From Acidihalobacter sp. (GTDB lineage Bacteria; Pseudomonadota; Gammaproteobacteria; DSM-5130; Acidihalobacteraceae), in the NCBI GenBank assembly GCA_027013225.1, contig JALUXU010000048.1, positions 1-47,272 of the forward strand: DNA of 47,272 nt, in the 5' to 3' direction. The translations under genes were made by a program, and so were the position numbers. Under the pieces are notes generated by a model, which searched no databases, was not told the origin of the DNA, and worked only from the letters and a program-made list of their open reading frames with translations. How positions within the stretch are numbered: the stretch's first letter is position 1; every line of letters begins with the position of its first letter. This document shows positions 1-47,272 of this stretch, in pieces.

Positions 1-2
1 TG

Positions 3-149
3 CGTTGGCTGGAAATGAAATTAGCCGGTGAGTCCGGCTTTTGCTCCCCGCAAGGGGCCGGGCGGGAACCGTCCGAGGTGTGGAGCGGTGGAGGTTTCGC
101 CGCGGTGAAGCACGAAACTCACGCCATACCGTCAGGTTGGCGGGAGTAG
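3..149 (+). CDS. Unidentified partial reading frame at left edge
   Basis: This frame is open from the window edge to a TAG at 147-149 and gives 48 residues rich in Gly, Ser, Trp and charged residues, ending near KHETHAIPSGWRE. I do not recognise it. The DNA is more GC-rich than the genes to its right and contains short inverted repeats (for example GCCGG-TGAGT-CCGGC at 24-38), so it may equally be the non-coding end of an RNA or a mobile element. It points toward the smpB stop codon, so it converges with smpB. There is too little sequence to infer a function, and the coding nature itself is uncertain. Confidence 0.2.
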   Translation, partial: RWLEMKLAGESGFCSPQGAGREPSEVWSGGGFAAVKHETHAIPSGWRE

Positions 150-234
150 TTCATATAATCATGACTTATTGATTGGGGATGATGTTACTTGTTCTCGTGT
201 CCCGAGGGTGAGATGTTCGCCATCAACAGCCAGG

Positions 235-714
235 TTATTTTTGAGAACGTTTAAGCAAACGTTCCCGGTCGCGGCTCCATTCGCGCTCCTTTTCCGAGGC
301 GCGCTTGTCATGCTGTTTCTTGCCTTTTGCCAACCCAAGTTCGAGCTTGGCGCGCCCCCGTTTCCAGTAGAGTGAAAGAGGCACGAGGGCATAACCCTTG
401 CGCTCTACGGCACCGATCAGGCGGTTGATTTCAGAACGATGGAGCAGTAATCGACGAGTGCGGGTGGGGTCCGGCTTGACATGGGTGGATGCGCTGGCCA
501 GAGGGGAGATGTGTGCGCCGAACAGCCAGAGTTGGCCATCGCGCACGAAGGCATAACTTTCGTTCATTTGCACCCGTCCGGCTCGCAGGCTTTTGACTTC
601 CCAGCCTTGCAGTTCTATCCCCGCCTCGAAACTGTCTTCGATGAAGTATTCATGCCGCGCACGACGGTTGACGGCTATCTTGGATGACTCATTGGACGTA
701 TTCTTCTTGCTCAT
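235..714 (-). CDS. smpB: SsrA-binding protein SmpB
   Basis: SmpB binds tmRNA (SsrA) and brings it to ribosomes stalled on broken mRNA, where trans-translation frees the ribosome and tags the peptide for decay. The 159-residue protein has the usual family length. It carries [11 protein letters not shown] at 17-27, [10 protein letters not shown] at 37-46, the DPTRTR/LLL segment near 82-91 and the basic tail GKKQHDKR at 131-138, which enters the decoding centre. The ATG at 714 was chosen because it matches the N-terminus of family members; an in-frame ATG farther upstream adds 38 residues without family likeness. No Shine-Dalgarno sequence precedes this ATG. The gene diverges from the transporter gene. 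The ssrA gene that often follows smpB is not seen before the window edge. Confidence 0.97.
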
Positions 715-804
715 AAAACGGATTGTACAAGAGAAAAGGCGAAAAATAATTGCAATAATCGGCTGTTCGTGCGTTCCAGGCGCGTGGTTTTGTGGAAAAT
801 GATA

Positions 805-2169
805 ATGAGCGAACGCAAATCGATACACGGTGAATGGTCCTCTGGATGGGCGTTTTTCCTAGCGGCCACGGGGGCCGCGGTCGGCCTGGGCAATATATGG
901 ATGTTCCCTTATCTGGCCATGCGGTATGGAGGTGGCGCTTTCATCGTCGTTTACCTGATTTGCGTCGCTCTGGTGGCCATGCCGTTGCTTGTCACCGAGA
1001 TCACGCTGGGGCGACGCGGGCGGAAAAGTCCAGCCAATACTTTTTTTGAGCTGGCTTTGGATGAAGGTCGTAGCAGTGTCTGGGCTGGCGCGGGTTTCGT
1101 CGCTATGGCTGGAGGCCTTATCGTGGCCGCTTTTTTCAGCCTGGTTGCCGCTTGGAGTCTGGAATACCTGTGGCGTAGTCTTTTAAGCGGGTATGTGGGT
1201 ATTACTTCTGAACAGGCTGGAAGCGAGTTGCAAGCAATGCTCGGCGATCCCTGGCTGCAAATGTTTTGGTACTCCCTATTTTTGGCCGTCGCCGCAGGGA
1301 TCGTCGCCCGAGGTGTGCGCAAAGGACTTGATCCAGCGGCGCGTTTCATGGTGCCGATGCTGTTTGCTTTACTGCTCATCCTGATTGTCTACGCCTTATG
1401 GGTGGGGCGGCCGGAACCCGCCTTGCGTTATCTTTTTGTGCCGGATTTTTCTCGATTGAATGCGAGCGGGGTCTTACTGGCTTTGACGTATTCGTTTTTC
1501 GGACTGAGCGTCGGCGTGGGCGCGATGCTGAATTATGGCGCGTATATGCCTAATCATTTACCGATCATGCCAATGACCGCCGCGGTGGTTTTCGTGGATT
1601 TCCTGGTGGCGGTGAGTTCGGGGCTGGCTATTTATCCTTTGCTGATAGCCAATGGATTGCCCGTTTCTGATGGGCCCACACTTGTTTTCACCTTGCTTCC
1701 CGCTGCTTTCGGCAGCATGCCATTTGGCGGTTTTTATGCTGCCCTGTTCTATCTCATGCTTGTACTGGCAGCCTGGACTTCCGTGATTGCCTTGCTTGAA
1801 CCCACGGTGAGCTGGCTGGTGGAATGCGGCTGGCGCCGATTATGGGCCGCGATCTTGGTGGCGATGATCGTATGGGTCATCGCCATGGTTTTGGATTTTT
1901 CTTTCAATCTGTGGTCCTCGATTACCTGGCATGGCAGGAGCGTGTTGGATATCTTCAATGCGGCGAGTTCCGATATCATTCTCCCCTTGAGTGGCTTTTC
2001 GGCTGTTTTTTTTGCCGCCTGGATGATGTCTGAGCGCAGTCTTCGGCAGGAATTGCGCACCCATCGCCTCTTGGTACGATTGTGGTTGATCGTCCTGCGT
2101 TATATCGCGCCAGTTGGTATCCTGTTCGTTTTGTTCAACGCTCTAGGATTGATGCGGGGAGTTTTATGA
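805..2169 (+). CDS. Neurotransmitter:sodium symporter (SNF) family transporter
   Basis: This 454-residue inner-membrane protein belongs to the SNF/NSS family of sodium-coupled amino acid transporters (LeuT fold). TM1 holds [14 protein letters not shown] at 23-36, TM6 the [16 protein letters not shown] block, and TM8 the [10 protein letters not shown] block whose Thr-Ser matches the second sodium site of LeuT. About eleven to twelve hydrophobic helices are visible. The residue after GLGNIW is Met33, where LeuT and nearly all relatives have Arg (R30 of the outer gate). The ATG at 805 was preferred to the one at 799 because GGA lies 8 bases upstream. The gene ends in an ATGA overlap with ratA, so the two are co-translated. 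The substrate cannot be told from sequence. Confidence 0.9.
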
Positions 2170-2603
2170 CGACATTGAGCCGGAATGCGCTGGTGCCCTA
2201 TTCGCCCAGCGAAATGTACGATCTCGTGAACGAGATCGAGCGGTATCCCGAGTTTTTACCGTGGTGCAAATCAACCGAGGTGCATGAACGCTCTGAAGAT
2301 GAGGTCAAGGCAACTATCGAGCTTGCCAAGGGTGGGATCCACAAGAGCTTTTCCACCCACAATCGCATGCAACCTGGGAAGATGATCGAGATCCGTCTCG
2401 TTGAGGGTCCATTCAGTCATTTGCATGGGTTCTGGCGTTTCGATCCGTTGGGAGAGTCGGCCAGCAAGGTTTCCATGGATATGGAGTTCGATTTTTCCAA
2501 CCGATTGCTGGGAATGGCGGTTGGGCCGGTGTTCGGTCAGATTGTTTCCACGCTGGTCGATGCCTTCGTCAAGCGGGCACGAGAAGTGTATGGCACTCGT
2601 TGA
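2166..2603 (+). CDS. ratA: Ribosome association toxin RatA, START/coenzyme Q-binding fold
   Basis: The 145-residue product is a small single-domain protein of the polyketide cyclase/START (SRPBCC) superfamily. Family hallmarks are the N-terminal VPYSPSEMYDLVNEIERYPE stretch at 9-28, FLPWCKS soon after, and the closing FVKRAREVYG helix. In E. coli RatA was described as binding 50S subunits and blocking 70S assembly; its relatives (Coq10) bind ubiquinone, and which role applies here is open. The start codon overlaps the transporter stop (ATGA at 2166-2169). It overlaps rnfH by 14 bases at its other end, the same pairing (ratA-ratB) as in E. coli. Confidence 0.93.
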   Translation: MTTLSRNALVPYSPSEMYDLVNEIERYPEFLPWCKSTEVHERSEDEVKATIELAKGGIHKSFSTHNRMQPGKMIEIRLVEGPFSHLHGFWRFDPLGESASKVSMDMEFDFSNRLLGMAVGPVFGQIVSTLVDAFVKRAREVYGTR

Positions 2604-2919
2604 AGCTTTCAGGAATCGTTGGCTGTCGAAGTCGAAATTCCAGGTGGAAGTTGCTTACGCGCGTCCAGACCGCCAGCTCATACTCCGTTGCAGGGCTGAT
2701 ACGTCCATGCGATTGAAAGATGTCATTGAGTCGTCCGGAATTTTGAGGATATTTCCGGAAATCGATATCTCCACCGCGCGGGTGGGTGTTTATGGGCACC
2801 TGCGTTCTATCGAGGATCGCGTTTCAGAGGGAGACAGGATACAAATCTACCGACCGCTGCAAATCGATCCCAAGGAGAGCCGGCGTCGGCGGGCGGCGGC
2901 AAGAAAAAAATCGTCATGA
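2590..2919 (+). CDS. rnfH: RnfH family ubiquitin-like protein (RatB)
   Basis: This 109-residue protein has the beta-grasp ubiquitin-like fold of the RnfH family. Key segments are the QVEVAYARPDRQ strand, a middle block with LKDVIESSGILRIFPEID, and DRVSEGDRIQIYRPLQIDPK before a very basic tail (RRRRAAARKK). The role of RnfH is not settled; it neighbours rnf genes in some bacteria and ratA in others. The ATG at 2590 lies inside the end of ratA and gives a normal family length. The reading frame runs 6 bases into the oppositely oriented bamE, so the two genes converge without a spacer. Confidence 0.92.
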   Translation: MALVEAFRNRWLSKSKFQVEVAYARPDRQLILRCRADTSMRLKDVIESSGILRIFPEIDISTARVGVYGHLRSIEDRVSEGDRIQIYRPLQIDPKESRRRRAAARKKSS

Positions 2920-3240
2920 AGAGTGCTTGCCGGCTTCGGTGATGCGTATAAGTTTATCTGCTTTGAAGTAGAGAGTAGCCCGTTTGAGAATGGGGGCACC
3001 AAAACTCGGCTTAAGGTAATAAACATAGTCCCAGCGATTGGAATCGAAAGGGTCTTGCAGCAGGGGGTCGCCCAGCATGAAAGCGACTTGCTGTTTGCTC
3101 ATGCCGATTTTCAGGGTGTCGAGTGATTGCTTGCTGATTACGTTGCCTTGTTGAATCGGAGGGCGATAGCCTTCCAGCCAACTGCACCCGCCGAGTGTTA
3201 AAGAAAAACCCAGGATAAGGGGGACGTAGATCGCTTTCAT
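2914..3240 (-). CDS. bamE: Outer membrane assembly lipoprotein BamE
   Basis: BamE (SmpA/OmlA) is a lipoprotein of the BAM complex, which folds beta-barrel proteins into the outer membrane. The 108-residue product has a lipoprotein signal peptide with lipobox LGGC at 16-19, so Cys19 should be lipidated. The SmpA/OmlA domain follows: GNVISKQSLDTLKIGMSKQQ, then LGDPLLQDPF, WDYVYYLKP and a C-terminal strand with YFKADKL. The length is normal. It is divergent from fur with 86 bases between start codons; the omlA-fur divergence is a known arrangement in Pseudomonas and Xanthomonas relatives. Confidence 0.96.
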   Translation of the reverse strand: MKAIYVPLILGFSLTLGGCSWLEGYRPPIQQGNVISKQSLDTLKIGMSKQQVAFMLGDPLLQDPFDSNRWDYVYYLKPSFGAPILKRATLYFKADKLIRITEAGKHSS

Positions 3241-3326
3241 TGTGGTGTGATACCTGATTGGGTAGGCGCATGATAGCAGTTTGTGTCATTCTGGAAGAAG
3301 TCGGTTCAAGCATGAGAGAGCATTCG

Positions 3327-3770
3327 ATGCAATTTTCAAATGAAGGACAGGAGCTCAAACGGGCGGGGCTCAAGATTACGATCCCTAGAATGAAGATTCT
3401 TGAAATACTCGAGACGGCCGAACCCAGCCACATGACAGCCGAAGTTATCTATCGCCGCTTGCTGGATGCGGGCGAGGAGATTGGCTTGGCCACTGTCTAT
3501 CGTGTGCTCACCCAGTTCGAGGCCGCCGGTCTTGTCCACAAGCATCACTTTGAAGGCGGCCAGGCCGTATTCGAGCTGGAACGAGGGCATCATCACGATC
3601 ATATCGTTTGCGTGGATTGCGGCCATGTGGAGGAGTTTTATGATGAATTGATAGAAACTCGGCAGAAGGCTGTGGCCGCCCAGTCGGGTTTTGATATTCA
3701 GGATCATTCGCTGATCCTCTATGGTCGGTGCCTTCGTAAAAATTGCCCTAATCGCCCCGAAAAAACATGA
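3327..3770 (+). CDS. fur: Ferric uptake regulator Fur
   Basis: Fur is the iron-dependent repressor of iron acquisition genes. From the chosen ATG the protein has 147 residues, one fewer than E. coli Fur, and begins just before LKRAGLKITIPRMKIL (10-25). The winged-helix recognition region is EEIGLATVYRVLTQFEAAGL (50-69). Metal sites are visible as ELERGHHHDH (83-92), CVDC (95-98) and the second cysteine pair C135/C140. The ATG at 3327 has GAGAGA 7 bases upstream; an in-frame ATG at 3312 would add five residues. I see no convincing Fur box in the 86-base gap to bamE. Confidence 0.96.
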   Translation: MQFSNEGQELKRAGLKITIPRMKILEILETAEPSHMTAEVIYRRLLDAGEEIGLATVYRVLTQFEAAGLVHKHHFEGGQAVFELERGHHHDHIVCVDCGHVEEFYDELIETRQKAVAAQSGFDIQDHSLILYGRCLRKNCPNRPEKT

Positions 3771-3998
3771 ATGAGCCGGCAGAAGCGCCTATATCATGAC
3801 GATGTCCCATGCCAGGGACTTTAACAGCGATTAAAATTCTCCTCTTGCTGAACGGTAGGGCGCTGAAATTGTTATTAAAATACTCGGTTGCGCTCTGTGA
3901 GCGGCGTATTCTGACCGATTTTCCCCTCTTTCGCCTGAGCTGAATTTTATCAGCGTCCCAGGCCCATGGAGTTGGACAATGCTGGCAGGCCGGCTGGA
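3771..3998. other. Non-coding gap between convergent fur and recN
   Basis: This 228-base stretch separates the convergent ends of fur and recN. It is more AT-rich in the middle than the flanking genes. The only hairpin I see is short (CGCTC-TGT-GAGCG near 3892), with no T tract, so no clear intrinsic terminator can be called for either gene. No supported reading frame is present. Confidence 0.5.
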
Positions 3999-5693
3999 TC
4001 AATCGCCATCTTCCGGAGTCACCGATGATTGCGCCGTTTGCAGCATTTCGGCGGCATGCGCCCTGGTTTGTTTGGTCAGGTGTACTCCTCCCAGCATGCG
4101 GGCGATTTCATCAATGCGTTCTTCACCATCAAGCACTCTGATCAGGGTGCGCGTCGAACCTGCTTCCTGGATTTTGTTGATGCTGAGTTGGTGATGCGCC
4201 TGGGCAGCGACTTGAGGCAAATGGGTGACGCATAGGATCTGATGGCGTTCACTCAGTTGCCTCAGCATCTTGCCCACTATTTCAGCGATGCCTCCGCCGA
4301 TGCCGGTGTCGACCTCGTCGAAAATAAGGGTGGGCAGGCGGCGATCGCGCTTGGCGGCCAATTGAATACCCAGGCTGATACGCGACAACTCGCCGCCAGA
4401 GGCCACCTTGGACAAAGCTTGCGGAGGCTGTCCTGCATTGGCGCTCACCTGAAACTCAATTTGGTCATAACCGAAAGGGTTGGGGGGGGCGCCTGGATCG
4501 CTTAGCAAGGAGACCACGAAACGTCCGCCTTTCATTCCCAGGACTTGCATGGCTTGATTGACTTCCTTTTCGAGTTCCTTTGCTCTTTCCGCCCGGCCCT
4601 GGCTGATGCGGGCGGCCAATGTGCGCCATTCTCGATCCAATGCTTCGAGGTTTTTTTCCATTTCGGCGCGGGCCGCATCCGCATGAGTAAGGAGGTTCAA
4701 TTCTTCTTCTATCGCTGCGAGCCGTTCGGGCAAATCTCCAGGTTCGCAACGATGCTTGCGCGCCAGTGATTGCAATTGGGCCAAGCGGGTCTCTACATCG
4801 GCGAGGCTTTCTGGATTGAGTTCGAGATGATCGAGATAATGTCGCAGTTCAGTGGCGGCCTCATCGATTTCTATGCGGGCGTTCACAACGAGTTCGAGTG
4901 CATTTTTCAAGGTGGCATCGTGATGGACGCTGGATCCCAGAGCGTCCAGCGCCTGACTCAGCAGACCATGGGCGTCGATTTCGTTGTCGAACAGCAGGCT
5001 ATGGGCCCGTTGGACGTTTTCCTGTAATTGGGAGACATGCGCAAGGCGGGCGTGCTGTTCGATTAGTTCGGCATACTCACCCGGCCGAGGGCTGGCCGAT
5101 AGCAGCTCCTGATGCAAAAACCCAAGAAAATCGAGGCGTTCTTGGCGCTGATTTTCAGCGAGCGCTAATTCTTCTAGACGCGCCTTGGTTTGCTTCCAGG
5201 CTTGATAGTGCTGGCTGAGTATCTTTAGCAATTCGCCTTGTCCGGCTTGGAGGTCGATGATTTCCCGCTGATAGTCGCGCCGTCCCAGCGCTTGATGGGC
5301 ATGTTGTCCATGAATATTGACAAGCTGTTCGCCCAACTCACGCAGCATGCCAAGCGTGGCGGTGGATCCGTTGATGTACGCGCGCGAGCGCCCTTCTTTG
5401 GTGACAATGCGGCGAATCAAGCATTCATCATCAACTTCGAAGTCATGGGATTGCAGCCATGACTTTGCCCTCGGGGCGTCTGCAAGATCCAGGGTGATAC
5501 CGATTTCAGCGCGATCGCAATTGGCACGCACCAGGCCGCTGTCTGCGCGGTCACCCAACGCCAGGCCAATGGCATCTATAAGGATGGATTTGCCTGCGCC
5601 GGTCTCGCCGGTCAATGCGGTCATCCCGGGCGAGAACTCGAGTTCGAGATGATCGATGATGACAAAGTCGCGTATGTAAATATGGCTCAACAT
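3999..5693 (-). CDS. recN: DNA repair ATPase RecN
   Basis: RecN is an SMC-like ATPase that helps RecA-dependent repair of double-strand breaks. The protein has 564 residues (E. coli 553). The Walker A motif GETGAGKS lies at 29-36, the ABC signature SGGELS at 432-437 and the Walker B block LIFDEVD at 456-462, with a long charged coiled-coil region between the two halves. The D-loop and switch histidine region (VTHLPQVAAQAHH) follows. It is the second gene after nadK on this strand, 105 bases apart. The SOS operators that precede recN in enterics are not visible here. Confidence 0.97.
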   Translation of the reverse strand: MLSHIYIRDFVIIDHLELEFSPGMTALTGETGAGKSILIDAIGLALGDRADSGLVRANCDRAEIGITLDLADAPRAKSWLQSHDFEVDDECLIRRIVTKEGRSRAYINGSTATLGMLRELGEQLVNIHGQHAHQALGRRDYQREIIDLQAGQGELLKILSQHYQAWKQTKARLEELALAENQRQERLDFLGFLHQELLSASPRPGEYAELIEQHARLAHVSQLQENVQRAHSLLFDNEIDAHGLLSQALDALGSSVHHDATLKNALELVVNARIEIDEAATELRHYLDHLELNPESLADVETRLAQLQSLARKHRCEPGDLPERLAAIEEELNLLTHADAARAEMEKNLEALDREWRTLAARISQGRAERAKELEKEVNQAMQVLGMKGGRFVVSLLSDPGAPPNPFGYDQIEFQVSANAGQPPQALSKVASGGELSRISLGIQLAAKRDRRLPTLIFDEVDTGIGGGIAEIVGKMLRQLSERHQILCVTHLPQVAAQAHHQLSINKIQEAGSTRTLIRVLDGEERIDEIARMLGGVHLTKQTRAHAAEMLQTAQSSVTPEDGD

Positions 5694-5798
5694 GGCCTAA
5701 TCAAGAATCTCTGCTCGTTACTTGGGTGGTAAAAAGAATTTGAGAAATTCATTTGTTATTGATGATCCCCATTTTGTCCGTAAGCGATTCAAAGTGAG
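5694..5798. other. nadK-recN intergenic gap
   Basis: This is the 105-base leader of recN on the minus strand. I looked for a LexA box of the form CTGT-N8-ACAG and found none. The sequence is AT-rich around 5735-5765. Transcription of recN may therefore come from the nadK promoter or from an unrecognised promoter here. Confidence 0.4.
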
Positions 5799-6668
5799 TT
5801 AAGGTTGTTCTCCCCATCGCAGTTTGGCGCGCAGAAGATGAAAGTGATCATAATCAGTAGGATGTAAGAGACGCAATGCGGTCTCTTTCTGTTTGATTCG
5901 GATACGGTCTCCTGGTTGCAACCCGGTGGTGGCCTGGCCATCAAAGGCGACTTGGGCGGCGGTTTGATTGCGTTCACAGAGGATGATCTCGATATTGGCA
6001 TGGGCGTCAATGACGATAGGTCGATTGCTCAGCATGTGGGGACAGATAGGCACCAGCAAAATAACCGCCAGCGAAGGGCTGATGATTGGCCCTCCTGCAG
6101 AGAGCGCATAAGCTGTCGAGCCGGTGGGTGTGGCGACGACCAATCCATCTGCGCGCTGACTGTTGACGAAACTGCCGTCGACAAAAGTATCGAATTCAAT
6201 CATGCGAACCACGTCATGATTGTGCAGGACGACATCATTCAGGGAATCTTGGGCTGTGACGATTTCCCCGTTGCGTATCACCTGGCTTTCCAGCATGGAA
6301 CGCGATTCAGTGATGTATTTCCCCGATAATACGGTGTCGATCGTGGGCAGCATTTGGTCAGCCGATATATCAGTCAGAAAGCCGAGGCGGCCATGATTGA
6401 CGCCAAGCAATGGCACGCCGTGATCAGCCAGCGAGCGCCCGGCATTCAGCAAGGTGCCGTCTCCTCCCAGCACGATCACCAATTGAGCGTCCTTGGCTAA
6501 AAAGGCACGTGGAAAGATCGCCTCACCGGGGAGTAATTCCTGTGCGCTCTCATCGAGAAGCACCGTATGGCCGTGGGCACGTAGATGCTGTAAAAGCTGG
6601 GCAAGGGGCTCGGCGAGGCGGACATCGCCTCTTTTGGTGATGATGCCAATGGTTTGGAATGAAGTCAT
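5799..6668 (-). CDS. nadK: NAD kinase
   Basis: NadK phosphorylates NAD to NADP using ATP. The 289-residue protein has the catalytic GGDGT motif at 68-72 in a VIVLGGDGTLLNAGR context, followed by GVNHGRLGFLTD, the LNDVVLHN block and the second signature TPTGSTAYALSAGGPI, which binds NAD. Length and motifs are those of gammaproteobacterial NadK. It is transcribed with recN and is divergent from hrcA across a 295-base gap. In E. coli the same nadK-recN pair lies beside grpE, so the setting is conserved with hrcA added. Confidence 0.97.
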   Translation of the reverse strand: MTSFQTIGIITKRGDVRLAEPLAQLLQHLRAHGHTVLLDESAQELLPGEAIFPRAFLAKDAQLVIVLGGDGTLLNAGRSLADHGVPLLGVNHGRLGFLTDISADQMLPTIDTVLSGKYITESRSMLESQVIRNGEIVTAQDSLNDVVLHNHDVVRMIEFDTFVDGSFVNSQRADGLVVATPTGSTAYALSAGGPIISPSLAVILLVPICPHMLSNRPIVIDAHANIEIILCERNQTAAQVAFDGQATTGLQPGDRIRIKQKETALRLLHPTDYDHFHLLRAKLRWGEQP

Positions 6669-6690
6669 TTTGAAAAAGCTTTACCTGCAT

Positions 6691-6711
6691 TCATCGTGGG
6701 AACACGAATGA
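6691..6711. repeat. Short inverted repeat with GGAA loop upstream of nadK
   Basis: TCATCGTG at 6691-6698 pairs with CACG-A-ATGA at 6703-6711 across a GGAA loop, with one bulged A. It lies 23 bases from the nadK start codon, so it could be an operator or a leader hairpin in the nadK transcript. Function is unknown. Confidence 0.35.
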
Positions 6712-6823
6712 TATCTGTTTATTCGCGGCGTGACTCATGAGATGGCTAGGATAATAGGCATCTCGCCCTGGACCGTTTTCCTTTCAGGAATATTCCGCAG
6801 TGTCGTTGATGCGCGAATTTTTA

Positions 6824-6852
6824 TTGTAACTGATTGAAAAACAAATTATTAT
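6824..6852 (+). promoter_or_regulatory. Candidate sigma-70 promoter for hrcA
   Basis: TTGTAA at 6824-6829 and TATTAT at 6847-6852 are separated by 17 bases, in an AT-rich segment 112 bases before the hrcA start. The predicted transcript would begin near 6859. No CIRCE inverted repeat (TTAGCACTC-N9-GAGTGCTAA) accompanies it. The remaining part of this 295-base nadK-hrcA gap shows nothing else except the small hairpin near nadK and a five-codon mini-ORF at 6919-6936. Confidence 0.5.
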
Positions 6853-6963
6853 ATTGCTTGCTTGTCACGAAGATTTGATTTGCTTTTTCTGTGATCTGGT
6901 GAGAGAGAAAGGTAGAGAATGAAAGTTGCCAATTGATAACATGTGCCGATTGAGGATGTTGGG

Positions 6964-8022
6964 ATGAAAACTTCAAATCAAGACAAGGATGCGGCATTGA
7001 ATGAGCGATCCATGCGCATCCTAAAGGAACTGATCGAAGCATATATTCATTCTGGCCGGCCGGTGGGATCAAAGGTTTTAGCGCAGACATCTGGCATTAA
7101 TTTCAGCTCGGCCACGGTGAGAAATATTGCAGCCGAACTCGAGGAGATGGGCTTCGTGCGTTCTCCCCATACCTCGGCTGGCCGGGTGCCAACCGCTTTG
7201 GGGTATCGGATGTATGTCGATGCCCTTTTGCAGGAGCACCCACCTCTGCAGGAAGATTTAGATCGGATGCGCGTTCATCTCGATCCTGAACTCAGGTCTG
7301 AAGACTTGATCGAATCGGCGTCGGATATTCTCTCAGGTATTACTCATCTGGCTGGTGTTGTGACTTTGCCAAGAGGTAAACAAGCGGCTTTGCGACAGAT
7401 CGAGTTTTTACCATTAGGCGGCCGCCGTGTTTTGGCTATTCTGGTTATGAATCAACGCGATGTTAAAAATCGGATTATCCAACTGGATCGCGAATATAAA
7501 GAATCTGAGTTGCAGCAAATCGGCAATTATCTCAATGCGCACTTCGCCGGCAGGGAATTGGAGACCATTCGCCACGATTTACTGTGCGAGCTCGAGAAGA
7601 TGCGCATGGATATGGATCGTCTGATGCAAGGGGTCATCGAGCTCGCGGACAAGGCATTGGTACAGGACGAGGAGGAAGTCGATTGCGTGGTGGCCGGCCA
7701 GGGGAATTTACTCGAATACCGGGAGCTGATGAATTTTGATCGTTTGCGTGCATTGCTCGTGGCTTTTACAGAAAGACGCAAAATCTTGCACTTGCTGGAT
7801 GAGAGCATTAAAGCGCAGGACGTTCGGATTCTTATTGGTCATGAGTTGGGTTGCGATATATTCGATTACTTGAGCGTAGTTTCGGCCCCTTATAGCGTGA
7901 ATGGAGAAGTTATTGGTGTATTGGGTGTAATCGGCCCTACTAGAATGCCCTACGACCGGGTGATCCCTGTCGTTGATATTGCCGCGCGTATGTTGGGTGA
8001 GGCGATGAGCGCAAGCAGATAA
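6964..8022 (+). CDS. hrcA: Heat-inducible transcription repressor HrcA
   Basis: HrcA is a winged-helix repressor that normally binds the CIRCE operator and holds down groE or dnaK operons until heat or unfolded protein relieves it. The 352-residue product starts with NERSMRILKELIEAYIHSG, followed by the helix-turn-helix region INFSSATVRNIAAELEEMGF and the SPHTSAGRVPTALGYRMYVD block that is diagnostic for the family. The C-terminal GAF-like part ends with GVLGVIGPTRMPYDRVIPVVD. The ATG at 6964 has GAGG 8 bases upstream; a GTG at 6943 is an alternative. It lies immediately before grpE-dnaK-dnaJ. Confidence 0.96.
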   Translation: MKTSNQDKDAALNERSMRILKELIEAYIHSGRPVGSKVLAQTSGINFSSATVRNIAAELEEMGFVRSPHTSAGRVPTALGYRMYVDALLQEHPPLQEDLDRMRVHLDPELRSEDLIESASDILSGITHLAGVVTLPRGKQAALRQIEFLPLGGRRVLAILVMNQRDVKNRIIQLDREYKESELQQIGNYLNAHFAGRELETIRHDLLCELEKMRMDMDRLMQGVIELADKALVQDEEEVDCVVAGQGNLLEYRELMNFDRLRALLVAFTERRKILHLLDESIKAQDVRILIGHELGCDIFDYLSVVSAPYSVNGEVIGVLGVIGPTRMPYDRVIPVVDIAARMLGEAMSASR

Positions 8023-8215
8023 AAGTTCCATTATTCGATAAGCTATTCAAAACAAGTGGCGTCTGTCGGACTTGGGCGGAATCCATTACAAGCCTCTCCT
8101 GAATCCAACAAGTTCTTGAGCGATTGCTTCGTTGCCGGGCTCCAGTTTTTGAATGGGATCACCTCTCCACCACTAAAAATACCCACTGCCTGGACTCGCT
8201 TGCTGCACCGCATTC

Positions 8216-8243
8216 CTTGAAGTTTTCAATATCGTCCCCAAAT
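8216..8243 (+). promoter_or_regulatory. Sigma-32-like heat-shock promoter upstream of grpE (distal)
   Basis: CTTGAA at 8216-8221 is followed after 14 bases by CCCCAAAT at 8236-8243. This matches the RpoH consensus CTTGAA-N(13-15)-CCCCATNT closely. It lies about 75 bases before the grpE ATG. The rest of the 294-base hrcA-grpE gap holds a second, weaker candidate and no CIRCE element. Confidence 0.75.
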
Positions 8244-8266
8244 GTGGAAGTGATTTGCGGATTTCC

Positions 8267-8291
8267 CTTGAAATCGGTTTGTATCCCATTA
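8267..8291 (+). promoter_or_regulatory. Second sigma-32-like element upstream of grpE (proximal)
   Basis: CTTGAA at 8267-8272 and TCCCATTA at 8284-8291 are 11 bases apart. Both boxes fit RpoH sites well but the spacing is shorter than usual, so it may be a weaker promoter or a chance match. It lies 25 bases before the grpE start codon. Confidence 0.45.
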
Positions 8292-8316
8292 AATTCAGTT
8301 GTTGGAGTCATTGCAA

Positions 8317-8871
8317 ATGAGTGAGAAAGAAACGCAAGCATCCGCCGATGCGCAGTCAGTGGAATCTGAAATCAAAGGGGCTGAAGCGGCTCAGGAGGAT
8401 TCGATACTGGCCTTGCAACGCGATTTGGAAGCGATGGAAGGGAAGGCCAGAGAGCATTGGGATCAACTTCTGAGAACACAGGCGGAACTTGAAAACTTGC
8501 GCCGCCGCGCAGAGCGCGATCTTGAAAATGCACATAAGTTTGCTTTGGAGCGCTTTGCCAAAGAGTTGTTGCCGGTTAAAGACAGTCTCGAGTTGGGTCT
8601 GGAGGCGGCGGGTGGTGCGGATGCACAAAAGATTCGCGAAGGCATGGAGATGACGCTTCGTCTCTTGGCCCAGGTGCTTGAAAAACACGGGATTCATGAA
8701 GTTAACCCGGTGGGGGAGCGTTTCAATCCCGAACTGCATGAGGCCGTTTCGACCCAACCCAGTAATGATCAGCCGCCTAATACCGTGGTGGCGGTCATGC
8801 AGAAAGGCTATACCTTGAATGACCGTTTGCTGCGCCCAGCCATGGTGGTGGTTTCAAAAGCTTCGGAATGA
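8317..8871 (+). CDS. grpE: Nucleotide exchange factor GrpE
   Basis: GrpE releases ADP from DnaK and so resets the chaperone for a new substrate. The 184-residue product has a disordered acidic start, a long helix (about 30-85) including AELENLRRRAERDLENA, and the C-terminal beta domain with GVEKHGIHEV-like EKHGIHEVNPVGERFNPELH and AVMQKGYTLNDRLLRPAMV. The ATG at 8317 has GGAG 9 bases upstream. It follows hrcA and precedes dnaK by 92 bases. Two RpoH-type promoter matches upstream indicate heat induction. Confidence 0.97.
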   Translation: MSEKETQASADAQSVESEIKGAEAAQEDSILALQRDLEAMEGKAREHWDQLLRTQAELENLRRRAERDLENAHKFALERFAKELLPVKDSLELGLEAAGGADAQKIREGMEMTLRLLAQVLEKHGIHEVNPVGERFNPELHEAVSTQPSNDQPPNTVVAVMQKGYTLNDRLLRPAMVVVSKASE

Positions 8872-8880
8872 TTGTTGGCG

Positions 8881-8908
8881 CTTGAATTACTTTTTGTCAG
8901 CCCCAACA
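8881..8908 (+). promoter_or_regulatory. Sigma-32-like heat-shock promoter upstream of dnaK
   Basis: CTTGAA at 8881-8886 and CCCCAACA at 8901-8908 are 14 bases apart, the same spacing as in the distal grpE promoter. It sits 55 bases before the dnaK ATG, in the grpE-dnaK gap. This suggests that dnaK is boosted by its own RpoH promoter in addition to read-through from grpE. Confidence 0.7.
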
Positions 8909-8963
8909 TTGTATTGCAACCTTAATCTATCAATCTTTGATCATCAGGCAGGAGAAATGAACA

Positions 8964-10901
8964 ATGGGTAAAATTATAGGCATTGACCTCGGAACGACCA
9001 ATTCCTGCGTCGCCGTCATGGAAGGCGGCAAACCCAAGGTCATCGAAAACAGCGAGGGTGATCGCACTACCCCTTCGGTCGTGGCTTTCACCGACGAAGA
9101 GGTACTGGTCGGGCAGCCGGCCAAACGGCAGGCGGTCACCAATCCGGCTAACACTTTGTACGCCGTCAAGCGTCTGATCGGCCGTCGTTTCGACGAAGAC
9201 GTTGTGCAACGTGACATCAAACTTGTGCCCTACAAGATCATAAAAGCCGACAACGGCGATGCGTGGGTCGAAGTGCAGGGCAAGAAGATGGCGCCGCCCG
9301 AAATTTCGGCGCGCGTGTTAATGAAAATGAAGAAGACCGCCGAAGACTATCTCGGCGAACCCGTAACCGAGGCGGTCATTACGGTGCCCGCCTATTTCAA
9401 TGATTCGCAGCGCCAGGCCACCAAGGACGCCGGCAAGATCGCCGGTCTGGATGTTAAGCGCATCATCAATGAGCCGACGGCGGCTGCGTTGGCTTTTGGC
9501 CTTGACAAGAAAAGCGGAGATCGCAAGATAGCGGTTTACGACCTGGGCGGCGGCACTTTCGATGTTTCCATTATCGAGATCGCCGATGTCGACGGTGAGA
9601 AACAATTCGAAGTACTGGCCACCAACGGTGATACTTTCCTCGGCGGCGAAGACTTCGACAAACGCCTGATCGACTATCTCGCCGACGAATTCAAAAAGGA
9701 CCAAGGAATGGATCTGCGTGGCGACCCGTTGGCCATGCAGCGCCTGAAAGAGGCTGCGGAAAAAGCCAAGATTGAGCTTTCCTCCACGCAGCAGACCGAG
9801 GTGAATTTGCCCTATATCACCGCTGATCAGACCGGACCGAAGCATTTGAATGTAAAGGTAACCCGGGCCAAGCTGGAGGCGTTGGTAGAGGATTTGATTT
9901 CGCGTTCCATCGAGCCTTGCAAGCTGGCGCTCAAGGATGCGGGGCTGTCCACCGGCGATATCGATGATGTCATCTTGGTGGGCGGGCAGACCCGGATGCC
10001 CAAGGTGCAAGAGGCGGTGAAGGAGTTTTTCGGCAAAGAGCCACGCAAAGACGTCAATCCAGACGAGGCTGTGGCGATCGGCGCAGCGATACAGGGTGGT
10101 GTGCTGGCTGGTGACGTGAAAGATGTCCTTCTGCTTGACGTCACGCCCCTGTCGCTGGGCATCGAGACCCTGGGCGGCGTGATGACCAAATTGATCGAAC
10201 GCAACACCACGATTCCAACCAAGGCAACACAGGTGTTTTCAACAGCTGACGATAATCAGACAGCCGTGACGGTTCATGTTCTCCAGGGTGAGCGTGAACG
10301 GGCCGCCGACAACAAGTCGCTGGGTCGTTTCGACCTGACGGACATTCCGCCTGCGCCGCGCGGCATGCCCCAGATCGAAGTCACCTTTGATATTGATGCC
10401 AATGGTATTTTGCATGTGTCTGCCAAGGACAAGGCCACTGGCAAGGAGCAATCGATAGTCATCAAGGCTTCTTCGGGTTTGTCCGAGGAGGAGATCGAAA
10501 AGATGGTGAAGGACGCCGAGGCTCACAAGGAAGAAGACAAAAAATTCCACGAGCTGGTGGCCGCAAGGAATCAGGCGGATAATCTGATTCATGCTACGGA
10601 GAAGACCCTATCGGAAAACGGTGACAAACTGTCTGCCGATGAGAAGGCAGCGGTTGAAGCGGCGATCAATGAACTTAAGGAAGCGCTTAAGGGTGACGAC
10701 AAGGCATTGATCGAGGCCAAGACTCAGGCGCTCACCGAAGCCAGCAGCAAGGTAGCTGAAAAGCTCTACAGTCAGGAAGGCGCGACTTCACAAGGCCCGG
10801 ATGCATCGGCTCAGCAAGGCGGCGCCGATACCAGTGGGGCGAAGGATGATGACGTCGTCGATGCTGAATTCGAGGAAGTCAAGGACGATAAAAAACAGTA
10901 A
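8964..10901 (+). CDS. dnaK: Chaperone DnaK (Hsp70)
   Basis: DnaK is the ATP-driven Hsp70 chaperone of the cytoplasm. The 645-residue protein is full length. Signatures are [10 protein letters not shown] near the N-terminus, the second phosphate motif [10 protein letters not shown] near 193, the [14 protein letters not shown] block, the interdomain linker around [12 protein letters not shown], and the acidic tail [15 protein letters not shown]. An AGGAG lies 9 bases before the ATG. It works with GrpE (upstream) and DnaJ (downstream). Its DNA is richer in GC-ending codons than hrcA and grpE, as expected for a highly expressed gene. Confidence 0.99.
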
Positions 10902-10921
10902 GTTAAGTGACACGCAGTCGC

Positions 10922-10948
10922 CTGGGGCGATCTTTATGGTCGCTCCAG
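10922..10948 (+). terminator. Hairpin between dnaK and dnaJ (possible attenuator)
   Basis: CTGGGGCGA at 10922-10930 pairs with TCGCTCCAG at 10940-10948 with one mismatch and a 9-base loop; CTTGTTTAAT follows. A second inverted repeat, GACCGG at 10969-10974 with CCGGTC at 10991-10996, is followed by TTTACCTTTAATTG. Neither has a long T tract, so they are more likely partial terminators or RNA-stabilising structures that set the DnaK:DnaJ ratio. Confidence 0.45.
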
Positions 10949-11088
10949 CTTGTTTAATGAACAATTGTGACCGGGCGGCGTATGACCGTGCCGGTCTTTA
11001 CCTTTAATTGTTTTCATGACAGCGGGTGATTCGATCGTGAGTTACCCAAGGTTGATGGAAAGACAGTGCTTGGAGTTCAATCACGCCG

Positions 11089-12228
11089 ATGCCGAGAAGC
11101 GATTATTATGAAGTGCTCAATGTAGATCGGACTGTCACAGAAGTTGAGCTGAAAAAAGCCTATCGCCGTTTGGCGATGAAATATCATCCCGATCGTAATC
11201 CCGATGACCCGCAAGCCTTGGAGCGTTTCAAGGAAATCAAGGAGGCCTACGAAGTCTTGTCGGATCCGCAGAAGCGAGCGGCTTATGACCAGTTCGGTCA
11301 TGCCGGCGTGAATGCAGGTGCCGCAGGAGGGGGGCAAGGATTTGGCGGCGCCGGTTTTGGCGATATTTTCGGAGACATCTTCGGCGATATATTTGGCGCT
11401 GGGCGCGGTGGACGCGAGCGAGCCTACCGCGGCTCAGATCTGCAATACAACCTTGATTTGACCTTGGAAGAAGCCGTGTTTGGTACCAAGGTGAAAATTC
11501 GCGTGCCGACCATTGTGGCTTGCGAAACATGTCATGGCAGTGGCGCGCGGCCGGGCACCAAGGCGCAGACTTGCACGACTTGCGGCGGTGTGGGGCAGGT
11601 CAGGATTCAACAGGGATTCTTCTCCGTACAGCAAACCTGCCCAACTTGCCATGGTTCTGGCGAGATGATTGCCGACCCGTGTCCGGCATGTCAGGGAGAG
11701 GGTCGAGTTCAGGAAACCAAGACGTTGGAGGTCAATGTGCCGGCGGGTGTGGACAGCGGTGACCGTATCCGCCTGAGCGGCGAAGGCGAAGCCGGTGTGC
11801 ATGGTGGCCCTCCGGGCGACCTCTATGTACAAGTTCGGGTCAAGCCGCACAAGATTTTTACGCGCGAAGGCGAGAATTTGTATTGCGAGGTGCCGGTCAG
11901 TTTCGCTACTGCGACATTGGGTGGAGAAATCGATGTGCCGACTCTGGACGGGCGAGCCAAGCTCAAAATACCTGCGGAAACGCAATCGAACCGGGCCTTT
12001 CGTTTACGCGGCAAGGGCATAAAGCCGGTGCGAGGAGGAAAGCAAGGCGATTTGATCTGTAAGGTTACCGTGGAGACGCCGGTCAATCTGACACGGGAAC
12101 AAAAAGAAATGCTGCTGGCTTTCGATGCCTCTCTGAAAGAGGGAGGCGGGCGGCACAATCCTCAAACGCATGGGTGGCTCGATGGCGTGAAGGGGTTTTT
12201 CGATGATCTCAAATCCTGGTTGCATTAA
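11089..12228 (+). CDS. dnaJ: Co-chaperone DnaJ (Hsp40)
   Basis: DnaJ delivers unfolded proteins to DnaK and stimulates its ATPase. The 379-residue protein is a class I Hsp40: J domain with HPD at 33-35, a Gly/Phe-rich linker, the zinc region with four CxxCxGxG repeats starting at Cys145, 162, 184 and 198 (all eight cysteines present), and the C-terminal substrate-binding domains. The linker repeats GDIF three times in a row at 91-102. GGAG lies 13 bases before the ATG, a rather long gap. It is 187 bases after dnaK. Confidence 0.98.
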
Positions 12229-12241
12229 CCTTCGGAAGTAG

Positions 12242-13048
<807 letters not shown>

Positions 13049-13196
13049 AATTGGCCATCCGCCGTAATGGACAGTTCATTACTTGGTCGCTTAAACTCGT
13101 CAAGCAAAACCAAGAGGCTGTTGGAATCCGATAAGCTGTCGAAATGGGGCGATGCTCGCTGCAACCTTTAGAATTTTATAGTGTCATGAAATCTGA

Positions 13197-13224
13197 AACG
13201 GGATAGGTGCCAGGCCTTCCCGTT
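13197..13224 (+). promoter_or_regulatory. Stem-loop in the carA leader
   Basis: AACGGGA at 13197-13203 pairs with TCCCGTT at 13218-13224, and AGG at 13205-13207 pairs with CCT at 13215-13217, leaving a 7-base loop and one bulged T. TTCTGT follows. The stem ends 24 bases before the carA start. It could end dapB transcripts or act as a leader element for carAB. No PyrR-type or arginine box was recognised. Confidence 0.45.
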
Positions 13225-13248
13225 TTCTGTATCCGAAGGGTGATCCTA

Positions 13249-14385
13249 TTGAAAAGACCTGCCTTGTTGGCCCTCGAGAATGGCGAGCTTTTCCATGGCG
13301 AGGCAATTGGCGCTGATGGGGAAGCGGTTGGCGAAGTCGTATTCAATACGGCAATGACTGGCTATCAGGAAATCCTGACCGATCCTTCTTATGCCCGCCA
13401 GGTCGTCACATTAACTTACCCGCATATAGGTAATGTGGGCGTCAATTCCGGAGATGAAGAATCTTTGCGTATCTTTGCCGCGGGTTTGGTAATACGCGAC
13501 CTCCCGATTAGATCCTCGAGCTGGCGGCAAGAGAAGTCCTTGGATGCGTACCTTCGCGAGCGTGGCGTGGTAGCCATTGCCGGGATCGACACGCGGCGTT
13601 TGACGCGGATATTGCGGGAACAAGGTGCACAGAATGCGTGCCTGCAGGCTGGAGTGATCAATGAAAAGAAGGCACTTGCCGAGGCGCGCAGTTTTTCTGG
13701 TCTCAAGGGGATGGATCTTGCGAAGGAAGTGAGTACGCAAGAGAGCTATGAATGGAACGAAGGGAGTTGGGATTTGACTGGCGGTCGCCCGCGGCCAGCC
13801 ACTTCACAGCCACTTTTCCATGTCGTCGCCTACGATTTTGGCATTAAGAGAAACATCTTGCGGATGCTGATCGATCGAGGTTGCAAAGTGACGGTGGTGG
13901 CGGCCCAGACACCCGCCGAGACCGTGTTGGCTATGCAGCCGCAGGGCGTGTTTCTGTCGAATGGGCCGGGTGATCCAGAGCCTTGCGATTATGCGGTTTC
14001 CTCCATTCGACATTTTTTGGAGCATAACATTCCTTTGTTCGGCATCTGTCTGGGGCATCAGTTGCTGGCGCTGGCCTGCGGGGCGCGCACGCAGAAAATG
14101 AAGTTTGGCCATCATGGGGCTAATCACCCCGTGCAAGATCTCGATACACGGCATGTCCTGATTACTTCTCAAAATCATGGTTTTGCAGTCGATGAAGGCA
14201 CTTTGCCGACAAATCTGCGGGCCACGCATCGCTCCCTTTTCGATGGCTCATTGCAAGGTATCGAGCACACCGAAAGGCCGGCCTTCAGTTTTCAAGGGCA
14301 TCCGGAGGCGAGCCCTGGCCCGCATGATGCGTCCATTCTTTTCGATCGTTTTATCGACCTGATGCGCCAATCTCGTCTTACTTGA
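13249..14385 (+). CDS. carA: Carbamoyl-phosphate synthase small subunit (glutaminase)
   Basis: CarA hydrolyses glutamine and passes ammonia to CarB, which makes carbamoyl phosphate for arginine and pyrimidines. I place the start at TTG 13249 because GAAGGG lies 8 bases upstream and the N-terminus then aligns with E. coli CarA (MIKSALLVLEDG versus [12 protein letters not shown]), giving 378 residues. A GTG at 13240 is the alternative. The class I amidotransferase triad is intact: Cys267 in GICLGHQLL, His351 and Glu353 in GHPEAS. carB follows after 7 bases. Confidence 0.96.
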
Positions 14386-14392
14386 GGACATC

Positions 14393-17300
14393 ATGCCAAA
14401 ACGCACCGATATAGAAAGCATAATGATCATTGGCGCCGGTCCAATCGTAATCGGTCAGGCGGCCGAGTTTGATTACTCCGGCTCCCAAGCATGTCGAGCG
14501 CTAAAAGAGGAGGGGTATCGAGTTATTTTGGTTAATTCGAACCCCGCGACGGTCATGACCGATCCGGAAATGGCGGATGCAACTTATATCGAACCGCTCG
14601 AATGGAAGACCTTGGAAAGGATTATCGCCAAGGAGCGGCCGGATGCCTTGTTGCCTACCATGGGCGGACAAACGGCGCTCAATTGCGCTTTGGATCTGGC
14701 GCGAGAAGGGGTGCTCGAGAAATATAGCGTAGAAATGATCGGCGCTGATCAAAATGCTATCGATATGGCTGAAGATAGAGATCGCTTTCGCCAAGCCATG
14801 ATGGAGATTGGCCTTGAGTGTCCGCGCGCATTTATCGCTCATAGCTATGAAGAAGCGTTGCAAGGCCAGGCGAACATCGGATTTCCAGTGATCATCCGCC
14901 CTTCTTTTACAATGGGGGGGAGCGGGGGCGGCATCGCTTACAATCGTGAAGAGTTTGAGGAGATCGCAAAACGCGGTTTGGAGATGTCGCCGACCACCGA
15001 AATTCTTCTGGAGGAATCGGTTCTCGGTTGGAAGGAGTTCGAGATGGAGGTGGTTCGGGATCGCGCCGACAACTGCATCATTGTTTGCTCAATTGAAAAT
15101 CTTGATCCCATGGGTGTGCATACTGGCGATTCGATCACGGTCGCTCCGGCGCAGACCTTGACCGACAAGGAATATCAGCGGATGAGGGACGCTTCGATCG
15201 CCGTATTGCGCCAAATCGGCGTCGATACGGGGGGCTCCAATGTTCAGTTCGCTGTCGATCCGTCTTCTAGCCGCCTTTTGGTTATCGAGATGAATCCGAG
15301 GGTGTCTCGCTCATCCGCGCTGGCTTCCAAGGCGACCGGATTTCCAATCGCCAAAGTGGCTGCAAAATTGGCTGTGGGTTACACCCTGGATGAGCTCCGT
15401 AATGAAATCACCGGCAATTTGACTCCGGTGTCTTTCGAGCCGTCAATCGATTACGTCGTCACCAAGATACCACGCTTTACTTTCGAGAAATTTTCGCAAG
15501 CCGATCAGCGATTGACCACGCAGATGAAATCGGTGGGAGAAGTCATGGCGATTGGCAGGACGTTTCAAGAGTCTTTCCAGAAAGCGCTACGTGGGCTCGA
15601 AATTGGAGTCGACGGCTTGAACGAACTCATTGATGTTTCTGCAGATGAGCAGGAAACACGGCTTAAGCTCAGGCGTGAATTGCGCGAGCCTCGCCCGGAA
15701 CGAATTTGGTATGTCGCCGATGCTTTTCGTTTGGGTTTGACACTGGAGGAAGTCCATGAAATTACTTCTATAGATTTATGGTTTCTTGCCCAGATTGAGG
15801 ATTTGGTGGTTACCGAAAAGACCTTGCGAGAAACGCCACTTGATCGGCTAGACGCCAATATCTTTTATGGCCTCAAACGTAAAGGGTTTTCTGATCGGCG
15901 GCTTGCCTGGCTGTTGGATGAAACAGAAAAGACTGTGCGTCGGAGGCGGCATGAGTTGGGGGTGCGGCCAGTGTATAAACGGGTGGATACCTGTGCGGCC
16001 GAATTTGGTACCACCACAGCATATCTGTATTCGACATACGAAGAAGAATGCGAGGCTATGCCTTCTGATCGTGAAAAAATCATCGTTCTCGGTGGCGGCC
16101 CGAATCGTATTGGACAAGGAATCGAATTCGACTATTGCTGCGTGCATGCTTCCTTGGCGTTGCGGGAAAGTGGCTATGAGACAATCATGATCAATTGCAA
16201 TCCTGAAACGGTTTCAACGGATTATGATATTTCAGATCGCCTTTATTTCGAACCTTTGACTCTGGAAGATGTCCTGGAGATCATCGAACTCGAAAAGCCG
16301 AAGGGCGTCATCGTCCAATATGGTGGGCAGACTCCATTGAAACTGGCCCGTGCCCTGGAATCCGCGGGAGCACCGATCATGGGTACGACGCCGGATGCCA
16401 TCGATCTGGCGGAAGATCGGGAGCGTTTTCAGAAGCTGATAGCAGGACTAGGTTTGAAGCAGCCTCCCAATCGCACGGCGCGCAGCGAAGTAGAAGCTAT
16501 TCACTTGGCCGAAGAGGTGGGTTATCCCATCGTGGTGCGTCCGTCCTATGTATTGGGGGGACGGGCAATGGAGATTGTCCATGGAGAGGACGACCTCAGG
16601 CGCTATATGAAAGAGGCGGTCAAGGTTTCCAATGACGCGCCTGTGTTGCTCGATCGTTTTCTTGATGATGCTATCGAAGTCGATGTGGATGCGATTTGTG
16701 ATGGAAAGAACGTTTTAATCGGCGGAATCATGCAGCACATTGAGCAAGCCGGCGTGCATTCTGGCGATTCAGCCTGTTCCTTGCCGGCTTATTCACTTGA
16801 AGAAGACATTCTTGAGAGTCTGCGCTCGCAGGTGCGAGAAATGGCGCTTAGTCTCGGGGTAATCGGGTTGATGAATACCCAGTTCGCGATCAAAGGCAAA
16901 GACATTTATGTGCTTGAAGTGAATCCTCGCGCCTCACGCACGGTGCCTTTCGTATCGAAGGCAACAGGCGTGCCGTTGGCTAAGATCGCTGCTCGCTGCA
17001 TGGCGGGTTGGGGTCTCCAGGAACAGAATGCTGTGGATGAAATTTGGCCTGCCTATTTTGCGGTCAAGGAGTCCGTGTTTCCTTTCATCAAGTTCCCCGG
17101 CGTTGACCCGATCCTGGGCCCAGAAATGAAGTCGACCGGGGAGGTCATGGGTGTAGGGAGAAGTTTTGGCGAGGCTTTTGCCAAGGCGCAGTTGGCCGCT
17201 GGCGTAGAATTGCCGCGTGGCGGCAGGGCGTTTATCAGTGTGCGTGACGAAGATAAGGCGGGCGCCATTGATGTGACGATCAAGCTTCGCGAGCGTGGTT

Positions 17301-17635
17301 TTAAGATTGTTGCCACGCGCGGAACGGCTGTGGCTTTACAGAAGGCAGGAGTTGAGTGCGAAGTGGTCAACAAAGTGACCGAAGGTCGGCCGCATATCGT
17401 AGATATGATTAAAAACGACCAGATAGATTTCATCGTCAATACCACGGCGAACAAGCAAGCCATTGCCGATTCGTACACCATTCGTCGCGAAGCCCTTCAA
17501 CATAAGGTAACCTATACGACCACCTTGGCTGCCGCCGCAGCCATGGCCCATGCGATGGACTATCTGGAAAACGAAGAAGTCTATCGGTTGCAGGATTTAC
17601 ACAAGGAAAATACAGCTTTGGGGTGCCGGCTATGA
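14393..17635 (+). CDS. carB: Carbamoyl-phosphate synthase large subunit
   Basis: CarB makes carbamoyl phosphate from bicarbonate, ammonia and two ATP. At 1080 residues it is full length (E. coli 1073). The two homologous ATP-grasp halves are visible: the first with [20 protein letters not shown] near 11-30 and [14 protein letters not shown], the second with [19 protein letters not shown] and [16 protein letters not shown]. The C-terminal MGS-like allosteric domain (about 940-1080) contains [13 protein letters not shown] and IVNTT. It lies between carA and greA and overlaps greA by ATGA. Confidence 0.98.
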
Positions 17636-18108
17636 GTAAAGTGCCTTTGACTGTGAGAGGAGCGGAGATGCTCAAGGCAGAATTGCAAAAGCTCAAGTCC
17701 GAAGAAAGACCAAGGATTATTGCAGCCATTGCCGAGGCTAGGGCGCACGGCGATTTGAAGGAAAATGCAGAGTATCACGCCGCGCGCGAGCAGCAGGCTT
17801 TCGTAGAGGGGCGGATCAAGGAAATAGAGTCTAAACTTGGCAATGCCCAGATTATTGATGTGGCCAAGCTCAATGCAGGAGGCAAGGTTGTTTTTGGGGC
17901 GACGGTCGATTTAGTAGACGAGGAAACGGCAGAAGAGGTCACTTATCAGATTGTTGGAGAAGACGAGGCGGACATAAAGCTCGGTCGAATATCAGTTAGT
18001 TCCCCGATAGCACGTGCCCTCATCGGGAAAGAAGAGGGGGATGTGGCAACCGTTCAGGCGCCTGGCGGCACCCGAGTTTTTGAGATTCTCGCGGTGCGCT
18101 ATGTATGA
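17632..18108 (+). CDS. greA: Transcription elongation factor GreA
   Basis: GreA enters the RNA polymerase secondary channel and stimulates cleavage of backtracked transcripts. The 158-residue product equals E. coli GreA in length. The coiled-coil holds the tip motif [20 protein letters not shown] with the acidic residues that coordinate the catalytic metal, and the C-terminal FKBP-like domain has the [17 protein letters not shown] block. The ATG at 17632 overlaps the carB stop; an in-frame GTG at 17623 is an alternative. carB-greA adjacency is typical of this gene block in gammaproteobacteria. Confidence 0.97.
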
Positions 18109-18197
18109 TCCTCTAAATCTGCATGGCTAGTGAAATTTGCTTCAAATGATCTTAGACGGTTTCAGGCGTGCTTTTCAGGAACCATGAGCATGGGTTA

Positions 18198-18488
18198 TCA
18201 AGGAATTTTCGTCTTTTGCCGATAGATCGTGACCGTGTTCCCGATGCGTTGGATCAATATCGCTCCCGTTTGTTCGAGTAGTATTCCTACCAGCCTATCC
18301 CTCGCTTCCCGGTCTCCGGCCAGTTTTAATTTCATCAGTTCATGATGATCGAGGGCTGCTTCAAGTTCTTTGTGAAGCGCCTCGTGCCAGCCCTTTTGTC
18401 CTATCGTGACGACAGGTTTTAAATGATGAGATTTCGCTTTGAGCGCGAGCCCCATTTTTTTGTCGGCACAGAGTCGAGTTTGTTTCAT
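18198..18488 (-). CDS. yhbY: CRM-domain ribosome assembly protein YhbY
   Basis: YhbY is a small CRM-domain RNA-binding protein that associates with pre-50S subunits. From the chosen ATG it has 96 residues (E. coli 97). The family core is visible as LKAKSHHLKPVVTIGQKGW, including a GxxG-like loop, then a helix with HHELMKLKLAG and the closing strand GNTVTIYR. A TTG farther upstream at 18506 would add six residues. It converges with greA across 89 bases that show no strong terminator, and diverges from rlmE. Confidence 0.93.
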   Translation of the reverse strand: MKQTRLCADKKMGLALKAKSHHLKPVVTIGQKGWHEALHKELEAALDHHELMKLKLAGDREARDRLVGILLEQTGAILIQRIGNTVTIYRQKTKIP

Positions 18489-18552
18489 TGGAGGTATTAT
18501 CCTCAATTCTTTTTCGTGATTTTACCCGTAAATGCCTGGATGACAATCAAGA

Positions 18553-18574
18553 CTTATTGAATCCTTATTGAATC
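18553..18574. repeat. Tandem 11-bp direct repeat in the yhbY-rlmE gap
   Basis: CTTATTGAATC occurs twice without a gap, at 18553-18563 and 18564-18574. The unit is about one helical turn, so two copies would place protein contacts on the same face of DNA. It lies in the 220-base divergent promoter region of yhbY and rlmE-ftsH. Confidence 0.7.
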
Positions 18575-18597
18575 TTTCATTCGGATACTTTCCCTGG

Positions 18598-18616
18598 CGG
18601 CAAGATAATCTTGCCG
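18598..18616. repeat. Perfect 19-bp palindrome upstream of rlmE
   Basis: CGGCAAGAT at 18598-18606 and ATCTTGCCG at 18608-18616 are perfect inverted repeats around one A. It lies 24 bases after the tandem repeat and 93 bases before the rlmE start. With a one-base centre it suits a dimeric repressor site better than an RNA hairpin. Confidence 0.65.
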
Positions 18617-18708
18617 GAATAAGCGTTCAAATAAGACTGCCGACCGCATAAATTATTTGGGTTAAGATCAAAATAGCCAATTGAGATTTTCCTGTGGAGC
18701 AGCTATTC

Positions 18709-19329
18709 GTGGCGCGAAGCAAGAGCAGTAAACGCTGGTTGAAAGAGCATTTTGATGACCCTTATGTAAAAAAGGCGCAAGCCGAGGGTTTGCGTTCTCG
18801 TGCAGCGTTCAAACTGAAGGAACTTGATGACCGGGACCGATTTCTGCGACGAGGTATGGTTGTGGTGGATCTGGGGGCGGCGCCGGGAGGATGGAGCCAG
18901 GTTGCCCGCGATCGAGTGGGTCAAACTGGCCGGATCCTTGCTTCGGATGTATTGCCAATGGATGAGTTGCCGGGGGTTGAGTTTGTGCAAGGAGATTTTC
19001 GAGACCCTTCGGTGATGAATTCATTGCTTGCTGCATTGGGGGAGCGAAAGGCTGATTTGGTGATTTCGGATATGGCGCCGAATATGAGTGGCGTTGAAGC
19101 GGTTGATCAACCGCGCGCTCTTGGGTTGGCCGAGTTGACGTTTGATTCAGCCCGAGAGTTCCTATGCCCTGGAGGAGGATTGGTGTTGAAACTGTTCCAG
19201 GGGAGCGGGAGTGATGAATTTCTAAGAGAGCTGCGCCAAAGTTTTGAAAAAGTAAGGGTACGTAAGCCCCGAGCGTCGCGATTGAGGAGCCGTGAAGTCT
19301 ATATCGTGGCGGCAGGGTTTAAAATGTAG
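18709..19329 (+). CDS. rlmE: 23S rRNA 2'-O-methyltransferase RlmE (FtsJ/RrmJ)
   Basis: RlmE methylates the ribose of U2552 in the A loop of 23S rRNA with S-adenosylmethionine, a late step of 50S assembly. From GTG 18709 the protein has 206 residues. The SAM site is [12 protein letters not shown] at 53-64 and the catalytic tetrad K35, D121, K161 and E196 is complete. The GTG was chosen because GGAG lies 9 bases upstream and the product then begins [15 protein letters not shown], as in relatives; GTG 18694 is the alternative. It precedes ftsH by 43 bases, the classic heat-shock pair. Confidence 0.96.
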
Positions 19330-19372
19330 TAATGTCATGGCCATGATTCTTGGCCTTTGAATGAGGTAAGCC

Positions 19373-21313
19373 TTGAACGATTTGGTGAAAAATATCATTT
19401 TGTGGGTGGTTATCGCTGTTGTTTTGATGGCGGTATTTAATAACTTTAGCCAGCAAAACGCATCATCAGGTGGAACGATGAGTTACTCACAATTCATCCA
19501 GGCGGTGAAAAGCGGCCGGGTAAGTAGTGTGCTCATTAATGGAGACACGATTGAAGGCGTGACTAATGGCGGTGGAAAATTCGAAACATATACCCCACCC
19601 AACGACACTGGTCTGATTGGAGATTTGCTGAACAATGGCGTTGATGTGCGTGTGGCGCCGCCGCACAAGCAATCTCTGCTGCTTTCTATTCTCATCAGCT
19701 GGTTTCCGATGCTCTTGTTGATTGGTGTGTGGATCTACTTCATGCGGCAAATGCAAGGGGGCGGCGGTGGCAGAGGGGCCATGTCTTTTGGAAAGAGCCG
19801 GGCTCGAATGATGACTGAAGACCAGGTCAAGGTCACGTTTGCTGACGTGGCGGGCGTAGAGGAAGCCAAGGAAGAAGTGGCTGAATTGGTGGAGTTTTTG
19901 CGTGATCCGAGTAAATTCCAGAAATTGGGAGGCAAAATTCCCCGAGGCGTTTTGATGGTCGGATCGCCAGGCACAGGAAAGACTCTGCTGGCAAAGGCGA
20001 TTGCTGGTGAAGCGAAGGTGCCTTTTTTCAGTATTTCTGGTTCAGACTTTGTCGAAATGTTCGTAGGTGTAGGGGCTTCCCGAGTGCGTGACATGTTCGA
20101 GCAGGCTAAAAAGCATGCGCCATGCATCATTTTCATCGATGAAATTGATGCTGTTGGGCGTCATCGTGGAGCCGGCCTGGGCGGTGGACACGATGAGCGA
20201 GAACAGACCCTTAATCAATTACTGGTCGAAATGGATGGATTTGAAGGAACTGAGGGCGTCATCGTAATCGCGGCGACCAATCGCCCTGACGTCTTGGATC
20301 CCGCTTTATTGCGTCCAGGTCGATTTGACCGGCAAGTCGTTGTTCCGCTCCCGGATGTTCGCGGGCGCGAGCAGATTCTAAAAGTTCACATGCGGCGCGT
20401 GCCGCTTGGAAATGATGTTGACGCATCCATCATCGCTAGGGGTACACCCGGTTTTTCCGGGGCTGATCTAGCCAATCTCGTGAATGAGGCTTCATTGTTT
20501 GCTGCGCGGGCCAATAAGCGTACTGTTGATATGATCGATTTCGAGCGCGCCAAGGATAAAATAATGATGGGCTCGGAGCGGCGCTCGATGGTGATGAGCG
20601 AGAATGAAAAGAAGCAGACGGCTTACCATGAGGCGGGTCACGCTATTGTGGGATTGCTGGTGCCCGATCATGACCCGGTTTATAAGGTGAGCATCATCCC
20701 CCGTGGCCGCGCGTTGGGCGTGACGATGTTCTTGCCTGAAGAGGATCGCTACAGTTACAGTCGCCAAAGGCTCGAAAGTCAAATTTCCAGCTTGTTTGGA
20801 GGCCGCATCGCGGAAGAGTTGATTTTCGGCTTGGAGAAAGTGACCACGGGCGCCTCGAACGATATCGAGCGTGCTACTGATATTGCCCGTAATATGGTTA
20901 CAAAATGGGGATTGTCAGAGCGATTGGGTCCATTGGCCTATATTGAAGACGAAGACGAGGTTTTTTTGGGCAGGAGCGTGACGCAGCATAAGCAAATGTC
21001 TGATGAAACCGCGCATGCCATAGATGAAGAAATCCGCGCTGTCATCGAAAGAAACTACAACCGGGCAAAACAGATATTGACAGATAATATGGACAAGCTT
21101 CATTTGATGGCGGAAGCATTGGTCAAATACGAAACGATCGATACCACGCAAATTGAGGATATCATGGCGGGTCGAGAGCCTCGCCCACCAGCAGACTGGC
21201 ACGAAGGTGACGGGCCAAGCTCGGGACCGACAGCTTCTACGGGTGAGAATCAGACTGATGGGGATAAAGGGGCGGCCGGCGGCAATATCGGCGATCCTGC
21301 AAGTCTTCATTAA
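19373..21313 (+). CDS. ftsH: Membrane-anchored ATP-dependent zinc protease FtsH
   Basis: FtsH degrades misassembled membrane proteins and short-lived cytoplasmic ones such as LpxC and sigma-32. The 646-residue protein has TM1 at about 7-23, a periplasmic domain, TM2 at about 102-124, Walker A GSPGTGKT at 197-204, Walker B IIFIDEID at 252-259, the second region of homology ending RPGRFDRQV, and the zinc motif HEAGH at 419-423. The start is TTG with GAGGT 5-8 bases upstream; no earlier ATG fits. A tail rich in Gly, Ser and Asp ends the protein. Confidence 0.98.
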
Positions 21314-21529
21314 AAAGAAATGAGGCTCAGTTGAAACGTTGGAGACCGGCTCTGATAAGTGCTTCTATCGCTACGATTTCTCACGTCCTGAAGGTTCGAA
21401 GAGGGAATCAATGTCTTCTCAATGGAGCCACGAAGCTGACTAGTGGATGGTTTGTGGGGCGTCTTGCCAGTCCCGCTCGTGTTCCCCTCTGATTTCAAAA
21501 AATCTGATTCAAAATAGGGAATCGCACGT
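21314..21529. other. ftsH-folP intergenic gap
   Basis: No supported reading frame or strong hairpin is visible in these 216 bases. Near 21489-21514 the motif CTGATTCAAAA occurs twice with small differences. A TAGGGA at 21515-21520 serves as ribosome binding site for folP. A promoter is likely somewhere here but none stands out. Confidence 0.4.
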
Positions 21530-22393
21530 TTGAATAAACACCGTCATTTCCATGCGTTGCATTGCGGCCCCTATACACTTGATCTTTCCGAGCCTCGTTT
21601 AATGGGGGTTCTGAATGTCACGCCGGATTCGTTTTCTGATGGGGGTAGATATGAGCAGTTGAGCCGCGCCTTGGACAGGGCATGGGAAATGGTCGATGAG
21701 GGCGCGGCCATAATTGATGTAGGCGGAGAATCGACTCGTCCCGGGGCTGTTCCTGTATCTATTGAAGAGGAGATCAAGCGGGTGGCGCCCGTCGTGAATC
21801 GCTTGGCCGCGAAATTGCCAATTCCTCTGTCGGTCGATACTCGCCACACTGAGGTCATGCGGCGGGCATTAGAAGCAGGCGCTTCGATGATCAATGACGT
21901 CAATGCATTAAGAGATGAAGGCGCGATCGAGGTTGTGGCTGAAAATGATGCTGCGGTATGTCTGATGCATATGAAAGGTGATCCTCGAACCATGCAGAAG
22001 GCGCCTGAATACAAAAACGTGGTAGACGAGGTCGAAAATTTCCTTCTTGAACGGGCTGAATTGTGTGAAAAGTCCGGAATTGCTAAGAATCGAATCGTTC
22101 TCGATCCGGGGTTTGGTTTTGGGAAAAAGGCAAAGCATAATCTTCGTTTAATGCGATCATTGCCAAGATTGGGAGCTATGGGTTACCCCATTTTGGTAGG
22201 TGTGTCGAGAAAAAGCTTTATTGGCGAGCTGATGGGTGGCGTCCCAACAGAAGCGCGTTTGCAGGGAAGTGTCGCTGCCGCGCTTTATGCGGCTAAATCC
22301 GGAGCACGGTTGATCCGCGCGCATGACGTCAGGGCGACTCGCGAAGCGCTGGATGTTTTCTGGGCATTGTCGTTTGGACCGGAAAATGAGTGA
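21530..22393 (+). CDS. folP: Dihydropteroate synthase
   Basis: FolP joins p-aminobenzoate to the pterin diphosphate to make dihydropteroate in folate synthesis; it is the sulfonamide target. The 287-residue product contains [16 protein letters not shown] (DHPS signature 1, about 24-39), [11 protein letters not shown] (second signature), SVDTRH, INDVNAL and the late GVSRKSFIG loop. The start is TTG at 21530 with TAGGGA 9 bases upstream; I see no better start. It overlaps glmM by 8 bases; the folP-glmM pair is widely conserved. Confidence 0.97.
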
Positions 22394-23726
22394 GCGACGC
22401 TATTTTGGGACCGATGGCATCCGAGGCCGCGTCGGTAAGTCGCCGATGAGTCCCGATTTTGTGCTTAAGCTGGGCTGGGCAGCTGGAAGGGTGCTGGCAA
22501 GAGATGGACGTCGGTTGGTGCTTATTGGCAAAGACACCCGTATTTCCGGCTACATGTTTGAATCCGTCCTTGAGTCAGGATTGTCGGCGGCTGGAGTGAA
22601 TACAAGGCTCATCGGTCCCTTACCCACGCCTGGAGTGGCTTACCTTACGCGCACTTTCAGGGCGGATGCGGGCATTGTCATTAGCGCCTCCCATAATCCC
22701 TATTACGATAATGGCATCAAATTCTTTTCTTCTAAGGGTTCCAAGCTGGACGACGCTTTGGAGCGGATGATCGAGGATGAGCTTGATAAGGATTTAAAGG
22801 TCGTCGATTCCGCTGAACTAGGGAAAGTAACCCGCCTTGCGGACGCTGTCGGGAGATACATCGAGTTTTGCAAAAGTACGGTGCCTGCGGGAACGGAGTT
22901 GAAAGGTCTTAAGTTAATCGTCGATTGCGCCAATGGCGCTGCTTATCAGGCGGCACCCGCTGTATTTGCCGAGCTGGGGGCTCAAGTCATCACTATTGGT
23001 GACCAGCCAGACGGATTGAATATAAATGCCGGATGTGGGTCTACCAATCCAAAACGACTTATCGACACTGTTTTAAGCGAACAAGCCGATGTTGGTGTGG
23101 CGGTGGATGGTGACGGCGATCGGGTGGTCATGGTGGATGCTGATGGAGAATTTCTGGATGGAGACGACTTGTTGTATATCATGGCGCGATCTCGCTTGCG
23201 CCAGGGCATTTTGCAGGGAGGGGTCGTTGGGACATTGATGACGAACCTGGGGCTCGAGATGACGCTTGAACAGCTGGGTATTCCTTTTTTGCGAGCCTCG
23301 GTGGGAGATCGTTTTGTCATGGAGTTATTGCGCGAAAAAGGCTGGCAGCTCGGCGGAGAATCGTCCGGCCATCTCATTGCGCTTGATAAACATACGACCG
23401 GCGACGGCATTATTGCAGCTCTTGAGATATTAGCCGAAATGGTGCGTAGTGGCCTGACTCTGCGCGAATTGCGGGCGGACTTTAAAAAGTTCCCCCAAGT
23501 GCTCGTGAATGTCCCTATGCGTGAAGGTTTCAACATGGCAGGTAGTGAGGCTATCTCGCGGGCGGTAGAGACGGCGAAAACCGAGATCGCTCCTTATGGC
23601 CGGATAGTGTTACGGACTTCGGGAACCGAGCCATTGCTGAGAATCATGGTGGAAGGGAAGGATGCGAGGTTGGTGAATTCTCTGGCGAATCGCTTGGCAG
23701 GCATCGTTCAAGACACCCAGTCATGA
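22386..23726 (+). CDS. glmM: Phosphoglucosamine mutase
   Basis: GlmM converts glucosamine-6-phosphate to glucosamine-1-phosphate, feeding UDP-GlcNAc for peptidoglycan and lipopolysaccharide. From ATG 22386 it has 446 residues (E. coli 445). It starts with [14 protein letters not shown], carries the phosphorylated serine Ser102 in [12 protein letters not shown], the metal loop DGDGDR near 239-244, the sugar-binding GGESSGH and the phosphate loop [11 protein letters not shown] near the end. It overlaps folP by 8 bases and is followed by a 179-base gap before tpiA. Confidence 0.98.
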
Positions 23727-23778
23727 CTTCGATGCACTATCGGTTTCATTGAGCAATCTATAGCAAGAGTCGCCCGGC

Positions 23779-23808
23779 CGAGTACGGTGGCTTCGAGTAC
23801 GGTGGCTT
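23779..23808. repeat. Tandem 15-bp direct repeat between glmM and tpiA
   Basis: CGAGTACGGTGGCTT occurs twice in direct succession at 23779-23793 and 23794-23808. The copies are identical, which suggests a recent duplication by slippage or an as yet unknown binding site. Confidence 0.75.
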
Positions 23809-23818
23809 CATAAATACG

Positions 23819-23863
23819 GCAGGCTTGCGAGTCATAATCGCTTGGATTGAATTATAAGCCTGC
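23819..23863. repeat. Inverted repeat between glmM and tpiA
   Basis: GCAGGCTT at 23819-23826 is the exact reverse complement of AAGCCTGC at 23856-23863, with 29 bases between. It lies 43 bases before the tpiA start. It may be a stem-loop in the tpiA leader or a paired operator. Confidence 0.5.
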
Positions 23864-23905
23864 TCGGGTTAACCTTCACGACCTCGAATCAAGGTGAGGT
23901 AAATC

Positions 23906-24652
23906 ATGCGTAGGCGTCTGGTCGCAGGCAACTGGAAACTGCATGGCAGTAAAACGATGGTGAATTCTCTGGTCAGTGATGTAATCAATGGCCTGGAAAA
24001 CGAAGCGCGTACTGAAGTCGCTATTTGTCCTCCCTTTGTTTATTTGCAACAGGCCGATTCATTGCTGACCGGCTCGGCAGTGAGGCTTGGGGCGCAAAAC
24101 GTGAGCGCCGAAATCGAAGGGGCTTATACAGGGGAGGTGTCGGCAGCCATGCTGCTTGATGTCGGGTGTACCTATGCCATCGTTGGTCATTCAGAACGGC
24201 GCGCCCTTTATGCGGAAGACGATGATATGGTGGGGCGCAAGTTTCATGTTGCCCAACAAGCAGGATTGACGCCTATCCTTTGTGTCGGAGAAACGCTGGA
24301 GGAACGAAACAGCGGTGCTACCGAAGCGGTGGTTGCGAGTCAATTGAAGGCGGTGATCGCTGCAGCCGGAGCGGATGGTCTGGCAAAAGGAGTCATCGCC
24401 TATGAACCCATATGGGCGATCGGAACGGGCAAGACGGCGACACCACAGCAGGCTCAGGAAGTGCATGAGTTCATACGCGAGCTGATACGCCAGCATTCCT
24501 CATTGGCCGATCAGTGCCGCATCCTTTATGGTGGGAGCGTGAAACCGGATAATGCAGCCGAACTGTTCGCCATGCCTGATATCGATGGTGGCCTCATTGG
24601 TGGCGCTTCTCTAAAAGCAGGGGATTTCCTTGTGATTTGTAATGCGGCTTGA
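23906..24652 (+). CDS. tpiA: Triosephosphate isomerase
   Basis: TpiA interconverts dihydroxyacetone phosphate and glyceraldehyde-3-phosphate. The 248-residue TIM barrel has the substrate-binding AGNWKLHG at 7-14 (Asn9, Lys11), catalytic His95 in VGHSERR, catalytic Glu167 in AYEPIWAIGTGKTA with the flexible loop 6, and the phosphate-binding YGGSVKPDNA late in the protein. An AGGTGAGG stretch lies before the ATG. It slightly overlaps the region before secG and is probably co-transcribed with it. Confidence 0.98.
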   Translation: MRRRLVAGNWKLHGSKTMVNSLVSDVINGLENEARTEVAICPPFVYLQQADSLLTGSAVRLGAQNVSAEIEGAYTGEVSAAMLLDVGCTYAIVGHSERRALYAEDDDMVGRKFHVAQQAGLTPILCVGETLEERNSGATEAVVASQLKAVIAAAGADGLAKGVIAYEPIWAIGTGKTATPQQAQEVHEFIRELIRQHSSLADQCRILYGGSVKPDNAAELFAMPDIDGGLIGGASLKAGDFLVICNAA

Positions 24653-24663
24653 GTGGGGTTCTT

Positions 24664-25017
24664 ATGTTGTATGATTTTATGATGGCTATCCAGGTTGCGG
24701 TCGCTATCGCAATTATCGTGCTGGTTCTCGTACAGCATGGAAAGGGTGCGGATGCAGGAGCCGCTTTTGGTAGTGGAGCTTCCGGAACAGTTTTCGGTTC
24801 GCGCGGTTCTGGTACATTTTTGAGCCACGCAACGGCTGTTCTGGCAGCTGTTTTTTTTATCAATAGCCTGGGGTTGGCCTACTACTCTGCGCATAGAAAC
24901 GTGGCTTCGAGCGTTGTCAATCAACCTGGAGCGCAACAGATCCTTGATGGCACCAAACCGGTGAGTCATCCGGCATCAGTGGCTCCGCCGGTAAAGACTT
25001 TGCCCGCAAAGCAATGA
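24664..25017 (+). CDS. secG: Preprotein translocase subunit SecG
   Basis: SecG is the small accessory subunit of the SecYEG channel in the inner membrane. The 117-residue product has two membrane helices (about 4-24 and 51-70) separated by the Gly-rich loop KGADAGAAFGSGASGTVFGS, typical of the family, and a Ser/Pro/Ala-rich cytoplasmic tail. The ATG at 24664 has GGGG 6-7 bases upstream; an in-frame TTG at 24649 overlapping tpiA is less likely. tpiA-secG-tRNA-Leu is a widespread order in gammaproteobacteria. Confidence 0.95.
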   Translation: MLYDFMMAIQVAVAIAIIVLVLVQHGKGADAGAAFGSGASGTVFGSRGSGTFLSHATAVLAAVFFINSLGLAYYSAHRNVASSVVNQPGAQQILDGTKPVSHPASVAPPVKTLPAKQ

Positions 25018-25062
25018 CTTGGGCGACTGTGTTTGTTGTGTTATCTTGAAAAAATATTTTTT

Positions 25063-25147
25063 GCCGATGTGGTGGAATTGGTAGACACGCTATCTTGAGG
25101 GGGTAGTGGCGAAAGCCGTGCCGGTTCGACTCCGGCCATCGGCACCA
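25063..25147 (+). tRNA. tRNA-Leu (anticodon GAG)
   Basis: The acceptor arm GCCGATG pairs with CATCGGC at 25137-25143 and the encoded ACCA end follows. The anticodon stem CTATC/GGTAG encloses a 7-base loop with GAG in the anticodon position, reading CUC/CUU leucine codons. A long variable arm (GTGGC-GAAA-GCC) marks it as class II, and the T arm is CCGG-TTCGACT-CCGG. It sits in its normal place after secG. Confidence 0.97.
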
Positions 25148-25166
25148 TATTTGTTAATAAAATATT

Positions 25167-25194
25167 TTGCTCGCCGCGCGATTATCACTAGGAT
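25167..25194 (+). promoter_or_regulatory. Candidate promoter for the nuo operon
   Basis: TTGCTC at 25167-25172 and TAGGAT at 25189-25194 are 16 bases apart, 50 bases before the nuoA start. The same segment contains a discontinuous inverted repeat with outer arms GCTCG at 25169-25173 and CGAGC at 25199-25203. The -10 box is poor, so the operon could also depend on read-through from tRNA-Leu or secG. Confidence 0.35.
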
Positions 25195-25243
25195 GCGCCG
25201 AGCATTAATCGCTTGAAAAGGCGATGGCAGGAGCGAGACGGTC

Positions 25244-25600
25244 ATGCTGGGAAACTTTGTCCCTATATTGCTATTCATAGTTATCGGCATCGTTATCGGA
25301 GCGGCCCCATTGGCCATGGGCATGATGCTTGGGCCAAGACATCCCGATCCGGCCAAGGATTCTCCCTACGAATGTGGCTTCGAGGCATTTGAGGATTCGC
25401 GCATGAAATTTGATGTGCGTTTCTATCTTGTCGCCATCCTCTTTATCATCTTCGATCTGGAAATCGCCTTTCTTTTCCCTTGGGCCGTGTCGTTGGGAAA
25501 TATTGGTCTCTTCGGCTTGTTCGCCATGGCCGTATTCCTGGGGATCTTGGTGATCGGGTTCATTTATGAATGGAAGAAGGGGGCTCTGGAATGGGAATAG
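25244..25600 (+). CDS. nuoA: NADH-quinone oxidoreductase subunit A
   Basis: NuoA is a small membrane subunit of respiratory complex I, next to the quinone site. The 118-residue protein has three membrane helices and the family segments [20 protein letters not shown] (about 40-59), with the conserved cysteine of the loop between helices 1 and 2, and [17 protein letters not shown]. It opens a 14-gene operon. Its end overlaps nuoB by 10 bases. Confidence 0.98.
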
Positions 25601-26067
25601 AAGGCGTTTTCGAGAAAGGTTTCGTCACCACCAGTGCCGACAAGCTGATCAACTGGGCACGTACGGGTTCTTTGTGGCCTATGACTTTTGGGCTCGCCTG
25701 TTGCGCCGTCGAGATGATGCATGCCGGTGCCTCTCGTTATGATCTGGATCGTTTCGGCGTGGTTTTCAGGCCAAGCCCGCGCCAGTCCGACGTAATGATC
25801 GTCGCCGGAACTTTGGTCAATAAAATGGCGCCGGCGTTACGCAAGGTTTACGATCAGATGGCTGAGCCTCGTTGGGTGATCTCCATGGGCTCCTGCGCCA
25901 ATGGGGGCGGGTATTACCATTACTCTTATTCGGTTGTCCGTGGTTGTGACCGTATCGTTCCGGTGGATATTTATGTTCCGGGTTGCCCACCGACTGCAGA
26001 AGCCTTGCTCTACGGCATAATGCAGTTGCAAAACAAGATTCGCCGAACCAATACCATTGCGCGTTGA
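25591..26067 (+). CDS. nuoB: NADH-quinone oxidoreductase subunit B
   Basis: NuoB carries iron-sulfur cluster N2, which passes electrons to quinone at the junction of the arms. The 158-residue product has the tandem Cys37-Cys38 in LACCAVEMM, Cys102 in GSCANGGG and Cys132 in [10 protein letters not shown], the full ligand set. The ATG at 25591 lies within the end of nuoA and matches the start of relatives; an earlier in-frame ATG at 25570 would add seven residues. Confidence 0.98.
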
Positions 26068-26093
26068 GTCTGTCAGCGGAGTGTGATCTTTTC

Positions 26094-26822
26094 ATGACAA
26101 CAGGTTTGCAAAAATTGTCAGAAGCGTTGCGTAAACGCTTTGGTGATGACATCGGGCATTTAAAGCTCGAGTATGGCGAGTTGACCATCGAGATCTCTGC
26201 CGAATCACTCAGGGACGTTTGCTTTGTTTTGCGTGACGAGGATGAGTTTGCGTTTGAACAGTTGATTGATTTGTGCGGGGTTGATTACCTGCATTATGGC
26301 GCCGATGAATGGGAAACCGACGAGGCGACCACTGATGGATTCAGTCGTGGAGTCGAGCCGACCACCGCCGCTTATTTCACTTTCGACGAACCTCCGCCGA
26401 AGCTCAGTCATAAAGGGCCAAGATTTGCCGTTGTTTATCATTTGCTGTCGGTAGCAAATAATCGGCGCCTGAGGTTGCGGGTTTTTTGTCCCGATGACGA
26501 GCAGCCGCGGCTGGATAGTGTCACGGATATTTGGCCGGCGGCGAATTGGTTCGAGCGCGAGGCATTCGATCTCTTCGGTATCCTCTTTGACGGCCACCCT
26601 GATCTGCGCCGTCTGCTGACAGACTACGGCTTCATCGGCCATCCTTTCCGCAAGGATTTTCCCTTGGTTGGCCATGTGGAGATGCGCTACGATCCCGAAC
26701 AAGCCCGAGTCGTTTATGAGCCGGTGAGTATCGAACCCCGCGTCCTCGTGCCGCGCGTTATCCGACATGATAACCGCTATGTGATGGAAAAGCAGGGAGC
26801 TGACGAGGCGGCCAATGGCTGA
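26094..26822 (+). CDS. nuoC: NADH-quinone oxidoreductase subunit C
   Basis: NuoC is the 30-kDa peripheral-arm subunit. The 242-residue product is separate from NuoD, unlike the fused NuoCD of E. coli. The signature ERE(A)[16 protein letters not shown] near 160-180 and the [10 protein letters not shown] block are clear. A middle insert rich in Asp, Glu and Thr (about 75-105) is seen in other beta- and gammaproteobacteria. The ATG has GGAG 12 bases upstream. It overlaps nuoD by 8 bases. Confidence 0.97.
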
Positions 26823-28068
26823 AATACGTAATTACACTATCAACTTTGGCCCTCAGCACCCCTCAGCGCATGGTGTGTTGCGTCTGGTGCTGGAAATGGA
26901 TGGCGAGGTGGTTGAGCGCGCTGATCCTCATATCGGGTTGCTACATAGAGGCACGGAAAAACTCGCGGAAAGCAAGCCATACAACCAAAGCATCGGGTAC
27001 ATGGATCGGCTCGATTATGTGTCCATGATGTGTAATGAGCATGGCTACATTCTTGCTATAGAAAAATTACTCGGCATTGAGGTGCCGCTTCGCGCCCAAT
27101 ACATTCGCGTCATGTTCGACGAGGTGACGCGCATTCTCAATCACCTGCTGTGGTTGGGCGCGCATGCCTTGGATATCGGTGCCATGAGCGTGTTCCTCTA
27201 CGCTTTCCGCGAACGCGAAGACCTCATGGATTGTTATGAGGCGGTCTCGGGTTCGCGCATGCACGCTACTTATTACCGCCCCGGCGGCGTGTACCGCGAT
27301 CTTCCTGACAGTATGCCCAATTACAGGCCTTCCAAGTGGCGAAGCGAGCGCGAAACAGCGCGTCTGAACGAAGAGCGCAGCGGTTCGTTGCTGGATTTTC
27401 TGGAGGCGTTTACTGAACGATTCCCAGGTTTCGTGGATGAATATGAAACGTTGCTGACTGATAACAGAATCTGGAAACAGCGCACCGTGGGTATTGGGGT
27501 TGTTTCTCCTGAGCGTGCATTGGCGCTTGGATTTACCGGCCCGATGCTACGCGGATCGGGCATCGAATGGGATTTGCGTAAGAAGCAGCCTTATGAGGTC
27601 TATGACAGGCTGGATTTCGATATACCGGTCGGCATTAATGGAGACAGTTACGATCGTTATCTCGTGCGGGTCGATGAGATGCGGCAGGCTAATCGCATCA
27701 TCAAACAGTGTATCGATTGGCTACGCAAGAACCCGGGGCCGGTGATGGCGCAAAATCACAAGGTGACTCCGCCTTCGCGGGAGGCGATGAAGGCTGAAAT
27801 GGAGGCATTGATCCATCATTTCAAATTGTTCACCGAGGGATATTGTCTGCCGGAAGGAGAGGCGTATGCCGCAGTGGAGCATCCTAAAGGCGAATTTGGT
27901 GTTTATCTGATTTCCGATGGGGCTAACAAGCCGTACCGTCTCAAAGTCCGCGCACCCGGCTTCGTACATTTATCGGCGCTCGATGAAATGAGTCGTGGTC
28001 ATATGTTGGCGGACGTTGTGGCTATCATAGGCACACAGGATATCGTTTTTGGCGAGGTGGACCGGTGA
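26815..28068 (+). CDS. nuoD: NADH-quinone oxidoreductase subunit D
   Basis: NuoD (49-kDa subunit) forms the quinone-binding cavity with NuoB. The 417-residue product starts with the [20 protein letters not shown] block containing the conserved HPSAHG loop, then [12 protein letters not shown] and the Tyr of [14 protein letters not shown], and ends with DIVFGEVDR, the canonical C-terminus. Length is normal for an unfused NuoD. It ends in an overlap with the nuoE start region. Confidence 0.98.
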
Positions 28069-28571
28069 TGAGTGGCAACCCTGAAAATTCCACTGACTTG
28101 CTATCCGAGCATGTGCGCGCCGAAATCGATGATTGGTTGCGGCGTTATCCAGCCGATAAAAGGCAATCGGCGGTGCTGGCTGCGTTGCGCGCTGTGCAAC
28201 ATGAAGATCGCTGGCTGAGCACGGAAAAAATGGATGCGGTGGCTGAATATATCGGTATTCCTTGTATTGCCGTCTATGAGGTGGCCAGTTTTTATTCCAT
28301 GTTCAATCTCGAACCGGTGGGCCGGCACACCATCGCCGTGTGTACCAATGTTTCCTGCATGTTGCGTGGTGCGGATGAAGTGGTGGCCTATATTGAAAAC
28401 AAACTGGGCGTCAAGCTTGGGGAGAGTACGCCAGATGGTAAGTTTTATCTCAAGCGGGAAGAGGAATGTCTTGCTGCTTGCGCAGGCGCTCCTATGATGC
28501 AGGTTGATCATGTCTATTACGAAAATCTGACTCCGGAGAAGGTGGATGAGATTCTCGATTCCCTGGAGTGA
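28068..28571 (+). CDS. nuoE: NADH-quinone oxidoreductase subunit E
   Basis: NuoE is the 24-kDa subunit with [2Fe-2S] cluster N1a in a thioredoxin-like fold. In the 167-residue product Cys92 and Cys97 (VCTNVSCML) and Cys134 and Cys138 (EECLAACAGAP) form the ligand set. A helical bundle with EVASFYSMFNLEPVG precedes them. Either GTG 28065 or ATG 28068 can start it; GAGG lies 7 or 10 bases away respectively. It is followed by nuoF after 6 bases. Confidence 0.97.
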   Translation: MSGNPENSTDLLSEHVRAEIDDWLRRYPADKRQSAVLAALRAVQHEDRWLSTEKMDAVAEYIGIPCIAVYEVASFYSMFNLEPVGRHTIAVCTNVSCMLRGADEVVAYIENKLGVKLGESTPDGKFYLKREEECLAACAGAPMMQVDHVYYENLTPEKVDEILDSLE

Positions 28572-28577
28572 AACCAC

Positions 28578-29888
28578 ATGAATCAAGTCTGCTTCATTAC
28601 GCTTAAGCATCCCGAGCCGTGGAGTCTCAAGGCTTATCAGGCCGAGGGAGGATATGAGGCATGGCGCAAGATACTTGCGGAAAAGCCATCACGGGATGAA
28701 ATCATTGAGAATCTGAAGGTATCCAATCTCAGGGGGCGGGGAGGCGCTGGTTTCCCCACCGGTCTTAAATGGAGTTTCATGCCACGGCATGCTGCGGGCC
28801 AGAAATACATCGTCTGCAATTCGGATGAATCCGAGCCGGGCACATGCAAAGATCGCGATATTCTACGATTCAATCCTCACGCGCTGGTGGAAGGGATGGC
28901 CATCGCCGGCTATGCCATCGGCGCCACGGTAGGCTACAACTACATGCGTGGGGAGTTTCTCGATGAGGTGTACCGACGCTTTTACCATGCGGTAGAGGAG
29001 GCATACGGGCTCGGATTGCTGGGCAAGAATATCCAGGGTTCCGGGATCGATTTCGATTTGTACCCCACGCTTGGGGCCGGTGCTTATATCTGCGGGGAAG
29101 AGACCGCGTTGCTTGAATCCCTGGAAGGCAAGAAGGGGCAGCCCCGGTTTAAACCGCCTTTCCCTGCTAATTTCGGCCTTTATGGGCGTCCGACTACGAT
29201 CAATAACACGGAAACGCTTTCCTCGGTGCCGGTCATCATGCGCAAGGGTGGAGAATGGTTCGCCAAGCTGGGCACCGAGCGATCCGGTGGAGAAAAAATT
29301 TTCTCCATGTCAGGGCATATCAATCGTCCTGGGAATTATGAAATCCCTATGGGGACGCCGTTTGCCGATTTGCTCGAGATGGCAGGAGGTGTTTTGGAGG
29401 GCCGAAAGCTAAAAGCGGTTATTCCGGGGGGATCTTCAGTCCCCGTTGTTCCTGGCGATGTGATGCTGAAAGCCAAGATGGACTATGAGTCGATTTCCAA
29501 AGCGGGTTCGATGCTGGGCTCGGGGGCGGTAATGGTCCTGGATGAAACAGCGGACATGGTAAAGGTGCTACAACGGATATCACGTTTTTATTTTAGTGAA
29601 TCCTGTGGGCAATGCACGCCATGCAGGGAAGGGACCGGCTGGCTTTACCGTATGCTTACGCGCATCGTCGAAGGCAGGGGGCGGCCTGAAGATCTGGATA
29701 GGCTCGATGACGTGGCCTACAAAATCGAAGGACGATCAATTTGCGCATTGGGTGATGCAGCCGCGATGCCTGTGCGCAGTTTTCTGGAGCATTTTAGACC
29801 GGAATTCGAATATTACATTGAACATGGACGCAGCATGGTGACGGCGAAACCGACGCCCTGGATGAGTTTCGATCGAGGCGCTGGATGA
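28578..29888 (+). CDS. nuoF: NADH-quinone oxidoreductase subunit F
   Basis: NuoF is the 51-kDa subunit that binds NADH and FMN and holds cluster N3. The 436-residue product has the NADH/FMN loop [10 protein letters not shown] at 53-62, the [20 protein letters not shown] segment, and the [4Fe-4S] ligands Cys343, Cys346, Cys349 ([11 protein letters not shown]) and Cys389 ([10 protein letters not shown]). It overlaps nuoG by 4 bases (ATGA). All features are standard. Confidence 0.98.
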
Positions 29889-32272
29889 ATATGAGTGAAA
29901 AGCATCAGATCACGGTCGAAATCGATGGCGAAAGCTACCAGGCGCCGGCGGGTGCAATGTTGATCGAGGTTGCCGATGCCCATGGCATCGAGATACCGCG
30001 TTTTTGCTATCACAAAAAGTTGTCGGTGGCTGCCAATTGCCGAATGTGCCTGGTCGAGGTAGCGAGAGCGCCCAAGCCGCTCCCTGCTTGCGCAACACCG
30101 GTACAGGATGGCATGAAGGTGTGGACACGCTCTCCTCTGGCACTGTCTGCGCAACAGGCCATGATGGAATTTCTGCTGATCAATCATCCGCTTGATTGCC
30201 CGATTTGCGATCAGGGTGGAGAGTGCGAACTGCAGGACGTGGCAATGGGTTTTGGCCGCGATGTGTCTCAATACGTGGAAGCCAAGCGGGTTGTTCCGGA
30301 TCCGGACTTGGGGCCGTTGGTGGCTACGGATATGACACGCTGCATCCAATGTACGCGCTGTGTACGCTTTGGCGAAGAGATCGCCGGACTTCGTGAACTT
30401 GGAGCGACTGGACGTGGTGAATCCATGCGCATTACCACCTATGTTCAACATGCGCTCGAATCGGAACTGTCCGGTAACATCATTGACCTCTGTCCGGTCG
30501 GTGCGTTGACGGCCAAGCCCTCCCGGTACGCGGGGCGCGCATGGGAGATGATCCAGCACTCGAGCCTCGCCGCGCATGACTGCGTGGGTTCGAATCTATA
30601 TGCGCATACTCTTCGCGGTAAGGTGATACGCGTGGTGCCACGTGATAACGAGTCCATCAATGAAACCTGGATTTCCGATCGCGACCGTTTCAGTTATCAA
30701 GGCCTATATGCCGAGGACAGGCTCCAGTCTCCAATGATAAAGAGAGATGGGCGATGGGAAACAGTCGAATGGGAAAAGGCCCTGGTCGATCTGGCTGGGA
30801 ATCTAAAGCGCCGCTCCGCAGAGCAGGTTGCCGCCCTGATCTCCCATTCTGTCACCATTGAAGAACATTATCTCTTCCAAAAATGTCTTCGCGGGGCAGG
30901 GGTGCGAAATATCGACCATCGCCTGCATCAGCTGGATTTTTCCATGTCACAAGAAGATCCTCTGTTTCCCTGGCTGGGGCAGGCGATTGAATCCCTGGAA
31001 TCGAACGATACGGTTCTTCTTGTTGGCGCCAACCCACGCAAGGACCAGCCTATACTGGGACACCGCCTTCGTAAAGCGGTTATTGGCGGAGCCAGGGTCA
31101 TGGATATAAATCCTATGGCTTTCGACTTCAATTATCCCGTTGCCGAGAGAATGATCGTTCCGCCACAGAAAATTGGTGAGGCATTGGCCGGTGTTCTTGC
31201 GGCAGTATGTGATCAGCAAGAATCAGCCCGACCGGACTGGTTGGGGGATCGGGTTCCGACAGAGGCTGCTGAGAACATGGCGCGCATGTTGGCCGAGGGT
31301 CGGCAGACAAGTATTCTCCTTGGCCCGTTGGCGATGAATCACCCGGAGGCAGCCAAGCTCAGGGTGCTGGCTTACGAAATTGCTCGGCTAACGCAGGCGC
31401 GACTTGGCTACCTGCCAGAAGGCGCTAACAGTGCGGGCGCTTGGATCGCCGGCGCAGTTCCCCATCGTGGGGCGGCAGGCGACCCATTGGCCGAGCCAGG
31501 CCTCGATGCGGCAAGCATGATTGACAATCCACATTCTGCCTATCTGCTTTATGGGGTCGATGCCGAATATGATTGTGCCTCGCCGGCGCCTATGCTGGAT
31601 GCATTGAGGCGGGCGGATTTCGTGGCCGTCTTTGCGACACATGCGACACCGCAGGCCATGGAGTATGCGGATATGCTGTTGCCCATCGCTACGCCATTCG
31701 AAACCTCGGGCACATTGGTCAATGCTGAAGGTCGGTGGCAAAGTTTTTCTGGCGTTACCACTGCGCCTGGCGAAGCAAGGCCGGGGTGGAAGGTGCTCCG
31801 CGTTCTTGGAAACATGCTGGATTTGGCCGGATTCGATTACATGTCTTCGGAGGAGGTCAGAGAGGAAATCAAGTCGGCCCTGAATCCGCATCTTTCCTTT
31901 GATAACTCGTTGCAGACGCCGGCCACCCTCAGTCTGAATTGGATGCATGGCGATCAGCCTTTGCTGCGCTGGGGAACGCACGAAATATATGCGGTCGATC
32001 CGTTGGTGCGGCGCTCAAAGGCATTGCAAGAGACGCCTGAGGGAAGGCGCTGTGGTGTGTGGCTGAATACAAAGGAATGCGCCCGCCTGGGTGTGGAGAA
32101 TGCCTCCAGAATCAAAGTATTCCAAGGTGATTATTCAGCCGTGTTCGATCTTCATGTGGATGATCGAGTGGCCGACGGTGTTGCCTGGATTCCGCTAGGG
32201 ATCAAGGGTGGCGAAGGTTTGGCCGAAAGTTGCGCGCCCATACATATCGAGGCATGGGAAGGTGATCAGTGA
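29885..32272 (+). CDS. nuoG: NADH-quinone oxidoreductase subunit G (lacks cluster N7)
   Basis: NuoG is the largest peripheral subunit and carries the iron-sulfur wire. In this 795-residue protein the ligands for N1b (Cys41, 52, 55, 69), N5 (His101, Cys105, 108, 114) and N4 (Cys153, 156, 159, 203) are all present. The fourth cluster N7, found in E. coli NuoG as Cx2Cx3Cx27C, is missing: only Cys233 remains in HDCVGSN, as in mitochondrial-type subunits where the segment reads VGSN. The C-terminal part is a molybdopterin-oxidoreductase-like domain without cofactor signature. It overlaps nuoH by 4 bases. Confidence 0.97.
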
Positions 32273-33306
32273 ATGATTTCCTCTTTTTTCTTCTGACAGT
32301 CGGCAAGATCTTGCTTGTAGTGGTGCCGCTTCTGCTGGTGGTCGCCTATTTCACCTTTGCCGAACGAAAAGTCATTGGTTATATCCAGGTGCGAATCGGG
32401 CCGAACAGAGTGGGGCCAAGAGGTTGGCTGCAACCCATTGCTGACGCTGTCAAGTTGATGTTCAAGGAAGTCATCATCCCTGCCCATGCGAACCGTTTCT
32501 TATTTCTTATGGCACCGGTGCTTGCTTTGGCGCCGGCATTGGCGGCGTGGGCTGTTGTTCCATTCAATGACGGCTGGATGCTTGCAAATATCAATGCCGG
32601 TCTGCTCTATCTGCTGGCAATGACCTCGCTGGGCGTCTATGGAATCATTCTTGCCGGTTGGGCCTCCAATTCCAAATATGCCTTATTGGGAGCCTTGCGC
32701 TCGGCCGCCCAGCTTGTGGCCTACGAAATTGCCATGGGATTTGCACTGGTGGGTGTGTTGATGGCAAGCGGCAGCCTGAATCTTGGGGATATCGTTCGAG
32801 CTCAGAGCGGCACCGTATTCAACTGGTATTGGTTGCCCTTGTTCCCGATGTTCATGGTGTATTTGATTTCGGGGGTGGCGGAAACCAACAGGGCGCCTTT
32901 TGACGTTGCTGAGGGCGAGTCTGAAATCGTGGCCGGTTTTCACGTTGAATATTCGGGCATGGCCTTTGCTATTTTCTTCCTGGCCGAATACGCCAATATG
33001 GTTCTCATCTCCGCTCTGTCGGCCGTCCTGTTTTTTGGTGGCTGGCTGTCGCCATTCGATCCCGTTGGAGTCAGAGTGCCAGTGATTGGCCCATTTCTTG
33101 GAGATGGTATTCAGTGGTTTTTGTTCAAAACGGCCGTTTTCATGTTTTTATTCCTGTGGTTCCGCGCGACCTTCCCGCGATATCGCTATGATCAAATTAT
33201 GCGCCTTGGATGGAAGGTGCTTATACCGGTGACGATTGTGTGGATATTTGTCGAAGGATTGCTTCTCGCCTTGAATATCGGCCCCTGGTTCACGCGAGGA
33301 TTGTAA
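32269..33306 (+). CDS. nuoH: NADH-quinone oxidoreductase subunit H
   Basis: NuoH (ND1) is the membrane subunit that meets the quinone cavity and starts the proton path. The 345-residue protein has about eight membrane helices and the conserved blocks [20 protein letters not shown] (near 28-47), the SYEIAMG-like VAYEIAMGF, and [20 protein letters not shown] with the acidic loop characteristic of the family. The start is GTG, overlapping the nuoG stop. It is followed by nuoI after 2 bases. Confidence 0.98.
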
Positions 33307-33308
33307 GC

Positions 33309-33797
33309 ATGAAGCGTTTGAAGAACCTGTTTAAGACATATTTTCTGCTTGAATTACTTAAAGGCATGAGCTTGACCGGCCGGTATTTGTTCAGCAGAAA
33401 AATCACAGTTCAATATCCGGAAGAAAAAACGCCACAATCATTTCGTTTCCGGGGATTGCATGCTTTGCGCCGCTATCCGAATGGCGAAGAGCGGTGCATT
33501 GCCTGCAAACTTTGTGAGGCGGTTTGTCCTGCCTTGGCCATTACCATCGAATCCGAGGTGCGAGAGGACGGTTCGAGGCGAACCACCCGCTACGATATCG
33601 ATCTTTTCAAATGTATTTACTGTGGGTTTTGCGAAGAGTCGTGCCCGGTGGATTCAATTGTCGAGACACGGATTTTCGAATATCACTTTGAAAACCGCGG
33701 TGAACAAATCATGGATAAGCAGAAGCTTTTGGCGATAGGGGATAAATACGAAGCTCAAATCGCCGCTGATCGCGCTGCGGATGCACCCTATCGTTGA
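33309..33797 (+). CDS. nuoI: NADH-quinone oxidoreductase subunit I
   Basis: NuoI holds clusters N6a and N6b, which lead electrons to N2. The 162-residue product has two ferredoxin motifs: Cys63, 66, 69, 73 ([12 protein letters not shown]) and Cys102, 105, 108, 112 ([12 protein letters not shown]). An N-terminal amphipathic segment anchors it to the membrane arm. The ATG at 33309 is the first after the nuoH stop and matches relatives. Confidence 0.98.
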
Positions 33798-33806
33798 GGC
33801 TGTCAG

Positions 33807-34406
33807 ATGAGTTATCTGCAATTTGTCTTCTATTTTTTTTCTGCTCTGACGATTCTGTCGGCATTGGGGATGATTACCGTCAAAAATCCCGTACATGCCG
33901 TTTTGTTCCTGGTGTTTGCGTTTTTTAACAGCGCCGCTTTGTGGATCACGCTTCGAGCCGAGTTTCTTGGAATCGTTCTCGTTCTCGTCTATGTGGGCGC
34001 CGTGATGGTGTTGTTTTTGTTCGTAGTGATGATGCTGGACATCAATATTGCGAAATTGAGGGAAGGTTTTGTCCGTTTTCTCCCATTGGGGGTCATTGTG
34101 GCTCTAGCGATGGTAGTCGAGCTTGGGCTGATTCTTGGTGCGAAGTATTTTCAGTTGGCGGGTCATCCGCAGAATCAATCCATGCTCCCCAATACTGAAG
34201 CTTTGGGTAATGTTCTCTATACGCAGTACGTCTATCCCTTTGAGATCGCCGCCGTAGTGCTTTTGGTTGCTATCATCGCTGCGATCGCCTTGACCCTGCG
34301 TCGACGGCCGGACAGCAAATACACAAAGCCGGAGCAGCAGATCGCCATAGAGAGAAATCAACGGGTTCGCATCGTCAAGATGTCTGCCGAGGGCAAATCT
34401 AAATGA
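33807..34406 (+). CDS. nuoJ: NADH-quinone oxidoreductase subunit J
   Basis: NuoJ (ND6) is a membrane subunit with five predicted helices. The 199-residue product shows the family segments NPVHAVLFLVFAFFNSAALW (about 28-47) and VLVYVGAVMVLFLFVVMMLD with the conserved Tyr-Val-Gly that lies at the pi-bulge of helix 3. The C-terminal tail is basic and cytoplasmic. It is 9 bases after nuoI and 30 bases before nuoK. Confidence 0.96.
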   Translation: MSYLQFVFYFFSALTILSALGMITVKNPVHAVLFLVFAFFNSAALWITLRAEFLGIVLVLVYVGAVMVLFLFVVMMLDINIAKLREGFVRFLPLGVIVALAMVVELGLILGAKYFQLAGHPQNQSMLPNTEALGNVLYTQYVYPFEIAAVVLLVAIIAAIALTLRRRPDSKYTKPEQQIAIERNQRVRIVKMSAEGKSK

Positions 34407-34436
34407 CGTATCCCCATTGCAAAAAGGCTTGAGGCG

Positions 34437-34742
34437 ATGATTCCACTTTCACATTATCTGATTGTTGCCGCCATCCTGTTTTCTATCGCGGTAGCCGGTA
34501 TTTTCATCAACCGCAAGAATTTGATCGTCTTGCTGATGTGTATCGAACTCATGCTGCTGGCGGTCAATTTGAACTTCATTGCCTTTTCCTGGTATCTGCA
34601 TGATCTTGCCGGCCAGGTGTTTGTTTTTTTCATTCTCACGGTAGCGGCGGCCGAAGCTGCCATCGGGCTCGCCATTCTTGTGGTTCTATTCCGGAACCGG
34701 CGCAGCATCAATGTGATCGATCTAGATGATATGAAGGGTTGA
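34437..34742 (+). CDS. nuoK: NADH-quinone oxidoreductase subunit K
   Basis: NuoK (ND4L) is a 101-residue subunit with three membrane helices, of normal length. The conserved intramembrane glutamates that form part of the proton path are in [16 protein letters not shown] (helix 2) and [14 protein letters not shown] (helix 3). AGG lies 4-6 bases before the ATG. nuoL begins 4 bases after its stop. Confidence 0.98.
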
Positions 34743-34746
34743 CCGA

Positions 34747-36729
34747 ATGGAAACCGTTTACCTCATTATCGCGCTGGCACCGCTTGTTGGCGCGATCATA
34801 GCCGGTCTGTTTGGCAAAAAAATTGGAAAGACAGGCGCTCATACCGTTACGATTCTTGGAGTAGGCCTGTCTTTTGGGCTGTCGGTATGGGTCTTCGTGC
34901 GTCTGGTATTTCAGGGGATGCCGACCTATGACGGGAATGTTTATACATGGATGATGGCTGGAGGCTATTCGTTCCATATCGGATTTCTCATCGATCATCT
35001 CAGCGCCCTGATGATGCTCATCGTTACCTTCGTTTCTCTGATGGTGCACATTTACACCATTGGCTACATGGCGCACGACGAGGAGCTCTGGCCAAGCGAT
35101 AGTCAAGTCAGATCTACAGCCTATCAACGTTTTTTTAGTTACATCGCCCTGTTTACCTTTTCCATGTTGATGCTGGTGATGTCTAACAATCTATTGCAGT
35201 TGTTTTTCGGATGGGAAGCGGTCGGGTTGGTGTCCTACTTGTTGATCGGTTTTTACATGAACAAGGAATCCGCGATCTATGCGAATTTGAAAGCATTCAT
35301 CGTCAATAGGGTAGGGGACTTTGGGTTCTTGCTTGGTATCGCCGCCCTATTCGCCTACACTGGAAGTTTGAATTACGAGGAAATATTTTCCCAGACCGGG
35401 AAATTGGCGACCGCTACTGTCATGCTGATTCCTGGCCAAGAATGGTCATTGCCCTCGGTGGTTGCCATTTTGTTGTTCATCGGCGCAATGGGGAAATCAG
35501 CCCAAGTCCCCTTGCATGTCTGGCTGCCGGATTCCATGGAAGGCCCCACTCCCATATCGGCGCTAATTCATGCTGCCACCATGGTGACAGCGGGCATTTT
35601 CATGGTCACGAGGATGTCGCCGATCTACGAGCTGAGCACCACCGCCTTGAGTTTGATGTTGATCATCGGCTCGATTGGTGCGTTTTTCATGGGTTTGATC
35701 GGGGTCGTTCAAAACGATATAAAAAGGGTCATTGCTTTTTCAACCTTGTCCCAGCTGGGATACATGACCGCCGCCCTGGGGGCATCGGCATACGCGGCCG
35801 GCATGTTCCATTTGATGACGCACGCCTTTTTCAAGGCGCTACTGTTCTTGGCGGCAGGCTCGGTAATCATGGCTATGCACCACGAACAGGACATTCGTAA
35901 GATGGGTGGTTTGCGCAAGTATATGCCCATCACCTATGTGACGGCGTTGATAGGTTCTCTGGCGTTGATCGGATTTCCCGGCACGTCCGGGTTTTTCTCC
36001 AAAGATAGCATTATTGAAGCGGTGGAGCTCTCCCATATTCCAGGCGCGCATTTTGCGGCCGCCTTATTGATTCTTGGTGTGTTCGTCACCGCCCTTTATA
36101 CCTTCCGTCTTTTCTTCCTGGTATTTCATGGGCGGGAGCGCATGGATGCTCATACAAGGGCGCATCTGCATGAGCCTCCTTGGGTGGTAACGCTTCCTTT
36201 GACTCTTCTCGCGCTGGCAACAATCGGTGCGGGTGGCGTTATGTATCCGCTTTTGTTCGGGGATTTTTTCCGCTCAATTTATGTGGCGCCAGATCACAAC
36301 GTTCTGGCTGAGTTGCATCACCATTTCCATGGAGCGCTGGCATTTTTAATCGATGGCTTTCTAGCGCCACCGTTTTGGTTGTCGATGGCGGGTGTGCTTG
36401 TTGCCTGGGATGTCACCTTGTATCGATCGAAGCTTGGTATCCATGTTCACTCGCGATTAGGATGGGTACGAACGATTCTTCAGAACGGCTATGGTTTCGA
36501 TGCATTCAATGATTATGTCTTCGCCCGTGGCGCGCGCGGCCTGGGCCGCCTTCTCTGGAAAGCGGGCGATGCATTGCTGATTGACGGGCTGATCGTCAAT
36601 GGTACGGCCCGCGTGATTGGCTGGACCGCAGATCGATTGCGCTGGATACAGACCGGTTACGTTTACCATTACAGTTTCGCGATGATCATCGGGCTGCTGG
36701 TACTGCTGAGCTGGTATGTGCTCCGTTGA
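34747..36729 (+). CDS. nuoL: NADH-quinone oxidoreductase subunit L
   Basis: NuoL (ND5) is the distal antiporter-like proton pump of complex I. The 660-residue product has the family core FFGWEAVGLVSYLLIGFY with its conserved glutamate, the lysine-bearing GAMGKSAQVPLHVWLPDSME, the HAATMVTAGIF helix and the long lateral helix and extra C-terminal helices (after about 500) that set NuoL apart from NuoM and NuoN. All are in frame and uninterrupted. Confidence 0.98.
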   Translation: METVYLIIALAPLVGAIIAGLFGKKIGKTGAHTVTILGVGLSFGLSVWVFVRLVFQGMPTYDGNVYTWMMAGGYSFHIGFLIDHLSALMMLIVTFVSLMVHIYTIGYMAHDEELWPSDSQVRSTAYQRFFSYIALFTFSMLMLVMSNNLLQLFFGWEAVGLVSYLLIGFYMNKESAIYANLKAFIVNRVGDFGFLLGIAALFAYTGSLNYEEIFSQTGKLATATVMLIPGQEWSLPSVVAILLFIGAMGKSAQVPLHVWLPDSMEGPTPISALIHAATMVTAGIFMVTRMSPIYELSTTALSLMLIIGSIGAFFMGLIGVVQNDIKRVIAFSTLSQLGYMTAALGASAYAAGMFHLMTHAFFKALLFLAAGSVIMAMHHEQDIRKMGGLRKYMPITYVTALIGSLALIGFPGTSGFFSKDSIIEAVELSHIPGAHFAAALLILGVFVTALYTFRLFFLVFHGRERMDAHTRAHLHEPPWVVTLPLTLLALATIGAGGVMYPLLFGDFFRSIYVAPDHNVLAELHHHFHGALAFLIDGFLAPPFWLSMAGVLVAWDVTLYRSKLGIHVHSRLGWVRTILQNGYGFDAFNDYVFARGARGLGRLLWKAGDALLIDGLIVNGTARVIGWTADRLRWIQTGYVYHYSFAMIIGLLVLLSWYVLR

Positions 36730-36768
36730 GGCGCCGATAAATTCACGGATAACTCATAAGGGAATTGC

Positions 36769-38328
36769 ATGTTTTCGCATTGGCCTTTATTAAGCCTGGT
36801 GATCTGGACGCCGATCATTGGCGGTTTTGTAGTGCTCGGCGCGGGCGAAAGAGCAAACGGCGCTCGCCGTTTGGCTTTGATTGTGGCCGTTGCCACGTTC
36901 CTTCTCAGCGTGCCACTTTTCACCGGTTTTGACTCGCAAACGGCGGCCATGCAATTCGTCGAATTCCAGCCTTGGATTCATGCGCTGAACATTAATTATT
37001 ACCTAGGGGTGGATGGGATTTCCATGCCCTTGATTATATTGACGACATTTTCAACCGTGCTCGTGGTCATTGCCGGCTGGGAGGTGATCAAGGAGAAGCA
37101 GACACAGTATCTGGCTGCATTTCTTATTATGGAAGGGTTGATGAATGGTGTTTTCGCGGCGCTCGATTCGATCCTTTTCTATATCTTTTTTGAAGGCATG
37201 CTGATCCCGATGTTTATCGTCATTGGCATGTGGGGTGGCCCCAGACGTGTGTACGCTACTCTGAAGTTCTTTCTTTACACATTCCTGGGTTCGGTGCTCA
37301 TGTTGATCGCACTGATCTATATGTACACCAAATCTGGTAGTTTCAGTATTCTTGATTTTCAAAAACTACATATGGGGATCACCGCCCAGATTCTTATTTT
37401 CATGGCATTTTTCGGTGCTTTTGCTGTGAAAATTCCGATGTGGCCCGTGCATACTTGGTTGCCGGATGCACACGTCGAGGCGCCCACAGGAGGATCGGTG
37501 ATTCTGGCGGCTGTCATGCTCAAAATCGGAGGTTATGGTTTTCTTCGGTTCGCCTTGCCGATTACGCCTGATGCGAGTCAGACGCTCAGTGGTGTAATGA
37601 TTTTTCTGTCACTTGTCGCGATTGTCTACATTGGATTTGTGGCGCTCGTACAGCAGGATATGAAAAAGTTGATCGCCTATTCCTCCATTGCTCATATGGG
37701 TTTTGTTACCCTCGGAACCTTTGTCATCTATGTCATTGCCAGGCATTACGGACTGACCGCCAATCTAGGTGAACAACCGACGCCGGCATCGTTGGCCGCC
37801 TTCAATTCAGGCGTGCTGGCGTTGGAGGGCGCTTTGGTACAAATGATCTCGCACGGGTTCATTTCTGGAGCGATGTTTCTATCGGTAGGCGTACTTTACG
37901 ACCGGATGCATAGCCGGGAAATAAATGACTATGGTGGCGTGGTCAACCGTATGCCTATCTTCGCGGGTTTTCTGGTGCTGTTTGCGATGGCCAATGCTGG
38001 TTTGCCGGGTACGTCGGGATTCGTGGGCGAATTCATGGTGATTCTTGCCACCCTGCACGGGAACTTCTGGTTGGCGTTTGTTGCCGCGACCACCCTCATC
38101 ATCGGAGCGGCGTATACCTTGTGGCTGATAAAGCGCGTCGTTTATGGGCCGGTTACGAACCCGAAAGTGGCGGCGCTTCAAGACATAAATCTCAGGGAAG
38201 GGGTTTTTCTGGGTTTATTGGCTGTGGCTGTGCTGGCTGTGGGTATATGGCCTGCTCCTTTGCTGGATGTAATGCACGCCTCGGTACATCATTTGCTGCA
38301 ACAGGCGCTGACCTCGAAATTGTCATAA
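36769..38328 (+). CDS. nuoM: NADH-quinone oxidoreductase subunit M
   Basis: NuoM (ND4) is the second antiporter-like proton pump. The 519-residue product has NYYLGVDGISMPLIIL near 75-90, the glutamate in FYIFFEGMLIPMFIVIGMWG, the lysine in AVKIPMWPVHTWLPDAHVEA, and KKLIAYSSIAHMGFVTLG. About fourteen helices are predicted. It is separated from nuoL by 39 bases and from nuoN by 15 bases. Confidence 0.98.
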   Translation: MFSHWPLLSLVIWTPIIGGFVVLGAGERANGARRLALIVAVATFLLSVPLFTGFDSQTAAMQFVEFQPWIHALNINYYLGVDGISMPLIILTTFSTVLVVIAGWEVIKEKQTQYLAAFLIMEGLMNGVFAALDSILFYIFFEGMLIPMFIVIGMWGGPRRVYATLKFFLYTFLGSVLMLIALIYMYTKSGSFSILDFQKLHMGITAQILIFMAFFGAFAVKIPMWPVHTWLPDAHVEAPTGGSVILAAVMLKIGGYGFLRFALPITPDASQTLSGVMIFLSLVAIVYIGFVALVQQDMKKLIAYSSIAHMGFVTLGTFVIYVIARHYGLTANLGEQPTPASLAAFNSGVLALEGALVQMISHGFISGAMFLSVGVLYDRMHSREINDYGGVVNRMPIFAGFLVLFAMANAGLPGTSGFVGEFMVILATLHGNFWLAFVAATTLIIGAAYTLWLIKRVVYGPVTNPKVAALQDINLREGVFLGLLAVAVLAVGIWPAPLLDVMHASVHHLLQQALTSKLS

Positions 38329-38343
38329 CAGGATACGAAACGA

Positions 38344-39789
38344 ATGGCTCTTCCTTTAGCGAAGCAATTTGCCCTGATGGTGCCCGAACTGTTCTTACTT
38401 GGCATGATCTGTGCGATTCTGGTAATCGATGTTTTTCTCAAGAACAGCCAGCGAAACGTCACTTATTGGTTGAGCCAGTTCAGTCTTCTGATAACCGGAA
38501 TTCTTGTTTTGACGATGAATCCTGGTGAGCGCATCACGGGATTTGATGGGGCTTTCGTCAGTGATCCGTTTTCTGTTTTGCTCAAGTTGTTCGTGGTGGG
38601 CATCACCATCGCTGTATTTGTTTATTCGCGGCCATACATGCGTGATCGGGAGTTGTTCAGGGGGGAATATTTCGTGTTGGGCCTCGCAGGTGTGCTCGGC
38701 ATGATGGTGCTGATATCGGCGCACAGCCTTCTGACCATTTATCTAGGGCTTGAATTGATGTCGCTCGCACTCTACGCCATGGTCGCTTTTCAGCGTGATT
38801 CAGGAAGGGCATCCGAAGCCGCCATGAAGTATTTCGTTCTCGGCGCCTTGGCATCTGGTTTGTTGCTTTATGGCATGTCCATACTTTACGGCCTTACTGG
38901 CTCACTCGACATCACCCGGATCGCTATAAATCTGGCCCACTCTCCTCATCCGGAGGTAGCGGTGGGCCTGGCTGTCGTTTTCATCGTCTCCGGTGTGGCA
39001 TTCAAACTCGGCGCTGTCCCCTTTCATATGTGGATCCCCGATGTCTATGAAGGCGCCCCTACATCTGTCACCTTATACATGGGATCAGTCACCAAGATTG
39101 CTGCGTTTGCCATGGTGATTCGATTGTTGGCCGAAGCATTGCCCAGCGCTCATATTCACTGGGGAGGAATGCTGGAGCTGCTGATTGTATTGTCATTGGC
39201 AGTAGGCAATGTAATAGCTATCGCCCAAACCAGCATCAAGCGCATGTTGGCTTACTCGACGATTTCTCATGTCGGATTCGTTTTCATGGGCGTTTTTGCC
39301 GGCACGGACGCGGGTTATGCGGCCGCTACCTATTATGTTCTGGTCTATGCTTTGATGTCTGCAGGAGCATTCGGAATGATCGCGCTACTCAGCCGGAAAG
39401 GATTTGAAGCAGAAAACATTGAGGATTTCAAGGGACTAAATCAGCGTAGTCCCTGGCTGGCGTTCATGATGCTGCTGATTATGTTTTCCATGGCGGGGAT
39501 CCCACCGACGGTGGGTTTCTATGCCAAATTGGTGGTTTTGCAGGCGGTTGTGCAAGTTGATCAGCCATGGCTTGCGCTTTATGCTGTTATTATGTCTGTT
39601 ATTGGGGCATTCTATTATCTGCGTGTAGTCAAGTTTATGTACTTTGACAAAGTAGAGGAAGTTGTTCCGGTGAGATTGAAACTCGATGCGGGCATACTTA
39701 TGAGTTTCAATGGCTTGGCGTTGCTAGCGTTAGGGATGTTTCCTTCCGTTCTCATGGTATATTGCACGGCTGCCGCAGGTGGGCTTTGA
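38344..39789 (+). CDS. nuoN: NADH-quinone oxidoreductase subunit N
   Basis: NuoN (ND2) is the third antiporter-like subunit. The 481-residue product has the glutamate-bearing TIYLGLELMSLALYAMVAF, the KLGAVPFHMWIPDVYEGAPT segment with the key lysine, and RMLAYSTISHVGFVFMG. Its TGA overlaps the next start codon as TGATG at 39787-39791, which implies coupled translation with the DUF2818 gene. Confidence 0.98.
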   Translation: MALPLAKQFALMVPELFLLGMICAILVIDVFLKNSQRNVTYWLSQFSLLITGILVLTMNPGERITGFDGAFVSDPFSVLLKLFVVGITIAVFVYSRPYMRDRELFRGEYFVLGLAGVLGMMVLISAHSLLTIYLGLELMSLALYAMVAFQRDSGRASEAAMKYFVLGALASGLLLYGMSILYGLTGSLDITRIAINLAHSPHPEVAVGLAVVFIVSGVAFKLGAVPFHMWIPDVYEGAPTSVTLYMGSVTKIAAFAMVIRLLAEALPSAHIHWGGMLELLIVLSLAVGNVIAIAQTSIKRMLAYSTISHVGFVFMGVFAGTDAGYAAATYYVLVYALMSAGAFGMIALLSRKGFEAENIEDFKGLNQRSPWLAFMMLLIMFSMAGIPPTVGFYAKLVVLQAVVQVDQPWLALYAVIMSVIGAFYYLRVVKFMYFDKVEEVVPVRLKLDAGILMSFNGLALLALGMFPSVLMVYCTAAAGGL

Positions 39790-40121
39790 TGGTTTACGTA
39801 TGGCTTCTTATCGGTTTGGCGATTATTGCGGCCAATCTGCCGTGGTTGAGCGAACGGAGATTTTTTCTGTTTCGAACGGAAAAAAATAAATCTGGCGCTT
39901 TTCGTTTTCTCGAATGGTCGGTGATGTATGTCGTCGTGGGATTGATTGGTTTTGGGCTAGAAAAGCGTTTGACGGGCGAGATTTACTCGCAGGACTGGGT
40001 GTTTTATACGGTTACCTTGGCACTGTTTCTGGTATTTGCCCTGCCAGGATTCATTTATAGATATGATCTTCGGAAGTTACTGAAAACGCAAAGACGCCAT
40101 TTGCATAAGAAACCCACTTGA
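39789..40121 (+). CDS. DUF2818 family small membrane protein
   Basis: This 110-residue protein has three predicted membrane helices (about 3-19, 43-60 and 70-92) and a basic C-terminus. It resembles the DUF2818 family, which commonly follows nuoN in betaproteobacteria and some gammaproteobacteria. The middle motif FRFLEWSVMYVVVGLIGFGL and LPGFIYRYDLRKLLK fit the family as I remember it. The start overlaps the nuoN stop (TGATG), so it is part of the nuo operon. A role in complex I assembly or stability is inference only. Confidence 0.8.
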   Translation: MVYVWLLIGLAIIAANLPWLSERRFFLFRTEKNKSGAFRFLEWSVMYVVVGLIGFGLEKRLTGEIYSQDWVFYTVTLALFLVFALPGFIYRYDLRKLLKTQRRHLHKKPT

Positions 40122-40235
40122 AGCATACCCAAATTCAGTTGATACCATGGGCAACACCTAAAGCCTGAAGTTTAAATCGTGCCAGCATCGCAATTAGATA
40201 GTTTTGTGTCCGCAAGCCGCGTATTTTCGTCTTGA

Positions 40236-40250
40236 CGCCCACTTTGGGCG
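40236..40250. repeat. Small hairpin in the nuo-tRNA gap
   Basis: CGCCC at 40236-40240 pairs with GGGCG at 40246-40250 around ACTTT. No T tract follows on the plus strand. It lies in the 352-base gap 40122-40473 between the DUF2818 gene and rimP, which also holds a promoter, the initiator tRNA and a terminator. The first 110 bases of that gap show nothing I can name. Confidence 0.35.
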
Positions 40251-40260
40251 AACAGTGCCC

Positions 40261-40289
40261 TTGTCAACAGGCTGAGGGTCTAGTAATAT
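40261..40289 (+). promoter_or_regulatory. Sigma-70 promoter of the initiator tRNA operon
   Basis: TTGTCA at 40261-40266 and TAATAT at 40284-40289 are spaced by exactly 17 bases, and the tRNA begins 12 bases after the -10 box. The GGGTC before the -10 and both near-consensus boxes suit a strong stable-RNA promoter. Confidence 0.75.
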
Positions 40290-40301
40290 TCGCTTTCCTG
40301 A

Positions 40302-40378
40302 TGCGGGGTGGAGCAGTCTGGCAGCTCGTCGGGCTCATAACCCGAAGGTCGCAGGTTCAAATCCTGCCCCCGCTACCA
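40302..40378 (+). tRNA. metY: Initiator tRNA-fMet (anticodon CAT)
   Basis: The 77-base gene has acceptor arm TGCGGGG/CCCCGCT in which bases 1 and 72 are T and T and cannot pair, anticodon stem TCGGG/CCCGA with the three G-C pairs typical of initiators, loop CTCATAA with anticodon CAT, and T arm GCAGG-TTCAAAT-CCTGC. The ACCA end is encoded. The place before rimP-nusA-infB is that of metY in E. coli. Confidence 0.97.
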
Positions 40379-40392
40379 ATCGGTTTTTTAAC

Positions 40393-40419
40393 AAAAAAGC
40401 CCCTTAATGGGGCTTTTTT
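40393..40419 (+). terminator. Intrinsic terminator after initiator tRNA
   Basis: AAAAAAGCCCC, loop TTAAT, then GGGGCTTTTTTG make a strong stem with a T tract immediately after it, 15 bases past the tRNA end. It should end most tRNA transcripts and leave a fraction to read on into rimP-nusA-infB. Confidence 0.92.
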
Positions 40420-40473
40420 GTTGGTTGGGAACAGGTCCCTGATTGCACAAGATGGTACATCGGAGAGTTGTGT

Positions 40474-40959
40474 ATGAAAGAAGTTTCCGCCTCCGTAGTT
40501 GCTTTGGAGGGATTGATTGATCCGGTAGTCCGCAGTCTCGGATTGGAATTATGGGGGCTGGAGTTCTCGCCCGTGGGCGGCAGTGCTTTGCTAAGGGTAT
40601 TCATTGATGCCCCGCATGGCGTTACATTGGACGACTGCCAAAAAGTTAGCGATCAGGTGAGCGCTGTATTGGATGTTGAAGATCCTATTCCACAGGCATA
40701 CCGCCTGGAAGTTTCTTCTCCGGGGCTCAATAGGGTGCTTTTCAAACCAGAGCAATACCGACGTTTTAGTGGGAAAAGGATTAAATTGCGACTACGCTGG
40801 CCCTTGCATGGCAGAAGAAATATGGCGGGCCTTTTGATGGGGTGCAGTGAGACAGAATTACAGATGGAAATGGATGGTGAGCATGTGACCATTCCTCTGG
40901 AGGCGATACATCGAGCCCGTGTGCTGGGTTCGGGCGAAGATTCTGCTCGGCAGGGTTGA
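40474..40959 (+). CDS. rimP: Ribosome maturation factor RimP
   Basis: RimP binds free 30S subunits and helps their assembly. The 161-residue product shows the family blocks LGLELWGLEFSP, LLRVFIDAPHGVTLDDCQKV, the YRLEVSSPGLNRVL segment and a C-terminal SH3-like barrel. The ATG at 40474 has GGAGAG 6 bases upstream. It begins the rimP-nusA-infB-rbfA-truB operon and has no clear promoter of its own after the terminator, so read-through from the tRNA promoter is likely. Confidence 0.97.
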   Translation: MKEVSASVVALEGLIDPVVRSLGLELWGLEFSPVGGSALLRVFIDAPHGVTLDDCQKVSDQVSAVLDVEDPIPQAYRLEVSSPGLNRVLFKPEQYRRFSGKRIKLRLRWPLHGRRNMAGLLMGCSETELQMEMDGEHVTIPLEAIHRARVLGSGEDSARQG

Positions 40960-41014
40960 TCTGACTGGATTATTTAAGTATGCCCCGGATTGAAGGGGTG
41001 CAGGAGAACTGGCG

Positions 41015-42508
41015 ATGAATAAAGAAATTCTGCTGGTTGTCGATGTCGTCTCGAACGAGAAGGCAGTAGACAAGGAAATCATTTTTGAGGCTATTGAGGC
41101 GGCATTGGCCACTGCGACGCGTAAAAAGCATGGCGGAGACATCGATGTGCGTATCAGTATAGATAGAAAAACGGGTGATTATCAGGGCTTCAGGCGATGG
41201 TTGGTAGTCGATGATGAAGATCCGGAATTTGAATCGCCAGAGAAACAGCGTTTGCTCAGTTATGCCCGCCAGGAATATCCGGATATCGAGGTAGGGGAGT
41301 ACATCGAAGAGCCAATCGACGCGGCTGATTTTGGACGTATAGCCGCACAGGTCGCGAAGCAGGTAATCGTGCAGAAAGTACGCGAAGCCGAACGGCGTCA
41401 GGTCGTCGAGGCTTATGAAGCCCGAGTTGGTGAGTTGGTCATGGGGGTGGTTAAACGCACTGATCGCCGTGGCGTTTATCTTGACTTGGGTGGTAATGCG
41501 GAAGCATTTATTCGACGCGAAGATATGATACCCCGCGAGAATGTACGGCCAGGAGAAAGGCTTCGCGGCTACCTTAAGGAAGTGCGACACGAACCGCGCG
41601 GGCCACAGTTGTTTATTAGTCGGACTGCTCCGGAATTCTTGATAGAGCTGTTCAAGTTGGAAGTGCCCGAAGTCGGCCAAGGGCTTATCGATATAATGAG
41701 CGCGGCACGTGATCCTGGCTTACGTGCGAAAATTGCAGTTAGATCGAATGATCCGAGGCTGGATCCAGTCGGTGCCTGTGTGGGTATGCGTGGTTCAAGA
41801 GTTCAGTCGGTGTCGAACGAGCTTGCGGGCGAGCGTATAGATATCGTCCTCTGGGACGAAAATCCCGCACAATTCGTCATCAATGCCATGTCGCCTGCCG
41901 AAGTCGTATCCATCGTGGTGGATGAAGATCGACACAGCATGGATATCGCGGTGACGGAGGACAAGCTTTCTCAAGCGATTGGGCGCGGAGGACAGAATGT
42001 TAAGTTGGCCAGCCAGCTGACGGGTTGGGAATTGAACGTAATGTCTGAGCAGCAAGCTGAAGAAAAGACCGAGCAAGAGGTTCGCGAGCTTTCTGAGCAG
42101 TTCATGCAACAGCTTGATGTGGATGAAGAAATCGCCATGATTTTAGTGCAGGAAGGATTCTCTAGCATTGAAGAAATCGCCTATGTGCCCAAGGCAGAGT
42201 TACTGAACATCGAAGAATTCGATGAAGACATAGTCGATGAGCTGCGAAGCCGAGCCAGAGATGCCTTGCTGACACGCGCTATCGCCGAGGAAGAGAATCA
42301 AAATAAACCGGCAGAAGATTTGCTGGCTCTCGATGGCATGGATGAAGAGCTGGCGCAGACATTGGCTCAGAAAGGAATCGTGACAGCGGAAGATCTGGCG
42401 GAACAGGCTGTTGATGACCTCATGGATATCCCAGGGCTTGATCGGGAGCGAGCGGCCGCATTGATTATGGCGGCCAGAGCGCCGTGGTTCGAAAAGGCTG
42501 GCGAATAG
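41015..42508 (+). CDS. nusA: Transcription termination/antitermination factor NusA
   Basis: NusA binds RNA polymerase and modulates pausing, termination and antitermination. The 497-residue product (E. coli 495) has the N-terminal polymerase-binding domain, an S1 domain near 135-200 ([20 protein letters not shown]), the KH domains with [11 protein letters not shown] and [13 protein letters not shown], and two acidic helix-hairpin-helix repeats at the C-terminus ([19 protein letters not shown] and later [16 protein letters not shown]). GCAGGAG lies before the ATG. Confidence 0.98.
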
Positions 42509-42722
42509 GTCGGCATTGAATGAAGTTGCTCGCATCATGGGCCATTGACCATTGAAAAGAGTCCGGCTGAATGCGAGAAAAAGAGATTTAGGCTGGAAAG
42601 CTCGTTTGTGAGGCGCATCTGAGTGGAGGCGACTGAATTTGACGTCTCCGCGTATTGCGTAAATGTAATTTCGACAGCTAGTCAAAAGTGCAAAGATGAA
42701 AATTAACTTGAGGTGACCGAGC
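42509..42722. other. nusA-infB intergenic leader
   Basis: These 214 bases are long for an intra-operon gap. One fold stands out: GGAGGCG pairs with CGTCTCC near 42622-42650, with one G-T pair and an 11-base loop. The stretch just before infB is AT-rich and carries GAGGTGA as ribosome binding site. No reading frame or T-tract terminator is supported. Confidence 0.4.
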
Positions 42723-45503
42723 ATGAGTACGGTGACAGTCAGACAACTTTCGGAAAAGGTCGACACACCCGTCGAACGTCTTCTGGAGCAACTCAAGGAT
42801 GCGGGTGTGCCAGTGAGCGGGCCCGATCAGGAGATCAGTGACGCAGAGCAGATGAAATTGCTCGATTATCTGCGCCAAACGCATGGTCATGGCGAGGCGA
42901 AGCCGCGTCAGCGAGTGACTTTGCGACGCCGTAGCACCTCGGAACTCAAAGTGGGCGGCTCTCAGGGGCGATCAAAGACCGTCAGTGTCGAAGTACGCAA
43001 AAAACGCGTGTATGAGCGACGCGCCGCCCAAGAGCAAAAACAAGAAAAATTGGCTGAAATGGCGAATGCTCAAGGGGCAGTTGCTGAGCAGGCCGAAGCG
43101 ATGCCGGCTGCGGCGGAGAAGGTGCCGCCCTCAATGAAAGCGGAGGCCGTCGAGGCGCGAGAGATCCCGGCTGAATCAATAGAACAAAAAGAGGCGGCTC
43201 CCTCGCCGCAATCCCCATCTCCAGCCGAAACAGTAAACGAGGAGATCGCTTCGGAAAAACGCCCCGAAGAAGTGGCTGTGCCGGAAGAAGTGGAAGATAA
43301 GGTCAAGACATCTGCCAAAGCGTCTGTTAAAAACAAGAAAACCAAAGAAATAAATGAGCTGACGAACAAGTCAGCATTGCTGGCCAAAAAGATGGAAGAA
43401 GAGCGTCGGCGCTTGGAAGAAGCGCGCGACCGTGCTGCGGCCGAGCGTCTGGAAACGGAACGCAAGCGCAAGGAAGCAGAGCTCAAACGCAAAGAAGAAG
43501 CGGACAGGAAGGCCGCCGAGGAAGAACGCCGGAAAAGCCAGGAGATTGCACGTCGCGCGGGACAGGAAGAAAACCGCAAGACTGCTGGAAAGGCAGCCAA
43601 GACGCGCGGGAAAGAGAAGGATCGTGCCGAATTACATGTGGCTAGTGACAAGCGTGGCCGGCGAGGCAAGGCTTCCAAAGCGGGTCGCGGTCGCGTGGCC
43701 AACGAAATGGCAAGCAAACATGGGTTTGAGAAGCCCACGGCGCCGGTTGTACGTGAGGTAAAAGTGCCGGAGACGATCACCGTGGCCGATTTGGCGCAAC
43801 GCATGGCGGTAAAAGCGTCCGAAGTTATCAAGGCATTGATGGGCATGGGTGTGATGGCCACGATTAATCAAAATATCGATCAGGATACTGCGATTTTGGT
43901 GGTCGAGGAATTCGGGCATGTCGCCGTACCAGTGGCCGCTGAAGAGCTTGATCAAGCTGTTGATCTGGCGGTGGAGACTGAAGAGCGTGAAGAGGTGACG
44001 CGCCCACCAGTAGTCACGATCATGGGGCATGTCGATCACGGTAAAACATCCCTGCTGGATTATATCCGTCGCTCTAAAGTGGCGGCTGATGAAGCAGGGG
44101 GTATTACTCAGCACATCGGCGCTTATCATGTGAAAACACCGCGTGGTGGGTTGACTTTCCTGGACACTCCCGGCCACGCCGCCTTTACCGCGATGCGCGC
44201 ACGAGGCGCGAAAGCCACTGATGTGGTGGTGCTGGTTGTCGCAGCCGACGACGGTGTCATGCCGCAAACGATCGAGGCGATTGAACACGCGAAGGCAGGC
44301 GATGTGCCCCTGGTCGTGGCCGTCAATAAAGTTGACAAGCCTGAAGCCGACCCCGAGCGCGTAAAGAACGAGCTTGCACAACGTGAGGTGATTCCAGAGG
44401 AATGGGGTGGCGATATCCAATTCATCCCTGTGTCCGCCAAGACTGGAACGGGTATCGACGATCTGCTGGAAGCCATTTTGCTGCAGGCCGAAGTGCTCGA
44501 ATTGAAAGCGCCGGACGAAGGGCCTGCGTCCGGCGTGGTGCTCGAATCCAGCCTGGACAAGGGGCGAGGTCCGGTAGCCACCGTTCTGGTTCAGAAAGGC
44601 AAGCTGAAACGCGGTGATATCCTGCTGACAGGACAAGAATACGGTCGTGTGCGGGCGATGTTCGACGAGAATGGCCGTGAGGTCCAGGAAGCCGGGCCGT
44701 CGATACCCGTTGTCGTGCTGGGGCTATCCGGAACGCCGAATGCCGGAGACGAAGTGCAGGTTGCAGCGACCGAGCGCAAAGCGCGTGAGGTGGCCGAATT
44801 CAGGCGTGGCAAGTTCCGCGAAAGCAAACTTGCGACACAGCAGGCTGCCAAACTCGAGAACTTGTTCTCGCAAATGCAAGAAGGCGAGACCAAATCGGTC
44901 AATATTCTTGTCAAGACCGATGTACAGGGAACAGCGGAGGCGTTACGCGACGCTCTGCAAAAACTGTCCACAGATGAAGTAACGGTAAAAATCATCTCTT
45001 CAGGGGTTGGCGGCATCACAGAGTCGGATGTCAATCTGGCTTTGGCCTCGAATGCGATCATCATCGGTTTCAATGTTCGCGCAGATGCTTCGGCGCGGCG
45101 CCTGGCCGCTGAAAAAGAGGTCGACATGCGCTATTACAGCGTGATTTATGAGGCGATCGATGACGTCAAACAGGCGCTATCCGGCCTACTATCGCCAGAA
45201 TTGCGTGAACAGATCATTGGCTTGGCTGAAGTCCGAGACGTATTCCGTTCTTCTCAATTAGGCGCCGTCGCCGGATGTTTGGTGGTCGAAGGCGTGGTTC
45301 GCCGCGGCAACCCAATTAGGGTGTTGCGCAATAATGTGGTGGTATTCGAGGGCGAACTCGAATCTCTTCGCCGCTTCAAGGATGACGTTAACGAAGTGCG
45401 CGTGGGCACGGAATGCGGTATTGCCGTCAAGAACTATAATGATGTTCGACCCGGCGATCAGATCGAGGTGTATGAGCGTATCGAAGTCGCTCGCTCTCTC
45501 TAG
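42723..45503 (+). CDS. infB: Translation initiation factor IF-2
   Basis: IF2 is the GTPase that places fMet-tRNA on the 30S subunit and joins the subunits. The 926-residue product (E. coli 890) has the N-terminal [19 protein letters not shown] domain, a long charged helix of Glu, Lys, Arg and Ala (about 210-290), a second IF2-N domain near 350, the GTPase with G1 GHVDHGKT at 435-442, [17 protein letters not shown] and SAKTGTG, and the C-terminal domain binding fMet. No ribosome binding site for a shorter internal form was obvious. The length excess lies in the charged linker. Confidence 0.98.
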
Positions 45504-45616
45504 CCAGAATGTTCCATCCTTATGACGCGATGGATGCGCCGAGATATGCCTGCTCAAGCGATTACTAACACATCTAGTCGAGCCTATCGATTAGGAGTCA
45601 GGGCATCGCTCGAGAG

Positions 45617-45638
45617 CGCCTGTTTCGATACACAGGCG
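45617..45638. repeat. Stem-loop in the infB-rbfA gap
   Basis: CGCCTGT at 45617-45623 pairs with ACAGGCG at 45632-45638 around an 8-base loop. A small hairpin CGCT-CGAG-AGCG precedes it, and CCGAAT at 45727-45732 pairs with ATTCGG at 45738-45743 just before the rbfA ribosome binding site. The gap is 260 bases with no supported frame and no T-tract terminator. Confidence 0.45.
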
Positions 45639-45763
45639 TATCCGGCGTCAGCTCGGTTCCATTCTGGCGCTTTGGGCATTTAAGAATACTATCCTTAACA
45701 AGGACCTCTTGGGATTAAATTAGCGACCGAATGAAATATTCGGGAGAGTGAGGGCAACCATCT

Positions 45764-46138
45764 GTGCCAAAAGAATATTCACGTACCCAACGCGTAGGCG
45801 AACAGATTCATCGCGAACTCGCTGCGCTCATTAGTCAAGAACTCAAAAATCCAGGTATTGGCATGATCACGCTGGGAGATGTCGAAGTCTCGCGTGATCT
45901 GGCGCATGCCCGGATCTATTTCACCGTCCTTGGCGACGAGTCTGCATGCAAGGCGAGCGAATCAGCTCTCCAGAAATCGCGACATTTTTTGCGCCGGGAG
46001 TTGGGTAAACGCATGCGCATTCGCGTCGTGCCAGAATTGCGTTTTGTTTTTGACGATACACAGGTGAGGGGAGAACGACTTGATGCTTTGATTGCCGAGG
46101 CCATTAAAAAAGATCAAAAGCAGTCTGAGGAGGATTGA
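45764..46138 (+). CDS. rbfA: 30S ribosome-binding factor RbfA
   Basis: RbfA binds pre-30S particles near the 16S rRNA 5' end and is needed for growth in the cold. The 124-residue protein has the KH-like fold with RTQRVGEQIHRELAALI, NPGIGMITLGDVEVSRDLAHARIYFTV-type strands and the LRFVFDDT strand. The start is GTG with GAGGG 9 bases upstream. It overlaps the spacer before truB closely, and the two are co-transcribed. Confidence 0.96.
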   Translation: MPKEYSRTQRVGEQIHRELAALISQELKNPGIGMITLGDVEVSRDLAHARIYFTVLGDESACKASESALQKSRHFLRRELGKRMRIRVVPELRFVFDDTQVRGERLDALIAEAIKKDQKQSEED

Positions 46139-46143
46139 GCGCC

Positions 46144-47070
46144 ATGCGTGGATCAAGACGCGCGAAGCGCCGCCGTGATGTTCATGGCGTACTTTTACTC
46201 GACAAACCCGCTGGGCTGACTTCCAATCAGGCATTACAAATCGTCAAGCGCTTATATAATGCCAGTAAGGCCGGTCATACTGGGAGCTTGGATCCATTGG
46301 CCACCGGCCTATTACCATTATGCTTTGGAGAAGCCACAAAGATTTCCTCGTATTTGCTCGAAGCGAACAAGCGCTATCTGACGCGCTGCCGTTTGGGAAT
46401 ACGCACTGAAAGCGGCGATTCAGAAGGAAATACCATCGCGACACGAGAGGTTCCCCAGGACATCGATAAGGCCAGAATCGAGAAGGCGCTTGAACCCTTG
46501 CGTGGAGATATCGAACAGATTCCGCCCATGTATTCAGCGGTCAAGCACGAAGGAAAGCGGCTGTATGAATTGGCCAGACAAGGCGTGACAGTTGAGCGCA
46601 AGCCGCGTTGGGTGCATGTGGGCCGGTTTGAGCTTGTAGAGCAAGCGGGTGATGAACTGCTTTTTCAAATTGAATGTTCGAGTGGCACCTATGTGCGTAC
46701 CTTGATCGACGATTTTGGCGAATCCCTGGGTTGTGGTGCCCATGTCATCGAACTCAGGCGCTTGGGCGTATCCCCATTCGAAGATCCCAGAATGATTACC
46801 ATGGATGAACTGGAGGCGATGGACCAGTCCCTTCTGGATGCGGTCTTGCTGCCAATAGACCAGGCGCTTGGGAATCTGCCGTCGATAGAGCTGGATACAA
46901 ATTCAGCCCGTTTTCTCCGCCAGGGCCAAGCGGTATGGGTTCCGCAGGCGCCTACTTCTGGCAAAGTGCGCTTGTATCATTCCCAATCGTTTATCGGCAT
47001 AGGGGAAATTCTGGAAGACGGCCGCGTGGCACCAAAGCGTCTTATGAACGAGAAAGCATGCGCGTCGTGA
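46144..47070 (+). CDS. truB: tRNA pseudouridine(55) synthase TruB
   Basis: TruB makes pseudouridine 55 in the T arm of tRNAs. The 308-residue product has GVLLLDKPAGLTSN near 15-28, the catalytic Asp50 in GHTGSLDPLATG, and YSAVKHEGKRLYELAR and the C-terminal PUA-like part. The ATG at 46144 lies 10 bases after GAGGAGG; an earlier in-frame TTG at 46135 overlaps rbfA. rpsO and pnp usually follow in this block but rpsO is not the next reading frame here. Confidence 0.97.
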   Translation: MRGSRRAKRRRDVHGVLLLDKPAGLTSNQALQIVKRLYNASKAGHTGSLDPLATGLLPLCFGEATKISSYLLEANKRYLTRCRLGIRTESGDSEGNTIATREVPQDIDKARIEKALEPLRGDIEQIPPMYSAVKHEGKRLYELARQGVTVERKPRWVHVGRFELVEQAGDELLFQIECSSGTYVRTLIDDFGESLGCGAHVIELRRLGVSPFEDPRMITMDELEAMDQSLLDAVLLPIDQALGNLPSIELDTNSARFLRQGQAVWVPQAPTSGKVRLYHSQSFIGIGEILEDGRVAPKRLMNEKACAS

Positions 47071-47132
47071 ACTAGAAACAAAAGAGATATGACCAGGTTC
47101 AGACACATGTGAGACGTAGAAGGGATAAGGAA

Positions 47133-47179
47133 GGGGCCTCATTTTCGGGTGTTGTTGATAAACCGAAAGAGGAGGCCCC
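47133..47179 (+). promoter_or_regulatory. Hairpin that includes the ribosome binding site of the right-edge gene
   Basis: GGGGCCTC at 47133-47140 pairs with GAGGCCCC at 47172-47179, and TTTCGG at 47143-47148 with CCGAAA at 47163-47168, leaving a 14-base loop and a small internal loop. The 3' arm contains GGAGG just before the ATG at 47183, so the fold would hide the ribosome binding site. It might also be an inverted repeat at the end of an insertion element. Confidence 0.6.
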
Positions 47180-47182
47180 GAG

Positions 47183-47272
47183 ATGAAGGTGTTTGGCCTT
47201 CAAGGCGAAATCATGCGTTCTGCCCGCCTGGCAGACAAGGTTTTTGATGATCCCGAAGGTGATTTTTCGTCT
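47183..47272 (+). CDS. Unknown gene, 5' part only, cut by right edge
   Basis: Thirty codons from ATG 47183 are open to the window edge and begin MKVFGLQGEIMRSARLADK. GGAGG lies 6-8 bases upstream within a hairpin. The start is clearly not ribosomal protein S15, which normally follows truB. I do not recognise the family. An insertion sequence or other acquired gene is possible because of its position and the hairpin before it, but this is inference and the frame is too short to test. Confidence 0.4.
   Translation, partial: MKVFGLQGEIMRSARLADKVFDDPEGDFSS

Follow-up and report, generated by a model that had tools for sequence, protein, structure and literature searches.

LeuT is the model for the human neurotransmitter transporters, and the roles assigned to its outer gate (the pair Arg30–Asp404), to Tyr108, and to its sodium site Na1 rest largely on mutants. 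A gene near the start of the window (the whole stretch of 47,272 nucleotides of Acidihalobacter sp. DNA that was analyzed) codes for a relative in which all three parts are changed. It raises the question whether a natural transporter can work in this state, and for which substrate. If it does, such a protein would show which parts of the transport cycle are dispensable and which change of substrate accompanies their loss.

Results and Discussion

An NSS transporter gene in an ordinary neighborhood

The gene (positions 805..2169, plus strand; ATG at 805, TGA at 2167-2169) codes for a protein of 454 amino acids, which matches the Pfam family SNF (PF00209) with 143.1 bits (curated cut-off 27) and the NCBIfam model NF037979 (sodium-dependent transporter) with 90.7 bits (cut-off 50). 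It is the only PF00209 gene found in the host genome (two matched stretches, one gene). The solved structure closest by sequence was that of MhsT, another bacterial NSS (4us3, 6yu4; E 2.6e-72, phmmer). An AlphaFold2 model, built from an alignment of 38 sequences, had a mean pLDDT of 93.2; among the best 50 matches listed each by VIA-align and Foldseek, MhsT was also the closest in fold (Z 50.2 over 438 residues), and LeuT was matched with Z up to 44.7. Given the PF00209 match and the LeuT fold over its whole length, the protein belongs to the NSS family.

The gene is flanked by divergently oriented smpB (235..714, minus strand; TIGR00086, 178.5 bits, scanned as 235-711, the start codon being read from the sequence) and followed by ratA (2166..2603, plus strand; PF03364, 132.8 bits; NF007999, 150.2 bits, which is under the curated cut-off of 258) and rnfH (2590..2919, plus strand; profile matches). 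The ATGA overlap between the NSS stop codon and ratA, which had been pointed out in a reading of the sequence only (hereafter the sequence-only reading), is real (2166-2169), and the congener overlaps by the same 4 bases. That reading had also considered the arrangement unusual, which it is not: 151 gammaproteobacterial homologues were analyzed, and at 112 of these loci the NSS gene was found between a divergent smpB and ratA, with ratA being the next gene at 131. The remaining 39 loci had ratA without smpB being found (18), ratA on a stretch too short for smpB (1), smpB alone (3), or neither (17). These counts are lower bounds, as smpB and ratA were sought with the host genome's own proteins (E 1e-4) in flanks of ∼1.5 kb. 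The gap between the NSS gene and ratA was mostly small, the two genes touching or overlapping in 17 of 128 measurable loci. E. coli, which was one of 14 control genomes and not among the six with a PF00209 match, lacks the gene; as the order smpB-NSS-ratA is common, the oddity is that of E. coli, and an unusual operon in the window was ruled out.

The 151 homologues came from a whole-protein search with matches in 212 of 370 genomes (matches left out were mostly weaker) and comprise 28 loci (L004-L031) plus 123 others (23 new loci and 100 fetched); the fragments at L032 were excluded from all counts. Those linked to smpB and ratA share the gene place with the query; the congener (L004) is 59% identical to it, and the other matches listed mostly 40-49%. 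Within the order, the arrangement smpB-NSS-ratA-bamE-fur-recN-nadK was kept in all five genomes, the last four genes being what we take to be bamE, fur, recN, and nadK. In one relative from the order (L237:11605-13274 and L237:14355-15382), the match to recN and that to the window's ORF at 6943-8022 each appeared as two overlapping pieces, the pattern expected from a frameshift or an assembly error.

Both charges of the outer gate are absent

The TM1 motif of the protein (residues 27-36; 883..912, plus strand) contains Met33 (ATG, 901-903, plus strand), which was aligned with Arg30 of LeuT and with the corresponding Arg of MhsT, phmmer alignments included; the substitution noticed in the sequence-only reading is therefore correctly placed. 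Its gate partner is lost as well, since Asp404 of LeuT corresponds to Asn385 (AAT, 1957..1959, plus strand). Equally borne out was the retention of sodium-site residues: Asn30 and Thr325-Ser326 (1777..1782, plus strand) correspond to Asn27 and to the Na2 ligands Thr354 and Ser355 of LeuT. The expectation that nearly all relatives carry Arg at LeuT position 30 was incorrect, because the gammaproteobacterial homologues have Lys (120 of 151), Arg (29), or Gly (2), and none has Met. Thus, the usual residue in this class is Lys, and Met is rare there. Lys or Arg at position 30 was combined with Asp or Glu at position 404 in 146 of the 151, unlike in the query.

Met does not mark a clade either, as this position is Arg in the congener and Lys in the order's other genus. 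Met33 and the Phe, Gly, and Tyr described below are changes of this species, and Asn at position 404 is common to the congener. Because query and congener share this Asn, the tree points to loss of the acid at 404 as the probable first step, followed by that of the charge at 30. In that other genus (L005-L007), the pocket is altered differently, with Ala22 replaced by Val and Ala261 by Thr, and TM1 reads WKYPY. Loss of the gate charges at the same gene place was observed once more, in another gammaproteobacterial locus with the order smpB-NSS-ratA (L033:1089-2420), which has Met and Val at LeuT positions 30 and 404, and Met at position 250.

In other branches, Met at position 30 is not rare. 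A motif-pattern scan found 258 related stretches; of the 80 relatives kept from these, 77 have Met, but one of the six patterns was GNIWMFPY, so that this set is biased toward Met and shows no more than that. Such branches (from Clostridia, Woeseiaceae, and others) resemble the query in this motif, but they are separate in the tree, where Met and other residues were exchanged at least eight times (172 of 234 rows used). In a sample of Pseudomonadota (299 genomes, 70 matching; 31 NSS proteins from the best-scoring 30 loci), position 30 was Arg in 16, Lys in seven, and Gly in eight. These eight Gly proteins (L261, L262 with two, L264, L268, L273, L275, and L277) all lack an acid at 404, where they have Ala, Ile, Tyr, or Val, and represent another natural gate without a charge pair of the Arg30/Asp404 type.

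Across 264 of 265 rows (the contig-cut L044 was left out of this table and of the tree), an acid at 404 accompanied Lys or Arg at position 30 in 173 of 177 cases and Met or Gly in 15 of 87; put the other way, 72 of the 87 neutral rows lack it, versus four of the 177 charged ones. Many Clostridia, however, have Asp at 405 instead of 404, and when position 405 is counted, 63 of the 77 Met rows have an acid. Coevolution of the two positions was not proven: seven independent tree pairs (five in the 172-row tree) gave a median p of 0.25 in a sign test, and the tendency vanishes with position 405 counted. The charges at 30 and 404 tend to go together, the events being too few for significance, and gates lacking this charge pair have arisen repeatedly in nature.

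An ordinary amino acid symporter, in which Met and Asn replace Lys and Asp as mutually compensating changes just as in many natural NSS, could account for this gate. The 72 neutral rows without the acid speak for it, even in a set enriched for Met by the scan pattern, and so do the repeated gains and losses of Met in the tree. In those relatives, however, Tyr108 is always retained and Gly never occurs at position 254 (see below); we therefore regard this explanation as improbable.

Another conceivable cause is that the periplasmic vestibule has become adapted to acid, since charged gate residues would be of little use at low pH. RuBisCO was found in all five genomes of the order, as were rusticyanin-like proteins, the latter with scores below the family cut-off and with a match in one of the 14 control genomes as well. 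Together, they suggest that the order consists of acidophilic chemolithotrophs, which such an adaptation would fit. The other genus, however, which has the stronger rusticyanin-like matches, keeps Lys and Asp, and the congener keeps Arg. Because the sister genus keeps both charges, acid alone does not explain the change, and of the explanations weighed here this one has the smallest chance of being correct.

Changes on the outer-gate, substrate, and Na1 side

In LeuT, Tyr108 defines the substrate site. At this position the query has Phe111 (TTC, 1135..1137, plus strand), and it is alone in this: the other 263 rows of the table all have Tyr, including the 151 gammaproteobacterial homologues. 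TM3 of the query is also altered at the nearly fixed columns corresponding to LeuT positions 104, 106, 110, and 113. In TM6a, residues 228-233 read T-Y-S-F-F-G (1486..1503, plus strand), which places Thr228, Tyr229, and Gly233 at LeuT Gly249, Gln250, and Thr254, respectively. Position 250 is His or Gln in 150 of the 151 homologues. Position 254 is Thr or Ser in 248 of the 264 rows (and in 151 of the 151 homologues), Lys in 15, and Gly in the query only. Asp265 (1597..1599, plus strand) at LeuT Asn286, in the Na1/Cl site, is shared with MhsT and 150 of the 151 homologues. With regard to Na1, the ligands at LeuT positions 22 and 27 are thus kept and that at 286 is Asp as in the relatives, whereas Gly at 254 could serve with its backbone alone.

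The Na2 ligands (LeuT positions 20, 23, 351, 354, and 355) are all unchanged. Compared with LeuT, the protein shares the fold, these ligands, and Asn27, and differs at Arg30, Asp404, Tyr108, Thr254, and Gln250; in MhsT, its closest relative of solved structure, the residues matching Met33, Asn385, Phe111, and Gly233 of the query are Arg, Asp, Tyr, and Thr, respectively. When 18 positions of the outer gate, the S1 site, Na1, and position 250 were considered, the query deviated at five. The 151 homologues deviated at none (126), one (13), or two (nine) of these positions, except for one each with three, four, and five, the last being L031, which has a very long branch. At 12 positions of Na2 and the inner gate, the query did not deviate at all. 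The change is one-sided: the side of the outer gate, S1, and Na1 is altered, and that of Na2 and the inner gate is intact. Met33, from which the question started, is less notable than the changes beside it (Phe111, Gly233, and Tyr229). A single sequencing error was ruled out as the cause, because five separate codons (those of Met33, Phe111, Tyr229, Gly233, and Asn385) are altered in an intact frame.

Several of these positions have been mutated in LeuT. Exchange Y108F abolishes binding of Leu to S1, an outward-open crystal form was obtained from the double mutant Y108F/K288A, and release of Leu was not sped by Y108F in simulations (PMC4281755). Loss of Arg30, as in R30A, biases LeuT toward the outward-open state without fully blocking closure (PMC5052704, PMC11649037), and in dDAT the salt bridge was not apparent in two conformations (PMC6742698). 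Changes of Thr254 impair Na1, with a strong effect on transport and on Na+ affinity (PMC10707687), and Arg30 and Tyr108 belong to a set of seven positions at which mutants of GAT1, SERT, and DAT show phenotypes (PMC2194793). Natural NSS with Phe at LeuT position 108 or Met at position 30 were not found in a search of the open-licence literature, as far as the retrieved excerpts go.

The sequence-only reading had offered an altered gate, altered coupling, or a sensor-like role. Loss of the gate residue together with its partner stands, and the further changes suggest an altered substrate or coupling; the role as a sensor found no support. A transport-poor transceptor that rests in the outward-open state could be envisaged, as Arg30 loss and Phe at position 108 are the natural counterparts of two changes that have been linked to outward-open LeuT. 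The direct neighbors, however, are smpB, ratA, and rnfH, as in ordinary relatives, the nearest regulator is the putative fur gene ∼1.1 kb on, which is common to the order, and the inner gate is intact. A sensor is therefore very unlikely.

A fast-evolving gene under probable constraint

The gene evolved rapidly. Its branch in the tree was 0.63 long, compared with 0.22 for the congener, and it had 62 derived sites versus 17 (48 versus 23 when outgroups from the order were used). At 75 columns conserved to at least 97%, the query deviated at 10 and the congener at four, which ranks the query fourth of 152, after three distant rows. The host's other genes were also faster than those of the congener, as ten neighboring genes together had 176 versus 117 derived sites. 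An enrichment of the query's changes in pocket and gate beyond the general pace of the protein was not found (6 of 32 versus 62 of 453).

In a codon model, omega was 0.11 on the query branch, 0.068 on that of the congener, and 0.065 elsewhere; these values are rough because the tree shape was fixed beforehand and synonymous branches were saturated. An omega of 1 on the query branch was rejected (2dlnL 14.5), and equality with the congener was not (0.34). For recN, omega on the branch of the same genome was 0.108, about the value for the NSS gene. The same test against omega = 1 was weak for the short genes smpB (3.0) and ratA (3.6), both of which are surely constrained. With an intact frame and omega = 1 rejected, the gene is hardly an old pseudogene. 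Selection on it may have been relaxed recently, and because the query branch is long, part of the change may reflect relaxed constraint.

Decay has to be considered, that is, a transporter in a smaller genome in which selection on the substrate side has weakened, with poor or absent transport and a frame unbroken so far. Besides the fast branch, the size of the genome (2.27 Mb, compared with 3.4 Mb in the congener) is in favor of it, as is the fact that three of the altered sites are among those at which mutations made in the laboratory impair or bias LeuT (see above). The low omega, rough as it is, and the overall pace of the host's genes argue against decay, and so do the untouched Na2 and inner-gate sites, as decay should hit both ends of the protein. 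We consider this explanation unlikely, albeit one to be taken seriously.

A transporter that would rely on Na2

Although we would put it at slightly less than an even chance, the reading we favor, built on conserved and altered residues, is that of a constrained transporter with a remodeled S1/Na1 site and an uncharged outer gate, which would be driven via Na2 and accept an altered substrate. The gene would be this genome's version of a long-established NSS gene of gammaproteobacteria (smpB-NSS-ratA), remodeled in this species on the side that lies outward of the membrane center. Its product would work by alternating access, driven mainly via Na2 and probably by one Na+, and the outer gate might close by packing instead of a salt bridge. 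The carboxylate of the substrate would no longer be read together with Na1, and because this reading would be lost, the substrate should differ from the usual amino acids; candidates would be amines, amides, and bulkier hydrophobic compounds, none of the operon genes pointing to a particular one. That the protein is a selectively maintained natural NSS which, altered at Arg30, Tyr108 (now Phe), and Thr254, with the gate acid lost and Na2 and inner gate kept, works without either the carboxylate/Na1 pair or a charged outer gate is a stronger claim, which we hold to be possible but rather doubtful. At the least, it is a real NSS member in an ordinary neighborhood, which may carry a different cargo or work differently.

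A precedent may be TuriSERT, a bacterial NSS that also has Asp in the Na1/Cl site (PMC10707687). Unlike the query, it has Tyr100 in TM3 and Gln226 in TM6, which we match to LeuT positions 108 and 250. One Na+ bound per substrate has been reported for it; mutants, including that of Tyr100, kept comparable transport of APP+, and mutations in Na1 did not alter the Na+ dependence (PMC10707687). Thus, an NSS can manage without the TM3 tyrosine and Na1 when the substrate is not an amino acid.

A side branch with Lys at Na1

Among the 80 relatives from the motif scan, 15 form one branch (L046, L051-L062, L064, and L065; for example, L055:4034-5383) in which Thr254 of LeuT, in Na1, is replaced by Lys, Ser355 by Ala, and Thr354 mostly by Met or Gly; 14 of the 15 have Met at position 30. 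Both sodium sites look lost in these proteins, as if Lys replaced Na+. This would differ from the arrangement in the Na+-independent BasC, which has Tyr at Na1 and Lys at Na2 (PMC6472337). Six of the 15 loci (L055:5472-7587, L056, L058, L059, L061, and L062), which belong to Clostridium or Eubacterium multiforme, have genes for a response regulator and a histidine kinase directly after the NSS gene, the Pfam domains of which were checked in L055 and L062. Such a combination of an NSS of this branch with two-component genes would fit a sensing or regulated transporter.
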